From: Taibaiella helva
GTDB taxonomy: Bacteria; Bacteroidota; Bacteroidia; Chitinophagales; Chitinophagaceae
Direction of reading: 5' to 3'
Assembly (NCBI RefSeq): GCF_003545695.1
Contig: NZ_QUZZ01000003.1
Coordinates: 248,001 to 312,000 of the forward strand
DNA: 64,000 bases
Shown: positions 1 to 64,000 of the stretch, one piece after another
How the letters are laid out: the number at the start of each line of letters is the position of its first letter
How positions within the stretch are numbered: position 1 is the stretch's first letter
Made by a program: the position numbers and the translations under genes
The notes under the pieces: generated by a model
The model's database searches: none
Told to the model about the DNA's origin: nothing
Seen by the model: the letters and a program-made list of their open reading frames with translations, nothing else

Positions 1-4
1 ATAG

Positions 5-103
5 TACAATTGCGCTAAAGGGTATGTAATTGATCTAGGCTATGATTACTACTTTCAACCTTGTGCTGATTACATTGACGTTAAATCACGATCAACTAAA
101 TAA
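5..103 (+). pseudogene. Possible remnant of an upstream gene, coupled to the lipoprotein gene
   Basis: Frame 2 is open from base 5 to the TAA at 101-103 and encodes about 32 protein-like residues (YNCAKGYVIDLGYDYYF and on). Its stop overlaps the ATG of the next gene in a TAATG arrangement, which usually marks a real upstream gene with translational coupling. However, an in-frame TAG lies at 2-4 and no ATG is available after it, so the reading frame cannot continue leftward as it stands. It may be the tail of a broken gene, a gene with a frameshift, or chance. Product unknown. Confidence 0.25.
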
Positions 104-672
104 TGAAGATTCAACAAATTGCAGGAATATTATTAGTCTTGGCTTTTATAGGTTCTTCTTGCTCACGGCTACATCTTTTTGTAAGTGAAGATAGCTTTGT
201 TCATAAATATAAAGGGTATTTATTGTTAGAAAGAAGGACAATGGATACAAGTTATTCCGACGACATTTATTTAAATAGATTGGCCAATTTAGAAAATAAA
301 TTTTCGCTGCTTTTCTTTGAAACGAGCGTAGATACAAGCGAAAAAAATAGAGAAGTATTGCTCGACTTTTTCAGGAAACAAAGTAGTGCCATTGAACTGG
401 GAACCTACTGTAGCGCAGCATATGAGAAGCTTATCGATGACTACAGCGATACTTTTAGTGTTACTAATAGAGAAACTGTATACATACTGCCTGCTGAGGT
501 TAGATTGATACAAGAGAGTAGGGGTGCGTATGAAAACGAAATTGTGACGATTAAAATAGATGGTGATAGTAAAAAAATAAAAGTAAGGTCGGGTAGAACG
601 ACTTTAGTTTCTATTAATCCTATAATAGGAAGGCATATTATTGACAGACATATGAGGAAGAAAAACTATTAG
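103..672 (+). CDS. Putative lipoprotein of unknown function
   Basis: Encodes 189 residues. The N-terminus is a lipoprotein signal: a short basic start, a hydrophobic stretch (about residues 6-17) and a lipobox ending G-S-S-C with Cys20 as the lipidation site. The rest is a soluble, mixed-charge domain with no motif I recognise. The start ATG at 103 overlaps a TAA in the preceding frame. Base composition is much more AT-rich than in the rest of the window, and codon choice (many AAA, TTA, ATA) differs from the neighbouring housekeeping genes. That suggests recent acquisition, and the gene sits on the 3' side of a tRNA-Asn gene, a common island position. An immunity or accessory lipoprotein is possible but unsupported. 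Confidence 0.6.
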   Translation: MKIQQIAGILLVLAFIGSSCSRLHLFVSEDSFVHKYKGYLLLERRTMDTSYSDDIYLNRLANLENKFSLLFFETSVDTSEKNREVLLDFFRKQSSAIELGTYCSAAYEKLIDDYSDTFSVTNRETVYILPAEVRLIQESRGAYENEIVTIKIDGDSKKIKVRSGRTTLVSINPIIGRHIIDRHMRKKNY

Positions 673-750
673 ATATTATGTGCGATTTAGTAATGGTAGC
701 ATAAGAATGTGCGTCAATATAAACCAATTAATGTGCGCAAATGGCGTGCA

Positions 751-789
751 AATAAAAAAGGGTTTCAAACGTTATCGCTTGAAACCCTT
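751..789 (-). terminator. Intrinsic terminator downstream of tRNA-Asn
   Basis: Perfect 11-bp inverted repeat AAGGGTTTCAA (759-769) / TTGAAACCCTT (779-789) with a 10-base loop. On the minus strand the stem is followed by a run of T (A-run 753-758 on the plus strand), so it terminates transcription leaving the tRNA gene. It may also stop leftward-gene read-through less efficiently, since the plus-strand 3' side is not T-rich. Confidence 0.8.
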
Positions 790-799
790 ATCTGTCTTG

Positions 800-873
800 C
801 TCTCCCTGCTGGACTTGAACCAGCGACCCTCTGATTAACAGTCAGATGCTCTAACCAACTGAGCTAAGGAAGA
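800..873 (-). tRNA. tRNA-Asn (anticodon GTT)
   Basis: A 74-base cloverleaf reads on the minus strand. The acceptor stem pairs TCTTCCT with AGGGAGA (one G-T pair), followed by the TA-GCTC D-arm start with TTGGTTAGAGC, anticodon stem TCTGA/TCAGA around loop CTGTTAA, and a T-arm containing GGTTCAAGTCC. The anticodon is GTT, read by Asn. The discriminator base is G, and no CCA is encoded, so it would be added post-transcriptionally. The 3' end faces the AT-rich left edge of the window, the side on which tRNA-targeting integrases insert DNA. Confidence 0.95.
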
Positions 874-958
874 ATGTGTGTTCCTTGTTGAAAGGAGTGC
901 AAAGGTAAATATTAATTTTAAACGGCCAAAAAAAAGAAGGAATTTTTTTGATCAAAAA

Positions 959-2932
959 TCAGTTTTTTTCTCCCAGGAAAGAGAGATTGATCCACAGGAT
1001 GCGCAGGTCGTCCAGCGCATTGTAGTTCACAGCATACAGCTCGGCCAGCTGCTCTTCATTAAAGGTATCGGGAGGCCGGGTACCTTTAAGGGCATAGGGT
1101 GGAAGCACAGGCGGCTTCAGGAAGGGAAGCTTGGCCGAGGCAGACACGGCATCGGTATAGCCGATCCAGGTTTTTTTCCCACCAAGCACCTGTATGATCT
1201 GCCGGAAGAAAACCTTGCTGCTCTTTACTTTCAGCGCCCACAACGGAAAACCGGCCAGAAATACCAGCGCGCTGGAAATATCGGCGATCCGTTTGTTCCT
1301 GCGTGCGGCTACTGTGGCAATGCGGTATTTTTTATCCAGGGAAAACTCCTCGGCATGATGACGGGAGCTGTTGCTGCCCAGCAATACTTCGCCGCCCGGA
1401 ACGTGTATTTTGTAAAAAGGAGCAGGGGCGCAAGCTTCCATCTGCTCCATGATCTCTTTATAGGTAACGGAACCGCTGTTGAAGATGATCTCGTTGATGC
1501 GGTACAGGCGCTGGATGCCGGGAAGGTCGGTAACCGGCCCCAATACCCGTTGGGCAGGCTCTCCCGCCGGCGTGATCCTGCCGATCACTTCCAGGTTGTA
1601 TTGCATACGCTCCATCAGGAACAAAGTCTCTGCATAATCATCGGGATTGCCTACAATGGCCGTTTTGTAGTCGACCTTGCCCCTGGGCACCAGCCGTATC
1701 CAATGCAGCAGCGACAGCAGCCAGCGGCTAAGGAGCAGCACTACGGTGCCGGTCATGCCGCTGAAGAGAACAATTCCGCGGGAGTAACGGTATTCCAGCG
1801 GCATAAGCCCATATCCGGCCAATACCAATATAGTTCCCAATACCATGCCTCTGCCGGCCTTGAATAAGCTGAAAGGCTTGTCGTAAGCGCCGTTGAGGAA
1901 CAGGCTCAGCAGCCAGAGCACGATGAATAGGGGTGTGGTCCGGATGAGGATGTGGGCCTGGGTGCTTGCCGGCGAAACCTGCAATATGGTATCGAACCAG
2001 AAATTCTTGATCAGCAAAGTGACCAGGGTCAGTAAAATGGCATCGAGCAGGAACATTTTGAACAAAGAGAAAAGATGTTCGCCCCATTTCATGGCGTTCC
2101 GGAGGCCAAGCACCATTTTCAGCCCGGCGATATAGATGGCGGCAAGCCGCCTGGGATAATATTTTCTGACAAACAAGGCATGCGCCTCGTAAAAGACCTT
2201 CATGTACCGGTAGCTGAGCTTACGGGTGCTTTCTCCTTTATAATGGATTACCGAAACTTCGTGGAAATAAATATTCTGAAAACCGGCCAGCCTGATGCGA
2301 TGGCACAGGTCCACATCTTCGCAATACATGAAGTAGCTTTCGTCGAAACGGCCGCCGGCCTGTTCCAGCGCACTGCGCCGCACCAGCAGGCAGCATCCGG
2401 AAAGAATATCCACCCCCGCTGTTTCGCTTTCATTTACCTGTGCAGCATAGTAGCGGTTGAAGACTGTCGAACGGGGAAACAGCTTTGACAGTCCGGTCAG
2501 CTTATAAATGGAAGTCCAGAAGGTTGGGAAGGATTTTTTGGAATCGGGTGCGTAAACGCCTCTGCCGTCGATCAGTCTTGGACCCAGGCCGCCTGTTTGC
2601 GGATGCCTGTCCAGGTAGTCCAGGGTCCGGGTATAGAAATCCTCAGGAACAACCGTGTCGGGATTCAGGAAGTGAATATAGGTTCCGTTTGCCACGGCAA
2701 TACCCTGGTTGTTGGCCCTCGAGAAGCCGACATTCTCTTTATTGGCAATGAGCATTACCCCGGGAAATTTTTCGGCTACCAGGTTGCAGCTGTCATCGGA
2801 AGACTGGTTGTCGATCACGATGATCTCGGCATCTACCGGCGCAGTAGCCCGGATAACGGAATGCAGGCACAATTCAAGAAAATACTGCACATTGTAGCTG
2901 ACAATAATAACCGAAACCTTCTTTTGTAGCAT
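959..2932 (-). CDS. Family 2 glycosyltransferase fused to a phosphoglycosyltransferase-like membrane domain
   Basis: 657 residues. Residues ~5-250 form a GT-A family 2 glycosyltransferase of the rhamnosyltransferase (WbbL-like) kind: VSVIIVSYN at the start, IDNQSSDDS near 40-47, FLNPDTVVPEDF as the metal-binding region and ESYFMYCEDVDLCHR as the acceptor-side motif. Next come about five hydrophobic segments (~290-430), then a nucleotide-binding-like region (IVGNPDDYAE...) resembling the CoA_binding_3 domain of WbaP/WcaJ enzymes. The C-terminal piece (KRIADISSALVFL, VFFRQ, DLRILW) resembles bacterial sugar transferases but is very short and lacks the KFRSM-type catalytic segment. Probable role: cell-surface polysaccharide assembly at the inner membrane. 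A TACTTTTG -7 box lies upstream on the minus strand (2985-2992). The GT2 call is firm; the role of the C-terminal half is inference. Confidence 0.8.
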   Translation of the reverse strand: MLQKKVSVIIVSYNVQYFLELCLHSVIRATAPVDAEIIVIDNQSSDDSCNLVAEKFPGVMLIANKENVGFSRANNQGIAVANGTYIHFLNPDTVVPEDFYTRTLDYLDRHPQTGGLGPRLIDGRGVYAPDSKKSFPTFWTSIYKLTGLSKLFPRSTVFNRYYAAQVNESETAGVDILSGCCLLVRRSALEQAGGRFDESYFMYCEDVDLCHRIRLAGFQNIYFHEVSVIHYKGESTRKLSYRYMKVFYEAHALFVRKYYPRRLAAIYIAGLKMVLGLRNAMKWGEHLFSLFKMFLLDAILLTLVTLLIKNFWFDTILQVSPASTQAHILIRTTPLFIVLWLLSLFLNGAYDKPFSLFKAGRGMVLGTILVLAGYGLMPLEYRYSRGIVLFSGMTGTVVLLLSRWLLSLLHWIRLVPRGKVDYKTAIVGNPDDYAETLFLMERMQYNLEVIGRITPAGEPAQRVLGPVTDLPGIQRLYRINEIIFNSGSVTYKEIMEQMEACAPAPFYKIHVPGGEVLLGSNSSRHHAEEFSLDKKYRIATVAARRNKRIADISSALVFLAGFPLWALKVKSSKVFFRQIIQVLGGKKTWIGYTDAVSASAKLPFLKPPVLPPYALKGTRPPDTFNEEQLAELYAVNYNALDDLRILWINLSFLGEKN

Positions 2933-2984
2933 AGCATATTCCGGGGCCCCGGGAATTGTACAGCCCTGAGCTCTTTGATCATCT

Positions 2985-2992
2985 CAAAAGTA
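2985..2992 (-). promoter_or_regulatory. Candidate -7 box for the glycosyltransferase gene
   Basis: The minus strand reads TACTTTTG, matching the Bacteroidota -7 consensus TAnnTTTG, 52 bases before the ATG at 2932. No TTTG is seen at the expected -33 spacing, so this rests on the -7 box alone. Confidence 0.4.
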
Positions 2993-3089
2993 AAGGGAAC
3001 AAAAAGCACCTCCGTGCCACAAAAATAAATTTTCTGCGAGGAAGTGCAAACTGTGAGTATTAATAATTTAGTGCAGGATGTTCCCTGTT

Positions 3090-3833
3090 TTAATATACGT
3101 GCTGTCCGCCGTTAATGGCATAATTGGCGCCGGTAATGAATGCGGAATGCGGCGAAGTCAGGAAAGACACCAGGTGGGCAATCTCTTCCGTACCGCCCAT
3201 ACGCCCTACGGGAATGCCTTCGATAATTTTGTTCCGCACTTCAGGTGCAACGGCCATGACCATATCTGTAGCCACATAGCCGGGCGAGATCGTATTGACG
3301 GTTATTCCTTTTGATGCGGTTTCGATAGCCAGGGTCTTGGTAATGCCATGCATGCCTGCCTTGGCGGCTGCATAATTTACCTGTCCAAACTGGGCCCTCT
3401 GGCCGTTTACGGAAGAAATGTTGATGATCCTGCCATAAGAGCGGTCAAGCATAGGGTTGATCACGTGGCGGCAGCAATTGAATACACTGGTGAGGTTGGC
3501 GCCGATCACCGCATCCCAGTTGTCACGGCTCATTTTCTTAAACGCACCGTCGCGGGTAATGCCGGCATTGTTGACCAGCACATCTACCGCGCCATGGTCG
3601 TTATGGATCGCTTCTACCATAGCGCCTACGGCATCGTAATCGGATACGTCGGCCTGGTAAAGATGGAATTCGTAACCTTCCGACCGCATCTGGGCCTGCC
3701 AGGCTTCTGCCTTATCCCTGCTGCGGTAATTGGCACATACAACATAGCCATCATCAGAAAGCCTTTTGCAAATATGAGTTCCCAGTCCCCCGGTAGCGCC
3801 GGTTACCAGAGCAATATATTTTTGCTTCTCCAT
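3090..3833 (-). CDS. SDR-family oxidoreductase, acetoacetyl-CoA reductase-like (PhaB type)
   Basis: 247 residues, the usual length of classical short-chain dehydrogenases. The cofactor motif TGATGGLGTHI is at ~11-21, NNAG at ~89-92, and the catalytic set Ser (NISSVNG) with YxxxK (NYAAAKAGMHG) is complete. The phrase GQRAQFGQVNYAAAKAG and the C-terminus INGGQHVY are characteristic of PhaB/FabG-like acetoacetyl-CoA reductases, which reduce acetoacetyl-CoA to (R)-3-hydroxybutyryl-CoA with NADPH in the cytoplasm. No polyhydroxyalkanoate synthase is in the window, so the substrate is inferred from the motif only; FabG-like 3-ketoacyl reduction is the alternative. Separated by ~110 bases from the polyprenyl synthase gene, same strand. 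Confidence 0.8.
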   Translation of the reverse strand: MEKQKYIALVTGATGGLGTHICKRLSDDGYVVCANYRSRDKAEAWQAQMRSEGYEFHLYQADVSDYDAVGAMVEAIHNDHGAVDVLVNNAGITRDGAFKKMSRDNWDAVIGANLTSVFNCCRHVINPMLDRSYGRIINISSVNGQRAQFGQVNYAAAKAGMHGITKTLAIETASKGITVNTISPGYVATDMVMAVAPEVRNKIIEGIPVGRMGGTEEIAHLVSFLTSPHSAFITGANYAINGGQHVY

Positions 3834-3942
3834 AAGCGTATATTTTTTTTGATCAAATTAGAGAAAAAAGACCAGATGAAAAAAATATACTGCCAAAGAT
3901 CAGAATAGCTTAATAATGGTGTTGCAAAGGGCGGTAAGGCGA

Positions 3943-4905
3943 TCAATAGCGCCGTTCGGTGACGTACTGTACCAGCTCTTCCATGGCCGTACGGGCTTCC
4001 GACTCGGGAAACTGGTGCAGCAGCGCCATCGCTTCCTGCTGGTAGGCCAGCATTTTTTCGCGTGCATAGGCGATACCACCACTTTGCTTTACCAGCTCGA
4101 TCACCTCGTTTACTTTTTGTTTGTCCTTATTGTGGTTTTTGACTATGTAAATTATTCTACGTTTTGTGGAATCATCTGCCTGCTGCAAAGTGTAGATCAG
4201 GGGCAAGGTCATCTTTTTCTCTTTGATATCGATGCCGGTAGGCTTACCTATATTATCATGTCCGTAGTCGAAAAGATCATCCTTGATCTGGAAGCTGATC
4301 CCTATTTTTTCGCCGAAGCTGTGAAAGAGCCGGGTTTTTTCTTCGTCGCCGGTGGCCGACCATGCGCCGGCCGCACAGGCCGAGGCCAGCAGCGAGGCCG
4401 TTTTGCTGCGGATGATCTCAAAATACACTTCTTCCTTGATGTCCAGCTTGCGTGTTTTTTCCATTTGCAGCAATTCTCCCTCGCTCATTTCCTTGACCGC
4501 TGTAGAGACGATTTTGAGAATACGGAAATCATCGTTGTCCAGCGAAAGCAAAAGGCCTTTGGACAGCAGGTAATCGCCTACGAGCACAGCCACTTTATTC
4601 TTCCAAAGGGCGTTAATGGAAAAGAAGTTCCGGCGCAGGTTGGCGTCATCGACCACATCGTCGTGCACCAGGGTGGCAGTATGGAGCAGCTCGATGAGGG
4701 ATGAGGCGCGGTAAGTCGCTTCAGTAACCGTGCCGCTGATCTTTGCCGCCAGGAACACAAACATCGGGCGCATTTGCTTGCCTTTGCGCCGGATAATGAA
4801 ACGCATGATCCGGTCGAGCATGGGGTTGCGGCTGCGCACGTTTTCAGCAAACTTCTTTTCAAACAGGTCCAGCTCTTCGGCTATCGGTTTTTTTACATTT
4901 TTCAC
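3943..4905 (-). CDS. Polyprenyl (octaprenyl/nonaprenyl-type) diphosphate synthase
   Basis: 320 residues, the normal size for a trans long-chain prenyl diphosphate synthase. It condenses isopentenyl diphosphate onto an allylic primer to make the side chain of menaquinone. The first Asp-rich motif is DDVVDD with the following RR (LVHDDVVDDANLRR, ~80-93), and the second is DDLFDYG, both binding Mg-diphosphate. GKQMRP near the N-terminus fits the IPP-binding region. The start is a GTG at 4903-4905: the only nearby ATG is out of frame and followed at once by a stop. Exact chain length cannot be read from sequence by eye. Confidence 0.9.
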   Translation of the reverse strand: MKNVKKPIAEELDLFEKKFAENVRSRNPMLDRIMRFIIRRKGKQMRPMFVFLAAKISGTVTEATYRASSLIELLHTATLVHDDVVDDANLRRNFFSINALWKNKVAVLVGDYLLSKGLLLSLDNDDFRILKIVSTAVKEMSEGELLQMEKTRKLDIKEEVYFEIIRSKTASLLASACAAGAWSATGDEEKTRLFHSFGEKIGISFQIKDDLFDYGHDNIGKPTGIDIKEKKMTLPLIYTLQQADDSTKRRIIYIVKNHNKDKQKVNEVIELVKQSGGIAYAREKMLAYQQEAMALLHQFPESEARTAMEELVQYVTERRY

Positions 4906-5257
4906 ACAGATATATTATTAATACGGCAAAGAATACTTTTTTTAAAATTATTTCTATTTTGCCCCGGTTTTTGGCGGTTTTCTCGTCTTTACATTCGGGC
5001 AGCTAAAATAGACAAGGAAATTGAATCGGCGCCCGGAAATAATTTAAGGACCGATATTCTTTGGCATGATTCTTGTTAAATGAATTAATCGTATTCAGAC
5101 AGGCAAAGGTTACCTTGCAATTAGCATTAATTATTATTGAAAGAAAACACCCATAATTTTTATTAATGCATTGTATTTGTATATTGTTTAGATTATTTTG
5201 ACAAGAATTTAAAGATTGCCTATAATACATTTTTTTTTTTTTTTGAAAAGCGTGTTT
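4906..5257. other. AT-rich divergent intergenic region, no gene seen
   Basis: About 350 bases between the divergent prenyl synthase and ompA-type genes. Open frames here are low-complexity and not protein-like. It contains the T15 tract and the leader of the downstream outer-membrane protein gene; nothing else was recognised. Confidence 0.5.
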
Positions 5258-5265
5258 TACCTTTG
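5230..5265 (+). promoter_or_regulatory. Promoter region of the major OMP gene, with a T15 homopolymer
   Basis: TACCTTTG (5258-5265) is an exact match to the Bacteroidota -7 box TAnnTTTG, 55 bases before the ATG. Immediately upstream, inside what should be the -33/-7 spacer, lies an uninterrupted run of 15 T (5230-5244). A TTTG at the end of this run (5242-5245) is only 12 bases from the -7 box, too near for the usual ~19-21-base spacer. Confidence 0.6.
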
Positions 5266-5320
5266 TCCCGAACTTTAGCAAGTAAACGCGTAAACTTTTT
5301 TTAAATAAACAACTCTCGTT

Positions 5321-7015
5321 ATGGTCAACAAAAAGTACATCTTGCTTGCCGGCGTGTGTTCAGCTCTAGCTGTACAGCCCGCATTCGCACAAGAATCAAC
5401 CCAGGCTTCCTGGAGCGGTAGAGATATGACTTACCGCGGTCAGAGCTATGATGCGTTGGACACTGCCTACATTCCCGCTTCAAGGATGGAGCAGCAGCGC
5501 CAATACCTGAACCACCAATATGCATTCCCCGCAAAGCCCCGCAACATGTGGGAAATCGGTATCAATGCCGGTCTGGTAAACATCATTGGCGACGTGCCCA
5601 GCAAAGGTCCCTGGAATGCTCCTAAATTCCTGAATTCCATTGGTTTCGGTGCTACTATCCGTAAAGCTTTGGGTTATGCAACTTCAGTACGTCTGCAGTA
5701 TAACTACATGGGCGCTACCGGTTTCGACTACCGCGGCCGTGATGCAGGAAACGAAGCTCCCTGGAACCTGCCTGGCAGCACTTACAGCGGAAAAGTGTAT
5801 AACAACTACAAGTTCAACGGTCACGAAGCTACCCTGCAACTGGTAGGTTCTATCAACAACATCAAGTTCCACAAAGCCAAGAACGTAGTAAGCCTCTACG
5901 GCTTCATCGGTGGTGGTGCTTTGATCTGGCAGACCAAAGTGTCTACCAAAAATGCACAAGGCCAGAACTACGACTTCGCTACCCTGGACAGGCAGACTAC
6001 TGCTAAAGCCAAGAACGACCTGTACAAGCAATGGCTGAAAGACGCTGATAACTACAACTACCTGGTAACTAAATCTGACTACACTGGTTCAGGCCAGGCT
6101 GGTATGTCTATCGGCGACAATTCTGTAACGCCTGTTCTGGTAGGTGGTTTGGGTATCCAGTTCAAACTCGGTAACCGTGTTTCTCTGAACTTCGAAGACA
6201 AGATCACCTATGCCGGTCTGGACAATCTGGACGGTGTTACTATGGATCCTGTTGTCGGTGGCGGTCTGTCTTCTGACAAAGACTTCATCAACTATGCTTC
6301 TGTTGGCCTGTCTTTCAACATCGGCAACAAAAAGCGCAGCGTACTGCCTCTGTGGTGGGTTAACCCGATGGATCACATCTACAACGAGCTGGCCGATCCT
6401 CGTCACATGAAACTGCCTGATCCGGTACTGCCTGACGCTGATGGCGACGGTGTAACTGATCAGTTCGACAAATGCCCTGATACTCCTGCTGGTGTAGCTG
6501 TTGACGCTCACGGTTGCCCGCTGGATACTGACGGTGATGGTGTTCCTGACTACAAAGACAAGCAACTGATCACTCCGACTGAATGTCAACCTGTTGACGC
6601 TGACGGTGTAGGCAAATGCCCTGATCCTGAGTGCTGCAAAAACATGACTGCTGCTGGTTGCAACCTGGGTGCCGGTTCTATCTGCTTCAAATCCAACTCT
6701 GCTAAGCTGAGCTCTGAAGCACAAAACCAACTGGCTAACCTGGCTGCTCAGATGAAAGCTGCTCCCACTTGTAAAGTAGTTGTAATGGGCAACGCTGGTA
6801 ACAGCAAAGTTCAGCAGCAACGTTCATGGGATCGCGTAAATGCTGTAATCGAATACATGAGCGAAACTCAGCAGATCAGCCGCGATCAGTTCATCTTCCA
6901 ATATCAAGGTGGTACTGGTGATGTAAACTGTGTAATGTATCGCTCTGCAATGCCTGGTGAAGAAGGCCCCTCTAACCTGCCTCCTCCCCACCCGCAGCTC
7001 GGAACTAAAAAATAA
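5321..7015 (+). CDS. OmpA-family outer-membrane beta-barrel protein with thrombospondin type 3 repeats
   Basis: 564 residues. A signal peptide (to about ...QPAFAQ, residue ~23) is followed by a beta-barrel region (~60-345) rich in alternating aromatic/Gly strands. Then come Ca-binding type 3 repeats (DADGDGVTDQFDKCPDT; DTDGDGVPDYKD; ~375-425), a Cys-rich linker (TECQPVDADGVGKCPDPECC), and a C-terminal OmpA-like domain (~450-530). In that domain the peptidoglycan-binding Asp of the usual TDxxG motif appears as Asn/Gly (MGNAGN), so wall binding may be weakened. Codon use is strongly biased to a few codons (GCT, GGT, CTG, AAC), as in very highly expressed genes. The gene stands alone with its own promoter and terminator. 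An abundant structural porin-like OMP is the likely role. Confidence 0.85.
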   Translation: MVNKKYILLAGVCSALAVQPAFAQESTQASWSGRDMTYRGQSYDALDTAYIPASRMEQQRQYLNHQYAFPAKPRNMWEIGINAGLVNIIGDVPSKGPWNAPKFLNSIGFGATIRKALGYATSVRLQYNYMGATGFDYRGRDAGNEAPWNLPGSTYSGKVYNNYKFNGHEATLQLVGSINNIKFHKAKNVVSLYGFIGGGALIWQTKVSTKNAQGQNYDFATLDRQTTAKAKNDLYKQWLKDADNYNYLVTKSDYTGSGQAGMSIGDNSVTPVLVGGLGIQFKLGNRVSLNFEDKITYAGLDNLDGVTMDPVVGGGLSSDKDFINYASVGLSFNIGNKKRSVLPLWWVNPMDHIYNELADPRHMKLPDPVLPDADGDGVTDQFDKCPDTPAGVAVDAHGCPLDTDGDGVPDYKDKQLITPTECQPVDADGVGKCPDPECCKNMTAAGCNLGAGSICFKSNSAKLSSEAQNQLANLAAQMKAAPTCKVVVMGNAGNSKVQQQRSWDRVNAVIEYMSETQQISRDQFIFQYQGGTGDVNCVMYRSAMPGEEGPSNLPPPHPQLGTKK

Positions 7016-7042
7016 GATGTTGCTTCGGCAATGATTATAATG

Positions 7043-7078
7043 AGAAGCCCCGGAGATCCGGGGCTTCTCTTTTTTATT
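7043..7078 (+). terminator. Intrinsic terminator of the ompA-type gene
   Basis: Perfect 11-bp stem AGAAGCCCCGG (7043-7053) / CCGGGGCTTCT (7058-7068), AGAT loop, followed by CTTTTTT. A strong rho-independent terminator 28 bases after the stop codon. Confidence 0.95.
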
Positions 7079-7398
7079 CCTTATTTTATTCCCGTATCGT
7101 ATGCTCCGCTGTGGCTATAAAACCAAGGTTGTGGCTATATGGCATGCATGGCTCCCTGTCCTTATTCAAGTGACAAAAAGCTGGGAAATTAAGCCCCTGG
7201 TCCGGAGCTGGTATTTTCAGCTTTCATTAATGCAAGCTTTATGCCCTCCACTTTTCAGGCTTTGCCTAAAGCCTCCTGTAAATCGCTTCTAGTTGGCTTT
7301 AAGGGATGAGAAGAGAACAGGAACTGTAAGGACGAAAGGGCGCGGCCTTTGCCGCATTGGCTACATTGTGTGGGCGCAAGAGCAGGAGCAAGGAAGAT
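7079..7398. other. Intergenic stretch without recognisable genes
   Basis: About 320 bases between the OMP terminator and the scpB terminator. A 63-codon open frame exists on the plus strand but looks random (no start context, no family resemblance). No RNA or repeat was recognised. Confidence 0.5.
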
Positions 7399-7430
7399 AA
7401 AAAAAGCAGCCACCCACGGCGGCTGCTTTC
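7399..7430 (-). terminator. Intrinsic terminator of scpB
   Basis: Stem AAGCAGCC (7404-7411) / GGCTGCTT (7421-7428); on the minus strand it is followed by a run of T (A-run at 7399-7405 on plus). Lies just beyond the scpB stop. Confidence 0.85.
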
Positions 7431-7451
7431 GTCTTAAAGTTATATTGATGA

Positions 7452-8258
7452 TCAGTTGATTTCTTCCTCTCCTTCTTCCTGGTCGCCGTCAGCGTCTGTT
7501 CCTTCTTCTGTGCCGTCTCTCTTCTCTTCCTGTTCCTCTGCATCCGATTGACCGGCGGGTTCTATATCTGCGTCGGCTGTGTTTGTTACAGCGCTTTCTT
7601 CTCCTTCCTCCGCTTCTGTGGCTTCGATCTTCAGCTCACCATTATTGTCGACAATCATCTGGCGGTTAGGCTGCTCATCGGGCAAGGCTTCTTCCCCGCT
7701 GGTAGGCAGCACGATATCGGTATTGCCGATCTCTTTCAGCTGGGGAAGGTCGGCCGGCGAATTAACGCCGAGATAGTCCATAAAGTTTTTGGTGGTTGCA
7801 TACAGCAGGGGCTTGCCCACAGCTTCTTCATTGCGACCGGCAATCACGATCAGCTCTTTTTCCAGGAGCTTCTGGATCGAATAGTCAGAGCTTACGCCCC
7901 TGATGAATTCAATTTCCGATTTAGTGATCGGCTGCTTGTAGGAGATGATGGCCAGCGTTTCCATAGCGGCGGAGGACAGCTTCTTAATGTACTTGTCCCC
8001 ATTGAGCTGCAGCACGGTCTGATGATAGGTTTTCTTGGTCAGGAACTGGTAGCCGCCACCGGTTTCCCTCAGTTCAAAAGGATAGTAGTCCGTATCATAT
8101 TTTTCCTTCACTGCTTCGAGGCAAATGGCGACTTTCTCACTTTCCAGCTGTTCTTCCATTACATTACCCAGCAGCTCGATCATCTCCATCTGCGGCAGGG
8201 GGCGCTCGCTGGCAAAAATCAGGGCCTCCACATGCGGCATTAATTGTTCCATTTCCAT
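7452..8258 (-). CDS. scpB: Segregation and condensation protein B
   Basis: 268 residues. Residues ~1-190 match ScpB: VEALIFASERPLP near the N-terminus and the second winged helix ALIFASER...AMETLAIISYKQPITKSEIEFIRGVSS, ending in KPLLYATTKNFMDYLGV. ScpB dimers join ScpA and SMC in the bacterial condensin complex that compacts and separates the chromosome. The last ~75 residues are a very acidic tail (long Glu/Asp runs), an extension often seen in Bacteroidota but of unknown function. Divergent from the YkuK-like gene; ends at a strong terminator. Confidence 0.93.
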   Translation of the reverse strand: MEMEQLMPHVEALIFASERPLPQMEMIELLGNVMEEQLESEKVAICLEAVKEKYDTDYYPFELRETGGGYQFLTKKTYHQTVLQLNGDKYIKKLSSAAMETLAIISYKQPITKSEIEFIRGVSSDYSIQKLLEKELIVIAGRNEEAVGKPLLYATTKNFMDYLGVNSPADLPQLKEIGNTDIVLPTSGEEALPDEQPNRQMIVDNNGELKIEATEAEEGEESAVTNTADADIEPAGQSDAEEQEEKRDGTEEGTDADGDQEEGEEEIN

Positions 8259-8519
8259 ATGCTATGCGATAATTCTTCCCCGAAAATACTACTGCCTTGT
8301 TATCTCTGCGTAAAAAGAAATGCACAGGTGTGGACAAATTGTTGCTGAAGCCGGAGTTCAACATGCTGGTTATAAAGGTTGTAACAGCTCCAGCGGCTCC
8401 GGTACAATCGATAATGTTTATAACCTGTGCATTTTACTATATTATAATGTTAGGATAAAAATTACGTAAGATAATTATGGTTAACTTTAATAAACATTTT
8501 TTACATAAAACAGCATTTT

Positions 8520-8993
8520 ATGCGATGGAGAACATTTAAAGGCGACACGATCACCCTCCCGATCAAATCAGCTGTCGAACAAGCTATTATAAGGGAAACC
8601 AAGGCCGGCTACAAGCTGAAGGTATGTATCGGCACCGATTCGCAGGTGCACGGAGCGCATACCGATTTTGCTACCGTGATCGTTTTCCTGCGGGAAAAGC
8701 ATGGCGGGTTCATGTTTATTCAGAACGACCGTACTTCGCATCCTTACTCGCTTAAAGAACGCATGCTGGTGGAAGTGGCCAGGAGCATCGAGATCGCTTA
8801 CGAGCTCTGCGACCTGTTCAACACTTACGATGTCGATATGGAAGTTCATGCCGATATCAACACCAATCCGCAATTCAAGAGCAATGAGGCGCTCAGGGAA
8901 GCCACAGGCTATATCCTGGGTATGGGTTTCGCTTTTAAAGCCAAGCCGGAAGCCTTTGCCAGCAGCAGCTGCGCCGACAAGGTGATCAACTAA
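8520..8993 (+). CDS. YkuK-like ribonuclease H-fold protein (DUF458)
   Basis: 157 residues. Contains the family hallmark KVCIGTDSQVHG near residues 35-46, with a second acidic strand around DMEVHADINTNP and a C-terminal GYILGMGFAFKAKPEAFASSSCADKV motif, all conserved in the YkuK group. The fold is RNase H-like with acidic residues positioned to bind metal, but the in vivo substrate of this family is not established. Divergent from scpB with a 260-base gap. The start at ATG 8520 directly precedes the first conserved block; no clear Shine-Dalgarno. Confidence 0.8.
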   Translation: MRWRTFKGDTITLPIKSAVEQAIIRETKAGYKLKVCIGTDSQVHGAHTDFATVIVFLREKHGGFMFIQNDRTSHPYSLKERMLVEVARSIEIAYELCDLFNTYDVDMEVHADINTNPQFKSNEALREATGYILGMGFAFKAKPEAFASSSCADKVIN

Positions 8994-9099
8994 TAAGTGG
9001 TCTATCCTTTCCTTTACTTCCCCTTTTCCCGGAACCTCACGCCGGGTAGGGTATTGCTCCCCCTCATGCATTGCTCCATCTTCAATCCGGGAGCCTAAA

Positions 9100-9142
9100 A
9101 AAACTGCAACCTTCACGCGGGATGCGCTCAGATTGCAGTCTC
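9100..9142 (-). terminator. Possible terminator of the HU gene
   Basis: Short inverted repeat ACTGCAA (9103-9109) / TTGCAGT (9133-9139) with a 23-base loop. On the minus strand it is followed by a T-run (A-run 9097-9103 on plus). Short stem and long loop make it only moderately convincing. Confidence 0.45.
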
Positions 9143-9177
9143 TTTATACCTCTAGTAATAACTGATATATACAGGAA

Positions 9178-9492
9178 CTAATCTTCGTCGGAAGAAGATT
9201 CCGTAACCCCCGTAGCATGTTCTTTTACGGTTTGCATAAATTCCTTCGCAGGCTTGAATGCCGGAATAAAATGTTCCGGAATTTCTACGGCAACATTCTT
9301 TTTGATGTTACGGCCTATTTTAGCTGCTCTCTTCTTTACAATAAAACTTCCGAATCCTCTAACATATACCGCTTCTCCTTCTGTGAGCGAAGTCTTTACT
9401 TCTTTAAAAAAGGTTTCCAGGGTGACCAGAACGTCAACTTTTGGAATGCCGGTTTTATCGGCGATGCGGGCAACCATGTCTGCCTTTCTCAT
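9178..9492 (-). CDS. HU/IHF-family DNA-binding protein
   Basis: 104 residues. Typical HU architecture: N-terminal helices (MRKADMVARIADKTGIPK), then the beta-arm region with EAVYVRGFGSFIVKKRAAKIGRNI and the PxF...PAFKPAKEF end of the arm. A short acidic C-terminal extension (TESSSDED) follows the core, beyond the ~90 residues of a minimal HU. It bends and compacts DNA as a dimer. Bacteroidota often carry several HU paralogues, so no more specific name is given. Confidence 0.92.
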   Translation of the reverse strand: MRKADMVARIADKTGIPKVDVLVTLETFFKEVKTSLTEGEAVYVRGFGSFIVKKRAAKIGRNIKKNVAVEIPEHFIPAFKPAKEFMQTVKEHATGVTESSSDED

Positions 9493-9696
9493 AAACTTGG
9501 AATGTGTTTTTTTGAATCGTTATTAGGTGTGGTATTGTTCAAATATTTGCTTCTGAATCATGGGAAAACAAGTGCTGATTTTCCTGTACACCAAACATAC
9601 AATACATAAACGCCAAAACCATGATTTTGTGGTGCAAACTTTTGTTAAAGAGGCAATTATTGGTTTGGTTTAAGAATTATTTTAATTTAGCTTAAC

Positions 9697-12183
9697 TTAT
9701 TTTTTATGTGTCTTCCGGACATAAAGCCTTAAATAACTGCATTCTTCGTGCAAAGATTTAAACGCATTCGTTTGCGCGTAATTCTGTGTGAGTTGGCTAA
9801 AAAACGGGCTTTTTAAGGTGTACAAATAGTACTCGTCGTTAGCCGCCGGGTCCCAGATATTCCTATTAGTAATATCCGCATTTTTCTGCCAGCATTTTGA
9901 GAGCATAAAGAGGCATTTTGCCTTCAGCTCCTTGTCGCTTGAACGGTCGAAAGCCTGCTGATAGTAGTAGGCGGCTTTTTCGGCGGTATAATAGTTGCGG
10001 TATTCGGGCAGCAGGTGCTTGCGGGTCGTATCGGCATAATAGGCCAGCAGGTCAGTACCGCTGCGGTAATACATAGCCGCCTTCCAGCCCAGGCCGTAAT
10101 AGGTCATGCTGTAGAGGCCATTCGCGTAGCGATAAAGTTGAGCAGCATCGGCGCTGCCCTTGTCTGCCTGTTCCTTTAATTGTTGCATATCCCGGGCAAA
10201 GCGATATTTGTCGGAAACTGAGGTGGTGTCGACAGGCTCCTGGGTGTCGATCCAGCGTTCGGTGAAGGGATCGGGAAAGCGGTAGTGGCTCATAACGCCC
10301 GCCGGAACCTGCTTCATCATGTCGGCTGCCTGGGCAAAGTCCAGCTGGCGCAGGTAACGCGTACCGATATACAGCTCCAGCGCGCCTTGCTCGTAGGGCG
10401 CATATTTCACCAGGAAGGTTTCGTATGCCGTCTTCCGGCCTTCTTTGATCCATTGTTTCAGCTCGATCACTTTGGCAGTGGTCACCTGTTCAAGCTCAAC
10501 CGAAAAACCGGGGTCGACGTAAACAGGCTGCGTGCCACGCTCCTGCTCTCCCCAGGGGCTGTAGTAGCCGCCTTTCCCATCAGGGCCTGTAGTACCTTTG
10601 GCAATGCACAGCAAGGCCTTCACGGTATCCTGCTGACGCATATAAACGTTGGGCAGCACGGTCGTCATCAGGTTGCGATAGCTGCTCCAGAAGCGGAAAT
10701 CCTTGGTCGACATTTGCTCCAGCCATTGCAGCGAAGGCAATATCTGCGCTTCGGTCGCGGCATCGAGCTTTGCATTTTTATTGATCGTCAGCAACAGGCG
10801 TTCCACTTCCAGCATATTCTTCAACCTTCCTTCAGGATTCAGCTGTGTCGCTTTGGCGATCCAGTCTTCGCAGCTTTTCCAGTCTTGCTGTATAAAGTAA
10901 AGATAAGCTACCGATAAGGGCCAGAAAGCGGCATTGGCCACCTTCTTTTCGGTATGGAGCCGCGTACCGAAACGGATCAGCTGCTGCAGCTGCCGTTCAT
11001 AGCCTTTGAATACTTCGCTTTGCCGGGCAGAACGTTCGCTTTCGTAAGCCGGTGTATTGTAGTAGTAATTGGTATAAGTGTAATAGTAGTTCTGAAAGCC
11101 GCTCTGGCGCCTCAGTTTGGGATCGAGCAGGAACAGCTCGAGCTTGTTGATCTCGCGCGTCATCACCACATCGAGGCCATTTACTTTCGGGTCGAGCTGG
11201 TAAGCCTCTTCCATCAATGGCAGTCCGTCTTCGTATTCATGCAGCGCATCCATTACCGCGATCACTGCTTTTTCGCCGGCGTTCCTGGTCAGCGCCAGCA
11301 CACGGTTGCGATCGGCGCGGGGACCTTTATCGTTTTCGCCATGCGGTCGGAAGCACCAGTCGTAGCTGACATAATTGGAGGGTTTATCGTCGTCGGTGCC
11401 ATTGAAGGCCAGGGAATAAAGGTAAGCAGCCATATTATAGTCTCCCGTCTTATAAGCGGCGCCCGCCTTCAGGCTCAGGCAGCGGTAATACATGATGTTC
11501 GCCGCTGTTTTTTCGCCCACCAGCTCCTGGTAAAGACTTGTGGTGCGGGCATAGTCGCCGCTGTAAAAGGTCATCCGCAGCACCTGGTAAGCATAGCGCC
11601 ATTGGAAGAAATCCTTTTTCGCCGCTTTCCAGAGCTGCTGGCCGCCCTTGATGCTGTTGTTCATGGCCGCAACATTTTTGGGAGAAGCATCCCAATCCGA
11701 GCCACGGGTCGCATGCACCTCGCATTTCTTGGCATACATCAGGTAGCCCAGCGCCTCAAGATCTTTACCGGCCAGGAACCACCTGGTCATGGTGTTGCGT
11801 TGCACCGAATCGGGAAGCTGCAGCGGATTGCCCTTTTCAATATGGTAATAGAGATTGCTCAGCTGAGCGTAGGGATAAGCATAAATGAAAGCATGAGCAT
11901 CCTTTGCCGTAAACTGATTGTTCCCATAGGCCATCCATTCTTTCAGGTTCTCATCTGTTTCCATATCCGGCGTATAGCCGTAGTTCCAGTCATCGTAGTA
12001 CTGGTAGCCCGTAACGAAGTAGAACGGCATGTAAGCCGGGCTGCCGGCAAGGTTGTTGTGGAAGAAGGTTGTGTAGTAGTCGTAGGGGTCTTCGCCGCCA
12101 CCGCAGGCGATTACGATCTGCTCCAGCAGCAAGGCAGCAGTGCCTGTAAGAAGGGCAAAAGCCCAAAGGAATATTCGTTTCAT
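9697..12183 (-). CDS. Large exported protein of unknown function, probable lipoprotein
   Basis: 828 residues. N-terminal hydrophobic segment followed by VIAC, with Cys27 a plausible lipidation site. The mature protein is helical and very rich in Tyr, Trp and Ala, with many repeated 'YY..A...Y' patterns suggesting TPR-like or similar helical repeats (for example AAKKDFFQWRYAYQVLRM, AGAAYKTGDYNMAAYLYSLAF, ADMMKQVPAG). No catalytic motif was recognised. Starts only 5 bases after the stop of the upstream 226-residue exported protein, so the two are surely one transcript and may form an envelope complex. Function unknown. Confidence 0.7.
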   Translation of the reverse strand: MKRIFLWAFALLTGTAALLLEQIVIACGGGEDPYDYYTTFFHNNLAGSPAYMPFYFVTGYQYYDDWNYGYTPDMETDENLKEWMAYGNNQFTAKDAHAFIYAYPYAQLSNLYYHIEKGNPLQLPDSVQRNTMTRWFLAGKDLEALGYLMYAKKCEVHATRGSDWDASPKNVAAMNNSIKGGQQLWKAAKKDFFQWRYAYQVLRMTFYSGDYARTTSLYQELVGEKTAANIMYYRCLSLKAGAAYKTGDYNMAAYLYSLAFNGTDDDKPSNYVSYDWCFRPHGENDKGPRADRNRVLALTRNAGEKAVIAVMDALHEYEDGLPLMEEAYQLDPKVNGLDVVMTREINKLELFLLDPKLRRQSGFQNYYYTYTNYYYNTPAYESERSARQSEVFKGYERQLQQLIRFGTRLHTEKKVANAAFWPLSVAYLYFIQQDWKSCEDWIAKATQLNPEGRLKNMLEVERLLLTINKNAKLDAATEAQILPSLQWLEQMSTKDFRFWSSYRNLMTTVLPNVYMRQQDTVKALLCIAKGTTGPDGKGGYYSPWGEQERGTQPVYVDPGFSVELEQVTTAKVIELKQWIKEGRKTAYETFLVKYAPYEQGALELYIGTRYLRQLDFAQAADMMKQVPAGVMSHYRFPDPFTERWIDTQEPVDTTSVSDKYRFARDMQQLKEQADKGSADAAQLYRYANGLYSMTYYGLGWKAAMYYRSGTDLLAYYADTTRKHLLPEYRNYYTAEKAAYYYQQAFDRSSDKELKAKCLFMLSKCWQKNADITNRNIWDPAANDEYYLYTLKSPFFSQLTQNYAQTNAFKSLHEECSYLRLYVRKTHKK

Positions 12184-12188
12184 AAGGT

Positions 12189-12869
12189 TTATTTAAGTGC
12201 GTCGCAGCAAAGTTTGACCAGTGGAACCTGTGTAACACCGACCCGGACCTGATTTTTTTGAAAGAATGAACGGAGTATCTCGTATTTTTCTATGCAAAAA
12301 TTACCGGCGTCTATCTTACAATTGCTTTCCCGCATGCCCTTACAGCTGAAGCAAAGCTCGATAAAAGCGAAGCATTCATTTCGCTCATTGTAAAACAGAA
12401 TCGCGTTATGCGGTGCATAGCAAGCGCTGATCGCCCTGGGCGGGTGCAGGTTGCAATCCCGGTAGCCATAGCCATAAAGAATAGCTGTGAGGCTATCGAT
12501 CTGATCTTTTTCCAGCGTCACCGTTTCATCGATAACGCCTTTCGTGCCTTCGTCTTTATCAAAAGGCAAATGGACATAATCATAATCGTAGTTACGCATA
12601 TCCAGGGAATCGACCGGAAATAAAGGTGTGTCCGGCGTAAAGAAGGAAGCCAGTACTACGCGGCGGGCTCTGTTGAACGGATATTTTTTCCGCTGTTCCT
12701 GCAGGGAAACCGGCCGCCTTACACATTCGTAATCTCTTAAGTCGGCAGATACGATAGGGGGATCGGAGATGCTCTTTGTCCGGCCTTGTTTGTATTGTGC
12801 GGCCACAGGTAAGCCACATGCTACCAGGTATAAAATTAAAGCCAGCACCTGCAAATATTTCCTGGACAT
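12189..12869 (-). CDS. Exported protein of unknown function, operon partner of the 828-residue protein
   Basis: 226 residues with a signal peptide (MSRKYLQVLALILYLVACGLPVAAQ, cleavage near residue 25). The mature part has several cysteines (CxxC-like FSCKG, NCKID, FCIEK, KLCCD) and a conserved-looking AISACYAPHNAILFYN segment, but I recognise no family. First gene of a two-gene operon with the large exported protein downstream (5-base gap). Divergent from the DegT-type aminotransferase gene with ~95 bases between. Secretion to the periplasm is a confident inference; function is not. Confidence 0.7.
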   Translation of the reverse strand: MSRKYLQVLALILYLVACGLPVAAQYKQGRTKSISDPPIVSADLRDYECVRRPVSLQEQRKKYPFNRARRVVLASFFTPDTPLFPVDSLDMRNYDYDYVHLPFDKDEGTKGVIDETVTLEKDQIDSLTAILYGYGYRDCNLHPPRAISACYAPHNAILFYNERNECFAFIELCFSCKGMRESNCKIDAGNFCIEKYEILRSFFQKNQVRVGVTQVPLVKLCCDALK

Positions 12870-12927
12870 AAGCCGTTAAGAGGATGTCTAATGAATAGGG
12901 ATCATCAAGCGGCAATCATATTTGCCG

Positions 12928-12935
12928 TACTTTTG
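12928..12935 (+). promoter_or_regulatory. Candidate -7 box of the aminotransferase gene
   Basis: TACTTTTG matches TAnnTTTG and lies 30 bases before the ATG at 12965. No well-spaced TTTG -33 element was found. Confidence 0.45.
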
Positions 12936-12964
12936 CGAACACAAAAATAAAACAATAAACAAGT

Positions 12965-14155
12965 ATGCCCGGTTTTGAATTTTTCGGCGAGGAGGAAAGG
13001 AAAGAGGTGAACGAAGTCCTGGAAACAGGAATCCTGATGCGCTACGGCTTCGACGCGCAACGCAAAGGTAAATGGAAAGCGAAGGAGCTGGAACAGGCGC
13101 TCTGCGACAAGCTGCAGGTGCCCTATGCCCAGCTGACCTCTTCCGGTACCACGGCGCTGACCACCGTGATGGCAGCGCTGGGCCTGGGTGCGGGCGATGA
13201 GGTCATCATGCCCACCTTCACCTTTGTCGCCAGCTTTGAATCCGTATTTTCTGTAGGCGCCATACCGGTGCTGGTCGATATCGACGATACGCTGACCCTC
13301 GACCCGGCCGCAGTAGAAGCCGCCATCACGCCCAGGACCAAAGCGGTAATGCCCGTACATATGTGCGGGGCCATGGCCGACCTGGATGCGCTGAAGGCAA
13401 TCTGCGACAAGCATAACCTTATCCTTCTCGAAGATGCCTGCCAGTCTTTCGGCGGCAGCTATAAAGGAAAGGCCCTGGGCACTATCGGCCACGCGGGGAC
13501 CTTCTCTTTCGATTTCGTGAAGACGATCACCTGCGCTGAAGGCGGCGGCATTGTGACCCATAGCAGGGACGTGTACACCAAATCGGATGCCTACAGCGAT
13601 CACGGGCACGACCACCTGGGCGTTGACCGCGGCGCCGACCTGCATCCGCACTTCGGGTACAACTTCCGTATCTCCGAGCTGCATGCCGCAGTGGGCCTGG
13701 CGCAGCTGCGCAAGCTGGACCAGTTCCTGGCTATTCAACGTCAGACCAAAAAAATACTGAAAGATGCCCTGGCAACTTTGCCTGAAGTCTCTTTCCGCCG
13801 CTTGCCCGATCCGGAAGGCGACAGCGCCACTTTCCTGGGCTTCTTCCTGCCCGAAGCTGCGCAGGCGCAGCGGGCGTCAGCTAACCTGAAGGCAGCAGGC
13901 ATCGTAAACTTTTATTACTTCGATAATAACTGGCATTACATCCGCAAATGGGACCATTTTAAGGAAGGCAAGACCCTGAACCGCTTCCATCCGCAGCTGG
14001 AGGCCGCCATGGCAGGATATGCTACGCGGGAGTTCCCGGTTTCCGATGCATTGATCAGCCGTTGCATCTGTACGCCCATCAACCTTTCCTGGAGCGAAGA
14101 AGAAGTGAAAGAGCGGGCGGAAAAGCTGGTACAGGCAGTAAAAGCGGCCTTGTAA
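12965..14155 (+). CDS. DegT/DnrJ/EryC1/StrS-family PLP-dependent sugar aminotransferase
   Basis: 396 residues, family-typical length. Visible features: SSGTTALTTVMAALGLGAGDEVIMPTFTFVAS (cofactor phosphate and ring region, ~55-85), EDACQSFGG with the PLP-binding Asp (~155), and SFDFVKTITCAEGGG where Lys is the Schiff-base residue (~183). Members transfer an amino group from Glu or Gln to a keto-sugar for surface polysaccharide or LPS synthesis. The opening MPGFEFFGEEE and the FVKTITC motif recall KdnA-type enzymes that make 8-amino-Kdo, but the partner KdnB is not in this window, so I do not assign that name. Downstream rsmA follows after ~90 bases. Confidence 0.85.
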   Translation: MPGFEFFGEEERKEVNEVLETGILMRYGFDAQRKGKWKAKELEQALCDKLQVPYAQLTSSGTTALTTVMAALGLGAGDEVIMPTFTFVASFESVFSVGAIPVLVDIDDTLTLDPAAVEAAITPRTKAVMPVHMCGAMADLDALKAICDKHNLILLEDACQSFGGSYKGKALGTIGHAGTFSFDFVKTITCAEGGGIVTHSRDVYTKSDAYSDHGHDHLGVDRGADLHPHFGYNFRISELHAAVGLAQLRKLDQFLAIQRQTKKILKDALATLPEVSFRRLPDPEGDSATFLGFFLPEAAQAQRASANLKAAGIVNFYYFDNNWHYIRKWDHFKEGKTLNRFHPQLEAAMAGYATREFPVSDALISRCICTPINLSWSEEEVKERAEKLVQAVKAAL

Positions 14156-14246
14156 TTGCGGTCATTGAAGCATAGCGATGCTTGCGCATCAGATAAAATA
14201 AAACGATCGATCGGCGCCGGCGCCTGATCTGTGACAAAGAACCGAT

Positions 14247-15014
14247 ATGGCACTAACCTTGAAGAAAAGCCTTGGGCAGCACTTTTTGCACGATGAAAAT
14301 ATGTGCAGGCGGATCGTGGCGCAGGTAACGCGATATCCCGGCCTGAAGCTGCTGGAAATAGGCCCTGGTGGCGGCGCGATCAGCAAATACCTGCTGACCT
14401 GGGACGATACCGATTACAAAGCTATTGAGGTCGATGATGAAAAAGTGGAATACCTGCCCAAAGCCTTCCCGGCCTTCGCCGGCAAACTGATCCATATGGA
14501 TTTCCTGAAAGCGCCGGTACCTTTTGAAGGCGATTTTTCCATCATCGGTAATTTTCCCTACAACATTTCCTCACAGATCCTGTTCCGTATATTGGATTGG
14601 GAAGACCAGGTGGATGAAGTGACCGGTATGTTCCAGAAGGAAGTCGCGCAAAGGGTAGCTGCGCGTGAAGGCAGCAAAACGTACGGCATTCTCAGCGTGC
14701 TGATCCAGGCCTTTTTTACAACGGAATACCTCTTTGATGTGCCTCCCGGCTGCTTTACCCCGCCGCCCAAAGTGATGTCGGGCATATTGAAATTAACCAA
14801 TAGCCACAATCCCTATGGCATTGAAAACAAGAAGGCTTTTGTGCAGATCGTGAAGGCAGCCTTCAACCAGCGGCGCAAGATGCTGCGCAATGCCTTGAAG
14901 GGCTTGTTCCCGCCGGAACACCTGGAGCAGGAGCTCTTTGCCAAAAGAGCGGAGCAGCTTTCTGTAGCCGACTTCGTAGGCTTATACCGTGACTATATAA
15001 AACTGAAGGTATGA
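14247..15014 (+). CDS. rsmA: 16S rRNA (adenine(1518)-N6/adenine(1519)-N6) dimethyltransferase
   Basis: 255 residues. KKSLGQHFLHD at the N-terminus is the KsgA/RsmA signature; the SAM motif is LEIGPGGGAIS, the acidic end of strand 2 is AIEVDDE, and motif IV is NFPYNIS (the NLPYNIS variant). It dimethylates two adjacent adenines in helix 45 of 16S rRNA late in 30S assembly; loss gives kasugamycin resistance in other bacteria. Its TGA overlaps the ATG of the downstream dehydrogenase gene (ATGA), indicating translational coupling. Confidence 0.96.
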   Translation: MALTLKKSLGQHFLHDENMCRRIVAQVTRYPGLKLLEIGPGGGAISKYLLTWDDTDYKAIEVDDEKVEYLPKAFPAFAGKLIHMDFLKAPVPFEGDFSIIGNFPYNISSQILFRILDWEDQVDEVTGMFQKEVAQRVAAREGSKTYGILSVLIQAFFTTEYLFDVPPGCFTPPPKVMSGILKLTNSHNPYGIENKKAFVQIVKAAFNQRRKMLRNALKGLFPPEHLEQELFAKRAEQLSVADFVGLYRDYIKLKV

Positions 15015-15967
15015 ACAGGAAGGTATTGATCGTGGCGCCCGTGCATGAAGTCCTGGTCCGGGAGTTGGAAAGGCTGGGTTATAGCTGCGTGCTGCAGGAA
15101 GATATCAGCCGGGAAGTCGCGCTGGGTACTATCGGCAGCTATGAAGGACTGGTCACCTCGACGCGCCTGCAAGTAGACCGGGAATTTATAGACAGGGCTG
15201 AGCAGCTGAAATGGGTGGGCCGCATGGGTTCCGGCATGGAAGTGATCGACCTGCCCTATGCCCTGGAAAAAGGTATACAATGCTTCAGCAGCCCTGAAGG
15301 CAATGCCAATGCAGTGGCCGAGCAGGCCCTGGGCATGCTGCTGGCCCTGCAGCACCGGATCTTCAGCGCTCATGTGGAGATGCAGCAGGGACTATGGCTG
15401 CGTGAAGAGAACAGGGGGCTGGAGATCGAAGGCCTTACGGCCGGTATTATCGGCTATGGGCACAACGGGAGCGCTTTTGCCCGCAAGCTGCGTGCTATGG
15501 ATGTGCGCGTGCTGGCGCTGGACAAATACAAGACCGGTTTTGCCGAACCGGGTATAGAAGAGTGCGGGGACATCACACAGATAACCACCAAAGCGGATAT
15601 CCTCAGCTTTCATTTGCCGCTCAACAACGAGACCCGCCACTATTTCGACGATACCTTTCTCGAACGGATGCAGCGGCCCTTTGTGCTGTTGAACCTGTCG
15701 CGGGGCAGCATCGTATCCCAGCAGAGCCTTTATCGCGGGCTGAAGGGCGGGCAAATCAAAGCAGCCGCGCTGGATGTGTGGGAACAGGAACCTGTGGCCA
15801 AAATGGTTGGTGCAGAAAGGGCTGTTTTCGACGAGCTGATCGCGATGCCCAATTTTATCGGTACACCGCATATTGCCGGCTATACGGTACAGGCCTTGTA
15901 CAAAATGAGCTGGTTCCTGGCGCAGAAAATAGCTGTCGCAACCGGAAATCCGGCTTTTGGAAATTAA
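15011..15967 (+). CDS. NAD-dependent D-2-hydroxyacid dehydrogenase (phosphoglycerate dehydrogenase-like)
   Basis: 318 residues. N-terminal catalytic flank with LKWVGRMGSGMEVID, a central Rossmann domain with GIIGYGHNGSAFARKL and the acidic residue of ALDKYK (NAD preference), then LLNLSRGSIV (substrate Arg), LDVWEQEP (catalytic Glu region) and TPHIAGYT (catalytic His). No ACT domain, so it is a short SerA-like enzyme. It could supply serine synthesis or act on another 2-hydroxyacid; the substrate cannot be decided. Start ATG overlaps the rsmA stop by four bases. Confidence 0.85.
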   Translation: MNRKVLIVAPVHEVLVRELERLGYSCVLQEDISREVALGTIGSYEGLVTSTRLQVDREFIDRAEQLKWVGRMGSGMEVIDLPYALEKGIQCFSSPEGNANAVAEQALGMLLALQHRIFSAHVEMQQGLWLREENRGLEIEGLTAGIIGYGHNGSAFARKLRAMDVRVLALDKYKTGFAEPGIEECGDITQITTKADILSFHLPLNNETRHYFDDTFLERMQRPFVLLNLSRGSIVSQQSLYRGLKGGQIKAAALDVWEQEPVAKMVGAERAVFDELIAMPNFIGTPHIAGYTVQALYKMSWFLAQKIAVATGNPAFGN

Positions 15968-15986
15968 AATTAATTGCTTACCTTTG
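15956..15986 (+). promoter_or_regulatory. greA promoter (TTTG - 19 bp - TACCTTTG)
   Basis: TTTG at 15956-15959 and TACCTTTG at 15979-15986 are separated by 19 bases, the spacing expected for a Bacteroidota housekeeping promoter. The -33 element lies within the last codons of the upstream dehydrogenase. The predicted start, ~7 bases after the -7 box, is about 15993, right at the base of the hairpin at 15994-16026. Confidence 0.7.
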
Positions 15987-15993
15987 GAAAGCA

Positions 15994-16035
15994 CATGCAA
16001 CGCATCCTGCCCGGATGCGTTGCATGTTTTCTTTT
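15994..16035 (+). terminator. Terminator-like hairpin in the dehydrogenase-greA gap and greA leader
   Basis: Perfect 14-bp stem CATGCAACGCATCC (15994-16007) / GGATGCGTTGCATG (16013-16026), 5-base loop, followed by TTTTCTTTT. It will terminate transcripts from rsmA and the dehydrogenase. Because the greA promoter lies just upstream, the same hairpin would also be the extreme 5' end of the greA mRNA. Confidence 0.85.
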
Positions 16036-16060
16036 ACTATCCACTAAATTATTGTTTGAT

Positions 16061-16534
16061 ATGGCAGAAGTAAATTATGTTACGAAAGAGACCCTGGAGC
16101 AAATGAAAGATGAGCTGACCCAACTGAAAACCGCAGGTCGTGCAGAAATTGCCAGGGCTATCGCTGACGCAAGAGAAAAAGGAGATCTTAAGGAAAATGC
16201 AGAGTATGATGCTGCCAAAGAGGCCCAGGGCTACCACGAGGCAAAAATCGCCCAGCTGGAAGCCGCGGTGATCAATTCCAGGGTAATTGACATAAAAGAT
16301 ATTGATACCAGTAAAGTCTCGATCCTGAGCAAGGTGAAGATCACCAATACCAAGACCAAAAAAACATTCGAATACCAGATCGTATCCGAAACGGAAGCCG
16401 ATCTGAAATCGGGTAAGATATCCATAGGATCTCCTATTGCTAAAGGTCTGCTGGGCAAGACGGTAGGAGAAACGGCAGAGGTGGATGCACCATCAGGAAA
16501 GATGAAATTCAAGATCGAAGCTATCAGCATCTGA
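16061..16534 (+). CDS. greA: Transcription elongation factor GreA
   Basis: 157 residues from ATG 16061 (MAEVNYVTKETLEQMKDEL), the normal GreA length. An upstream in-frame ATG at 15974 would translate through the leader hairpin and is rejected. N-terminal coiled-coil arm (~1-75) with ARAIADAREKGDLKENAEYDAAKEAQ, whose acidic tip enters the RNA polymerase secondary channel, then the C-terminal FKBP-like domain (SPIAKGLLGKTVGETAEVDAPSG). It stimulates cleavage of backtracked RNA and rescues paused polymerase. Own promoter and terminator; see the leader-hairpin observation. Confidence 0.96.
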   Translation: MAEVNYVTKETLEQMKDELTQLKTAGRAEIARAIADAREKGDLKENAEYDAAKEAQGYHEAKIAQLEAAVINSRVIDIKDIDTSKVSILSKVKITNTKTKKTFEYQIVSETEADLKSGKISIGSPIAKGLLGKTVGETAEVDAPSGKMKFKIEAISI

Positions 16535-16558
16535 TCAACCGGAACATAGCAACAGGAG

Positions 16559-16590
16559 GAAAGAGGCTATGTAGTCTCTTTCTTTTTTTT
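16559..16590 (+). terminator. greA terminator
   Basis: Stem GAAAGAG (16559-16565) / CTCTTTC (16576-16582), then eight T (16583-16590). Short stem but an excellent U-tract directly after greA. Confidence 0.75.
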
Positions 16591-16619
16591 GTGGCTGTTG
16601 ATGCCCCAATCTACCTCTG
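16588..16619 (+). promoter_or_regulatory. Candidate promoter of the HIT gene
   Basis: TTTG at 16588-16591 and TACCTCTG at 16612-16619 (one mismatch to TAnnTTTG) with a 20-base spacer. The ATG of the HIT gene follows 75 bases later. Confidence 0.4.
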
Positions 16620-16693
16620 TATGCGCTGTGGTCGGGTAATTCCTTAAATTGCATGGGCGGCCTGTTGTGGCCGCTTCATACAAACAAAGGACA

Positions 16694-17086
16694 ATGACCA
16701 TCTTTTCCAAAATTATAGCCGGGGAAATCCCTTCTTACAAGATCGCCGAGAACGATCGTTTCTTCGCTTTCCTCGATATTTTCCCCTTAGCCAAGGGGCA
16801 TACCCTCGTGGTGCCCAAGATAGAGGTGGATAAAATATTTGACCTCGACGACGACCTGCTGGCCGAAGGCATTCTTTTTGCCAAAAAAATAGGCAAGGCG
16901 ATAGAGAAAGCTTTTGAATGCAACCGTTGCGGCATCAGCGTTGTGGGCCTGGAAGTGCCGCATGCTCATATTCACCTGATCCCGATCAAAGGCGTAGGCG
17001 ATATGAATTTTTCCCGGCCCAAGCTGCAATTAAGCGAGGAAGAGTTCAAAGCGGTACAGCAGCAGCTCGTTGCCGCCCTGGACTAA
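16694..17086 (+). CDS. HIT-family nucleotide hydrolase
   Basis: 130 residues from ATG 16694 (MTIFSKIIAGEIPSYKI), the canonical start of HIT proteins; the longer frame from 16649 adds non-conserved residues. The histidine triad is HAHIHLIP (HxHxHxx, ~97-104) and KGHTLVVPK precedes it. Members hydrolyse or transfer nucleotides from adenylylated or phosphoramidate substrates (Hint/PKCI branch). Its last four bases overlap the convergent pnuC stop. Confidence 0.9.
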   Translation: MTIFSKIIAGEIPSYKIAENDRFFAFLDIFPLAKGHTLVVPKIEVDKIFDLDDDLLAEGILFAKKIGKAIEKAFECNRCGISVVGLEVPHAHIHLIPIKGVGDMNFSRPKLQLSEEEFKAVQQQLVAALD

Positions 17087-17754
17087 GGCTGATCGGGGTA
17101 ACGGCCGGAAGGCGCCAGGTCCGGCAGTGAACTGTCCTGGTGCAACGCCGTTTCCTTCATGATCCGTTTCCAGCGGAAATAGCCCAGGACCGCAACGATG
17201 AAAAGGAAGACGGTCAGCAGCGACATCAGCGGCAGGTGCTTGTAAAACAGCAGCGGTATAGCGACGATATTGGAAATATTGAGCAATATCCAGTTCTCGA
17301 CTTTGCGCCGGGCCAGCAGCCACATGCCCGCCCAGGCCGTGGCTGACACGAAGGCATCCATAATCGGGACGGTAGAATCGGTAAATGTCTTGAGCGTAAA
17401 CAGGAGCAGCACGAAAGACACCACGCAGATACCGGCGACGATCCGCCAGTCGGAAGACGTGCAGGCTGAAATAGCCAGCTGCTCCGCTTTTTTATTCCGC
17501 TGTACCCATTTGTACCAGCCGTAAAAGCTCATGACGAGATAATACAGGCTCAGGACAGCCTCGGCATATAGCCCCGACCGGCCCATCAGCCAGATAGATA
17601 AACTGCAGGCTATGATACCAGAAGGGTAAAGCAGAACGTTATTCCTGTAGGACAGGAGCACTTCCATAACGCTGAACATAACGGCTACGATCTCCAGGGT
17701 AGAAATGGTCTGCCATTCCTGTGTGATATATTGTGCAATCAAGCTCCAATCCAT
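17083..17754 (-). CDS. pnuC: Nicotinamide riboside transporter PnuC
   Basis: 223 residues with about seven transmembrane helices. Conserved PnuC features include the N-terminal EIVAVMFSVMEVLLSYRNNVLLYPSGI segment, a WYKW stretch and the VENWILLNISN motif near 160. It carries nicotinamide riboside into the cell, which a NadR-type kinase traps as NMN; a NadR kinase-like protein is encoded at 42158-42700. Convergent with, and overlapping by four bases, the HIT gene. No riboswitch was recognised upstream. Confidence 0.9.
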   Translation of the reverse strand: MDWSLIAQYITQEWQTISTLEIVAVMFSVMEVLLSYRNNVLLYPSGIIACSLSIWLMGRSGLYAEAVLSLYYLVMSFYGWYKWVQRNKKAEQLAISACTSSDWRIVAGICVVSFVLLLFTLKTFTDSTVPIMDAFVSATAWAGMWLLARRKVENWILLNISNIVAIPLLFYKHLPLMSLLTVFLFIVAVLGYFRWKRIMKETALHQDSSLPDLAPSGRYPDQP

Positions 17755-17834
17755 GCTGCAAAAATACCGGTTACAGCGCTAAAACCCTATGACGGTCTGA
17801 CAGATGCCCTGCCCGGCTATTGGGGTATAATTCG

Positions 17835-17842
17835 TACCTTTG
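17835..17842 (+). promoter_or_regulatory. clpX -7 box
   Basis: TACCTTTG, exact TAnnTTTG match, 24 bases before the clpX ATG. No TTTG at -33 spacing. Confidence 0.55.
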
Positions 17843-17866
17843 TAAATTAAACAGGAATCAAGATTC

Positions 17867-19111
17867 ATGGCAAAACAAAATAATGCGAGGAAGTGTTCCT
17901 TCTGCGGTAAACCGGAAAGTCAGGCAGCCCTGCTGATCACCGGCATAGAAGGGAACATCTGCGACGAATGTGCGGAGCAGGCGCATCTGATGGTTACAGA
18001 TGCAAACGTGAAGCAGAAAAGCAGCTCCTCCAAATACGACGTCAAAAAGCATAAGGTTTATAAACCCAAAGAGATCAAATCGTTCCTCGACCAATACATC
18101 ATTGGACAGGACGATGCCAAGAAGGTTATGGCTGTGGCCATGTACAACCATTACAAGCGGCTGATGCATCCTGCCACTGAAGATGTCGAGATCGAAAAGT
18201 CCAACATCATTATGGTAGGAGAGACTGGTACCGGTAAAACGCTCCTGGCCAAAACCGTGGCCCGTATCCTGCAGGTGCCTTTCGCTATCGCCGATGCTAC
18301 GGTGTTTACCCAGGCCGGCTATGTAGGCGAAGATGTAGAGAGCATCCTGTCCCGCCTGCTTCAGGCCTGCGATTACGATGTGGCCGCTGCCGAAAAAGGT
18401 ATCGTTTATATCGATGAGATCGATAAAATAGGCCGTAAAAGCGATAACCCTTCTATTACCCGCGATGTGAGCGGCGAAGGCGTACAGCAGGCGCTGCTGA
18501 AGCTGCTGGAAGGCTCGGAAGTGCTGGTGCCTCCGCAAGGCGGCCGCAAGCACCCGGAACAAAAGCTGATCAAGGTCAATACACAGAATATCCTCTTTAT
18601 CTGCGGCGGCGCCTTTGAAGGTATCGACAAAATGATCGCACGCCGTATGGAAGCTTCGACTATCGGCTTTAAGAACGTTGACCAGAAAGATAAGCTGGAC
18701 CGTACCAACCTGTTGCAATATGTCAATCCCCAGGACCTGCGCACCTTCGGCCTTATTCCCGAGTTGCTGGGCCGTTTGCCGGTAGTCACCTATCTGAACC
18801 CGCTGGACAAGGAAACGCTGAAACGCATCCTTACCGAGCCGAAGAATGCCCTGATCCGCCAGTACAAGCGCCTGTTCGAATATGAGAACATCCGGCTGGA
18901 GGTAGACGATGCCGCATTAGACTATATGGTCGACAAGGCCTTTACCTATAAGTTGGGCGGCCGTGGCCTGAGGACCATCTGCGAGATGATCCTGACTGAT
19001 GCCATGTTCGAATTGCCCTCCGAAGAGCATTCCGACGTGTTCCACCTCAGCCTCGACTATGCTATGCAAAAGCTGGAAAGGGCCAAGCTGGAATACATGA
19101 AGGCCGCCTGA
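17867..19111 (+). CDS. clpX: ATP-dependent Clp protease ATP-binding subunit ClpX
   Basis: 414 residues. N-terminal C4 zinc-binding domain (CSFCGK...NICDEC, ~10-36) for adaptor binding, Walker A GETGTGKT (~123-130), pore loop GYVGED, Walker [12 protein letters not shown], the RKH loop (GGRKHPEQ), and sensor 2 GGRGLRTI. ClpX hexamers unfold tagged proteins and feed them to ClpP. The ClpP gene is not in the window. A small acidic protein gene follows 39 bases downstream with no terminator between, so the two are probably cotranscribed. Confidence 0.97.
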
Positions 19112-19150
19112 CCGAAACAAAAACATTTATCCTAAAAATACCGCGTTAAC

Positions 19151-19396
19151 ATGCAGGAACTGATCAATGAGCTGGTTGAAAAAGCCAACCTGAGCCCGGA
19201 AGCTGCGGCCAAAGCCGTGGAGACCACTATCAATTTCGTTAAATCCAAATTACCTCCCTTTTTGTCGGATAAGGTAGAAGACCTGATTGCCGGAAAATTC
19301 GACCTTGGGTCAATGTTTGGCGGCTTTGGCGGCGGCAGCGCTGCCGGCGATAGCCCGCTCGATAAGCTGAACGACATGTTCGGGGACAAAAAATAA
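19151..19396 (+). CDS. Small helical protein of unknown function downstream of clpX
   Basis: 81 residues. The first ~55 are amphipathic helices (MQELINELVEKANLSPEAAAKAV...LPPFLSDKVEDLIAGKFDLG), resembling small DUF2267/DUF2780-type proteins. The end is a Gly-rich linker (FGGFGGGSAAG) with a charged tail (DKLNDMFGDKK). No signal peptide. Clean codon use, close spacing to clpX and a good terminator after it make it a real gene. A link to ClpXP is suggested by position only. Confidence 0.7.
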   Translation: MQELINELVEKANLSPEAAAKAVETTINFVKSKLPPFLSDKVEDLIAGKFDLGSMFGGFGGGSAAGDSPLDKLNDMFGDKK

Positions 19397-19423
19397 GGCG
19401 AATACTTTTTTGTGTCTGTAATG

Positions 19424-19462
19424 AATAGGGCCGTAGCAACGCTGCGGCCCTATTCGATTTTA
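19424..19462 (+). terminator. Terminator of the clpX operon
   Basis: Stem AATAGGGCCG (19424-19433) / CGGCCCTATT (19445-19454), 11-base loop, then CGATTTTATT. Ends the clpX-small-protein transcript. Confidence 0.8.
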
Positions 19463-19575
19463 TTGTGTATAGACGTTGCATGCAACGTCTCCGGTGATCG
19501 TTGCAGATACCTGTTTTCATGTAACGATACTATATAATATCTACAGAAAACATCCTGGCAAATGAAATATCCCTT

Positions 19576-21045
19576 TTACAGGATCGGCGATAGCAAGCGG
19601 GCGACGTCGTCGATCAGTTCCTTCCACCAGGGGCGTTTGGCCCATTGTTCCGGCGACAGCTCCACGCTGAAGCCAATATCGGTATGGAAATTGCTGATCA
19701 GCTCGGCGCAGATCCGCTTGCTGTAGATAACAGCATTGATCTCGAAATTCATTTCGAAGCTGCGCCCGTCCATATTCGCGCTGCCTACGATGGAGAGGTT
19801 GTCGTCGATAGCAACGGTCTTGGCATGCACAAATCCCTTCTGGTAAAGGAAGATCCGTACACCGCAGGTCATCAGTTCGGCAAAATAAGACCGAGCCGCA
19901 GCGTTCACGATTCGTGAGTCGGAAATGCCCGGCAGCAGCAGCCGTACGTCTTTTCCGCTCAGGGCCGCCTTTTTCAGCGCATCATAAATGCTTTCGTTGG
20001 GGATAAAATAAGGCGAGGTAATATAGACCCGTTCCCTGGCCGAGACGATTGCCGTAAAGAAGCTCAGCATGATCGCAGAACTGGGATAATCGGGGCCGCC
20101 GGCGACGATCTGGATGAGGTCATCGTACCCCTCCTGCCGTTCAAACAGCGCGGGGAAAAATTGCCGGTCTACCTCCAGGGGCTCGTCTGCGCAGAAATTC
20201 CAGTTGGCAATGAAATGGTATTGCAGGTTGTTCACGGCCGGTCCTTCTATCATCACATGGGTGTCGCGCCAGTAAAGCTTTTCAGGGTTGCCATCGTTGA
20301 TATATTTGTCCGAGACATTGATGCCGCCGGTGAAGGCGACCTCCCCGTCTACGATAATGATCTTGCGGTGGTCGCGGTAATTAAGGCGGTTGGCCAGCAG
20401 GTAAAATTTAACCTCGTAAAAGGGGAAAGCCAATCCATTCGCTGCCCGCAGCGCAGCGATGGCGTCGTTACTCATTCCGTGGCTGCCGAAATCATCGTAG
20501 ATCAGGCGTACCGTCACGCCTTCCCTGGCTTTGCTTGCCAGCAGGTCCAGCAGCCGTTTGCCAATCTCGTCATCATCAAAAATATAGTACTCCAGGTGGA
20601 TAAAGCGGGTCGCTTTTTCAATAGCCTTGAACACTGCCTCAAATTTTTGCTCCCCGTTGATCAGTAACTTCACTTTATTGTAGGAGAGCGGCGCCCGGGA
20701 ATCCTTCAGCAACAGCCGGATCAGGTCCTCATTGCCGGCGATATTGGATGGCCGCTCTTCCAATATCTTCAGCGAAGCCGCTTCCAGGCGGTCCTGTATT
20801 TTGATAAACAGCGCTTCATCGGCTATGACCTTTTTGGAGAATAGCTTCCTGCGGCGATAATTGACGCCGAAGATAAAGTAGATCACTGCGCCTCCTACCG
20901 GGACCAGGAAGACCAGCAGTATATAGGCCATCGTCTTGGCCGAATTGCTGGTATCCATAATGATGCGGATGATGGTGAATACAGAGAGCAGCACTACGAA
21001 CACCAGGGACACCGTTGGATAATGTTTAAGAATCTGTTCCCACAT
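19576..21045 (-). CDS. cls: Cardiolipin synthase (phospholipase D family)
   Basis: 489 residues. Two N-terminal transmembrane helices (~15-60, with the ILLVFLVPVGGAVIYF segment), then two PLD catalytic HKD motifs: HRKIIIVDG...TGGIN (~230) and HAKTVAIDD...GSANMD (~405). It joins two phosphatidylglycerol molecules into cardiolipin at the inner membrane. The length and paired HKD motifs fit bacterial ClsA-type enzymes. Divergent from the sugar-dehydrogenase-like gene. Confidence 0.93.
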   Translation of the reverse strand: MWEQILKHYPTVSLVFVVLLSVFTIIRIIMDTSNSAKTMAYILLVFLVPVGGAVIYFIFGVNYRRRKLFSKKVIADEALFIKIQDRLEAASLKILEERPSNIAGNEDLIRLLLKDSRAPLSYNKVKLLINGEQKFEAVFKAIEKATRFIHLEYYIFDDDEIGKRLLDLLASKAREGVTVRLIYDDFGSHGMSNDAIAALRAANGLAFPFYEVKFYLLANRLNYRDHRKIIIVDGEVAFTGGINVSDKYINDGNPEKLYWRDTHVMIEGPAVNNLQYHFIANWNFCADEPLEVDRQFFPALFERQEGYDDLIQIVAGGPDYPSSAIMLSFFTAIVSARERVYITSPYFIPNESIYDALKKAALSGKDVRLLLPGISDSRIVNAAARSYFAELMTCGVRIFLYQKGFVHAKTVAIDDNLSIVGSANMDGRSFEMNFEINAVIYSKRICAELISNFHTDIGFSVELSPEQWAKRPWWKELIDDVARLLSPIL

Positions 21046-21149
21046 ATTTACAAAACAATACTTTCCCCTTATTTGTTAAGATCGTATATAAAGATAAACA
21101 TGCCCTGGAGAACTCGGGCATCGTCGCCGGAAATTTCAAAGATCAGATC

Positions 21150-22511
21150 ATGAAACGCTTGCTTTACGCTATATCGCTTGCCCTGCTGGGACCGCTTACC
21201 GGCCTGCAGGCACAGACCGGGCTTACGTCAAGGGTGGTTAAGGATAGCCTGTTCATCCCCTGGGAAATGGTTTACGGCCCTGACGATTACCTCTGGTTTA
21301 CCCAAAAGAATGGCTATATCTGCCGCCTCGATCCTGCGACAGGGCAAACCGACACGGTCTACCACGAAGGGCAGACGGTAATCAGGGGGGAAGGAGGGAT
21401 GTTGGGTATGGCCCTGGATCCCGCTTTTGCCGATAATCCCTACGTTTATGTTGCTTATGAGTATGAAGAAAGCGGCGATTACAAAGAAAGGGTGGTAAAG
21501 TATACTTATGCCAACAGCACGCTGCTGTCGCCCCAGGTGCTGCTGGACGATATTACCGGCGCCTCGATCCACAACGGTTGCCGCCTCGCCATTGTAGGCG
21601 ATAAGTTGTTTATCTCTACCGGCGATGCAGCCAATACGGCGCTGGCGCAAAATACCACAGCGATCAATGGCAAGATACTGCGCATCAATCTTGACGGCAG
21701 CATTCCTGCCGACAACCCATTGCCCGGCAGCCCGGTGTGGAGCTGGGGTCATCGCAATGCACAGGGCCTGGCGGCCTACAATGGCCTCCTGTATAGCTCG
21801 GAGCACGGACCTAACAATGATGATGAAGTAAATATCATTCTTAAAGGACGCAATTACGGCTGGCCGCAGGTGCAGGGATTTTGTGACCAGCCTGGTGAAA
21901 TGCAGTACTGCGCCGATTCGAATATCGTGGAGCCTTTGTATGCCTGGACTCCTACGCTGGCGGTTTCCGGTATGGCCTATTACAATCATCCTATGTTCCC
22001 CGGCTGGGCCAATTCCCTGTTGCTGACGACACTGAAGGACAGCAAGCTATACCGGCTGAGCCTTACCCCCGATGGCGACTCGATCGTCTCGGTGAGCATG
22101 GTCGATGCCGTCGACTTCGGCCGGCTACGGGCAATAGCAGTAGCGCCGGATGGCCGGGTATTCCTTTCTACCAGCAATTCCGATGCCTCCGGTACAGGAG
22201 CCCCTGCCGATAAGATCATTGAACTCTCCGATCCGGGAATGACGGCCATTTTCAGCACGCATCCGGAAAGCGATATGATGATGGTTTATCCCAACCCGGC
22301 TACCGATCTGCTCAGTATTGCTTTCTACGATGGTAAGCGTGTGGGGCAGCAATGGCAATATGTAGTAACCAACATGCAGGGGCAGGTATTCCAGGAAGAC
22401 CGGCTGGAATACAGCACGCTCCATGTGGGCGCCTTATACCCCGGGGTTTATTTCCTGAAGATGTGGAATGAAAAGAATGAGATGGCCTATAAGCGCTTCG
22501 TGAAGTGGTAG
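21150..22511 (+). CDS. Exported PQQ-dependent sugar dehydrogenase-like beta-propeller with T9SS type A sorting domain
   Basis: 453 residues. A signal peptide (to ...GLQAQ) precedes a six-bladed GSDH/soluble glucose dehydrogenase-type propeller: IPWEMVYGPDDYLWFTQKNGYICRL, EGGMLGMALDPAF, GKILRINLDGSIPADNP, WSWGHRNAQGLA and SSEHGPNNDDEVN are classic motifs of that family. The final ~75 residues (MVYPNPATDLLSIAF ... GVYFLKMWNEK) are a type A T9SS sorting domain, so the protein is exported across the outer membrane and probably anchored or released. Substrate (aldose or sorbosone-like) unknown; PQQ binding is by family inference. Confidence 0.88.
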   Translation: MKRLLYAISLALLGPLTGLQAQTGLTSRVVKDSLFIPWEMVYGPDDYLWFTQKNGYICRLDPATGQTDTVYHEGQTVIRGEGGMLGMALDPAFADNPYVYVAYEYEESGDYKERVVKYTYANSTLLSPQVLLDDITGASIHNGCRLAIVGDKLFISTGDAANTALAQNTTAINGKILRINLDGSIPADNPLPGSPVWSWGHRNAQGLAAYNGLLYSSEHGPNNDDEVNIILKGRNYGWPQVQGFCDQPGEMQYCADSNIVEPLYAWTPTLAVSGMAYYNHPMFPGWANSLLLTTLKDSKLYRLSLTPDGDSIVSVSMVDAVDFGRLRAIAVAPDGRVFLSTSNSDASGTGAPADKIIELSDPGMTAIFSTHPESDMMMVYPNPATDLLSIAFYDGKRVGQQWQYVVTNMQGQVFQEDRLEYSTLHVGALYPGVYFLKMWNEKNEMAYKRFVKW

Positions 22512-22512
22512 C

Positions 22513-24336
22513 TTATTTCAGCTGTTGCAGCGCGACCAGCTTTTTATAAGTGCCGTCGATCGCCATCAATTGCTGATGCGTGCCGCGTTCTACGATCTCG
22601 CCCTGGTTGAGCACGATGATCTCGTCGGCATGCTGCACTGTAGACAGCCTGTGCGCGATCACGATACAGGTACGGTTTTGCATCAGCTGGTTGATTGCGT
22701 CCTGCACGATCCGTTCCGATTCGGTATCGAGCGAAGAGGTAGCTTCGTCCAGGATCAGCACCGGCGGATTTTTCAATACGGCCCGGGCAATGGTAATGCG
22801 CTGGCGCTCGCCGCCGCTGAGCCTTGAGCCGCGGTCGCCTGCTATGGTTTCATAGCCTTCTTTCTTTTTCTGGATAAAGCTGTGGGCATTGGCTACTCTG
22901 GCTGCCTCCTCGATCTGCTCCTGCGTTGCGCCGCCTGTACCCAGGGTAATGTTATTGGCGATGGTGTCGTTGAACAGGATCGGTTCCTGGGATACCATGC
23001 CGATAAGCTTGCGCAGATCATATATTTTATACTCCCTCAGATCGACGCCGTCAAGTAATATCGAGCCAGAGCTCACATCATGAAAGCGCGGTATCAGATC
23101 GGCCATCGTGCTCTTTCCCGCACCGGAAGCGCCTACAAGAGCTACCGTTTTCCCTTTCTCTATGGTGAGGTTGATGTTGCGCAGGATCTCTTTGGCGCCA
23201 TAAGAAAAGCCTACATTCCTGAATTCGATGCTGCTGCTGAAGGTTTTGACCGGTTTGGCATCGGGGCGCTCGGTAATGGTGTTTTCCACGCTCATCAATT
23301 CCTGGATGCGATCGAGGGCCGCAGCACCTTTCTGCATGTTGTAAAAGGCCGAGGATAAGGCTTTCAACGGATTGATGATTTGGTAAAATAAGGTCAGGAA
23401 AAGAATGAAGAAGGGACCGGTAAGCGTGGTTTTGCCGGAAAAGATAAGATAGCCGCCATACCATAGGATCGCCGAAACCACCATAATGCCCAGGGTTTCG
23501 GACATTGGCGACCCGGCGTCCCGGCGCGCGGATATCTTGTTACGGATACGCAGCAGGGTGTTGTTGATATGCCGGAACCGCAGCTGCTGCTGTCTTTCGG
23601 CATTGAAGGCCTTGATCACACGCATACCCGAAAGGGTTTCGTCGACATTAGACAGCATTTCGCCTAATTGCTCCTGGGCCTCGTTGGATGGCCGTTTCAG
23701 CGATTTACCCACCTTGCCGATCACGAAACCGGCGAGAGGTAGAAAAAGCAGCAAGGACAGTGTCAGCACCGGACTGATGACCACCATTGTTGCCAGGGTG
23801 ATCAGTATGGTCAGCGGTTCACGGATGATTGTCTCGATTACGCTCATGACCGATACTTCTACTTCATTCACGTCATTGGTCATGCGGGAGATCAGGTCGC
23901 CTTTGCGTTCCTCGGTAAAGAAGCCGATGGGCAGCGCCAGCGTTTTGGCAAAGAGATCATCACGCAGCTGCCGCATTACAGTGTGCCGCAGGGGATTCAG
24001 GATCAGCTGGGAGCAATAGATGAAAAAGTTTTTCAGGATCGTTGCGAGAATGAGCAGCAACACGGCATAGGTGAGGGCCGTGAGCTTATTGTGCTCCTGT
24101 GCGATACCGTTAATGTAGTGCGTTATGGTGGCGACCAGGTTTGTGCCGGTCATCCCGCTTTGCTGCTCGCCGTTGAAGAGGACCTGCAACACTGGTACCA
24201 GCATCGTGAAAGAGAACAATGCAAAGACAACGGATAAAAGGCTGGTAAAAAAATATAGGAAGATCTTGCTCTTATAAGGGCTGAGATACCTGAGCAGTTT
24301 GGGAATGTTTTTCATTGTGTGCTGTTCCGATAACAA
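22513..24336 (-). CDS. MsbA-like ABC transporter (permease fused to ATPase)
   Basis: 607 residues (600 if it starts at the second Met, MKNIPKLLRYLSPYKSKI, which is the more usual beginning). Six transmembrane helices in ~20-320, then the nucleotide-binding domain: Walker A GASGAGKST, Q-loop VSQEPILF, signature LSGGERQR, Walker B VLILDEATSS, H-loop IAHRLST. Half-transporters like this act as homodimers and flip lipids or lipid A, or export drugs and peptides. Stops two bases from the convergent sugar-dehydrogenase-like gene. Lipid A flipping is the likely but unproven role. Confidence 0.9.
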   Translation of the reverse strand: MLSEQHTMKNIPKLLRYLSPYKSKIFLYFFTSLLSVVFALFSFTMLVPVLQVLFNGEQQSGMTGTNLVATITHYINGIAQEHNKLTALTYAVLLLILATILKNFFIYCSQLILNPLRHTVMRQLRDDLFAKTLALPIGFFTEERKGDLISRMTNDVNEVEVSVMSVIETIIREPLTILITLATMVVISPVLTLSLLLFLPLAGFVIGKVGKSLKRPSNEAQEQLGEMLSNVDETLSGMRVIKAFNAERQQQLRFRHINNTLLRIRNKISARRDAGSPMSETLGIMVVSAILWYGGYLIFSGKTTLTGPFFILFLTLFYQIINPLKALSSAFYNMQKGAAALDRIQELMSVENTITERPDAKPVKTFSSSIEFRNVGFSYGAKEILRNINLTIEKGKTVALVGASGAGKSTMADLIPRFHDVSSGSILLDGVDLREYKIYDLRKLIGMVSQEPILFNDTIANNITLGTGGATQEQIEEAARVANAHSFIQKKKEGYETIAGDRGSRLSGGERQRITIARAVLKNPPVLILDEATSSLDTESERIVQDAINQLMQNRTCIVIAHRLSTVQHADEIIVLNQGEIVERGTHQQLMAIDGTYKKLVALQQLK

Positions 24337-24409
24337 AAGCTGCTCTTTTAGGGCGGCCCTGTTTCTTTATCGGATAGATGCTTGTTTTATTGTGGCAAAG
24401 GTAGAACAA

Positions 24410-25474
24410 TTACCGGCTAAGCCCAATGCCTTCGCGGGTAGGGGCTGACGGACTCCGGAGAAAGCGCTTTTCGACCAGGTGCCAGGACAACAGCCCGGCC
24501 AGCCAACACAAGGGCAGGGAGGCCAGCAGCAGCATGAGCGGCTGCTGCGGCTGCAGCCACACGATCAGGGCCTGTTGCAGCGGGTAAGCATAAATATAGG
24601 TGCCGTAGGAAATGTCGCCGGTAAAACGGCTGAACTGCAGCGCCGGCATATAATGCAGCCCGAAGGCGATCACAGCGACGGCAAAGGCAGGTATCGTTAC
24701 GATCTCCATTCCCGGCTGCCGTACAAATAAGGTGAGCAGGAACAGCAGGCCGCTGAACAGGAGCAGCCGGCTCTTGTACCGCTGCAGAAAAGCGGGGAAC
24801 AGGGACAGCAGCGCGCCGGCAGTAAAATAGCTGCCCAGGCTGGCGACATATAAGAGAAACTTGGACCAGCCGCCGGAAAGCGGGAGCAGGCCATGATGTA
24901 ATACATAATAGCTGCACAGCAGCAGCAGGAATACGACAGGAAGGATACGTTTTTGCGCCGGGACGCTGGCGCGGAACAACAGGGAAAGCAGGCCGTAGCA
25001 CAGGATCTCGTAGCGTAATGTCCAAAGCGAGCCATTGACAGCCGTTTCCACATGATTGCTGAACACGCCTGGAAGCGTCTGGTGGCGTGGTAAGAGCAGG
25101 CTGTTGTCGAGTGCATACAACCAGGTATCCTTTTGACTGAAATAAGCTATGGGAGGCAGTGAGCTCACAGCAGGTCCCAGGACAAGCGTAGTGAACAGCA
25201 CGGCAATCAGCAGGCCGGGGAAGAGGCGTCGCAACCGTTTCCGGGCAAAGGAGAATAGCGTACGGCTGCGCCCCAGGCTTTGATGGATCAGGTAGCCGCT
25301 GATGACGAAAAAGCCGCAGACCCCGATCTCTGAAAACACCCTGCCCGAATGTGCATACAAAGGATCGCCTTCAATATGCCCCAGCAAAGCGTAAGCATGC
25401 GTCAGGATCACGAAGGAAGCGAACAGCAGGCGCAGAAAATCAAAATTGTTGTTATGAGCTGAAGTGGGTTGCAA
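24410..25474 (-). CDS. Acyltransferase family 3 membrane protein (OafA/YrhL-like)
   Basis: 354 residues with about ten transmembrane helices. Begins with NNFDFLRLLFASFVILTHAYAL, where the membrane His of the family is visible, and continues with the typical GVCGFFVISGYLIHQSLGR and RKRLRRLFPGL. Members transfer acyl groups (often acetyl) to surface sugars such as O-antigen or peptidoglycan. The reading frame has no ATG near the conserved beginning; a TTG at 25472-25474 is the best start. Same strand as the MsbA-like gene, 74 bases upstream of it. Confidence 0.85.
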   Translation of the reverse strand: MQPTSAHNNNFDFLRLLFASFVILTHAYALLGHIEGDPLYAHSGRVFSEIGVCGFFVISGYLIHQSLGRSRTLFSFARKRLRRLFPGLLIAVLFTTLVLGPAVSSLPPIAYFSQKDTWLYALDNSLLLPRHQTLPGVFSNHVETAVNGSLWTLRYEILCYGLLSLLFRASVPAQKRILPVVFLLLLCSYYVLHHGLLPLSGGWSKFLLYVASLGSYFTAGALLSLFPAFLQRYKSRLLLFSGLLFLLTLFVRQPGMEIVTIPAFAVAVIAFGLHYMPALQFSRFTGDISYGTYIYAYPLQQALIVWLQPQQPLMLLLASLPLCWLAGLLSWHLVEKRFLRSPSAPTREGIGLSR

Positions 25475-25536
25475 GACGATCGGTAAAAGGACGATGCTAA
25501 AAATAATCTTTTCCCGGTTGTTCCGGTACTTACCAT

Positions 25537-26322
25537 TTAAAAAATACGCTTGATCAGGCGTAGCTTATGGGTGCGCATCCGCAGCTGCTTGCTGATGATG
25601 CCGCCGTTGTCGATCGGATCGATCACCACACAGCCGCTGGTCTCCGTGGCATGGATAATAGTGTGATCATTGAGCAGAATGCCTACATGAGTGATGCGCC
25701 CTTCTTCATTATCAAAAAAAGCGAGGTCGCCGCAACGGGCTTCCTGGAGGAAGTCGACCGTCTCGCCGATCAGCGCCTGCTGGGAGGCATCGCGGGGAAT
25801 ACGGCTGTTCATCAGCTTGTACACTACCTGTGTGAGTCCAGAGCAATCGATCCCCATCAGCGAACGGCCGCCCCATTGGTAAGGGCTGCCCATAAAAAGC
25901 TTGCTGTAAGCTTTTATGCCCTCGGGTGACGCTTCTATTTGCTTCAGCGCGATCTTCCTTCCCTTAAATTGAAAAGCTTTGCTGCCCCATTGGATATCGC
26001 GCCGCTTCATCAGGAAGAGGCTGCTGCCGGGGCTCAGCAGGAATTGTCCCTGCTCTACTCCGACCAGGTCGCTAATGCCCGTATTGTAGTAGTGGAGCGG
26101 CTTGCGGTACTCCTTGTAGGTGATGATGGCTACCTGTCCCTTTTTGACCCAGCCCTCATAGTCATCCCACTCGCAACGTACCTGCAGCCAGCCATTCTTT
26201 TCTTCCGCCAGCACCTCCATACGCTCGCCGAACAGCAGCTGCGACACCTGTTCGGCCCGATGAGCGGGCTCTGCCCGCAAGGGCATCACAGATACGGCGC
26301 AAACAGCATAAGCAAGTGTCAT
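25537..26322 (-). CDS. NlpC/P60 (C40) cysteine peptidase with SH3 domains
   Basis: 261 residues. Two N-terminal bacterial SH3-like modules (~1-125; EVLAEEKNGWLQVRC, GYEGWVKKG-like pattern), then the NlpC/P60 domain (~140-250): catalytic Cys in GIDCSGLTQVVY, His in RITHVGILL and the third polar residue in HTIIHATE. Such YkfC-like enzymes cleave D-gamma-glutamyl-meso-diaminopimelate bonds in cell-wall peptides. The N-terminus (MTLAYAVCAVSVMPLRAEP) lacks a clear signal peptide, so a cytoplasmic muropeptide-recycling role is possible. Stands alone between the acyltransferase and hemD. Confidence 0.88.
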   Translation of the reverse strand: MTLAYAVCAVSVMPLRAEPAHRAEQVSQLLFGERMEVLAEEKNGWLQVRCEWDDYEGWVKKGQVAIITYKEYRKPLHYYNTGISDLVGVEQGQFLLSPGSSLFLMKRRDIQWGSKAFQFKGRKIALKQIEASPEGIKAYSKLFMGSPYQWGGRSLMGIDCSGLTQVVYKLMNSRIPRDASQQALIGETVDFLQEARCGDLAFFDNEEGRITHVGILLNDHTIIHATETSGCVVIDPIDNGGIISKQLRMRTHKLRLIKRIF

Positions 26323-26389
26323 GAATCAGGAACGGGGAACGGTTTCCGGGCTTTGGCCTGCAAGATACCGATTCAGCCGCATGGTATAC

Positions 26390-26435
26390 GTAAAAAAACA
26401 AAAATAAAGGGCCGTAATATTTCATTACAGCCCTT
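26390..26435 (-). terminator. Terminator of the DUF4271-hemD unit
   Basis: Stem AAAGGGCCGTAAT (26406-26418) / ATTACAGCCCTT (26424-26435), with one G-T/mismatch position. On the minus strand it is followed by TTTATTTTTGTTTTTTT. A second short hairpin CATAGC/GCTATG lies at ~26449-26466 just before it. Confidence 0.8.
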
Positions 26436-26468
26436 CCGTATGTTCAGTCATAGCTTCCAGGCTATGGT

Positions 26469-27266
26469 TTATTTTACTTTATTGGTTTCTCCCAGGAACT
26501 GCTCCAGCGCAGCCACCATGGAAGGCGTATTGGGCGCCGGGGCTTTGATGGTGAGCTTCAGGCCGGCATCTTCCACCGCTTTGGAGGTCGTGTTGCCGAA
26601 GGCGCCGATCAGCGTGCCGTTCTGCTTGTATTTGGGGTCACTCTGGAACAGGGTGTCCACGCTGAAGGGGCTGAAGAAGACGATGACATCATAGCCTTTT
26701 TTAAGTATGGTATCCACTTCGTTGCTTACCGTACGGTACAGCACCGCTTCAGAAAAGTTGAATCCTTTATTGATAAGCAGGGGGGAGAGGTCGTTCTTGG
26801 TGTTTTCCGATACCGGCAGCATAAAGCGTTCGCGGTCTTTGTATTTGCTCAGCACATCCATAAGCCCTTCTGAAGTGCCGTCGGGAGAGAAAAATACTTT
26901 CCGCTTACGGTACAGGATGAATTTCTGCAGGTAAAGCGCTACGGCTTCGGTAACGCAGAAGTACTTCATGTCCTGCGATACCTTGAATTTCATTTCCTCG
27001 CAGATGCGGAAAAAGTGATCTACAGCATTCCTGCTGACCAGGATCACAGCGGTAAAATCGGCAAGGTCCAGTTTTTGCTTCCTGAATTCTTTGGCATTCA
27101 GTCCCTCCACACGAATGAAAGGAAAAAATTCCAATTGCACGTTGTATTTCCTGGCCAGATCAAAATAGGGGGATTTGTCGCTCTCCGGTTTGGGCTGGGT
27201 GATCAGAATGTGCTCAATCCTCTTCTTTTCTACGATCTGCGACGATGATTTTGCTGCTTTAGCCAT
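26469..27266 (-). CDS. hemD: Uroporphyrinogen-III synthase
   Basis: 265 residues from ATG 27266 (MAKAAKSSSQIVEKKRIEHILITQPKP); a longer frame begins at a TTG (27290) with non-conserved residues. Two-domain HemD fold: ILITQPKPESD at the first strand, AVILVSRNAVDHFF, VTEAVALYLQKF, FFSPDGTSEGLMDVL, VIVFFSPFSVDTLF and GNTTSKAVEDAGL near the end. It closes hydroxymethylbilane to uroporphyrinogen III in haem synthesis. Overall divergence is usual for HemD. Upstream DUF4271 gene on the same strand is a common Bacteroidota neighbour. Confidence 0.88.
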   Translation of the reverse strand: MAKAAKSSSQIVEKKRIEHILITQPKPESDKSPYFDLARKYNVQLEFFPFIRVEGLNAKEFRKQKLDLADFTAVILVSRNAVDHFFRICEEMKFKVSQDMKYFCVTEAVALYLQKFILYRKRKVFFSPDGTSEGLMDVLSKYKDRERFMLPVSENTKNDLSPLLINKGFNFSEAVLYRTVSNEVDTILKKGYDVIVFFSPFSVDTLFQSDPKYKQNGTLIGAFGNTTSKAVEDAGLKLTIKAPAPNTPSMVAALEQFLGETNKVK

Positions 27267-27325
27267 TGTGTTTGCAAAGGAAATATTCAAAAAATATTAT
27301 CATGCTCATCTGCCCGGCTCCGTAC

Positions 27326-28189
27326 TCAGGAAATCAGCCATTGATTTACCAATTTCATCAGTACAGCAAGAGGCAATAATTCGGAGGCGCAAAGGTACAT
27401 AAAAAAATGGAATTTGCTAAACTTAATAAAATATCCGAATACGACGCCTGATCGCAAATAGCGGTTGAGAAACAGTATTGCGATCACTAAAAAGGAAAGA
27501 AAAAGGCTTGCCTGGACCCATTGTCCCTGCCCGAAAGCCAATATAATGGTAAACGGGATCAGGGAAAGGCCTAGTATCTTATTGATCAAAAAAACATTGA
27601 ACGTGTAATTGTCCGTGATCTCGGAAATATTGAACACCCAGCCGGTAAACTTGAGGAACAGGAACCGCACTACATAGATAACGACAAATAACAGCATGAA
27701 ACCCAGCAGGATAATGATCGTAGGGTATTCCAGGATGATGTTTTTGTTATGAATATGGTTGAGCGTAAAATAAAGGTACAGCCCCATGGAAATGCAGAAA
27801 ATAAGATCCATGGTAAGGCTGGCGGCACTGTCCTGCCGCAGCTGCTCTTTGAGCTGCCGCGTGCTGAGCGTCGGGTTGCGAAAGGCCCGGAACAGGTTGC
27901 GCATGTAAGACGGGTTGGCCAGCCGGAAGATGCCGATAAAAGCAATAAGGACCAGGATCATCAGGAAATCGGAGGAGCGGTCCCTGAAGGGATGCAGCTT
28001 AATGCGTGCATCGATCCGCTCTTTGGGCCGGAGCATCGGATGTTGGGCCATTTCCTGCTTTACTCTTTCCTGCGTGCGTGCAGCCAGCACATTTTCCGGG
28101 ATATTGAAGCCATACAGCATACGGGCATTGGCCTGCGGCGCCGGCAGGCTGAACATGAGCAACAATAAGAAGCAATAGAAATACCGCAT
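27326..28189 (-). CDS. DUF4271 membrane protein
   Basis: 287 residues. A signal-like N-terminus (MRYFYCFLLLLMFSLPAPQANA), a periplasmic stretch (~25-75), then about six transmembrane helices (DFLMILVLIAFIGIFRLANP, YPTIIILLGFMLLFVVIYVV, GLSLIPFTIILAFGQGQ, ASLFLSFLVIAILFLNRYL and others). This pattern and its place directly upstream of hemD match the DUF4271 family of Bacteroidota. Function unknown. Confidence 0.8.
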   Translation of the reverse strand: MRYFYCFLLLLMFSLPAPQANARMLYGFNIPENVLAARTQERVKQEMAQHPMLRPKERIDARIKLHPFRDRSSDFLMILVLIAFIGIFRLANPSYMRNLFRAFRNPTLSTRQLKEQLRQDSAASLTMDLIFCISMGLYLYFTLNHIHNKNIILEYPTIIILLGFMLLFVVIYVVRFLFLKFTGWVFNISEITDNYTFNVFLINKILGLSLIPFTIILAFGQGQWVQASLFLSFLVIAILFLNRYLRSGVVFGYFIKFSKFHFFMYLCASELLPLAVLMKLVNQWLIS

Positions 28190-28260
28190 GTACCCCGTTG
28201 TGATGACGCTGCAAATGTAAGGGCTAAATCCGCAAAAAAAATCCGTCCTTGTTTTCCCGC

Positions 28261-28293
28261 TTTGTGAATATTGGCAAGGAATATGGATATTTG
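28261..28293 (+). promoter_or_regulatory. Candidate alaS promoter
   Basis: TTTG (28261-28264), 21-base spacer, GATATTTG (28286-28293), which differs from TAnnTTTG at the first base. The ATG follows 51 bases later. Confidence 0.45.
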
Positions 28294-28344
28294 CACTCTT
28301 TTATATTTAAAGGGGTAAAGACACCCGCAACAATACGCATCACA

Positions 28345-31233
28345 ATGACTGCTTCTGAGATCCGTCAGCAATTTTTGAATTTCTTCCGTTCCAAGGGACA
28401 TACTATAGTAGCTTCAGCTCCTATAGTGGTCAAGAACGATCCTACCCTCCTGTTTACCAACGCAGGGATGAACCAGTTCAAGGATTATTTCCTGGGCAAT
28501 AAAACACCGGAAGCTACAAGGGTCGCGGATACGCAAAAATGTCTCCGGGTCAGCGGTAAGCACAATGACCTGGAAGAGGTAGGCGTGGATACTTATCACC
28601 ATACCATGTTTGAAATGCTGGGCAACTGGAGCTTCGGCGATTATTTCAAAAAAGAAGCCATCGCCTGGAGCTGGGAGCTGCTTACCGAAGTGTATGGTAT
28701 GGATAAGAGCCGTCTCTATGTGACCGTATTCGAAGGCGATGCGAAAGAAAACCTTCCCTTCGACCAGGAAGCCTACGACGAATGGAAAAAATGGATACCC
28801 GAAGAACGCATCCTGAAAGGCAATAAGAAAGATAATTTCTGGGAAATGGGCGATACCGGCCCCTGTGGTCCCTGCAGCGAGATCCACGTGGATTGCCGCA
28901 GCGAGGAGGAAAGAGCAGCGGTGAACGGCGCCAGCCTGGTAAATGCCGACCATCCGCAGGTGATCGAGATATGGAACAATGTATTCATGCAGTTTAACCG
29001 CCTGAAGGACGGCAGCCTGCAGCCTTTACCGGCTACGCATGTGGACACCGGTATGGGCTTCGAGCGCCTCGTAAGGGTACTGCAAGGCAAGACTTCAAAC
29101 TACGACACCGATGTTTTTGCCGGTACCATCAGGCTTACCGAGCAGATCACCGGCAGGCAGTATGGCTACAACGACAGCCGCGAAGATGTGGCTTTCCGCG
29201 TGCTGGCCGATCATATCAGGGCGATTGCCTTCACGATCGCCGATGGCCAGCTGCCTTCCAATACCGGCGCCGGTTATGTGATCCGCCGTATCCTGCGTCG
29301 TGCGGTACGGTATTATTATTCTTACCTGGATTATAAATCGCCACTGCTGCATCAATTGCTGCCGCTGATCGCGGAACAATTCGAACAAGTCTTCCCCGAG
29401 CTGCATATGCAGAGAGACTTTGTAACCCGAGTGATCAGGGAAGAGGAGGAGTCGTTTCTAAAAACGCTTCAAAAAGGGCTTGATAAGGTGAAGGAATATC
29501 ATGAGAGCTGGACAAAATTCAGAAAGTATTTCGAAAAATCTTTGAAAGGCAATTTGACAAATGAGGAGTTTGAAGACTTTGTTAGGCTCAGGGATTTTAT
29601 TAATGAACATCCTACATTTAAGATAGAAGGGCTGGAGCGTATTGGTGAATATTATGAAAATGCGATCAAAGGTAATGTAGATGCCTTCAACCGTCAAGTT
29701 GCCAGCCAAAGAATGTCTTCTGACGACTTTGTGCAAAATTTTGAAGAAGCGATCAATAAGGTAGCCGTTTTTGACGGAAAATTTGCTTTTGAATTAAATG
29801 ATACATTTGGGTTTCCTATAGACCTCACTAGTTTAATTGCTCAGGAGCTTGGCTGGTCGGTAGATATGAAAGGCTTTGAAGCTGAGATGAAGCAACAGAA
29901 GGAAAGGAGCCGAGCAGCAACGGCTATCGATGCCGGCGATTGGGTGGTTGTACACGATACACCCAAATCGGTATTTGTCGGCTACGATGACCTGGTCGTT
30001 GAAACCCGCCTGGCCCGTTACCGTAAGGTAAAGGCAAAAGGTAGAGAGCAATACCAGCTGGTGCTGGAAACTACGCCCTTCTATGCCGAAAGCGGTGGCC
30101 AAGTAGGGGATACCGGTGTGCTGCTGTTTGGAGAAGAAGAGATAGCCGTTACGGACACCAAGAAAGAAAACAACCTGATCATTCATTTTACGGAGGGACT
30201 TCCTACGCAGCCGGAACAAGCCGTATGGGCCAAGGTGAATTGGGAAAACCGTATCCTGACCAGCTATAACCATACTGCGACGCACCTGATGCATGCTGCT
30301 CTGCGTGAAGTGCTGGGCACACATGTGGCACAGAAAGGATCGCTGGTGTCGAGCCAGGTGCTGCGTTTTGACTTCTCGCATTTTGCAAAAATGACCGATG
30401 AGGAGATCCGCAGGGTAGAGGAGATCGTCAATGCGAAGATCAGGGCCAATATACCGGTGATTATTAAGGAAATGCCGAAAGAAGAGGCTATTGCTATGGG
30501 CGCTATGGCCTTGTTCGGCGAGAAATATGGCGATGTGGTCCGCGCAGTGATCATCGATCCGGAATACAGCATCGAGCTGTGCGGCGGCACCCACGTGGGG
30601 CATACCGGCATGATCGGTGTGTTTACCATTACAGCTGAAAGCGCCGTAGCAGCGGGCGTTCGCCGTATCGAAGCGCTGACCGGCCCTGCAGCGATACAGT
30701 ATTTTGCCGATAAGGTAGCACAGAGCAAACAGATCACCGAATTGCTGAAAGCGAAAGATCCGCTGAAGGCGATAGAGAAGCTGATCGAAGATAAAGCTGC
30801 CCTGGAAAAGCGTATCGAAAGCCTGGAAGCACGTCAGCTGGTGGGTATCCGCAACGAGCTGATGCAGAAAGACGAGCTGATCACCATCCGTACGGAGGCC
30901 GGCCAGGAATTTGCCATCAACTTCATCGGTGATATTGTGGAAGTGAGCAGCCCTGATGCCTTGAAGAAGCTTTGCTTTGATTTTAAGAATCACCTTCGTG
31001 ATCATGTGGTCGTGCTTTGTGCCAACATCGGCGGCAAGCCCCAGGTAGCGGTCGGCATTAGCGAAACAGTAACCAATGCTACCACACTGGATGCTGGTAA
31101 GATCATTAAGAATACCATTGCCCCGCTGATCAAAGGCGGTGGTGGCGGACAGAAGACGCTGGCAACTGCCGGCGGACAGGATGCCGGCCAGCTGAAAGAA
31201 GCGATCGCGCAGGTGAAAGCTTTACTAAAATAA
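28345..31233 (+). CDS. alaS: Alanyl-tRNA synthetase with a large internal insertion
   Basis: 962 residues from ATG 28345 (MTASEIRQQFLNFFRSKGH); the family is usually ~870-880. Class II catalytic core ~1-240 (NDPTLLFTNAGMNQFK, DTGPCGPCSEIH), tRNA-recognition helices ~240-460, editing domain with NHTATHLMH and CGGTHVGHTG zinc-binding/hydrolytic motifs (~650-755), and C-Ala domain with a GGGGGQKTLATAGG end. Between KTLQKGLDKV (from Lys373) and FDGKFAFELNDTFGFP (Phe480 onward) there are ~80-90 extra residues compared with E. coli AlaS. The DNA there is AT-rich (about 36% GC by hand count over 29461-29820, against about 55% in the line before it). The frame is intact and the catalytic and editing motifs are present, so the enzyme should be functional. 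Confidence 0.95.
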   Translation: MTASEIRQQFLNFFRSKGHTIVASAPIVVKNDPTLLFTNAGMNQFKDYFLGNKTPEATRVADTQKCLRVSGKHNDLEEVGVDTYHHTMFEMLGNWSFGDYFKKEAIAWSWELLTEVYGMDKSRLYVTVFEGDAKENLPFDQEAYDEWKKWIPEERILKGNKKDNFWEMGDTGPCGPCSEIHVDCRSEEERAAVNGASLVNADHPQVIEIWNNVFMQFNRLKDGSLQPLPATHVDTGMGFERLVRVLQGKTSNYDTDVFAGTIRLTEQITGRQYGYNDSREDVAFRVLADHIRAIAFTIADGQLPSNTGAGYVIRRILRRAVRYYYSYLDYKSPLLHQLLPLIAEQFEQVFPELHMQRDFVTRVIREEEESFLKTLQKGLDKVKEYHESWTKFRKYFEKSLKGNLTNEEFEDFVRLRDFINEHPTFKIEGLERIGEYYENAIKGNVDAFNRQVASQRMSSDDFVQNFEEAINKVAVFDGKFAFELNDTFGFPIDLTSLIAQELGWSVDMKGFEAEMKQQKERSRAATAIDAGDWVVVHDTPKSVFVGYDDLVVETRLARYRKVKAKGREQYQLVLETTPFYAESGGQVGDTGVLLFGEEEIAVTDTKKENNLIIHFTEGLPTQPEQAVWAKVNWENRILTSYNHTATHLMHAALREVLGTHVAQKGSLVSSQVLRFDFSHFAKMTDEEIRRVEEIVNAKIRANIPVIIKEMPKEEAIAMGAMALFGEKYGDVVRAVIIDPEYSIELCGGTHVGHTGMIGVFTITAESAVAAGVRRIEALTGPAAIQYFADKVAQSKQITELLKAKDPLKAIEKLIEDKAALEKRIESLEARQLVGIRNELMQKDELITIRTEAGQEFAINFIGDIVEVSSPDALKKLCFDFKNHLRDHVVVLCANIGGKPQVAVGISETVTNATTLDAGKIIKNTIAPLIKGGGGGQKTLATAGGQDAGQLKEAIAQVKALLK
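29491..29760 (+). other. AT-rich in-frame insertion inside alaS
   Basis: Encodes roughly residues 383-472 of AlaS: a charged, helix-favouring segment (ESWTKFRKYFEKSLKG, NEEFEDFVRLRDFINEH, EGLERIGEYYENAIKG, DDFVQNFEEAI). The AT-rich composition continues ~60-90 bases past it into conserved codons, so the foreign-looking tract is wider than the extra residues. No inverted repeats, intein motifs or target duplications were seen at its edges. Confidence 0.75.
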
Positions 31234-31253
31234 GCATAGAAATTTGTTGAGCT

Positions 31254-31282
31254 CCCGGTTCGTAAAGAGCCGGGATTTTTTA
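31254..31282 (+). terminator. alaS terminator
   Basis: Stem CCCGGTTC (31254-31261) / GAGCCGGG (31267-31274), one G-T pair, 5-base loop, then ATTTTTT. Confidence 0.85.
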
Positions 31283-31304
31283 TGCCCTTTGCCGAAAGGC
31301 TGGT

Positions 31305-31341
31305 GTTTGTAGATACGTAGCAGTGTTACGTAGCTACAAAC
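31305..31341. repeat. Palindromic hairpin element
   Basis: Arms GTTTGTAGATACGTA (31305-31319) and TACGTAGCTACAAAC (31327-31341) are inverted repeats matching at 14 of 15 positions around a 7-base loop. There is no T-run on either side, so it does not look like a terminator. The core TGTTTGTAG is shared with the REP-like pair at 48871-48933. Confidence 0.55.
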
Positions 31342-31364
31342 ATACCGCGGGTATGCACCGCCGC

Positions 31365-33590
31365 TTATTTCAATATTTTCACCAGCTCCATAAAACCTTG
31401 CTGATTGTCGGCATTGAAGACTGACAGGATAAGGTCGTTTTTCTCGCGGCTGGTAAGGTGGAAATTGAGCGCCGCTGTTTTATCCTTATTGGCCGGAATA
31501 TATTGCAGGGTGATCTTCCTGAATTTTCCCGGCGGAAAATCCTCGTTCATGAAATCTTCGACGTAGGACTGGTGATAGGTTTGAAAGGCGCCCCAGCGTT
31601 TCTGGATCGCAAACATGGGATCAAACAGCATGCCGGACATTGAGTTTTCTGTCTCACCCTCCGAAGGTTCATACTCACGGGTATCCCTTATCTGTAGCAG
31701 GATTACTTCGCTGGTGTTTTCATTGATCCAGTCACGGAAGGTGCTGAGGTAACGTACAGCGCTTTCCATGCCGAAGTTGTCCCTGAGACCGGCGTCCATA
31801 ATATCCATTTCCGGTGCCGATGGCATTTTGACTACCGGTAGTACGATCGGAAAGGTAGCGCTCATCCGCAACGCCGACATGATCTGCAGGTTCAGCGGAT
31901 CCTGCCGGGAAAAGAAACGGGTATAGTCGACGGCGTCGATAATCGGGTTGGGCTTGCCCAGGCTGCTTTCCGACCGGGTAAGGTAGCTGATCGGCTGCGG
32001 GGAGATCAGCAGCCGGCGACCATCGTTAATGATGGTTCCGTTGATGAGCAGCAAGGGCGCAAGGGCTTGCGCTTCGTAGGACTGGTAATCCTTCAGCCGG
32101 TAATGAAGGAGGCCTTCCGAATTAGACGCCAGCTCCTTGTCGAAGGCATAGCCGCGGTCTTTGCTGTAGCGGCGGCCGGCCACGGTGATCTTATTGAATG
32201 GCGAAACCAGGTCGACACAGGCAAGTGAGAAGATCACGGCATTGAGCAGGTCTTTACCCACGAGGTCCTGGTAGTAAGGGTTGTAAGGCGTACGGATCTT
32301 GCCCAATAAATACTGTGTGTGAACGGAGCGCCAGTAGGCGGCGCCGATCATACCGCCGGAGGCGCCGCTGATCATCACGTTCTGCCGGAACAGCTTGCCA
32401 CCGGTAAGACTGTCGGCATACTGAAGGCAGCGAAAGGTCCAGTAGCTTGCCCGCGAGCCGCCGCCGCTGGTGGTAATAAGAACCATCTTCGGCTTCTCTT
32501 CCGTGTCTGTGTTGAGGCGCTGCTTCCAGCGGTTCAGCCGGGCTTCTTCCATTCTTTTGTCCTGCTGGTATGCCGAGTCATTGAATGTATTTTTCAGATT
32601 GACATAATCATACACTGGCGCCGTTGCGCGATCATACTTCATACCATAGGCGATGCTGCGAAGGTCAAATACCCTGTGCTTGGCCATAAAGCCGGCCAGC
32701 GTAAAAATGAACAGCCAGCCAATGATCTCCCAGCTGCGTAGAAAATACTTGAAGGCGCCTACAGCTGCCAATAGAATGCTGAACAGGATGAGGAAGCCGG
32801 CTGCAGCGGGAATCCTGAGCACAGGCTCATCCATGAAAATGCCGAGGATCAGCAGCATGGCCGCAGCAAAGAAGATGGCAAAGATCGCATTGCGATGGTG
32901 CCGCCGCAATACCGTATTCAGGAAGCGGGTATTGTACTCATAAGGTGTTTTGATCTTTTCCACCTTAAAAATATGGGTGAGGTAGCTATCTGCCTTGACC
33001 AGCTCGAATTCGGTATCAAGGGTGTCGTAAGGGATCAGCTCCCGGATGACAGAAGGGTTGGCGATCGTGCCCAGCACCACCTTGAGGATATTACGGTCGG
33101 CCCGGAAGAAGTAAAGAAAAGACAGCAGCAGTACAAAAATATAGCCCAGGTAAAATCCGCTAAGCAGGAAAATGATCGTCCAGGTATGTGCGCCTTCATC
33201 GATCATCAGGTAACGGGCAGCCAGTATACCGTAGGTAATGAGGTACGACAGCGGGATGACCGAGTTGTTGATGCAGTACTTCAGGAAAGAGTGTCGGGTG
33301 GCGCCGAGAAAAGGAACCCTTTTGCTGTGGATGATAAACGTGGTGATATGCCAGCTCATGGCAAAGATAGCGGTGGCACCGCCGAGCAAAGAAAAGCTGA
33401 GCACGCTGATCTTGCCCAGGTACTCGGGCGAGAGGAACAACGATACCGCCCCGAAATGCGTGGCCGCTTTCGCCCCGACTACAGCAAACAGCAGGAACCA
33501 GAAGATAAGGATCATCTGGTACTTGCGGAAATGCAGCAGGAACAGCTGCACGGGAAGAAAACGGAAAAACGGTTGCAGACGCGCCCTCAT
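31365..33590 (-). CDS. Patatin-like phospholipase with N-terminal membrane region
   Basis: 741 residues. About eight hydrophobic segments fill residues ~15-310 (YQMILIFWFLLFAVVG, SLLGGATAIFAMSWHI and others). The patatin domain follows: oxyanion-hole Gly-rich loop TTSGGGSRASYW, nucleophile elbow SGASGGMIG (GxSxG) and catalytic Asp in MDAGLRDNFG. This Ser-Asp dyad hydrolyses acyl esters of phospholipids. A membrane-anchored lipase acting on envelope lipids is the likely role. Its ATG overlaps the stop of an upstream 38-codon ORF (ATGA), implying coupled translation. Confidence 0.85.
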   Translation of the reverse strand: MRARLQPFFRFLPVQLFLLHFRKYQMILIFWFLLFAVVGAKAATHFGAVSLFLSPEYLGKISVLSFSLLGGATAIFAMSWHITTFIIHSKRVPFLGATRHSFLKYCINNSVIPLSYLITYGILAARYLMIDEGAHTWTIIFLLSGFYLGYIFVLLLSFLYFFRADRNILKVVLGTIANPSVIRELIPYDTLDTEFELVKADSYLTHIFKVEKIKTPYEYNTRFLNTVLRRHHRNAIFAIFFAAAMLLILGIFMDEPVLRIPAAAGFLILFSILLAAVGAFKYFLRSWEIIGWLFIFTLAGFMAKHRVFDLRSIAYGMKYDRATAPVYDYVNLKNTFNDSAYQQDKRMEEARLNRWKQRLNTDTEEKPKMVLITTSGGGSRASYWTFRCLQYADSLTGGKLFRQNVMISGASGGMIGAAYWRSVHTQYLLGKIRTPYNPYYQDLVGKDLLNAVIFSLACVDLVSPFNKITVAGRRYSKDRGYAFDKELASNSEGLLHYRLKDYQSYEAQALAPLLLINGTIINDGRRLLISPQPISYLTRSESSLGKPNPIIDAVDYTRFFSRQDPLNLQIMSALRMSATFPIVLPVVKMPSAPEMDIMDAGLRDNFGMESAVRYLSTFRDWINENTSEVILLQIRDTREYEPSEGETENSMSGMLFDPMFAIQKRWGAFQTYHQSYVEDFMNEDFPPGKFRKITLQYIPANKDKTAALNFHLTSREKNDLILSVFNADNQQGFMELVKILK

Positions 33591-33703
33591 AGCCGGCCAT
33601 TAGCTTTTGTACCCTTAAGGTAAGGATAATATACGAACCTGTAGCGAATTAATGTCAGGACCACAGCAACGTTAACGAACAGAATACCATAAATAATTTT
33701 CAT
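33587..33703 (-). CDS. Small membrane peptide (38 aa) coupled to the patatin gene
   Basis: ATG at 33703 opens a 38-codon frame whose TGA overlaps the patatin ATG (ATGA at 33587-33590). The peptide has one hydrophobic helix (MKIIYGILFVNVAVVLTLI) and a basic, Tyr-rich tail (RYRFVYYPYLKGTK), the layout of a single-pass inner-membrane peptide. The overlap with the lipase start is the main support. It may be a partner of the membrane lipase or a leader that sets its translation. Divergent from the response-regulator gene. Confidence 0.55.
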   Translation of the reverse strand: MKIIYGILFVNVAVVLTLIRYRFVYYPYLKGTKANGRL

Positions 33704-33708
33704 ACTAT

Positions 33709-33716
33709 TATCTTTG
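33709..33716 (+). promoter_or_regulatory. -7 box of the response-regulator gene
   Basis: TATCTTTG, exact TAnnTTTG match, 24 bases before ATG 33741. It supports 33741 rather than 33714 as the start, since 33714 lies inside the box. Confidence 0.55.
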
Positions 33717-33740
33717 CGGCTAAAGTTATCAGTAATTACA

Positions 33741-34907
33741 ATGGCAGGACATATCCTTATTATAGATGATGAACGCAGCATCCGCAGCACACTTTCAGAA
33801 ATACTGGGATTCGAAGGATATACCGTCTCTGAAGCGGTAGACGGACAGGATGCGATCAAGAAGATCGGTGACGGGACTTACGATTGTATCCTTTGCGATA
33901 TCAAAATGCCTAAGGCCGATGGTATAGAGGTGCTGGAAAAGGCGAAGATCATGGCGCCCGATACACCCTTCATCGTGATCTCGGGACACGGCAATATCGA
34001 TACAGCGGTGGAGGCGGTTAAAAAAGGAGCCTTTGACTATATTTCCAAGCCACCCGATCTGAACCGGCTGCTGATCACCATCCGCAATGCCATGGAGAAA
34101 AAGACTCTGGTAACGGAAACCCGCACCCTGAAGAAAAAAATATCCAAAGGATACGAGATCATCGGCGAAGCGCCGGCGCTGAAAGGAATACTGGACATGA
34201 TCGATAAAGTAGCGCCTACCGATGCCCGCGTGCTCATTACCGGTGGCAACGGTTCCGGGAAGGAGCTGGTAGCCCGGCGCATCCATGATCTCAGCCACCG
34301 CAACCGGTCGCCGCTGGTAGAGCTCAATTGCGCAGCCATCCCCTCCGAGCTGATCGAAAGCGAACTGTTCGGACATGAGAAAGGATCCTTTACTTCCGCC
34401 ATCAAGCAACGCATCGGTAAGTTTGAGCAGGCCGACGGCGGTACGCTTTTCCTCGACGAGATCGGTGATATGAGCCTTTCGGCGCAGGCAAAAGTATTGC
34501 GCGCCCTCCAGGAAGGAAAGATCACCAGGGTAGGCGGCGACAAGGAGATCAGCGTGAATGTAAGGGTGCTGGCCGCTACCAATAAAGACCTGAAAAAGGA
34601 GATTGAAGCCGGGCGTTTCCGCGAAGATCTCTACCACAGGCTTAGTGTGATCCTGATCCATGTGCCTTCCCTGAATGATCGCATTGAAGATATACAGACA
34701 CTGTCGGAGCACTTCCTGAAACAGATCTGCAGCGAGTATGGTATGATCGATAAAACGATCGACACCTCGGCGATCAAAAAGCTGCAGGCGCATCACTGGA
34801 CAGGCAACATACGCGAGCTGCGCAATGTGATCGAAAGGCTGATCATACTTTCAGACAAAGCCATTACAGAAAAGGAAGTGGATATGTATATCTTCCCGAA
34901 TAACTGA
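33741..34907 (+). CDS. NtrC-type response regulator (receiver + AAA+ domain), no DNA-binding domain
   Basis: 388 residues from ATG 33741 (MAGHILIIDDERSIRS). Receiver domain ~1-120 with acidic pocket Asp9/Asp10, phospho-acceptor Asp53 (CDIKMPKADG) and Lys in ISKPPD. AAA+ domain ~140-370 with Walker A GGNGSGKE, Walker B GGTLFLDEIGDM, the sigma-54 contact loop as GSFTSA rather than GAFTGA, and the arginine-finger region REDLYHRL. The protein ends after NIRELRNVIERLIILSDKAITEKEV, where NtrC relatives continue with a FIS-type helix-turn-helix of ~50-60 residues. It should activate sigma-54 promoters from solution or through a partner. No histidine kinase is adjacent. Confidence 0.9.
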   Translation: MAGHILIIDDERSIRSTLSEILGFEGYTVSEAVDGQDAIKKIGDGTYDCILCDIKMPKADGIEVLEKAKIMAPDTPFIVISGHGNIDTAVEAVKKGAFDYISKPPDLNRLLITIRNAMEKKTLVTETRTLKKKISKGYEIIGEAPALKGILDMIDKVAPTDARVLITGGNGSGKELVARRIHDLSHRNRSPLVELNCAAIPSELIESELFGHEKGSFTSAIKQRIGKFEQADGGTLFLDEIGDMSLSAQAKVLRALQEGKITRVGGDKEISVNVRVLAATNKDLKKEIEAGRFREDLYHRLSVILIHVPSLNDRIEDIQTLSEHFLKQICSEYGMIDKTIDTSAIKKLQAHHWTGNIRELRNVIERLIILSDKAITEKEVDMYIFPNN

Positions 34908-34930
34908 TCCAACCATCTCCCATAACCGCC

Positions 34931-36277
34931 ATGACCAACCTTTCTACCGAGCAGCAGCCTTCTGCAAAGAAGCTGCACCGCGCCTGGAGCATGTACGACT
35001 GGGCCAACTCGGCCTATAACCTCGTCATTACCTCTACGATATTCCCGGCCTATTATATTGCCATCACCACTTCGGGCGGCAAAGAGCAGGATTATGTTTC
35101 CTTTTTCGGCTGGCGGGTTATTAACAGCTCCCTGCTGAACTACGCCCTGGCCCTCGCTTACCTGATTATTGCTTTCCTGTCGCCGGTGCTGTCTTCCATC
35201 GCCGACTATAAAGGCAATAAGAAGAAATTCATGCAGCTGTTTTGCTACCTGGGCGCAGCGGCCTGCTGTGGTCTCTTCTTCTTTGAGAAGGGAAATATAG
35301 AGCTGGGTATTATCCTGTCAATACTGGCAGCCGTAGGTTATTGCGGCAGCCTTGTCTTTTACAATGCCTACCTGCCCGAGATCGCGGCGCCTGAAGACCA
35401 GGACCGTGTGAGCGCCCAGGGATTCTCCTACGGGTACATCGGCAGCGTGCTGCTGCAGATCATCTGCCTGGCCTTCGTCTTTACACTATCCGATGGCGGC
35501 TTGTCGGCGCGTATTTCTTTCTTACTGGTGGGACTATGGTGGATCGGCTTTTCACAGATCACTTTCCGCACCTTACCGGTACGCCAGGGCGGTGTAGAAA
35601 AACGGCCTGATCATAGTTTGCTGTCCAACGGGTTTCACGAGCTGCGCAAGGTATGGGAACAGATCAAAACCATGCCTTTGCTGAAAACCTTCCTGGCAGC
35701 CTTTTTCTTTTACAGTATGGGCGTGCAGACTGTAATGCTGGCTGCAGCAGAGTTTGGAAAGAAGGAGATCTATAAGATAGAAAACGGGGTAAAGGTGCCC
35801 ATGGCTACGAGCGACCTGATCGTGACCATCCTGCTGATACAGCTGGTGGCGATTGGCGGCGCTATGCTGATGGCCCGTCTGAGCAAGGCCATTGGTAATA
35901 TAAAAGTGCTGATGCTTACGGTACTCCTGTGGATCGCGATCTGCGTCATTGCCTACTATACCCGCACGGCGATGCAGTTCTACCTGCTGGCTGTGTTGGT
36001 GGGATTGGTGATGGGCGGTATACAATCGATCAGCCGTTCCACCTATTCCAAGCTGATGCCGGAAACAAAAGATACTGCTTCCTTTTTCAGCTTTTATGAT
36101 GTAACTGAAAAGATCGCCATTGTCATTGGTATGTTCTCCTTCGGCTTCATCGAGCATATGACGGGAAATATGCGCAATTCTATCTTCGCACTGACCATAT
36201 TCTTCCTGCTGGGCTTTATCTTTTTGCTGCGCGCCGGTATCAAGGGAAAACAATCGGCTGCCTTTAAACGTATATAA
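34931..36277 (+). CDS. MFS transporter, UMF1 family
   Basis: 448 residues with about 12 transmembrane helices. The N-terminal AWSMYDWANSAYNLVITSTIFPAYY and the SPVLSSIADYKGNKKKFM loop are diagnostic of the UMF1 (Atg22-like) branch of the major facilitator superfamily; YNAYLPEIAAPEDQDRVSAQGFSYGYIGSVLLQ is the matching central segment. Substrate unknown (amino acids in fungal Atg22). Starts 23 bases after the response regulator and is followed closely by a YdcF-family gene, so the three genes may share a transcript. Confidence 0.88.
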   Translation: MTNLSTEQQPSAKKLHRAWSMYDWANSAYNLVITSTIFPAYYIAITTSGGKEQDYVSFFGWRVINSSLLNYALALAYLIIAFLSPVLSSIADYKGNKKKFMQLFCYLGAAACCGLFFFEKGNIELGIILSILAAVGYCGSLVFYNAYLPEIAAPEDQDRVSAQGFSYGYIGSVLLQIICLAFVFTLSDGGLSARISFLLVGLWWIGFSQITFRTLPVRQGGVEKRPDHSLLSNGFHELRKVWEQIKTMPLLKTFLAAFFFYSMGVQTVMLAAAEFGKKEIYKIENGVKVPMATSDLIVTILLIQLVAIGGAMLMARLSKAIGNIKVLMLTVLLWIAICVIAYYTRTAMQFYLLAVLVGLVMGGIQSISRSTYSKLMPETKDTASFFSFYDVTEKIAIVIGMFSFGFIEHMTGNMRNSIFALTIFFLLGFIFLLRAGIKGKQSAAFKRI

Positions 36278-36320
36278 TATATAATAAGGGCGTACCCACA
36301 ACTTCAAATAAAGATCCTGT

Positions 36321-37016
36321 ATGAGGACCAAAGGGCTGATCGTGAAGGCTTGCGTGGTGGTTATGATCGTTTTCCTCCTGTGGACCCAGTGGGGCTGCTT
36401 TACGCTGGAAAGCCCGCGCAGGGCATATCGCAAGGCGGTAGCACAACAGAAAGTTTATGATGCGCTGATCGTGCCGGGCGTGCCTTTCGACAGTATTACC
36501 TGGAGCAATACCATGCGGGCCCGGGTGCTCTGGAGTTGGCTCCTGTACCGCAACGGCAGCGTAAAAAATATCATCTACTCCGGTGCGGCCGTTTATTCGC
36601 CTTACTACGAAGCGAAGATCATGGGACTCTATGCGCAGCAGCTGGGCATACCGGCAGATCATATCTATTACGATACCCTGGCCGAGCACAGCACCGAAAA
36701 TGTTTATTTTTCCTACGAGCTCGCACGCAAGCTGGGATTCAAGTCCATAGCGCTGGCTACCGAGTATGAGCAGGCCATCCTGCTGAAAGGGTTTGCCCAC
36801 CGGCGGTTTGGTACCTATATAAAGATATTCCCTATTTATGAGGCGATGCTGGATGCCGAACCTATGCCTGAACCGGTGATCGATCCGGCCCCGGCCTACA
36901 AGCCCGGCTTTATCTCCATTACAAAGCGGGAGAGCTTCAGACAGCGGCTGGGTGGTACGGCCGGCAGCAAAGTGCCGCTTCCGAAAAACCGCCCGCGCCG
37001 GTTCCCGCCGCTTTAG
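36321..37016 (+). CDS. YdcF/SanA-family (DUF218) membrane-anchored protein
   Basis: 231 residues. A single N-terminal hydrophobic anchor (~8-28), then a DUF218 domain: YDALIVPGVPFD, MRARVLWSWLLYRNGSVKNIIYSGAAVYSPYYEAKIMGLYAQQLGIP, AEHSTENVYFSYELARKLGFKSIALATEYEQA. Family members such as SanA and ElyC affect envelope integrity and cell-wall precursor metabolism in Proteobacteria, but the reaction is not known. The last ~35 residues are Pro/Arg-rich and not conserved. 44 bases after the MFS gene. Confidence 0.82.
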   Translation: MRTKGLIVKACVVVMIVFLLWTQWGCFTLESPRRAYRKAVAQQKVYDALIVPGVPFDSITWSNTMRARVLWSWLLYRNGSVKNIIYSGAAVYSPYYEAKIMGLYAQQLGIPADHIYYDTLAEHSTENVYFSYELARKLGFKSIALATEYEQAILLKGFAHRRFGTYIKIFPIYEAMLDAEPMPEPVIDPAPAYKPGFISITKRESFRQRLGGTAGSKVPLPKNRPRRFPPL

Positions 37017-37134
37017 GGCGTATATGGGTTATGAATAAAGGCATTATAGCAGTGTTAACTGTTCATTTTTGCTCATTACATAGTAACTTCGCGCTACATT
37101 CCAGATTTATTCACTTAAAATACCCGATTAAACA

Positions 37135-38073
37135 ATGAAAGTAACTGTAGTAGGTGCCGGTGCCGTGGGCGCTACCTGTGCCGACAATATCGCACGCAGG
37201 GAGCTGGCTGAAGAGCTGGTATTGCTGGATATTAAAGAAGGATTTGCTGAAGGCAAGGCCCAGGATATGATGCAGACCGCTGCACTGCTGGGTTTTGATA
37301 CCAAGATCTCCGGCTCCACTGCCGATTACAGCAAAACTGCCGATTCTGATGTTGTCGTGATTACTTCCGGCCTGCCCCGCAAACCCGGCATGACCCGCGA
37401 AGAGCTGATCGGAACCAATGCCCGTATCGTTGAAGATGTAACCAAAAATATACTGCAGCATTCTCCCAACGCCATCATTGTCGTGATCTCCAATCCTATG
37501 GATACCATGACCTACCTGGCGCTGAAGAGCAGCGGCCTGCCCAAGAACCGCATTATCGGTATGGGTGGTGCGCTGGATAGTGCACGCTTCAAGTATCAGC
37601 TGAGCCAGCGCCTCGGCGCCAGCCCTTCCGATCTGAATGCCGTCGTGATTGGCGGCCACGGCGATACCACCATGATCCCACTGATCAAATTTGCCACCTG
37701 GAACAGTGTTCCTGTAACCAACTTCCTGAGCGAAGAGGAGCAAAAGCAAGTGGTTGCCGATACGATGGTAGGCGGCGCTACGCTGACCAAGCTGCTGGGT
37801 ACTTCTGCCTGGTATGCTCCCGGCGCTGCCGGAGCCGCGGTGGTTGAGGCAATCGTACGCGATCAGAAAAAGCTGATCCCTTCCTGCGTATTCCTGGAAG
37901 GCGAATATGGCCAGTCCGATATCTGCCTGGGTGTTCCTGTAGTGATCGGCCGCAACGGTTGGGAAAAGATCGTAGACTACAAGCTGAGTGAAGAAGAGCA
38001 GGCATTATTCAATAAGTCTGCTGAAGCCGTACGCAGCATGAACGATGTGCTGAATGCTCCTGCCGGCGCTTAA
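37135..38073 (+). CDS. mdh: Malate dehydrogenase
   Basis: 312 residues. Lactate/malate dehydrogenase fold of the LDH-like MDH group: GAGAVGATCADNIA NAD motif, acidic LLDIKEG, ITSGLPRKPGMTREEL substrate loop with catalytic Arg residues, NPMDTMTY, and catalytic His in IGGHGDTTMIPL. It converts malate to oxaloacetate with NAD in the TCA cycle. A Gln/Arg-type loop (LPRKPGM) supports malate over lactate. Single-gene unit ending in a terminator. Confidence 0.96.
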   Translation: MKVTVVGAGAVGATCADNIARRELAEELVLLDIKEGFAEGKAQDMMQTAALLGFDTKISGSTADYSKTADSDVVVITSGLPRKPGMTREELIGTNARIVEDVTKNILQHSPNAIIVVISNPMDTMTYLALKSSGLPKNRIIGMGGALDSARFKYQLSQRLGASPSDLNAVVIGGHGDTTMIPLIKFATWNSVPVTNFLSEEEQKQVVADTMVGGATLTKLLGTSAWYAPGAAGAAVVEAIVRDQKKLIPSCVFLEGEYGQSDICLGVPVVIGRNGWEKIVDYKLSEEEQALFNKSAEAVRSMNDVLNAPAGA

Positions 38074-38106
38074 TGCGCGGTTTGAATAAGAGCTGATTCC
38101 ATAAGA

Positions 38107-38140
38107 AAAGAGGGGTTCCGCCGGAGCCCCTCTTTCTGTA
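38107..38140 (+). terminator. mdh terminator
   Basis: Stem AAAGAGGGG (38107-38115) / CCCCTCTTT (38127-38135) with an inner TCC/GGA extension, followed by CTGTACC; the U-tract is short. Confidence 0.75.
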
Positions 38141-38162
38141 CCTGTTTATAGCGTATTGCTGT

Positions 38163-40193
38163 TTACCGGATAAGCGTAAGATCGCCTTTCATCCTGATCT
38201 CTTCCTGCGAACGGTCTTCAGGCCAGGCCTGGAGCATATAAAAATAAGTGCCGCTTTCTGCCGGCCTGCCGTTATAGGTGCCATCCCAGCTGTTGCTTAC
38301 GGATAGCGTCGTAAATACCAGCTCTCCCCAGCGGTTAAATATCTGTAGCTTGTACTTGTCGGCAGGGCAGGTCTGCTTAATGTTGAACTGGTCGTTCCGG
38401 CCGTCGCCGTTGGGCGAAAAAGCATTGGGAACAAAGAAGCAGTAATTGCACTTAATGTAGTTGATCTGTACCGACGCTTCTTTGGCGCCACATTTATTAA
38501 TGGCCTGTACGCTATACCTGCCCGGTTGGCTTACCTTGATGCAGCAGCTTGTATCGCCTGTATTCCAGAGATACCGGACATCGCTTTGCTGCGTTGTTTC
38601 CAGTGTGATGGGCATACCCAAACACAGAGTAGTGTCTCCCCTGAGCGTGACTTCGGGCAGCGGTACGGCGCCTACATGGACGATCAAATTGGTACCGCAG
38701 CCTTCTGCATTGCGGATGTAGACCTTATAGGTCCCTGCAGGAATATTACCCAGCGTATCGCCATCGGTGCTGTTGACGCTGCGCAAGGTATTCCCATTGC
38801 TATCCACCCATCTGTAATTGTAATCGAGCACTACATTACTTTGAGGAATAGCCCAGGCCAGTCCATTCTTGCCATCGCTGCAGGCCGAATCGGCGCCGCC
38901 GGCGAACTTATTGATATGGGGTATGATCGTAATGGTATAGGCTACTGTTTTAGTCGTCACCAGCGGGCAGCCATCGTCGGTATAGGTGACATAGAAGATA
39001 TAATTGCCCGGCGCAGCGTCGATCACGTTCCATACAAAGTGGGCGACAGGCGTTTGTGTGCCATTGTCGGATACGCTGAGGGTAGCGCCGGCCGGCAGGT
39101 TGCTGTAGGTAATGGTAGTATTGTCGCCGTTGGGGTCGGTTGCTTTAATATCAAATGCAATATCGGCTGTCTGTCCTTCGCATACGCTCAGCAGCAGGTT
39201 ATTGGCTGAGTCAAAGGCAACGTCGGCATTGGTAATACCGGATACCGGGGTCAGCGGCGCATCGTTATTGCAGTTATTCAGGATAATGAAGGTCATTTCC
39301 CGCATGGTGCTGCCGACCTTTATCCCGTTCCGGTATTCTTCCACCAGGTTGGTGACCAGGCAATTTTTGACTTCGTTGGGCGTGAAGTTCATTTGCCCGT
39401 TGGTCCCGTTAAAATTGAAGGCGCCCGGAGCGGTAGGCAAAGGCCTTATAGCGGTAAAGGGTGCGATGTAATCGATATCGGTAAATGCCGATGTCTTTGC
39501 CGGTATCAGGCTGAACTGCAGCTGATCATTATCAGCATCGGCCGCACCCAGACTATAGGTAGAGGCTTTGTCAAGGCAAAAGAAAGGTGTAGGCAACGAG
39601 GTGAAGATCGTGGAATTATTGGGGCCGGGAACATTGTTCAGCATGGCTTCCAGGTACATGATCGATGCGCCGCTGGTGGTAGGATCCACGATCACCGCAT
39701 TCTGGATAATAAAGCTTCTGCCGGCCGACGTCTGGAAAGTGCCATCGGTAATAGAACCATCAAATACAAAGCGCCAGTTGTCGAAGGGACTGTCCAGGGT
39801 AAAATTACCATTGTACACAAATTTCTTGATCCCCGGCAGCGGGTTGTTGATATTGCTGCAGGCTGTATTGCCGGCCTCATCGGGACAAACCGGTGTGATC
39901 TCGATATTGCTCTCTGCCGCATTATAGCTCAGCCTGAGCTGGTCGGTCTGTGTCGTTCCTTTAAACAGCTTCACCAGGGGATTGGCGCCGGGCAAGGCGC
40001 TGAAGGCAACATTATTGCCCGTGTTGGAAGAGCAGTCGCCGATAAGCACCAGGGTTACCTTATAGGTCTGGATCTGGCCGCTGACAGAAGCCAGGCTGTA
40101 GCGGAGCTCCCCGCCCAACAAGTGATTAGCCGAGACCTTAAGAGACAAGGCCAATAGTAACAGGGAAACAAAAAAACGAAAAATCACTTTCAT
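38163..40193 (-). CDS. Large exported protein with T9SS type B (gliding-motility C-terminal) sorting domain
   Basis: 676 residues. Signal peptide MKVIFRFFVSLLLLALSLKVSA, then the NHLLGGELRYS opening common to this group of Bacteroidota surface proteins. The body has Ig-like/PKD-like beta modules (AFDIKATDPNGDNTTITYSNLPAGATL; CEGQTADIAF; NGLAWAIPQSNVVLDYNYRW). The C-terminal ~95 residues carry NAFSPNGDGRNDQFNI, IFNRWGELVF and WDGTYNGRPAESGTYFYML ending in KGDLTLIR, the CHU_C/type B signal for T9SS export. Probably a surface adhesin-like protein; ligand unknown. Paralogous C-terminus occurs in the gene at 61671. Confidence 0.88.
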   Translation of the reverse strand: MKVIFRFFVSLLLLALSLKVSANHLLGGELRYSLASVSGQIQTYKVTLVLIGDCSSNTGNNVAFSALPGANPLVKLFKGTTQTDQLRLSYNAAESNIEITPVCPDEAGNTACSNINNPLPGIKKFVYNGNFTLDSPFDNWRFVFDGSITDGTFQTSAGRSFIIQNAVIVDPTTSGASIMYLEAMLNNVPGPNNSTIFTSLPTPFFCLDKASTYSLGAADADNDQLQFSLIPAKTSAFTDIDYIAPFTAIRPLPTAPGAFNFNGTNGQMNFTPNEVKNCLVTNLVEEYRNGIKVGSTMREMTFIILNNCNNDAPLTPVSGITNADVAFDSANNLLLSVCEGQTADIAFDIKATDPNGDNTTITYSNLPAGATLSVSDNGTQTPVAHFVWNVIDAAPGNYIFYVTYTDDGCPLVTTKTVAYTITIIPHINKFAGGADSACSDGKNGLAWAIPQSNVVLDYNYRWVDSNGNTLRSVNSTDGDTLGNIPAGTYKVYIRNAEGCGTNLIVHVGAVPLPEVTLRGDTTLCLGMPITLETTQQSDVRYLWNTGDTSCCIKVSQPGRYSVQAINKCGAKEASVQINYIKCNYCFFVPNAFSPNGDGRNDQFNIKQTCPADKYKLQIFNRWGELVFTTLSVSNSWDGTYNGRPAESGTYFYMLQAWPEDRSQEEIRMKGDLTLIR

Positions 40194-40243
40194 CGAACGG
40201 GTTCTCTTCTGTGTTTCAAATGGTATGGGTCATAGGCAGCGGG

Positions 40244-41932
40244 CTATACTTTAAGCACCGATTGGTATTCCTTGCTGTTGGAAAGTAGCTGCAGCGCCTT
40301 TTTCAGGTCTTTGTCATCTCTTTTCAGCTTGTTGATCACGCGTCCGCGCTGATAATAGTAACGGCTTACGATCTCATTGGCCAGTACCTGCATTACTTCC
40401 TGCCGGTTTTTGACCAGGTCCTGCTTTTTGTCGTGTGACAGCTTCACGGCCAGTGCGCTGTATTCATTCTTTACATTGTCAAAGTACTTTTCCTTTTCGG
40501 CAGTTTCCTTAAGGCTGGTCAGCAATTGTTCGCTTTCTGTCTTATAGGAATAGTCCTTGTCGCTCAACCATTTTTCAAAATCATTGAAATCGCTTTCGCT
40601 CAATGCAAAATCGGCAGCAGGCGCAATTGTGGGATGACTATGGTAATATTTGGTGGCATAGTCGAAAATGTAATTTTTGGTGAGCAGCGTAATGGTCAAG
40701 GGGCTCAGGTTCTCATCTTCCATCTTTACATCCGGCTCTATGCCGCCACCATCATAAACCGTACGGCCCATCCTGGTCTTGAACATCTTTTTCAGCGAGT
40801 CGGGTACAGAGGAAACGCTGCCGTCATCGTTGCGGTGTGAGTAATCCAGGGCCTGGATACAGCGGCCGGAAGGCGTGTAGTATTTGGCTGTAGTCACTTT
40901 AAGGCGTGTGTTGTAGCCAAGAGAGCGTACGTTTTGCACCAATCCTTTACCGAAAGAGCGCGTGCCGATAATGACGCCCCGGTCAAGATCCTGCGTGGTG
41001 CCGGCAACAATCTCCGATGCCGACGCGGAGCCATGATTCATCAATATTGCCAGCGGTATATTCAGGTCCCAGGGCATATTGCTGGTCTTAAATTGCTTGT
41101 TCCATTCATTATTCTTGCCTTTGGTGCTAACAACCAGCTGGTCCTTGTCGATAAAAAGATTGCATACATTAATCGCTTCATCGAGGAGGCCGCCAGGGTT
41201 GCCCCTGAGGTCCAATACCACACCTTTCAAAGCCGGCTGGGCCTTCTTCAGGCTATCCAGCGCATTGCGCACATCGCGGCCGCAATTGGGTGTAAACTGC
41301 GACAGGCATACATAAGCGACATCATTGTTAGCGCCCAGCAGGCTGGAATAAGGCACACTCGATATTTTGATCTCTTCCCTGATAATAGATTTGCTTTCCT
41401 CTTTCTGCGTAAACGGGTCACGGACAACAATGCTGAGCTTGCTGCCCGGAGCGCCGCGCATCAGCAGGCCAATATCATCCGAGTCTTTGCCTTTTACTTT
41501 CTGCCCGTCGATCGACACGATGATGTCGCCGGCCTTGATACCCGCCTTGGCTACCGGCCCGTTCTCGTACAGCTCAGCGATCACGATATTGTCGCCGATC
41601 ACACGGGTAGCTACCCCGATACCGCTGTACTTGCCGGTCGTCTGCAGCTCATAATCTTCAGCTTCGGCCTCCGTGATCAAGTTGGTATAAGGATCGAGAT
41701 CGTTCAGCATGGCATCCACACCCGTTTTTACCATCTTTCCCGGCTCGATAGGATCGACATAGTACTGGTTTAGTTCCTTGAACACATTGGAATAGATTTC
41801 CAGGTTCTTGGATATCTCAAAATATTTGTCCGTCTGGTCATTTCCCTGCGCGGCGGCATTCAGCTGGAGCAAGCCTAAAGCTGCGCCAATGGCGGCGCTC
41901 CATTTCCCTGAATGTCTTGTCATGTATTTCAT
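40244..41932 (-). CDS. S41-family carboxyl-terminal processing protease
   Basis: 562 residues. Signal peptide (MKYMTRHSGKWSAAIGAALGLLQLNAAAQ), an N-terminal helical region, a PDZ domain (~90-175; GIGVATRVIGDNIVIAELYENGPVAKAGIKAGDIIVSIDG), then the S41 core with VLDLRGNPGGLLDEAI, nucleophile Ser in NHGSASASEIVAG and catalytic Lys in IGTRSFGKGLVQ. Such Tsp/Prc/CtpA proteases cleave C-termini of periplasmic proteins and control cell-wall hydrolases. The C-terminal ~140 residues are a charged helical extension. Close to the upstream gene at 40193 on the same strand (51-base gap). Confidence 0.93.
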   Translation of the reverse strand: MKYMTRHSGKWSAAIGAALGLLQLNAAAQGNDQTDKYFEISKNLEIYSNVFKELNQYYVDPIEPGKMVKTGVDAMLNDLDPYTNLITEAEAEDYELQTTGKYSGIGVATRVIGDNIVIAELYENGPVAKAGIKAGDIIVSIDGQKVKGKDSDDIGLLMRGAPGSKLSIVVRDPFTQKEESKSIIREEIKISSVPYSSLLGANNDVAYVCLSQFTPNCGRDVRNALDSLKKAQPALKGVVLDLRGNPGGLLDEAINVCNLFIDKDQLVVSTKGKNNEWNKQFKTSNMPWDLNIPLAILMNHGSASASEIVAGTTQDLDRGVIIGTRSFGKGLVQNVRSLGYNTRLKVTTAKYYTPSGRCIQALDYSHRNDDGSVSSVPDSLKKMFKTRMGRTVYDGGGIEPDVKMEDENLSPLTITLLTKNYIFDYATKYYHSHPTIAPAADFALSESDFNDFEKWLSDKDYSYKTESEQLLTSLKETAEKEKYFDNVKNEYSALAVKLSHDKKQDLVKNRQEVMQVLANEIVSRYYYQRGRVINKLKRDDKDLKKALQLLSNSKEYQSVLKV

Positions 41933-42157
41933 ACTAGTTTAGCTTGATAGACTAGCAAATTAGCGATTTTTGGGCAATTCCCTTTTGTACGCCGCCTGGA
42001 TAGGGCGCTCTTAACAAAAGACAAACCTGGCATGGAAACATACTATACAAAGACAGCGCTTTCCTTCTTCAGGAAAGGGTATTTTATGAAAAGCCGCATT
42101 TTAAAGGCAATTTCCGGCTGGAAATAGCGAATAGATTACCGAATTTTGCGCCAATTA

Positions 42158-42700
42158 ATGCTTGACCTTTTGCAGCAGACAAACACCAGGAAAGTTGTGA
42201 TCATCGGCCCGGAGTCGACCGGTAAAAGCACGCTCACGCAACAGCTTGCAGCACATTTCCATACCTCTTTTGCCGACGAATATGCCCGTGTCTACCTTGA
42301 AACCCTTGGCAGGCCTTATGTACAGGCCGATCTGCCGCTCATTGCCGCAGGCCAGCTGCAGCTGGAAGAGCAGGCAGTGGCCAGGGCAAAACATGGACTT
42401 ACATTCCTGGATACGGATCTGTATGTAATTAAAGTATGGAGTGAGAACAAATACGGTGTATGCGATCCTGCCGTGCTGGAGCAGATCGCCCGCCGCCGGT
42501 ACGACCTTTACCTGCTTACCGATATTGATATGCTCTGGGTTGACGATCCGCTGCGGGAGCATGGTGCGCCGGAAATGCGGCAATATTTCTTCAACATCTA
42601 CCTGGACCTGGTACAGCGTTCCGGTACACCTTTTACCATTATCAGCGGCAACCCGGAGCAGCGGCTGCAGCAGGCGATTGCTGTAGTGAATGTGCTTTAG
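42158..42700 (+). CDS. NadR-like ribosylnicotinamide kinase / P-loop ATPase
   Basis: 180 residues from ATG 42158; an alternative TTG lies four codons upstream. Walker A GPESTGKSTL, FADEYARVYLE (Asp/Glu of the NadR kinase site), FLDTDLYVIKVWSENKYG and LLTDIDMLWVDDPLREHG are hallmark segments of the C-terminal kinase half of NadR. It phosphorylates nicotinamide riboside to NMN and so drives uptake through PnuC (17083-17754 here). The adenylyltransferase and repressor domains of full NadR are absent, as in many Bacteroidota. Confidence 0.85.
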   Translation: MLDLLQQTNTRKVVIIGPESTGKSTLTQQLAAHFHTSFADEYARVYLETLGRPYVQADLPLIAAGQLQLEEQAVARAKHGLTFLDTDLYVIKVWSENKYGVCDPAVLEQIARRRYDLYLLTDIDMLWVDDPLREHGAPEMRQYFFNIYLDLVQRSGTPFTIISGNPEQRLQQAIAVVNVL

Positions 42701-42703
42701 GAA

Positions 42704-43138
42704 TTATACCAGCAGCTTTTCCATTTTCCGGTGGGGAAGACCTATCTCCGTAAACGGTTCGCCCGTTATTTCATAGCCCAGGCCCTGGTAAAAGGGTACA
42801 GCGGTTTCCCTGGCATGCAGCACAATACGGTGCTTGCCCACCTGTACCGCGTACAGATCGGCGGCATGAATGAGCTGGGAGCCTATACCCTTTCCCTGCT
42901 GCGCCGGATCCACGGCCATCTGCCTCAGCTTGAAGGTTTCCGCATCGCGCTGCTGCAGCAGCACACAGCCCTTTACCACCTGGCCCTCTTCATATATAAA
43001 GATGATCTGATCGACCTCTGTAGCAAGATCGTCGTTGTGAATGTCCATGCCCAGGGGCTCGCGCAGCACTTTCTGCCTTAAGCCGATCACCTGAGCATAC
43101 AAAGGATGTTCCGTGGTAATGATATAAACAGGATGCAT
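42704..43138 (-). CDS. GNAT-family N-acetyltransferase
   Basis: 144 residues from ATG 43138 (MHPVYIITTEHPLYAQVIGLRQKVLREPLGM); a longer frame to 43327 runs through the neighbouring terminator and is rejected. The acetyl-CoA site is visible as RQMAVDPAQQGKGIGSQLIHAA (motif A, Q/RxxGxG/A) followed by HARETAVPFYQGLGYEI (motif B). The RQKVLREPLGM start resembles ElaA/YjcF-type acetyltransferases. Substrate unknown. Convergent with the NadR-like kinase, three bases apart. Confidence 0.85.
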   Translation of the reverse strand: MHPVYIITTEHPLYAQVIGLRQKVLREPLGMDIHNDDLATEVDQIIFIYEEGQVVKGCVLLQQRDAETFKLRQMAVDPAQQGKGIGSQLIHAADLYAVQVGKHRIVLHARETAVPFYQGLGYEITGEPFTEIGLPHRKMEKLLV

Positions 43139-43159
43139 AAAAATTTTGTATTCCTGCTG

Positions 43160-43198
43160 CAAAATAAAATAACCACCGCAATATGCAGTGGTTATTTT
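43160..43198 (-). terminator. Terminator of the exonuclease/phosphatase-family gene
   Basis: Stem AAAATAACCACCGC (43166-43179) / GCAGTGGTTATTTT (43185-43198), one G-T pair. On the minus strand it is followed by ATTTTATTTTG. Directly downstream of the gene ending at 43218. Confidence 0.85.
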
Positions 43199-43217
43199 AG
43201 TACAAAGGATGCAGCGC

Positions 43218-45308
43218 TTAGTATTTAACGATCTTAAATACGCCGCCGGTAATTGATGATCTGAGGTAATAGATACCCGCCGGTATGCCCGATAGGTCCG
43301 TTTCGACAATTGCTCCGGCCCTACCATCGGGGAGGGTCAGCTCACGCAGCAGGCTGCCGTTCATCTGGTACAGCTGGAGGCTGGCCGCCTGATGGCAATC
43401 TTTGTTGAGCCTTATCGTCAGGCTATGGTGTGTCGGATTGGGATAAACCGTAAGCAGATTGCTGATCTCTTCAGCCTGTGCTGCCGCGATGCCGTTAGCT
43501 GCTGCGGGTTTCAGGCCTGTGCCGTTGTTACGTAGCTTCACTACTACCGGAATATGATCCGAAGCGTCGTGCAACGCCGACACCAGCACCGAGTCATACA
43601 TGCCATAAGGCGGGATATTAAGCGCCTGGTTGAAGTGCAGGCCATCATTGCCAAATGCCTTGTAGGAATTGCTCACCACATCGAAGCCGCCGGGCTGCAC
43701 AATGGCACTGGAGAACAGCAGCATGTCGAAGCGGTCGTCCATACCACCGGTAGCGCCGCCGCCGAAAGCCGTGGTACGCGGTGATTGCGTATGGTAAGGC
43801 GCGTAAACCGCGTTGTTCCAGGTGCCGGTCATGTTCAGCACATCGTTGAACTTGCCCGTGGCATTGCTGCCGTCCTGCACCAGGTTCTGGTACGCAGCTT
43901 CATTGGCTGTATAGATATTAAAATCGCCGCATACCAGGAAGTATTTGCCGGGAGACATAGCGTTGGTTACGGCACGCAGGGTCTGGGTTTCCGCATCGCG
44001 CTGTGCGATGTCCGCAGCGGTATTACTGGCTTTCAGGTGAGCCGAATAGATGATGAGGGTATCGCCCGAAGCCAGGTGCTTCAGCATAAATTGGTTAATG
44101 TCGCGCAGCGAAGTATGGATAGGCGTATTGCTGATGAACTGGAAACGGGAGGTCCTGTAGAAGATGCCGTTGTCGCTGTCGGGGCCATCGGCAAAAGCAC
44201 CGGCACTATAGGCGGTTCCGGAGAAGTTGAGCACATTGTTGAGGAAGCTGGTGATGCCTGAGCTGTTGGATAATTCCTGTACGACAAGGATATCCGGCTG
44301 GGCGGCCTGTACGATCGTCCGGTAAGCCGGCTCTCTCAGCGCTGCAGTGCTTCCGGGATAATTCAGCAGGTTGTAGGTCATTACCGTAAACTCAGGGCTG
44401 CTGCCGGTTGTGGTAATGGTATCGGTTATCCAATTGGAGATATTGCCATTGCCGCAGTCGCTGCGCAGGTGGAAATAATAGGTTGTGCCGGGCATAAGGC
44501 CATTGGCGGTATAGCTGGTGCTGCTGGTTGCGGCGCCGCTGGCGGGATTGCCGGGATCGGTATTGATCGCGTAATCGTAGCTGCCGGCAGAGTCTACAGT
44601 AGCCCAGCTGAATGCAGCCGATGTATCAGTAATGCTGCCTGAGCTTACAACCGGCCGGGCGCAGGTGTTTGCCGTGCTGGTGATCGATATATCGTCGACA
44701 GAAATATTGTCCCTGTTGCCGCTCAGGCTGCTGGATTCCCAATAGATCCAGCGCAGCTGAACCACGGGCTGATTCTCGGCGGTTACCGGCAGGGTTTCGC
44801 TAAGTAAAGGAGACACATCCCCGTTCACTTTGCCATTGCTGGTATAAGTGGTGGTCGTGCCGAGATTGGTGAAGTTGCCGGTAGTGCCGATACGGTACTG
44901 GAGGGCAATGCTGTTGCTGCGGGAAGCCTGGTTGTTAATGGTCTTACAGAGCCAGGAAACATTGACGTGGTTGAGCCCTGTGGTGTTGATCGCTACCACC
45001 AGCGCACCGGCCGATACGGTACCCGTCGACAGGATGCCGATACCATCATTACCCAGGTAGTACCAGCCGCCGGTGACGCCGGTAGGAGAATTGCCCGCTG
45101 TAGCCAGGTCGCCTACTGCAGGCAATGTGGTACGGGATGAAGGTATCGTATTAAAGCGGTGTACTGCCACGCCGGCCGGCAAAGTAGCGCTGCTTTGGCT
45201 GCTAAGGCTGAAGGGAAGGTTTACGGCCGCAGGATTGGTCTGGGCGGCAAGCGGCGTCATGCCGCTCAGGGTCAGGGCTGCGAGGAGCCCTTTGTAGCGT
45301 TGGTGCAT
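43218..45308 (-). CDS. Exported endonuclease/exonuclease/phosphatase-fold hydrolase with FN3 and T9SS type A domains
   Basis: 696 residues. A signal peptide (to ...GMTPLAAQ) is followed by a beta-sandwich region (~25-210), a fibronectin type III module (~215-300; CARPVVSSGSITDTSAAFSW ... GLMPGTTYYFHLRSDCG), and a DNase I-like catalytic domain (~305-590): VMTYNLLNY, ILVVQELSN, YSAHLKASN, FLVCGDFNIY, GGMDDRFDMLLFS and SDHIPVVVKL. The C-terminus (LLTVYPNPTHHSLTIRL ... GIYYLRSS) is a type A T9SS sorting domain. Likely a secreted nuclease or phosphodiesterase for nutrient scavenging; substrate not determinable. Confidence 0.88.
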   Translation of the reverse strand: MHQRYKGLLAALTLSGMTPLAAQTNPAAVNLPFSLSSQSSATLPAGVAVHRFNTIPSSRTTLPAVGDLATAGNSPTGVTGGWYYLGNDGIGILSTGTVSAGALVVAINTTGLNHVNVSWLCKTINNQASRSNSIALQYRIGTTGNFTNLGTTTTYTSNGKVNGDVSPLLSETLPVTAENQPVVQLRWIYWESSSLSGNRDNISVDDISITSTANTCARPVVSSGSITDTSAAFSWATVDSAGSYDYAINTDPGNPASGAATSSTSYTANGLMPGTTYYFHLRSDCGNGNISNWITDTITTTGSSPEFTVMTYNLLNYPGSTAALREPAYRTIVQAAQPDILVVQELSNSSGITSFLNNVLNFSGTAYSAGAFADGPDSDNGIFYRTSRFQFISNTPIHTSLRDINQFMLKHLASGDTLIIYSAHLKASNTAADIAQRDAETQTLRAVTNAMSPGKYFLVCGDFNIYTANEAAYQNLVQDGSNATGKFNDVLNMTGTWNNAVYAPYHTQSPRTTAFGGGATGGMDDRFDMLLFSSAIVQPGGFDVVSNSYKAFGNDGLHFNQALNIPPYGMYDSVLVSALHDASDHIPVVVKLRNNGTGLKPAAANGIAAAQAEEISNLLTVYPNPTHHSLTIRLNKDCHQAASLQLYQMNGSLLRELTLPDGRAGAIVETDLSGIPAGIYYLRSSITGGVFKIVKY

Positions 45309-45414
45309 ATAGCTGGTTTTGGTGAACGTTTACTGGTCACAAAAACGAGCGGCCTTATTATGCGTTAATGAAGGCAGGATTATGATACCATTAAATCTCT
45401 GTAGGGGAAAAGAT

Positions 45415-45441
45415 GAGGGCTGTCTCACTGGGACAGCCCTC
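45415..45441 (-). terminator. Terminator of the GAF-protein gene
   Basis: Stem GAGGGCTGTC (45415-45424) / GACAGCCCTC (45432-45441), 7-base loop. On the minus strand it is followed by ATCTTTTCCCC. Downstream of the gene ending at 45470. Confidence 0.75.
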
Positions 45442-45469
45442 GTAAGAATATACAGGAAACAGATGCTGC

Positions 45470-47830
45470 TTATCCTGCAGCAGGCTCGTGGCAAACAACA
45501 CCTATGCGCAGCGCCTTAAGGCCGCTAAGCCCCTGCAGGTCTTCGAGCTCAAGCTCTTCCAGCTGCGGCGCCAGCATGCCGGTGTCCTGGAGGTACCCGA
45601 TGTAGGGCCGATAGTCGGCCACATCCTTTTCATGAAAATAGATCAGCGCAATGGTCCCCGGTTGTGTAAGCCGCTCCCTGGTATGTCTTATGTGTACTTT
45701 GTCGATGCGCTTTTTGATCATCTGGTAGCGTATGTTGTAGGCGCCTTCTACATCAAACTTACGTTCATCGGCGCGGAAGCTGATGTCGATCGGCTGGTTG
45801 TGCACAAAGATCAGCTGGGTGGTTTGCAGCGGTTTCTTCATTTCCTGCAGCAGGCTGTGGCTCAGCCGCGCCACCTCAGCCATAGAAGAGAGCTGCCACA
45901 GGCGCAGGTTTTTCAGGTGAAAATGATCGAAAGGTTTTTCCGGCGCAATGCTCTGGCCGATGTAGATATCGTATTCGATGCCGTCGGTCCTGAACTTTTC
46001 AAAATAGCAGGGATAAGATTGCTGCAGCTGTTCTTTACCGGCCTCAAAATAATTGTTGACCGTGTGCGTGATCAGCTGCATCGAACGTTCCAGCTCCTGC
46101 TGGTGCTGGTGTACTGCACCTTCTTCAGGGTCCATAGCCTGGAGATAGTCACCTATGATAGCGCCGGTCTCCGGCCTTTGCCGGAAAAGGTGCATAAGGT
46201 AATCGCGGGTCTGCTCGTTGAGAAAATAGCTCAGGCTGTTTTCTTCGTTGCTGCTGAACGTGCCGCTCTGCAAGGTTTCCTGCCATTTCTGGCAATGGTA
46301 GCTGATCTCCTGCATCAGCGACGACTGGTCGAAAGGCTTTAGCGCAGCCAGAGTATCCTGCAGCAGCAGCAGGTGATGATCCAGGTCGGCCCTAATAGCG
46401 GCATTCCTTTCCAACGTGGAGTTGCGGATATCGATCGCACCGTACAGGGGATAGACCTCCTTGAAATGGATATTCTCCATTGTCGCAGGCAGGTGCTTTT
46501 TTTTCTGATGCAGGTAATGCCAGGCGGCTTCGTTAAATTTCCATTGTACTGCCGGTTGTATCGAAGTGAACTTCTCTTTAATGATCTGGTCCAGCTCCGA
46601 ATTGAATTCATCGATATAGATCTGGAGCAGCTGGGCCAGGGGAGGCAGCACAGGATCCAGCATCGCCAGCATTTTCTCATCGAATTGCTCGTCCATCCAG
46701 GTATGCATGCCCAGTACGCCTACCAGCGTTTTGTTGTAGAACAAAGGTATCAGCACCAGCGAGCGTACACCTGCGCGACGGAAGGCGTCCAGGAAGCCGA
46801 TCTGCATTTCGCTTTCCCCATGGATATCGGGCGAGAAAAAAGAGATCGGGTTGGCAGCATAGCCTTCCGCCTGCTTGCGGAAAGCATCAGGGGACAAGGT
46901 GTGCTCGCCCCATACGGAAAACAGGATACCGTTGCCGGCTTTCTCGTAGCCATATACGGCCTGGTTGTTCACCCTTACAAAGGGAAAGAGATCAAACTCC
47001 ATACGGTTGTTCTGCACCAGGGTCTTCAGCGAGCGGATCACATCCTGGTAATGATCGGTCGTGTTGCCGTCGCTACGCTGGAAGCGGATCCGCTGTATGT
47101 TTTCCACTGCCATTTGTGCGGTAACATCGCTGATCGTCACCACGGCAAACCCCCGCAGCCGGAAAAGGGAAAGGGGGAGCACCTGTTCCAGCTGCTCATG
47201 TCCGCCCGCTTCGGTAAAATAGGTATAGAGCTCGCGGAAGCTGAGGACGGGCAAAGGCCCCAGCGCGCTCACTTCTATAAAGTCGACATTGACATGCACC
47301 TGGTTGTAGCGGAGCAGGCCGGTATCGGGGTGGGTCCATGCCTGGTATTGCTCGATCTTAACCGGGATCTGGAAATTATACAACCGCTGCAGGATAAGCG
47401 CATAGATCACATGCATGCGCTCCTTATGGTATTGCTCGGGCGCTTTGGGCAAGGCATAAACAGTGGCGTCGGACGGCCTGTGATTCAGCACGGAATATAG
47501 CAGGTCGGTGCCGTAAAATATCTCCGGCCGCAGCGGAGCGCTCAGGCCCCAGGCGAGGTTCTGCTCCGAAAATAGTGCTGGCGAAAGGCTGGCATAAATA
47601 TACTCGCAGAAATCGCTGTAGCGATGCGCTTCTGCAACGGGAATATCACCCTGAGGTATTTCTTTTGCATAAAAATAATCCAGGATGGTTTGGTAAAAAG
47701 AGGTCTTCAGCGTACGCTCTTCCCTGATGCGTTGTTCCAGGAAGCGGATAAAAGGCATGAAGGAAATGGCCGTGTCCATCTTCAGCTCTTTCGATCTGCC
47801 ATCCGAAAGGTCCATCGACAGATTTTTCAT
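45470..47830 (-). CDS. GAF-domain protein of unknown function with a cyclase-like motif
   Basis: 786 residues, no signal peptide or clear membrane helix. A long N-terminal region (~1-300) without known motifs precedes a GAF-like segment (~310-420; FSVWGEHTLSPDAFRKQAEG ... SLVLIPLFYNKTLVGVLGMHTW). After it comes YPLYGAIDIRNSTLERNAAI (~475), which resembles the metal-binding 'DIRGST' start of class III nucleotidyl cyclases, but no matching later cyclase motifs are obvious. The C-terminal half is helical and charged. A soluble sensor or signalling protein is plausible. Own -7 box (CAAATATA on plus, 47861-47868) and terminator. Confidence 0.65.
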   Translation of the reverse strand: MKNLSMDLSDGRSKELKMDTAISFMPFIRFLEQRIREERTLKTSFYQTILDYFYAKEIPQGDIPVAEAHRYSDFCEYIYASLSPALFSEQNLAWGLSAPLRPEIFYGTDLLYSVLNHRPSDATVYALPKAPEQYHKERMHVIYALILQRLYNFQIPVKIEQYQAWTHPDTGLLRYNQVHVNVDFIEVSALGPLPVLSFRELYTYFTEAGGHEQLEQVLPLSLFRLRGFAVVTISDVTAQMAVENIQRIRFQRSDGNTTDHYQDVIRSLKTLVQNNRMEFDLFPFVRVNNQAVYGYEKAGNGILFSVWGEHTLSPDAFRKQAEGYAANPISFFSPDIHGESEMQIGFLDAFRRAGVRSLVLIPLFYNKTLVGVLGMHTWMDEQFDEKMLAMLDPVLPPLAQLLQIYIDEFNSELDQIIKEKFTSIQPAVQWKFNEAAWHYLHQKKKHLPATMENIHFKEVYPLYGAIDIRNSTLERNAAIRADLDHHLLLLQDTLAALKPFDQSSLMQEISYHCQKWQETLQSGTFSSNEENSLSYFLNEQTRDYLMHLFRQRPETGAIIGDYLQAMDPEEGAVHQHQQELERSMQLITHTVNNYFEAGKEQLQQSYPCYFEKFRTDGIEYDIYIGQSIAPEKPFDHFHLKNLRLWQLSSMAEVARLSHSLLQEMKKPLQTTQLIFVHNQPIDISFRADERKFDVEGAYNIRYQMIKKRIDKVHIRHTRERLTQPGTIALIYFHEKDVADYRPYIGYLQDTGMLAPQLEELELEDLQGLSGLKALRIGVVCHEPAAG

Positions 47831-47860
47831 ACTTGTGGTTAATCGTTACTTGGTTTGGCT

Positions 47861-47868
47861 CAAATATA
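47861..47868 (-). promoter_or_regulatory. -7 box of the GAF-protein gene
   Basis: The minus strand reads TATATTTG, matching TAnnTTTG, 30 bases before the ATG at 47830. No TTTG at -33. Confidence 0.45.
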
Positions 47869-48083
47869 GGCAGATAATCATATATTGTCTAGCGTGTTTC
47901 GGTTAAAGGAATGCATAAAGCGGTTTATTCCCGGTATTTTCCGTGAAGGCGCTGATGGGCCGCATTGCCGGTTTATTGCATACAGGTAATACCCTGAAAC
48001 TTTTACTGATTTTCTCCTTTTTCTTTCTCCCGGGCGCAGCCTACTTTTGGGTCTATTGTTAACCAAAAACCAAACACCTAACA

Positions 48084-48521
48084 ATGAAGTACTTATTCTC
48101 CCTTTTGTTGCTGAGTTGCCTCAGCTTCGGCGCCATGGCTCAGGCCGGATCTCTCCAGGTAAGGAACAATTCCGGTTGCTGGGCACACTATTTTGTCATG
48201 GGCGGCCCTGGTTGCAGCCTTTCCGTATTTGGTACAGTGGTGTCCATAGCTCCCGGCGCCACCGTTACTTATACCAGCCCTTCTATGGTTCCCGGTTTCC
48301 CTGGTGGCGTTCCCTTTATCCTGGGCGCTGGGTTGAACAACAGTCCAGCCAGCTGCAGCGGTTTTGCTATAGGCCGCGTAGGTGAAGCCTGCACCGGTAT
48401 GCTGTCTGGCTGGGGACCTTATGCCTCTACCACACCCAACTGCGCTCCCTGCGGTAACATCACGGCTACCTGGGTGCCAGCTCCCGGTGTCGGCGGTATG
48501 GCACGGTTGATCTTTAACTAA
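48084..48521 (+). CDS. Small exported Cys-containing protein of unknown function
   Basis: 145 residues. Clear signal peptide MKYLFSLLLLSCLSFGAMAQA, then a ~124-residue Gly/Pro/Ser-rich mature protein with six cysteines (SGCW, PGCS, ASCS, EACT, NCAPC), an even number that would allow three disulfides. The pattern LQVRNNSGCWAHYFVM and ATWVPAPG suggest a beta-sandwich. No family recognised and no T9SS sorting signal. Stands alone with its own terminator. Confidence 0.65.
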   Translation: MKYLFSLLLLSCLSFGAMAQAGSLQVRNNSGCWAHYFVMGGPGCSLSVFGTVVSIAPGATVTYTSPSMVPGFPGGVPFILGAGLNNSPASCSGFAIGRVGEACTGMLSGWGPYASTTPNCAPCGNITATWVPAPGVGGMARLIFN

Positions 48522-48548
48522 GTATTGTTTTATTGGTTCTATACTACG

Positions 48549-48580
48549 GCCACCGGTGTCTACCGGTGGCTTACTTTTTT
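48549..48580 (+). terminator. Terminator of the small exported protein gene
   Basis: Perfect 9-bp stem GCCACCGGT (48549-48557) / ACCGGTGGC (48562-48570), GTCT loop, then TTACTTTTTT. Confidence 0.9.
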
Positions 48581-49179
48581 GAATAAGCCCAGTAAGCCGT
48601 TATGTCCCGTCAGCCTGCTGTGCAGGTGTGGAGCATGCTCAGCCATAAGCATTGACGGTGCGGGAATTCCCTCCTTCCTGCGGTGATGCCGGATCAAGCA
48701 GAAAATCCGGGGGATTACAGGAGGTGTACGGAACGAGGTTATGAGGCCTTCAATCATTACGAAAGGACAAGATACCACGGGCCCGACAGGCGGGACCGCT
48801 TATACTCCCATCCTGATCCTATAAGACAAGAAAGGTTTGCAGATGATCCTGTAGCTATCCGCGCTATAGGGCTTCGTAGGAGCCGAATGTTTGTAGCGCC
48901 AATATAAACAAACATAAATTGCTCCGTAGGAGCAAAACCAGGTAGCTAAGATGAATATGCATCCAGCCGCGGTTCAGGCCATTGCCCGTCCCGACCGGTC
49001 CGGCTGTGCGGTTGCGGTACAAGCTCATCCATAAGCCTGAAGCGTTTCATTCTCTGGGTTCAGAACCATGCCCCCGATTTTCCTCAGGACACACCAATAT
49101 TGTATCCCCTAACTTTTCCGCTTGATCCGTGATGCCGTGGCTGCCGGAGAAGAGATTGATAACTTCCTGCGCGGGAGCC
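48581..49179. other. Gene-free stretch with REP-like element
   Basis: About 600 bases without a credible gene on either strand; open frames of up to ~75 codons look random. Apart from the inverted pair at 48871-48933 nothing was recognised. It could be a decayed gene, but no family resemblance was found. Confidence 0.5.
48871..48933. repeat. REP-like inverted pair with GCTCCGTAGGAGC units
   Basis: GCTTCGTAGGAGC (48871-48883) and GCTCCGTAGGAGC (48921-48933) differ by one base, and the second is itself a GCTCC-GTA-GGAGC palindrome. Between them ATGTTTGT (48887-48894) and ACAAACAT (48908-48915) form an inner inverted repeat. The whole is two palindromic units in opposite orientation around a central spacer, the layout of a bacterial interspersed mosaic (REP pair). 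Confidence 0.65.
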
Positions 49180-49215
49180 GGAAAAAGAACAGCGGCTGCC
49201 TCAGGCAGCCGCTGT
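49180..49215 (-). terminator. Terminator of the epimerase gene
   Basis: Stem ACAGCGGCTGC (49189-49199) / GCAGCCGCTGT (49205-49215), 5-base loop. The minus strand continues TTCTTTTTC. Follows the stop at 49242. Confidence 0.85.
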
Positions 49216-49241
49216 AATATTATTCTTCAGGCAGGATCGTA

Positions 49242-51182
49242 TCAGGACTTATTGCCATTGGCATCCAGTTTCTGGTAAATGGAATTGTTGCTGATGAATT
49301 CAGGAACGATCTCTTTCATTTTGCTTACCGTCTCCATCAGGAAATGCTTCTGTGCGAGATCGATCAGGTCGTCCACCTGTGTATACACCGAAGCAAAATC
49401 ATATTCCCTTACAGTAGCGATCATGATCTTTTCGTGATAGGTGGGCATAGTGTTTTCCGCATTGTTGAGCAGCTCTTCATACAGCTTTTCACCAGGGCGC
49501 AGGCCGCTGTAGCTGATGTGGATGTCACGGTCAGGCTCTTTGCCGGCCAGTCGTATCATCTTCCTGGCCAGGTCCACGATCTTCACAGGGCTGCCCATGT
49601 CGAATACGAAAATTTCGCCGCCTTTACCCATGGCGCCTGCTTCCAGCACCAGCTGGCAGGCTTCGGGTATGGTCATGAAGTAGCGGGTGATCTCGGGATG
49701 GGTTACTGTAATCGGGCCGCCTTCTTCCAGCTGCTTTTTAAATCGCGGGATTACAGAACCGTTGGAACCCAGCACATTGCCGAAACGCGTGGTAATAAAT
49801 TTGGTATTGCGCATGGGCAGGTTGCCGTTGCCCGGGTTGAGCGACGACTTACCCGAGCGGGAAATGTATTTATAATAGGATTGGATAAAGATCTCCGAGA
49901 TACGTTTGGAAGCGCCCATCACATTGGTAGGATTCACAGCCTTGTCTGTAGAGACCATAACGAACTTCTCCACGCTATAGCTGACAGACAGCTCAGCGAG
50001 TATTTTGGTTCCCAGCACATTGTTTACAATCGCAGCGGAAGGATGCTCTTCCATCAGCGGCACATGCTTGTATGCAGCGGCGTGGTAAACAATATCGGGT
50101 GCATAAATTTCAAAAATCTGCTCCATACGCACACGGTCACAGATGTCGCCGATAAACGTTTTTACCCGCGCATCTTCGGGCAGCGACAGACGCAGCTCGT
50201 GCAGGGGCGTCTCTGCCATGTCGCAGGCGATGATAATGGCCGGATTGTATTGCAATAGCTGCCGTACAATCTCGCTGCCGATAGAACCCGCAGCGCCGGT
50301 CACCAGCACCTTTTTGTTGCGGATTTCTGTACCGACCTGCTCATTCTTGATCTTGATCACATCCCTTTCCAGCAATTGCTCGATATTCACATCTTTAAGC
50401 TGGTCTGCCTGAAGCGTATTGTTGATCCACTTTTCGCTGGAAGGCACCTGCTGTATCCTGAGGTTCAGCTCAAGGCAAATATCCACCAGATCGTTAAGAC
50501 GCTGCTTGCGGATATAGGGATCGGCAATAATGAGCAGCTCAAGGCCTTCTCTTTTCAGGCGCTCAAGACTGGCTTTATTGGCCCTTACCACTGAAGTTGT
50601 TTCAATGATCTTGCCGATAAGGCGCTCGTTATCTTCCAGGAACGCCATGATCTTGATCTCGGAACGTTGGTTGTCGGAGATCATTTTTTTGGCCAGCAAG
50701 CCCTCGTAGCCGGCACTGAAAAGCGCTGCTTTAATCGTTTTCTTCCTGACCGAGAAAAGGTAATGGAATATCCGCTTGACAAAAAGCCGGTAGATAATCA
50801 GCAGGAAGTTGATGCTGAGGTAATAAATGAATAATACCGAAGTGGGGAACAGTGCTGCCGCCGGTACGCCCTCTGTCTTGGGGTAAATATTCTCGATCAA
50901 GAGAAAAATAAGACATACGATAGTGTTTACCGAGAGAATACGGCCGGTGTCTTCTACCGAAGTATAGCGCACGATACCGGCGTAGGTTTTGAAGGCAACC
51001 AGCAGGCAGGCGTTAACAGCAATGGTGATACTCAGGATTTTAAAAAGAGGATAATGGTCAATTTCTTTCAGGTTGAAATTCATCCGCAGCAGGAAGGCCA
51101 TGGACATGGCAACAACACAACAGCATAAATCCAAAAGAAATATAATCCATCTGGGCGCGAGACGTATTCTTTGAGTGGCCAT
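49242..51182 (-). CDS. Membrane-bound UDP-sugar 4,6-dehydratase/epimerase (PglF/CapD/FlaA1 type)
   Basis: 646 residues. Four N-terminal transmembrane helices (~10-130), a CoA_binding_3-like domain (~145-270; AALFSAGYEGLLAKKMISDN), then an extended SDR domain with GAAGSIGSEIVRQLL (~297), FIGDICDRVRMEQIF, YHAAAYKHVPLMEEHP, and the STDKAVNPTNVMGASKR catalytic stretch (Met in the Tyr position, as in PglF-type dehydratases). It modifies a UDP-HexNAc to a 4-keto-6-deoxy sugar for capsule or glycoprotein glycans. Divergent from the low-molecular-weight tyrosine phosphatase gene, a pairing typical of capsule loci. Confidence 0.92.
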   Translation of the reverse strand: MATQRIRLAPRWIIFLLDLCCCVVAMSMAFLLRMNFNLKEIDHYPLFKILSITIAVNACLLVAFKTYAGIVRYTSVEDTGRILSVNTIVCLIFLLIENIYPKTEGVPAAALFPTSVLFIYYLSINFLLIIYRLFVKRIFHYLFSVRKKTIKAALFSAGYEGLLAKKMISDNQRSEIKIMAFLEDNERLIGKIIETTSVVRANKASLERLKREGLELLIIADPYIRKQRLNDLVDICLELNLRIQQVPSSEKWINNTLQADQLKDVNIEQLLERDVIKIKNEQVGTEIRNKKVLVTGAAGSIGSEIVRQLLQYNPAIIIACDMAETPLHELRLSLPEDARVKTFIGDICDRVRMEQIFEIYAPDIVYHAAAYKHVPLMEEHPSAAIVNNVLGTKILAELSVSYSVEKFVMVSTDKAVNPTNVMGASKRISEIFIQSYYKYISRSGKSSLNPGNGNLPMRNTKFITTRFGNVLGSNGSVIPRFKKQLEEGGPITVTHPEITRYFMTIPEACQLVLEAGAMGKGGEIFVFDMGSPVKIVDLARKMIRLAGKEPDRDIHISYSGLRPGEKLYEELLNNAENTMPTYHEKIMIATVREYDFASVYTQVDDLIDLAQKHFLMETVSKMKEIVPEFISNNSIYQKLDANGNKS

Positions 51183-51216
51183 AAGGAATCAGTCCGGGGG
51201 TTTATAGAGGCTATTG

Positions 51217-51250
51217 CAAAAGTATAAATAAAATCTGATTAAATACCAAA
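51217..51250 (-). promoter_or_regulatory. Promoter of the epimerase gene
   Basis: On the minus strand TTTG (51247-51250) is followed after 22 bases by TACTTTTG (51217-51224), then the ATG at 51182. Spacing is slightly long for the Bacteroidota consensus. Confidence 0.5.
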
Positions 51251-51342
51251 TAAATTACGATAATTTAAATTTTTGATTTATACTTCCTTAACGCCTCTGA
51301 GAATATTTTTATTGGCTTCGAGAAAAATTTGTCCTGTTGCAC

Positions 51343-51350
51343 TAGTTTTG
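51343..51350 (+). promoter_or_regulatory. Candidate -7 box of the tyrosine phosphatase-hisS unit
   Basis: TAGTTTTG matches TAnnTTTG, 95 bases before ATG 51445. No well-placed -33 TTTG. Confidence 0.35.
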
Positions 51351-51444
51351 CAGGCAGGTAATCTGGTTTGCAGCTTTTAGACGCAAAAAAAGCGAATTGC
51401 CTTGGTACTTCAATTAAGAATTTTTGTTAAAAAATAATTTTCTC

Positions 51445-51927
51445 ATGCGTATACTCATGGTTTGCCTTGGTAACATCTGCCGGTCGCCTATAGCCGAAGG
51501 GGTGATGCGTACCCTGGTTAACCGGAGCAACCTGGATTGGAGGGTTGATTCGGCTGGTACAGAAAGTTACCATATCGGCGAGCCGCCGCATAGCTACTCT
51601 CAAAAAATATGCCAGAAAAACGGGATAGACATTTCTCAACAAAAAGCCCGGAAATTTGTTGCGGCTGATCTGGAAAATTTTGATCTTATTTATGTTATGG
51701 CCCGCGATGTGATGGAATCGGTGAAGCATATTGCCGGATCTGCCTTCGACGCCCGCAAAGTGATCCTCTTCCTGGAAGAAAGCCACCCCGGTAGCGGCCG
51801 TTCCGTACCCGATCCCTGGTACGGGCCCGAAGCAGGTTATAGCGAAGTATTCGACATGATCCACCATACCTGCTCGGTTATCCTGGAAAAATACAGGACC
51901 AGGACTTCCGCAGACCTTTTATTATAA
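51445..51927 (+). CDS. Low-molecular-weight protein-tyrosine phosphatase
   Basis: 160 residues from ATG 51445 (MRILMVCLGNICRSPIAEGVM); the longer frame starts at a TTG and adds seven unconserved residues. P-loop CLGNICRS (CX5R, nucleophile Cys7) at the N-terminus and general acid in PDPWYG (~125). It removes phosphate from tyrosine residues, often on capsule-export kinases. It sits divergently beside a PglF/CapD-type gene and nine bases upstream of hisS, with which it is probably cotranscribed. No tyrosine kinase is in the window. Confidence 0.92.
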   Translation: MRILMVCLGNICRSPIAEGVMRTLVNRSNLDWRVDSAGTESYHIGEPPHSYSQKICQKNGIDISQQKARKFVAADLENFDLIYVMARDVMESVKHIAGSAFDARKVILFLEESHPGSGRSVPDPWYGPEAGYSEVFDMIHHTCSVILEKYRTRTSADLLL

Positions 51928-51936
51928 TAAGCAAAC

Positions 51937-53334
51937 ATGAAACCTTCTATACCCCAGGGAACGCGAGATTTTTCCCCTGCCGATGTACGACGCCGGCAAT
52001 ACATTTTGCAAACGATACGCGGTGTGTTCGAATTGTATGGTTATCAACCCCTGGAAACGCCCTCCATGGAAAACCTGAGCACGCTGATGGGAAAATACGG
52101 AGAGGAGGGCGACCGCCTGATCTTTAAGATACTCAATAACGGCCTTAATGATCCGAAGAACGCAGCAAAGGCCAAAACAGCATTTGAACGCGTGCTGGAA
52201 GGGAAAAATGATCCCGGCCTGACCGAAAGGGCGCTGCGCTACGACCTGACCATTCCCTTTGCCCGTTATGTGGTTATGCACCAGAATGAGCTGGCCTTTC
52301 CCTTCAGGCGGTACCAGATGCAGCCGGTTTGGCGCGCCGACCGGCCGCAAAAAGGGCGTTATCGCGAATTCTGGCAATGCGACGCCGATGTAGTGGGCAG
52401 CACCTCGCTGGTTAACGAGGCAGAATTGCTGGGCATTTACCGTGAAGCCTTTCATCGCCTTCAGGTGCCGGGCATCGAGGTAAGGATCAACAGCCGTAAA
52501 GTGCTGGCTGGCCTGGCCGAATGCTGCGGCGCGGCCGAAGCGCTCACCGATATTACCGTAGCCATCGACAAGATCGATAAAATAGGGCTCGACGGTGTGC
52601 AGAAAGAGCTGGTACAACGTGGTCTGGATGAAGAAAATATCAGCTACATCACCCGCTTCCTGTCGATCCAGTCGGAATACGGAGCCACCGATCACGAAAG
52701 CCGGCTGGAAGCTATGGCCGGGTTGTTGAGCCAAAGCGAAACCGCACAAACGGGTATTGCCGAGCTGAGGCAAACGCTGGCCTATCACAAGCAACTGCAG
52801 AATGATGCCTGGACCAGCAGGATCGTTGTCGACTTTACCCTGGCCCGCGGCCTTAATTATTATACAGGCCTGATTGCTGAAGTCACCACCTCGGCGGTAA
52901 AAATGGGCAGCATTGGCGGCGGCGGCCGCTACGACGACCTTACCGGCCTGTTTGGACTCAAAGGGCTCTCCGGTGTGGGTATTTCTTTCGGCGTCGACCG
53001 TATCTACGATGTGCTGGAAGAGCTGGGCCTGTTTCCCGCGCAGCTGGCTTCCGGTACCCGCATCATTTTTGTCAACATCGAGCCGCAGGCCGAGCCGGTG
53101 CTGTTCGGCTACCTGAACCAGCTGCGGGCCGCCGGTATTCCTGCCGAGCTGTACGCCGACAGGGTCAAATTTGACAAGCAGATGAAGTATGCTGATAAAC
53201 GTAATATCCCCTATGTGGGTATCGTCGGCGCTTCCGAACTGGAAGAAGGCCGGATTAACCTTAAAGATATGCAAAGCGGCGAGCAGCGCAAACTGGAGAT
53301 CAACGAATTGATCGCAGTCCTGTCACAAGCCTGA
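51937..53334 (+). CDS. hisS: Histidyl-tRNA synthetase
   Basis: 465 residues. Class II synthetase: IPQGTRDFSPAD N-terminus, motif 2 region YQMQPVWRADRPQKGRYREFWQCDADVVG, the histidine-binding stretch ARGLNYYTGLIAEV (HisA motif) and motif 3 GGGGRYDDLTGLFG...GVGISFGVDRIYDVL, followed by the anticodon-binding domain (VNIEPQAEPVLFGYLNQLRAAGIPAELY). It charges tRNA-His. Nine-base gap to the upstream phosphatase gene; a hairpin terminator follows. Confidence 0.96.
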   Translation: MKPSIPQGTRDFSPADVRRRQYILQTIRGVFELYGYQPLETPSMENLSTLMGKYGEEGDRLIFKILNNGLNDPKNAAKAKTAFERVLEGKNDPGLTERALRYDLTIPFARYVVMHQNELAFPFRRYQMQPVWRADRPQKGRYREFWQCDADVVGSTSLVNEAELLGIYREAFHRLQVPGIEVRINSRKVLAGLAECCGAAEALTDITVAIDKIDKIGLDGVQKELVQRGLDEENISYITRFLSIQSEYGATDHESRLEAMAGLLSQSETAQTGIAELRQTLAYHKQLQNDAWTSRIVVDFTLARGLNYYTGLIAEVTTSAVKMGSIGGGGRYDDLTGLFGLKGLSGVGISFGVDRIYDVLEELGLFPAQLASGTRIIFVNIEPQAEPVLFGYLNQLRAAGIPAELYADRVKFDKQMKYADKRNIPYVGIVGASELEEGRINLKDMQSGEQRKLEINELIAVLSQA

Positions 53335-53361
53335 CAGAAATGCTGATTGAATTGTTTTAGG

Positions 53362-53388
53362 GTCCGGGCGTCGCCCCGGACTTTCTGG
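53362..53388 (+). terminator. hisS terminator
   Basis: Stem GTCCGGG (53362-53368) / CCCGGAC (53375-53381), 6-base loop, then TTTCTGG; weak U-tract. Confidence 0.65.
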
Positions 53389-53580
53389 TTATTAGATGTT
53401 AGTTATTAGATGTTAGATTGGTGTCGAGTTGGAAATGTAAGCAGTTGTAAGTATTGTATTGGAAGATTGAAAATACAAATTGGAAATTGAGATCGGGAGA
53501 TTGGTTGCTTAATACAAGATACCTGGAATTGGATTTTGAAAATTGAAATTTGATACTTGATACCTGGAATACTCCGGAAA
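53389..53580. repeat. AT-rich degenerate repeat region
   Basis: Opens with a perfect tandem pair of the 14-mer TTATTAGATGTTAG (53389-53402 and 53403-53416), then about 150 bases of diverged units built on TTGAAA/TTGGAA, ATACTTGATACCTGG and TACAAGATACCTGG. No credible gene on either strand. It looks like decayed low-complexity intergenic repeats. Confidence 0.55.
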
Positions 53581-53790
53581 CATAACAGCAATATAATAAA
53601 CATTTATGCACCGTTTTCTTTTCCATATAGCGCGTCCTCTTTCTGTAAATCGCTATTGTTGTTGCCTTTATATTATGAATTAAGGATCATGCCTTAATGG
53701 ATTCCGGTAATTAACATTTTCTTTCGGCTTTTCTGCGGTTCAGCAGAACGAATGAGCGTTTTAGCATTTTATTTATAAGATAATTCTTCA

Positions 53791-53798
53791 TACCTTTG
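53791..53798 (+). promoter_or_regulatory. ileS -7 box
   Basis: TACCTTTG, exact TAnnTTTG match, 32 bases before the ileS ATG. A TTTT at 53767-53770 sits at -33 spacing (20 bases) in place of TTTG. Confidence 0.6.
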
Positions 53799-53829
53799 CG
53801 CCTAATTTTTAGTTTAGGGAGTACTATAC

Positions 53830-56800
53830 ATGGCAGCGAAATATCTGGAATCTAAGCAATTAAATATGCCTGCAATCGAGCAGGAATGGCTTAAAAAGTG
53901 GAAAGAAGGACGTTTTTTCGAAAAGAGCATCGAGATCCGGGAAGGTAAAGCCCCCTTTGTGTTCTATGAAGGACCGCCCAGCGCCAATGGTATGCCCGGT
54001 ATTCACCATGTTATTTCCCGTACCCTTAAAGATCTCGTTTGTCGTTATAAGACCATGAAGGGCTTTCAGGTGAAAAGGAAGGCAGGTTGGGATACCCATG
54101 GCCTGCCTGTTGAGCTCGGCGTGGAAAAGCTGCTGGGTATTACTAAGGAAGATATCGGTAAGAAGATCTCTGTTGAAGAGTACAACGCTGCCTGTCGCCG
54201 CGAGGTGATGAAATATAAAGACCGTTGGGACGAGCTGACGGAGAAAATGGGGTATTGGGTTGACCTCAGCGATCCCTATATCACCTTTAAGAACGACTAT
54301 ATCGAAAGCCTCTGGTGGGCTTTGAAAGAATTGTATAAAAAGGACCTCCTTTATAAGAGCGTGAGCATCCAGCCTTACTCACCCGCAGCCGGTACCGGTT
54401 TAAGCTCGCACGAGCTCAACCAGCCAGGCACCTATAAAGATGTGAAAGACACTACGGCGGTAGCCATGTTCAAAATGGTGGCCAACGATGTGGTAAAAGT
54501 GGAGCACAGCCATGAAGTGTTCTTCATGGCCTGGACTACAACACCCTGGACCCTGCCTTCGAATGCGGGTCTTACCGTAGGACCCGATATCGATTATGTG
54601 CTGGTAAAGACCTTCAATCCCTACAGCGGTCGTCCCTGTGCGGTAATACTGGCCAGAGCCCTGATGCACAAATATTTTCCCGAGCACCTGGACGAATGGA
54701 CCGAGGGGGGGAACAATGGCCTCTTCGATGCCATCACCAACTGGCTGGAGCGCGGCAGCGACGAAAGCCTGATTGAAGGCAACCCTGAGCTGAAGACAGC
54801 CTTCGACCAGCTGCTGAAGAAAAAGCAATTGCCCTACAAAGTGATGGCGGAATATAAGGGAAGGGAACTGGAAGGCATCCGTTACGAGCAATTGCTGCCT
54901 TTTGACAGTAATAAAGCCGAACTGAGCGGCGGCGACCCCTTCAGGGTGATCACCGGCGATTTCGTGACCACGGAAGATGGTACGGGCATCGTGCACACGG
55001 CACCGGCCTTCGGCGCCGATGACTATAAGGTAGGCATGAAGAACAATATCGGCATTTTTATCCTGGTAGATAAGCAGGGCAAATTTGTCGAAGGCAGCGG
55101 TGAGCTGTCGGGCCGCTATGTCAAGAATTACAAAGACGATCCGAACTATGCTGATGTCGACGTCGATATCGCCGTAAGGCTGAAGCTGGAGGGCCGCGCC
55201 TTCAAAGTAGAAAAATATGAGCACAGCTATCCCCATTGCTGGCGTACCGATAAACCTGTGCTGTACTATCCCCTGGATGCCTGGTTTATCCGTACTACCG
55301 CCTTGAAAGACCGGATGGTAGCGCTGAACAAGACCATCAACTGGAAGCCTAGGGCTACCGGCGAAGGCCGCTTTGGCAACTGGCTGGAAAATATGGTGGA
55401 CTGGAACCTGAGCCGCAGCCGCTTCTGGGGCACCCCCCTGCCGGTGTGGGCCACCGAAGACGGTTCACAGCGTAAATGCATCGGTTCTGTTGCCGAATTA
55501 AAGGAAGAGTTGCAAAAAGCGATTGCTGCAGGCATAATGCCGACCGGCAGTGACGTCGAAACGCTGACCTCCGATCTGCACAAGCCTTTTGTTGATAATA
55601 TCAAATTGGTATCCGATTCCGGAGAAACCATGTACCGTGAGCCCGACCTGATCGATGTCTGGTTTGACAGCGGCGCCATGCCTTATGCGCAATGGCATTT
55701 CCCCTTTGAAAACAAAGAGGTTTTTGCACAAAACTACCCGGCCGATTTTATCGCCGAAGGTGTGGATCAGACCCGCGGCTGGTTCTATACCCTGCATGCC
55801 CTGGGTTCCCTGCTGAAAGAATCGGTACAGGAAGAGCTGAAGAAAGCCGGTTTGCCGGTAAGTGAAGAGCAATATCCCGGCGTGGCTTACAAAACGGTGG
55901 TATCCAACGGACTGGTGCTCGATAAGGATGGCAATAAAATGAGTAAGAGCAAAGGCAACGTAGTGGACCCCTTTGCAACCATCGAGCAATACAGCGCCGA
56001 TGCCACCCGCTGGTACCTCATTACCAATGCTTCGCCCTGGGACAGCCTTCGTTTCGATATCGAAGGGATCCGCGAAGTTCAGCGCAAATTCTTTGGTACC
56101 TTATATAATACCTACCAGTTCTTCGCCTTATATGCCAATGTCGACGGCTTTGCCTTCGAAGAAAGCTATATACCCCTGGCGGAGCGTCCCGAGATCGATC
56201 GCTGGATCCTCTCCTCGCTCAATACCCTGGTGGATACAGTTACAAAATCGTTTGACGACTACGAGCCTACCCAGGCCGGCAGGGCTATCGAGACTTTCCT
56301 CGACGAGCACCTGAGCAACTGGTATGTACGCCTTTGCCGCCGCCGTTTCTGGAAAGGAGAATACGAGCAGGATAAGATCAGCGCCTACCAGACCCTGTTT
56401 GAGTGCCTGGAAAAGCTGTCGCAGCTGATCGCGCCCATAGCGCCTTATTTTGCCGACTGGCTGTTCAACAACCTGAACGCCGTTGCCGGAAGGGTGCCTG
56501 TGGCCTCGGTACACCATGCCGATTTCCCGGTAAGCGACGCCGCAGCGATCGACCGCGACCTGGAAGAACGCATGCAGCTGGCCCAGGATATATCATCCCT
56601 GGTGCTGTCGCTGCGCAAGAAAGTCAATATCAAAGTGCGTCAGCCTTTGCAGAAAATACTGGTACCGGTGCTCAGCGAGCACATCCGCCACCAGATCGAA
56701 AAGGTTGAGGACATCATCCTTTCCGAAGTGAATGTGAAATCGATCGAATACCTGGTCGATACCGAAGGCTTTATCAAGAAAAAGATCAAGCCCGATTTCA

Positions 56801-57303
56801 AGGCCCTGGGCAAGCGCCTGGGCGGGCAGATGAAAGCCGCCGCTGCCGCTATCGGTCTCCTGGACCAGCACAGCATCGCGCAACTGGAACAGGAAAAACA
56901 GCTGGAGCTCAACCTAGACGGACACAAAGTGTTGATCCAGGTCGATGACGTGGAGATCATCGCTGAAGATATCCCCGGCTGGTCGGTAGCCAATAAAGAC
57001 AACCTCACCGTAGCCCTGGATATTACCGTAACCCCCGAGCTGCAGGATGAAGGCAATGCAAGAGAATTGATCAACAGGATACAAAAGATACGGAAGGATA
57101 GCGGCCTGGAGCTTACAGACAGGATAGCAGTAAGTATTGAAGAATTTGAAAGCCTCAAACCGGCCATCGTAAACTTTAATGATTATATTCGTGCGGAAAT
57201 ACTGGCCGATACGATAGAGCTGGTGCCTGCCCTGAACGGCAACGCCATCGCAATCGAAGTGAACGATGTAACCCTAAAAGTATTAATTACTAAAAACTCA
57301 TAA
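53830..57303 (+). CDS. ileS: Isoleucyl-tRNA synthetase (long form)
   Basis: 1157 residues, matching the long clade of IleS that also includes eukaryotic enzymes; the shorter bacterial form is ~930. Class I signatures: HIGH-type GPPSANGMPGIHH (~48-61) and KMSKS in DGNKMSKSKGNVVDPF (~690). The editing (CP1) domain shows the TTPWTLPSNAGL and GIVHTAPAFGADD motifs, and WDTHGLPVELGVEK follows HIGH. It charges tRNA-Ile and removes mis-acylated valine. Long-clade enzymes are often less sensitive to mupirocin, but that is family knowledge only. Two bases separate it from the downstream histone-like/DksA gene. Confidence 0.96.
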   Translation: MAAKYLESKQLNMPAIEQEWLKKWKEGRFFEKSIEIREGKAPFVFYEGPPSANGMPGIHHVISRTLKDLVCRYKTMKGFQVKRKAGWDTHGLPVELGVEKLLGITKEDIGKKISVEEYNAACRREVMKYKDRWDELTEKMGYWVDLSDPYITFKNDYIESLWWALKELYKKDLLYKSVSIQPYSPAAGTGLSSHELNQPGTYKDVKDTTAVAMFKMVANDVVKVEHSHEVFFMAWTTTPWTLPSNAGLTVGPDIDYVLVKTFNPYSGRPCAVILARALMHKYFPEHLDEWTEGGNNGLFDAITNWLERGSDESLIEGNPELKTAFDQLLKKKQLPYKVMAEYKGRELEGIRYEQLLPFDSNKAELSGGDPFRVITGDFVTTEDGTGIVHTAPAFGADDYKVGMKNNIGIFILVDKQGKFVEGSGELSGRYVKNYKDDPNYADVDVDIAVRLKLEGRAFKVEKYEHSYPHCWRTDKPVLYYPLDAWFIRTTALKDRMVALNKTINWKPRATGEGRFGNWLENMVDWNLSRSRFWGTPLPVWATEDGSQRKCIGSVAELKEELQKAIAAGIMPTGSDVETLTSDLHKPFVDNIKLVSDSGETMYREPDLIDVWFDSGAMPYAQWHFPFENKEVFAQNYPADFIAEGVDQTRGWFYTLHALGSLLKESVQEELKKAGLPVSEEQYPGVAYKTVVSNGLVLDKDGNKMSKSKGNVVDPFATIEQYSADATRWYLITNASPWDSLRFDIEGIREVQRKFFGTLYNTYQFFALYANVDGFAFEESYIPLAERPEIDRWILSSLNTLVDTVTKSFDDYEPTQAGRAIETFLDEHLSNWYVRLCRRRFWKGEYEQDKISAYQTLFECLEKLSQLIAPIAPYFADWLFNNLNAVAGRVPVASVHHADFPVSDAAAIDRDLEERMQLAQDISSLVLSLRKKVNIKVRQPLQKILVPVLSEHIRHQIEKVEDIILSEVNVKSIEYLVDTEGFIKKKIKPDFKALGKRLGGQMKAAAAAIGLLDQHSIAQLEQEKQLELNLDGHKVLIQVDDVEIIAEDIPGWSVANKDNLTVALDITVTPELQDEGNARELINRIQKIRKDSGLELTDRIAVSIEEFESLKPAIVNFNDYIRAEILADTIELVPALNGNAIAIEVNDVTLKVLITKNS

Positions 57304-57305
57304 TC

Positions 57306-58454
57306 ATGGCCACAAAAAAAACAACAGCTTCCAAAACAGCAAAAAAGGCTGCTCCTGTAAAAAAGGCGGCGCCCGCAAAGAAGACTGTGGCTACGAAAAA
57401 AGCGACGCCGGCTCCTGCAAAGAAAGTAGCGCCCAAACCTGCCGCCAAAAAGACCGCACCTGCTAAGAAAAGCGCTCCTGTTAAGGTAAAAGCAGCTCCG
57501 AAACCGGTGAAAAAAGCTGTGCCGGCCAAAAAGGCCGCTCCGGCGCCCAAGAAAGCGGTTGCAAAGGTAGCGCCTAAAAAAGCAGCTCCTGCAAAAGTCG
57601 TTCCTGTAAAAAAAGTAACTAAACCGGTAGCAAAACCGGCTCCGGCTAAGGCTGCTGCCAAGAAAGCTGCTCCGGTAAAGCCGGTCCTGAAAAAAAATCC
57701 GGTCCCGGTGAAGGCGGCTGCTAAACCTTCTGCCCCAAAAACTGTTGCTAAGGTTACACCAGCACCCAAGCCCGTTGCTCCTGTAAAAGCAACGCCTAAG
57801 GCCCCGGCCAAAACAGCTGCTCCCACAGCAGGCAAACCGGCCGAAACTGCCAGAAAAATAATTCAGAATAAGCCTGTGGTTCCCGCTGTGCCCTCGGCAC
57901 GTTCCGAGATCATCGATGCGGTGCGCCAGCTACCCAGAAAAACGCCCTCCAAACCGGGTGTAGTGATTGCTCATCGTAAAATTGAAAAAAAAGTAACCCA
58001 GGAAGAACCAGGACTAACTATGAAAGAATACAATCCTTCTGTACGATCCTTATTGGACGAACCGGAACAAAGCTCCGGGCCTGTTTATCGCTATAGTGAT
58101 GAAGAGCTGAATGAATTTAAAGAGCTGATCACCAAAAGACTGGACAATGCGCGTAAAGAGCTGGCCTATCTGCAGGGATTGATCACCCGTAAGGATGAAG
58201 CGGGTACCGACGATACCGACAACCGCTTTAACCATATGGAAGACGGCAGCGGCGCCATGGAGCGCGAGCAGCTGTCTCAGCTGGCCGGTCGCCAGATCCA
58301 GTTCATTAACCACCTGGAAAAGGCTATGATCCGTATCGAGAACAAAACTTATGGCATTTGCCGCGTTACCGGCAAGCTGATCGACAAAGCCCGCCTGCGT
58401 GCCGTACCACATGCTACGTTGAGCATCGAAGCCAAAAAGGTAATGAATAAATAA
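57306..58454 (+). CDS. Histone-H1-like Lys/Ala/Pro arm fused to a DksA/TraR-type domain
   Basis: 382 residues. Residues ~1-180 are almost only Lys, Ala, Pro, Val and Thr in irregular KKAAPAK/KPVAK repeats, like histone H1 or AlgP-type DNA-binding tails. After a linker (~180-238) comes a DksA-like domain (~245-382): a coiled-coil (YSDEELNEFKELITKRLDNARKELAYL), and the zinc-finger equivalent YGICRVTGKLIDKARLRAVPHATLSIEAKK. Of the four zinc Cys only one remains, as in other Bacteroidota members. An internal ATG at 58020 (residue 239) precisely precedes the DksA domain. Likely binds both DNA and RNA polymerase. Directly downstream of ileS (2-base gap), so cotranscribed. Confidence 0.85.
   Translation: MATKKTTASKTAKKAAPVKKAAPAKKTVATKKATPAPAKKVAPKPAAKKTAPAKKSAPVKVKAAPKPVKKAVPAKKAAPAPKKAVAKVAPKKAAPAKVVPVKKVTKPVAKPAPAKAAAKKAAPVKPVLKKNPVPVKAAAKPSAPKTVAKVTPAPKPVAPVKATPKAPAKTAAPTAGKPAETARKIIQNKPVVPAVPSARSEIIDAVRQLPRKTPSKPGVVIAHRKIEKKVTQEEPGLTMKEYNPSVRSLLDEPEQSSGPVYRYSDEELNEFKELITKRLDNARKELAYLQGLITRKDEAGTDDTDNRFNHMEDGSGAMEREQLSQLAGRQIQFINHLEKAMIRIENKTYGICRVTGKLIDKARLRAVPHATLSIEAKKVMNK
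58020..58454 (+). CDS. Possible internal-start DksA-like product
   Basis: In frame with the fusion gene, ATG 58020 would give a 144-residue protein (MKEYNPSVRSLLDEPEQ...), close to the size of stand-alone Bacteroidota TraR/DksA-like proteins. A purine-rich stretch (AGGAAGAACCAGGA) lies upstream. Whether it is used cannot be told from sequence. Confidence 0.3.
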   Translation: MKEYNPSVRSLLDEPEQSSGPVYRYSDEELNEFKELITKRLDNARKELAYLQGLITRKDEAGTDDTDNRFNHMEDGSGAMEREQLSQLAGRQIQFINHLEKAMIRIENKTYGICRVTGKLIDKARLRAVPHATLSIEAKKVMNK

Positions 58455-58625
58455 ATCTTGTCCCGAACAATACCGGAAGCGCTTCATCCCTGACCGGGTG
58501 AAGCGCTTTTTGCTGGTAGCCTTAACCGGCAGCATGCTCTTTGACCGGGAATTGTTATTTTTGGGCCATGGTCTGCCCGCGCAGGCACGGGAGTATTTTT
58601 ATCTGGCTATCCAAACAGCCGTCCT

Positions 58626-59030
58626 ATGAAACTGAACGAAGTCCCCCAGGATAAGGAAGAATTTAAAGGGAAAAGCAATGTCCACAAGCTGTTGTACGCC
58701 ACCGGCGACGACGGAAGCTATACCTCTGTCAATTCGGAAGGTTGGGAGGCCGAGAACCTTGCCACGACCCAGGCCTGGGAGGCGGTGCTGGAGGAGCTGA
58801 AGGAAACCGAAGCTAAAGTAAAGCGCGGTGAGCTGAGTCCCATTGCCTATTTTATGCAAAAAAACCTGATGGAGCTGTCTGTGCTGGCCCGGTATATGGG
58901 TAAGTGGAAATGGCAGATCAAAAGGCATTTCAAACCCGAAGTATTCCGTAAGCTGGACGACAAGACCCTCGCTAAATATTGCCGCATATTCGGCATCACC
59001 CTATCCGAGCTGCAGGATTTCGGCCGATAA
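58626..59030 (+). CDS. Small conserved protein with HTH-like C-terminus
   Basis: 134 residues, no signal peptide. The N-terminal half is acidic and Trp-containing (NSEGWEAENLATTQAWEAVLEELKETEAKVKRG). The C-terminal half (LSPIAYFMQKNLMELSVLARYMGKW...IKRHFKPEVFRKLDDKTLAKYCRIFGITLSEL) looks like a helix-turn-helix of the XRE type, with the '...LAKYCRIFGITLSEL' end typical of Cro/C1-like domains. DNA binding is plausible but unproven. Starts ~170 bases after the histone-like/DksA gene and ends 39 bases before the BtrH-like gene. Confidence 0.7.
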   Translation: MKLNEVPQDKEEFKGKSNVHKLLYATGDDGSYTSVNSEGWEAENLATTQAWEAVLEELKETEAKVKRGELSPIAYFMQKNLMELSVLARYMGKWKWQIKRHFKPEVFRKLDDKTLAKYCRIFGITLSELQDFGR

Positions 59031-59069
59031 CCGCCGGCTTGCACAAGACCTTTAATTTTTTGCCGCCCA

Positions 59070-60071
59070 TTGACCACTCCGTTTCAACATCATCAGCATG
59101 CGCACTGCGAAAGCGGTGTTACGGCCAACCTATTACAGCATAACGGGATTCAGCTTTCCGAACCAATGGCTTTTGGTATCGGCGCCGGCATTTTCTTCGG
59201 GCACCTGCCTTTTGTCAAAGTGAGCGGTATTCCTGGTACTACCTTCCGTATATGGCCGGGTTATATCTTCAAGCGTGTCACGCAGCGGCTGGGCATTAAG
59301 ATCCATACCGAAAAGTTTGACAGCGAGGCCAAAGCTATGGAAGCGCTGGATACGGCGCTCTCGCAGAATATACCCGTGGGTATGATCACCGGCGTGTATT
59401 ATCTCGATTACCTGCCCGAGGCTTTTCGCTTTCATTTCAATGCGCATAACCTGGTGATCTATGGCAAGGAAAACGACCGTTACCTGGTCAGCGACCCGGT
59501 GCTGGAAGCCACGGCCACTATAGGTCCCGAAGCCCTGGTGCGCGCCCGTTTCGCCAGGGGAATGCCCGAGCCTAAAGGTAAGATGTATTATATCAAAGAA
59601 GTACCCGGATCGATCGACCTGGCCAAGGGCATCAAAGACGGTATTAAACAAACCTGCTTCTTTATGTCTTCGCCGCCCGTACCCTGGTTCGGCGTAAACG
59701 CGATACACCTCCTGGCAAAGAAGATCGAACAATACCCGAAGAAGCTTACACCCCGGCAATGCACGCTGTACCTCGGTAACATAATCCGGATGCAGGAAGA
59801 GATCGGTACCGGCGGTGGCGGCTTCCGCTTTCTCTATGCGGCTTTCCTCCAGGAGGCCGCGCAACATACCGGCAACAACGAGTTAGGCACCCTTTCCGAG
59901 CGCTATACCGCCATCGGCGATCAGTGGCGCCATTTCGCCTACAGCGCTGCCCGTATCTGCAAGGCCCGCAACAGCGACCTGGTGTCTTATACGGAGCTCA
60001 GCAAGCTGCTGCACGATATCGGCGACAAAGAGAAACAGTTCTTTAAAGACCTGAAGAAGGTGAGCTGGTAA
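59070..60071 (+). CDS. BtrH N-terminal domain / DUF4872 protein
   Basis: 333 residues. The opening FQHHQHAHCESGVTANLLQHNG carries the conserved Cys (residue 13) of BtrH, the acyltransferase that moves an aminoacyl group from a carrier protein to ribostamycin in butirosin synthesis. EPMAFGIGAGIFFGHLPF and HNLVIYGKENDRYLVSDPV complete the domain, and the C-terminal ~150 residues match the accompanying DUF4872 (helical). No carrier protein or NRPS/PKS gene is nearby, so the acyl donor is unknown. No ATG is available in frame; TTG at 59070 is the likely start. Probably cotranscribed with the small gene upstream. Confidence 0.75.
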   Translation: MTTPFQHHQHAHCESGVTANLLQHNGIQLSEPMAFGIGAGIFFGHLPFVKVSGIPGTTFRIWPGYIFKRVTQRLGIKIHTEKFDSEAKAMEALDTALSQNIPVGMITGVYYLDYLPEAFRFHFNAHNLVIYGKENDRYLVSDPVLEATATIGPEALVRARFARGMPEPKGKMYYIKEVPGSIDLAKGIKDGIKQTCFFMSSPPVPWFGVNAIHLLAKKIEQYPKKLTPRQCTLYLGNIIRMQEEIGTGGGGFRFLYAAFLQEAAQHTGNNELGTLSERYTAIGDQWRHFAYSAARICKARNSDLVSYTELSKLLHDIGDKEKQFFKDLKKVSW

Positions 60072-60495
60072 AACTTTCCGTAAGATTTGTACTTATCTCG
60101 CAGGTCACGGCGGGCAATATACAACGTCTTGGTGTCTTTGTGAGAAAAATAGGATCGCTAAAGCAGTTTCCAATTATGCAATAGCTTATAAAAGCCGCTC
60201 GCCGAAGTTGTCCCGGTTTATTTATTTCGCAGCGCCACTGCGCCGTCGCGAGCAATAATAAATTTAGCACTTTGTGGACAGCATAAGGAGACACTTCGGT
60301 TGCTACGCAGACCTCAGCGTGACAATGGGATGTTTTTGATTCGAAGTAGTTTAATTGTAGACGCCCTTTGTCATCCAGATAGCATGCGACATGAAGGATC
60401 GATCTTGTTTTTTTCTCCGGAGACCAAATAGGTATGAGAAATGTCTTTTCTTGTTCCGTAGCTCATTGACGCCGCGCGAGAGAGGAAGAAAAAGA
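60072..60495. other. Intergenic region with two REP-like decayed elements
   Basis: About 420 bases between convergent genes, without a credible ORF. Around 60284-60335 the sequence GGAGACACTTCGGTTGCTACGC...CCTCAGCGTGACAA, and around 60366-60407 TTTGTCATCCAGATAGCATGCGAC...GAAGGATCGATC, look like two copies in opposite orientation of a common bacterial intergenic repeat (GGATCCTTCG...CTCAGGATGACA type). No terminator with a clear U-tract was found. Confidence 0.4.
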
Positions 60496-61635
60496 TCAGG
60501 CGAATACCTTCAGCTCCTGCCCCTGGATGAGGTATTGCACTTGTAGGGACAAGTACAGCAGCTGAGTCCTGGAGTGTGCATTGCGTTCGATATGATAGAT
60601 CGTTTTATTGATCGCTTCATCGATCTTTTCGTAGATCTCCGGTGCAAAGTTGCGCTGGGCCAGCTTCCCGGCAAAGGCTGCTTCATCCTCAGGCAATGAG
60701 GGCACATAGCCGGGTATCAGCGTCATACGCAGGGCATGGCCCAGTAATTGCTGCGTGAACAGGAGAAAGTTCTTTTGCTGCTCACGCCCGGTCTTACCCA
60801 TATCCTCCACCCATTTGTTGACGGTAATGCCATTATGGGTAAAGACGCCGTTGAACCACTCCCGCAGGGGCAACAGCAGATCGCTGCCGGTATAGTTCAG
60901 CAACTGCAGGGCATTGCTGTAGCTGCCTTCGGCCAGCTGCGCCGCCTGCGCGGCCCGCCGCGGATCGGCCTGATTACGGGTGACGAGCGCATCGGTGATC
61001 TCCGCTACGGTAAGCGGCAGCAGGTTCACCTGCTGAGTACGGGAGAGAATGGTGTTGAGCACATCTTCGGTCTCTTCCGCGATCATGAAGATAAGGGTCT
61101 GCTGCGGCGGTTCCTCAATCAGCTTCAGCAAAATATTCCCCTCCTTGCCCAGGTATTCTGGCCGCCAGATCAGCTGTACTTTATAGCCGCCTTCAAAGGC
61201 CGTCATGTTCAGTGTTTCGATAATGTCGCGGCACTCTTCAGCTGTGATATTACCCTGCTTGTTTTCGGCATTGATGAACTGCAGCCAGTCGAAGGTCGAT
61301 CCGTAGGGCGATTGCTGTACAAATTCCCGGAACTCGCCCATATAAACTTTGCTCGATGCTTTGACGCCTGGTTTGGGCGGTATGGAAGGAAAGCTGATAT
61401 GCAGATCGGGGTGGGCCAGCTTCTGCACCTTGGTGCAGCCGGCGCAATGGCCACAGGAATCCTGGTCACCCTTCTGTTCGCAAAAGATGTACTGTGTGAG
61501 TGCCAGCGCCAGCGCCAGGCCGCCGGTGCCTTCTTTGCCCGTGATCATCAGGGCATGAGGCAGCTTGCCCGAATGCCAGAGATTGAGTAATCCCTGCTTG
61601 GCCAGCGCCTGGCCGGTAACCTCGCTGAAATGCAT
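60496..61635 (-). CDS. holB: DNA polymerase III subunit delta-prime
   Basis: 379 residues. AAA+ clamp-loader fold: VTGQALAKQGLLNLWHSGKLPHALMITGKEGTGGLALALAL at the N-terminus. The P-loop lacks the usual Lys (GTGG in place of GSGK), fitting the non-ATPase role of delta-prime. A zinc-binding knot follows (CEQKGDQDSCGHCAGCTKVQKLAHPDLH, ~50-77), then GNILLKLIEEPPQQTLIFMIAEE and SRTQQVNL (SRC-like motif with Thr). It is the stator of the clamp loader that places the sliding clamp on DNA. Single gene between the BtrH-like and T9SS-protein genes. Confidence 0.93.
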   Translation of the reverse strand: MHFSEVTGQALAKQGLLNLWHSGKLPHALMITGKEGTGGLALALALTQYIFCEQKGDQDSCGHCAGCTKVQKLAHPDLHISFPSIPPKPGVKASSKVYMGEFREFVQQSPYGSTFDWLQFINAENKQGNITAEECRDIIETLNMTAFEGGYKVQLIWRPEYLGKEGNILLKLIEEPPQQTLIFMIAEETEDVLNTILSRTQQVNLLPLTVAEITDALVTRNQADPRRAAQAAQLAEGSYSNALQLLNYTGSDLLLPLREWFNGVFTHNGITVNKWVEDMGKTGREQQKNFLLFTQQLLGHALRMTLIPGYVPSLPEDEAAFAGKLAQRNFAPEIYEKIDEAINKTIYHIERNAHSRTQLLYLSLQVQYLIQGQELKVFA

Positions 61636-61670
61636 AGCACAAAGATACGCGCCTTAGCCCGAAAAGACAA

Positions 61671-64000
61671 TTACCGTATCAGGGTCACGTCACCTTTAAG
61701 CTTATAGGTATGCTCGCCGATGATGTAGTGCACCAGGTAAAAATAAGTGCCAAGATCGGCAGGCTTGCCGTTGAAAAAGCCATCCCAGCCTTGATTCACG
61801 TCCCTGGTGAAAAATACCCTTTGACCGAAGCGGTTATAGACGCTGAAATCTTTGAGCCGTACACGCTCGTCCTGGGGAACCAGCTTGAATACATCGTTCC
61901 TGCCATCGCCGTTAGGACTGAAGGCATTGGGCAGCAGGGCATTGGTCACATGTATGGTTACCGAATCTATAGCGCTGCAGCCTTCGGATGATATGCTCCT
62001 GAGATAATAAGTAGTTGTCTTTTCCGGTGCTACGGGTGGATTCAGCATATTATCGGGCGATACGCTGCCGGCAGGCAGCCAGATGAAGGAACCCGATGCC
62101 CGGCCGTCGAGCTGAGTCGATTCGCCGCGCTTAATGTCCTGGTCCAGGCCGGCGTCGACCGTTACAGGAGGTTGCATTTTGATCATTACCGTACGGTCGA
62201 TGGCGCAGCCCGTGTCGTTTACGATATGCACTTTGTAGTCGATATTCCGCGAAGGCCACACCCGGGCCAGCGCTGCATCCGTCTGGTCGATAGTCTCATC
62301 GGGCGTCCACAGGTAGCTGGTACCGCCATACGCCCGCAGCTGCAGGCTGTCGCCGGGACAGATGGTTGTATCCAGGGGAAGGGCGTACATGCGGCTGTAG
62401 TCAAACAGGGAAATATGGATCGTGTCTGTAGCGCTATCGACACAGGATGCCGTCGAGCTGTTACCTACATGTACGATAAAGGTTGTGCTGACTGAAGGAT
62501 CCACAGTAGCCCGCTGCTGGTTGCCGCCTGAAGTAACGGCGCCGGCAGGCTCCCAGCGGAAGCTCATATGGCTGTTCAGGTTGCTGACATTTGCGGAGAG
62601 CGTGATGGGGTGCGGATCACAGAGAAAGGTATCCCTGAAGGCAAGCAAAGGTTTGTCGGTATGCCTGACCACGATATTGTGTGTGGCAGTGTCATGCAGG
62701 TTGCATCCGGTTGCCCGTGAAGCCACGAGCGTAATGGTATAGCTACCCTCAGGAAAGGTATGTGTGGGCGAAGTTGCAGTGCTGGTAGTGCCATCGCCGA
62801 AATCCCAGAGATAGTCGTTGGCGCCTACGGAATGGTTGTCGAACATTACCTCATAATCGGCACAGCCGGTGTCTTTCGCATTATTGCCCAGCACAAAATC
62901 GGCGACGACTGCGCCGACTTCCATGTTGAACTTGTAGCTGGCGATATCATAATCGCCGAAGCTGGTCAGCTTGGTTGGAAAGACAACACCGGGTGTTGTC
63001 GGGAAACTGGCGTTATTGGTGCAGGCCGAATGATAGATGATCCCCTGCGGATCAAAACGGCTGGTGCCCCCGTCGACGTGTGTGCCCAGGGGGCCAAAAT
63101 AAGTACCATACAGCAGACTGGTAAAATCAGGGCTCAATGCGCCCAGCCAGAAGCTTCCGGGTGTAGTCTGGTAAGCCCCCGGCGAGAGCGGCTGGTTGCT
63201 GTTGGCGCCAAACCCGCTGAGGTAGGTATTGCCACAGATGTCGTGCATAAAAGCTGTGGGGACAAAACGGACGTTGTTGATAAGATTGCCCATACGGGTG
63301 GACAACAAAATGCCGGATAAGGTCGGGCTCAGCTTGGTGATAAAGATGTCGCCGTCGGTTACCGAAAACACCCCGGGAGTCGTAGGATAAGCCCCATCGG
63401 TTTGTCCCATGACATAGATATTGTCAGAAGCGTCGTTCTGTATCTTAAAAGCATGATCGTAGGCAGCGGTGCCCAGGTAGGAAGAACGTACCAGCCCAGT
63501 GCTGAGGCTGATGATGCTTACAAAGCCGTCGGTGCCGCCCTGGCTTGTGGTGTGCAATGCACCGGCTGTGGTAGGGAAATTGCTGCTTTGCGTGCCGCCG
63601 CAGATAGCGACATTGTTATTGCTGTTCAGCACCAGCGAAAAAGCAGCATCATCGCCGTTGCCACCGATAAAGGTGCTGTATTGCAGCGTTGTGAGGCTGG
63701 AGTCGAAGCGGCAGACAATGCCGTCCTGCCCGCCGCCGTGTGCAGGCTGCAGCGCGCCCGCAGTAACGGGGAAGTTGGGCGAGCTGGTGCTGCCCGCAAT
63801 ATAGATATGACCGTCAGGCGCAGTCAGTACCTCGCCCCGGTTGTTGTCGCCGTAATTGGGACTAAGGCCGTTGTTCAGGCCGTCGGTGCCGCTGCCGCCC
63901 AGGTAAGTTGCGGCTTTCAGTATGGCGCCGTCCTGGCTGAAGCGGGCGATATAAATATCCGTATTGCCATTGTAGGTATTGTCGTAGCAGCCTGTGGTTG
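61671..64000 (-). CDS. Large surface protein: beta-propeller (SBBP-like) repeats, PKD domain, T9SS type B C-terminus (partial)
   Basis: The frame runs off the right edge without a start, so the N-terminus is missing; 776 codons are visible. The visible N-terminal part has repeated blades of the kind '...GNTDIYIARFSQDG', 'TYLGGSGTDG', 'FPVTAGALQPAHGGGQDGIV', 'YSTFIGGNGDDAAFSLVL', 'FPTTAGALHTTSQGGTDGFV', i.e. SBBP-type beta-propeller repeats. Then a PKD domain (NDYLWDFGDGTTSTATSPTHTFPEGSYTITLVA), further Ig-like modules, and a type B sorting domain (NAFSPNGDGRNDVFKL, YNRFGQRVFF, GWDGFFNGKPADLGTYFY, KGDVTLIR). Exported through T9SS and probably surface-attached; ligand unknown. Confidence 0.85.
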   Translation of the reverse strand, partial: TTGCYDNTYNGNTDIYIARFSQDGAILKAATYLGGSGTDGLNNGLSPNYGDNNRGEVLTAPDGHIYIAGSTSSPNFPVTAGALQPAHGGGQDGIVCRFDSSLTTLQYSTFIGGNGDDAAFSLVLNSNNNVAICGGTQSSNFPTTAGALHTTSQGGTDGFVSIISLSTGLVRSSYLGTAAYDHAFKIQNDASDNIYVMGQTDGAYPTTPGVFSVTDGDIFITKLSPTLSGILLSTRMGNLINNVRFVPTAFMHDICGNTYLSGFGANSNQPLSPGAYQTTPGSFWLGALSPDFTSLLYGTYFGPLGTHVDGGTSRFDPQGIIYHSACTNNASFPTTPGVVFPTKLTSFGDYDIASYKFNMEVGAVVADFVLGNNAKDTGCADYEVMFDNHSVGANDYLWDFGDGTTSTATSPTHTFPEGSYTITLVASRATGCNLHDTATHNIVVRHTDKPLLAFRDTFLCDPHPITLSANVSNLNSHMSFRWEPAGAVTSGGNQQRATVDPSVSTTFIVHVGNSSTASCVDSATDTIHISLFDYSRMYALPLDTTICPGDSLQLRAYGGTSYLWTPDETIDQTDAALARVWPSRNIDYKVHIVNDTGCAIDRTVMIKMQPPVTVDAGLDQDIKRGESTQLDGRASGSFIWLPAGSVSPDNMLNPPVAPEKTTTYYLRSISSEGCSAIDSVTIHVTNALLPNAFSPNGDGRNDVFKLVPQDERVRLKDFSVYNRFGQRVFFTRDVNQGWDGFFNGKPADLGTYFYLVHYIIGEHTYKLKGDVTLIR

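What the first reader, a model, noticed from the sequence alone, without database searches (positions are those of the whole stretch)
29461..29880. AT-rich in-frame insertion of ~80-90 residues inside alanyl-tRNA synthetase
AlaS is one of the most length-conserved proteins, yet here 110 residues separate KTL (residue 373) from the conserved FELNDTFGFP block, against about 29 in the E. coli protein as I recall it. The extra segment is charged and helical, and its DNA is ~36% GC by hand count (29461-29820) against about 55% in the line just before. The AT-rich style continues into the conserved codons after it, so a recombination tract from a divergent alaS, carrying a lineage-specific insert, fits better than slow growth of a loop. 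It lies in the tRNA-recognition helices before the editing domain and could alter tRNA contacts, editing, or add a new binding partner. No intein or mobile-element signature was seen.
Basis: partly seen in the sequence, partly recalled or inferred. Interest (0 to 1): 0.8.

Follow-up and report, generated by a model that had tools for sequence, protein, structure and literature searches.

The report
Hypervariable insert in alanyl-tRNA synthetase
An essential enzyme that loads alanine onto tRNA carries about 80 extra amino acids at one spot beside its tRNA-reading strip, and relatives carry different extra pieces at the same spot, one of them resembling a piece of the CRISPR enzyme Cas9.

Summary
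The insert is real. The single alaS of this genome (28345-31233, 962 aa) has 118 residues from the ESFLKTL glutamate to the DTFGFP aspartate; its closest relative, Taibaiella koreensis (93% over 778 core columns), has 36, two other genus members 64 and 67. It is not private: this spacer is a length hot spot. 44 of 196 distinct AlaS genes have 45 or more residues there (up to 132), and 67 of 251 have an insertion of 8 or more, against at most 8 of 251 at any distant site. The inserts share little but their edges; one relative's insert matches the start of Cas9. tRNA-Ala(GGC) keeps G3:U70 and is identical in relatives with spacers of 36 and 67, so a new tRNA rule is unlikely. Most likely it is a tolerated helical appendage at a permissive joint before the G3:U70-reading peptide, gained by tract replacement or fragment capture plus internal duplication. 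Function is inferred, not shown.

The parts
28345..31233 (+). alaS, alanine--tRNA ligase, 962 aa, only copy found in the genome
   Evidence: ORF; TIGR00344; single match in own genome
29500..29775 (+). insert, residues ~386-477, about 80 net extra residues against Aquifex AlaRS and T. koreensis; helical in the model
   Evidence: AlphaFold2 helices 357-400, 406-420, 430-440, 445-454, 460-471, 10-residue mean pLDDT 66-89 over residues 381-480
29509..29868 (+). tract of AT-shifted synonymous codons, residues ~389-508 (edges rough), covers the insert and the first ~20-30 conserved codons after it
   Evidence: (12-codon bins; bins 413-424, 449-460, 473-484 and 485-496 are individually below P 0.05, uncorrected); identity drop to T. 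koreensis
29524..29556 (+). copy 1 of a degenerate internal repeat (KYFEKSLKGNL, residues 394-404)
   Evidence: self-alignment score 39, above all 300 shuffles; 21 of 33 bases shared
29647..29679 (+). copy 2 of the internal repeat (EYYENAIKGNV, residues 435-445)
29735..29756 (+). third, shorter DNA copy, 82% over 22 nt to 29648-29669
   Evidence: the repeat finder; short two-copy matches can be chance
29797..29811 (+). peptide NDTFG, residues 485-489, aligned by sequence with the Archaeoglobus 449-453 peptide that reads tRNA G3:U70
   Evidence: phmmer range 480-945 <-> 444-885 of 3wqy, (offset carried over six residues, alignment itself not printed); role of the peptide from PMC6451123 passages

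Best explanation
The joint between the last helix of the tRNA-recognition part of AlaRS and the strip that reads G3:U70 is a permissive, exchangeable spacer in Bacteroidota. Extra in-frame coding DNA lodges there (fragments of other genes, in one case cas9; internal duplications), the spacer turns over together with ~20-40 codons after it faster than the rest of the gene, and pieces that stay are kept compatible with folding. In this genome an AT-rich tract of about 120 codons (residues ~389-508) carries an ~80-residue helical insert with a degenerate internal repeat. It most likely works as a surface appendage on an otherwise normal AlaRS that still charges G3:U70 tRNA-Ala. Shown: the hot spot, its largely unrelated contents, the mosaic composition, the unchanged tRNA-Ala(GGC). 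Inferred: import by recombination, surface position, absence of a catalytic role.
For: Hot spot: insertions >= 8 aa relative to T. koreensis at residues 381-400 in 67 of 251 AlaS and at 361-380 in 3, no other 20-residue bin above 8; spacer >= 45 in 44 of 196 distinct genes, in 22 of the 117 rows from the unnamed family genomes. Lability: 30 changes for 42 long rows among 192; 500 label shuffles gave mean 38, min 31, so inheritance is weak though not nil; 10 of 19 genera in a hand-made list hold both lengths, plus the window's genus. Foreign content: one of 44 inserts matches Cas9, TIGR01865 E 3.5e-13, PADLOC Cas9 7.2e-11; these listings do not name the member, but the L104 insert alone matches PDB Cas9 chains, best E 1.9e-6. 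Its genome G148 has a separate cas9 start, 55% identical over 31 residues. Tract: 3 of 20 G/C-ending codons just after the insert against 12.6 expected; long-spacer genes more AT-shifted than short ones in the loop (p 3.9e-6) and the next 20 codons (p 9.7e-5). The window's 60 residues after the spacer are 77% identical to L124 and L104 (core 72%) but 73% to its genus member L084 (core 86%). Constraint: L022/L180 spacers dN 0.10, dS 0.70; L028/L029 dN 0.10, dS 2.1. Unchanged tRNA-Ala(GGC).
Against: No donor of the window tract and no relative of the insert was found. No recent transfer between distant genera was seen at DNA level. Third positions of shared codons already differ by ~40% between window and T. 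koreensis, so the identity drop alone cannot separate import from fast evolution. Long/long pairs are also diverged in the flank (50.6%). The 20 codons upstream of the spacer also show a weak AT shift in long genes (p 0.0049), and in the showcase pair the short gene L134 is as AT-shifted after the spacer as the long L139 (-0.17, -0.13). Only one of 44 inserts is a firm captured gene piece, and G148 is a fragmented genome (390 contigs, 81% complete, 4% contamination). Constraint rests on short stretches: of six pairs two gave no loop dS, the others dN/dS about 0.15, 0.05, 0.15 and 0.74, and loop dN exceeds core dN in all six.
Confidence: 0.5

Rival explanations
1. The spacer is under diversifying selection: something outside (an inhibitor, toxin or phage protein) docks on AlaRS at this face, and changing or enlarging the spacer gives escape. 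The insert is then a shield.
For: High turnover of the spacer and of residues ~498-517, which are variable even between close short-spacer relatives (66.8% at 84% core identity in 88 pairs; 45.7% in 29 long/short pairs); large insertions concentrate at one site; some spacers are conserved between relatives.
Against: No attacker is known or was found; tolerance alone predicts the same scatter on the tree. No dN/dS above 1 was shown.
Confidence: 0.15
2. Growth of a loop by internal duplication and fast drift, with coupled compensating changes in the residues that follow; no import.
For: Degenerate internal repeat in the insert; residues near the joint covary with spacer length, e.g. residue 480 is F in 23 of 42 long rows against mainly A, D, E, S in 150 short; flank divergence also between long/long pairs; no donor.
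Against: Synonymous composition also changes across 20 conserved codons in the window and in long genes as a group, which protein-level coupling does not explain; a Cas9 fragment cannot arise by duplication.
Confidence: 0.25
3. The insert is a copy of a mobile in-frame repeat like the Rickettsia palindromic elements.
For: Short, in-frame, in an essential gene, like RPEs (PMC10969869 passages); inserts of L034 and L062 look, by eye, like translated repeat DNA.
Against: Only one match in the genome at protein level, E <= 1e-3; only a 13-nt overlapping palindrome in 29300-30050; inserts of relatives are not one family (mean column identity 11%).
Confidence: 0.05
4. Intein, intron or bypassed segment removed before the enzyme works.
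For: None beyond the in-frame position.
Against: No intron family in Rfam at E <= 1 over 29200-30100 (one sub-threshold unrelated hit); no intein family in Pfam or NCBIfam scans of the protein or insert; spacer length in relatives takes many values from 31 to 132.
Confidence: 0.02

Closest known systems
Bacterial alanyl-tRNA synthetase (AlaS, TIGR00344; structures 1riq, 3hxu, 3wqy)
   Same: Outside residues ~386-477 the protein matches AlaRS: catalytic, tRNA-recognition, editing (tRNA_SAD) and DHHA1 parts
   Different: About 80 extra residues before the G3:U70-reading peptide; that peptide reads NDTFG, not the Y-(D/E)-(S/T)-(H/Y)-G form described as always present in PMC6451123
Rickettsia palindromic elements (in-frame selfish inserts in genes; PMC10969869, passages seen)
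   Same: Short in-frame coding inserts tolerated inside genes
   Different: RPEs are repeated families; the window's insert is single-copy and the relatives' inserts are largely unrelated and concentrate at one site of one gene
Cas9 RuvC-I N-terminal segment (TIGR01865)
   Same: The insert of relative L104 is homologous to it
   Different: Of 50 of 394 family genomes with a hit, only G148 has it in a frame of AlaS size, 880-1000 aa; the window's own insert has no such match

Membership tests
Alanyl-tRNA synthetase (AlaS) | Matches the AlaS equivalog model above its cut-off | tested here: met
   TIGR00344 868 bits against cut-off 457
Alanyl-tRNA synthetase (AlaS) | Catalytic, editing and C-terminal parts present | tested here: met
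   PF01411, PF07973, PF02272
Alanyl-tRNA synthetase (AlaS) | Y-(D/E)-(S/T)-(H/Y)-G peptide reading G3:U70 | tested here: inconclusive
   Window has NDTFG; Asp and Gly are kept; the strict form is present in only 72 of 192 relatives, so it does not define the group here
Alanyl-tRNA synthetase (AlaS) | Cognate tRNA-Ala with G3:U70 | tested here: met
   tRNA-Ala(GGC) of G000, 5' end ggggga, 3' end tcctcca; the UGC isoacceptor was not found by the pattern used
Alanyl-tRNA synthetase (AlaS) | Aminoacylation and editing activity | not testable with these tools
   No assay
Rickettsia-type palindromic element | Multiple related copies in the genome | tested here: not met
   One match at E <= 1e-3 in own genome, at protein level
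Rickettsia-type palindromic element | Palindromic structure | tested here: not met
   Only a 13-nt overlapping palindrome
Intein | Intein family match | tested here: not met
   No such family

The most novel reading that the evidence does not exclude
The spacer before the G3:U70-reading strip is a dedicated diversity site of Bacteroidota AlaRS: AT-rich spacer cassettes, some built from pieces of other genes including cas9, are swapped between lineages under selection, perhaps to escape agents that attack AlaRS or to gain a binding partner, and some have become folded new subdomains such as the helical one here.
Probability: 0.2. Interest if true: 0.8.

Novelty: new variant of a known kind. Interest (0 to 1): 0.55.

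Why it matters
AlaRS is usually treated as a highly constrained protein, and the G3:U70 rule as its fixed core. A site beside that strip which accepts unrelated coding fragments, including a piece of Cas9, and turns over with its flank faster than the rest of the gene gives a natural series of insertions to test how much an essential enzyme tolerates, where new domains come from, and whether something in the environment selects on this face of AlaRS.

Tried and rejected
Relatives of the window insert: none in own genome beyond itself at E <= 1e-3; in 394 family genomes 123 others have weak matches at E <= 1, best 0.0053 with stop codons; three partial hits (E 0.0020-0.0044) among 395 phylum genomes; one phage hit at E 0.9; none in plasmids or IMG/VR; none in PDB at E <= 5. 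Pfam, NCBIfam, PHROGs and PADLOC gave nothing convincing for it (best PHROG 14124, E 0.0072 over 22 residues, unknown function). Homology of the window insert to the spacers of genus members G001/G003: not significant by shuffles. Other long inserts as captured domains: besides the Cas9 one no family reached significance that I would trust; L038, L267 and L024 were also tried singly; a nuclease-like look of L038 and L267 is by eye. Phage- or plasmid-borne alaS as carrier: IMG/VR none; of 71 plasmid records the best are three Bacteroidales at 54-55% (12 listed); of 36 phage records the best is a short faecal one at 53% (8 listed). Recent cassette transfer between distant genera: not found. Isolated fold of insert plus flanks: mean pLDDT 59.6 and no PDB match at E <= 0.001. 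Literature, listings only: searches showed no title on this spacer, the only search with Cas9, listed 10 of 1,045 papers, none holding alanyl-tRNA synthetase, so it says little.

On re-checking I lowered the main confidence from 0.55 to 0.5 and raised the no-import rival from 0.2 to 0.25, because long/long pairs are also diverged in the flank and the AT shift reaches weakly upstream.

Full report
Observation. The window holds one alaS gene at 28345-31233, 962 codons; one match was found in the genome of 34 contigs. The protein matches the AlaS model far above its cut-off and has catalytic, editing and DHHA1 parts. Between residues 385 and 475 it has 89 residues where Aquifex AlaRS has 10. The insert is about 80 residues, 29500-29775. 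GC of 29461-29820 is 35.8%; GC3 of residues 386-491 is 0.34, four standard deviations below the mean of coding windows in the 64 kb.

Relatives. Spacers, counted from the E of ESFL to the D of DTxGFP, are 118 in the window, 36 in T. koreensis (L003) and G002, 64 in G003 and 67 in G001. I used 80 named loci and 120 loci from the 185 of 195 unnamed family genomes that had a match. These are not a random draw: one search used peptide patterns of the window protein, and I chose by hand from the best-scoring rows. A few records lie outside the phylum or bear odd labels (L077 Phycisphaerae, L046 labelled Euryarchaeota). Duplicates and four loci without the motifs (L050, L053, L069, L079) were dropped; of 196 distinct genes 44 have a spacer of 45 or more, the rest 31-43. 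In the tree set of 192 the split is 22 long of 117 unnamed family rows, 17 of 72 named rows and 3 of 3 others. Sixty loci from other families of the phylum were picked by hand from the 150 or so listed rows of 381 matching genomes, some because their frame was long; 59 could be read (not L269) and 9 have 45 or more, among them 4 of 9 in family f3 and 0 of 11 in f24. Across 251 sequences, insertions of 8 or more residues relative to T. koreensis fall at residues 381-400 in 67 and at 361-380 in 3; no other 20-residue bin has more than 8.

What the inserts are. They share little but their edges (mean column identity 11%), though small families of related spacers exist (for example L022 and L180). 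Scans of the 44 against four libraries gave one firm hit, Cas9. The listings do not name the member; the L104 insert (genome G148) on its own matches PDB Cas9 chains over residues 5-49, best E 1.9e-6. G148 carries a separate cas9 start, 55% identical over 31 residues. Of 50 of 394 family genomes with a hit to this segment, only G148 has it in a frame of 880-1000 residues; the other frames are of Cas9 size or short and were not inspected one by one. G148 is a fragmented assembly, so the case needs checking. The window's own insert matches nothing convincing. It contains a degenerate internal repeat (residues 394-404 and 435-445, above all 300 shuffles; further 22-nt copy).

How it moves. On a tree of the rest of the protein (192 rows, 42 long, FastTree) the long/short state changes at least 30 times; 500 label shuffles give a mean of 38 and a minimum of 31, so the state is weakly inherited and very labile. 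Trees of 60-column windows need 27-38 changes along the gene, except the three windows spanning the spacer's edges, with 24, 19 and 18. Nucleotide identity in the 40-codon window at the spacer correlates least with core identity (r 0.46 against 0.53-0.83 elsewhere). So spacer class goes with its immediate flank more than with the gene. Among close relatives (core >= 80%, pairs not independent) residues 20-40 after the spacer are 45.7% identical in 29 long/short pairs, 50.6% in 16 long/long pairs and 66.8% in 88 short/short pairs at equal core identity; L134/L139 are 96% identical in the core and 40% there. Low identity thus goes with being long, which tract replacement or fast coupled evolution could give. 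Synonymous codons separate the two in part: after correction for amino acids and for each gene's own bias, the 20 codons after the spacer are AT-shifted in 35 of 42 long and 103 of 150 short genes (means -0.125 and -0.039, p 9.7e-5), the window being the most extreme of 192; in the window 3 of 20 codons end in G or C where 12.6 are expected, and the shift fades by about residue 508. Import of an AT-rich tract fits this best. Against it, no donor and no recent DNA-level transfer was found, the 20 codons upstream are weakly shifted too in long genes (p 0.0049), and the short gene L134 is as shifted as its long relative L139.

How it works. The insert ends about eight residues before peptide NDTFG (485-489). 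By the offset of residue 480 to 444 of the Archaeoglobus enzyme this is the 449-453 peptide whose Asp450 touches G3:U70 (PMC6451123, passages). The AlphaFold2 model (62 sequences, mean pLDDT 88.7) prolongs the preceding helix to residue 400 and adds four helices (406-471), with 10-residue mean pLDDT 66-89 over residues 381-480. I could not place them relative to tRNA. The tRNA-Ala(GGC) gene is identical in the window's genome, G001 and G002 with spacers 118, 67 and 36, and keeps G3:U70; the pattern found none in G003. So the identity rule has not followed the insert. Spacers shared by relatives show constraint in part: of six pairs, dN/dS is about 0.15, 0.05, 0.15 and 0.74 in four and undefined in two, and loop dN exceeds core dN in all six. 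My reading is a tolerated, folded appendage at a permissive joint (0.5); diversifying selection by an unknown attacker or partner is the more exciting rival (0.15).

Novelty. The library searches (listings only) showed no title on this hot spot; the one search with Cas9 was swamped by genome-editing papers and tests little. In-frame inserts in genes are known, for example Rickettsia palindromic elements (PMC10969869, passages), so I rate it a new variant of a known kind.

Noticed in passing
L104 (G148:C61:14322-17422): AlaS of an unnamed relative with a Cas9 RuvC-I N-terminal segment as spacer insert, while the same genome has a separate cas9 start on contig C177
   Followed up: partly
window 103-669: The only other ORF among the 12 lowest GC3 windows (about 0.30-0.36); nature not examined
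   Followed up: no
192 AlaS; window 29797-29811: The G3:U70-reading peptide, described in PMC6451123 as always Y-(D/E)-(S/T)-(H/Y)-G, has that form in only 72 of 192 relatives; Phe, Asn, Leu and others replace the Tyr, and Phe the His/Tyr
   Followed up: partly
L038 and L267, spacer inserts: Long inserts (spacers of 132 and 126 residues) that by eye recall PD-(D/E)XK nuclease segments; no significant family match; L267 has a 38% match over 45 residues in viral contig L306
   Followed up: partly
L034 and L062, spacer inserts: Inserts that by eye look like translated short-repeat DNA (YRISN, ERYAVSG, ESRRQKAE), possible repeat-element origin
   Followed up: no
residues ~498-517 of AlaS: The block after the G3:U70 strip is variable even between close short-spacer relatives (66.8% at 84% core identity)
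   Followed up: partly
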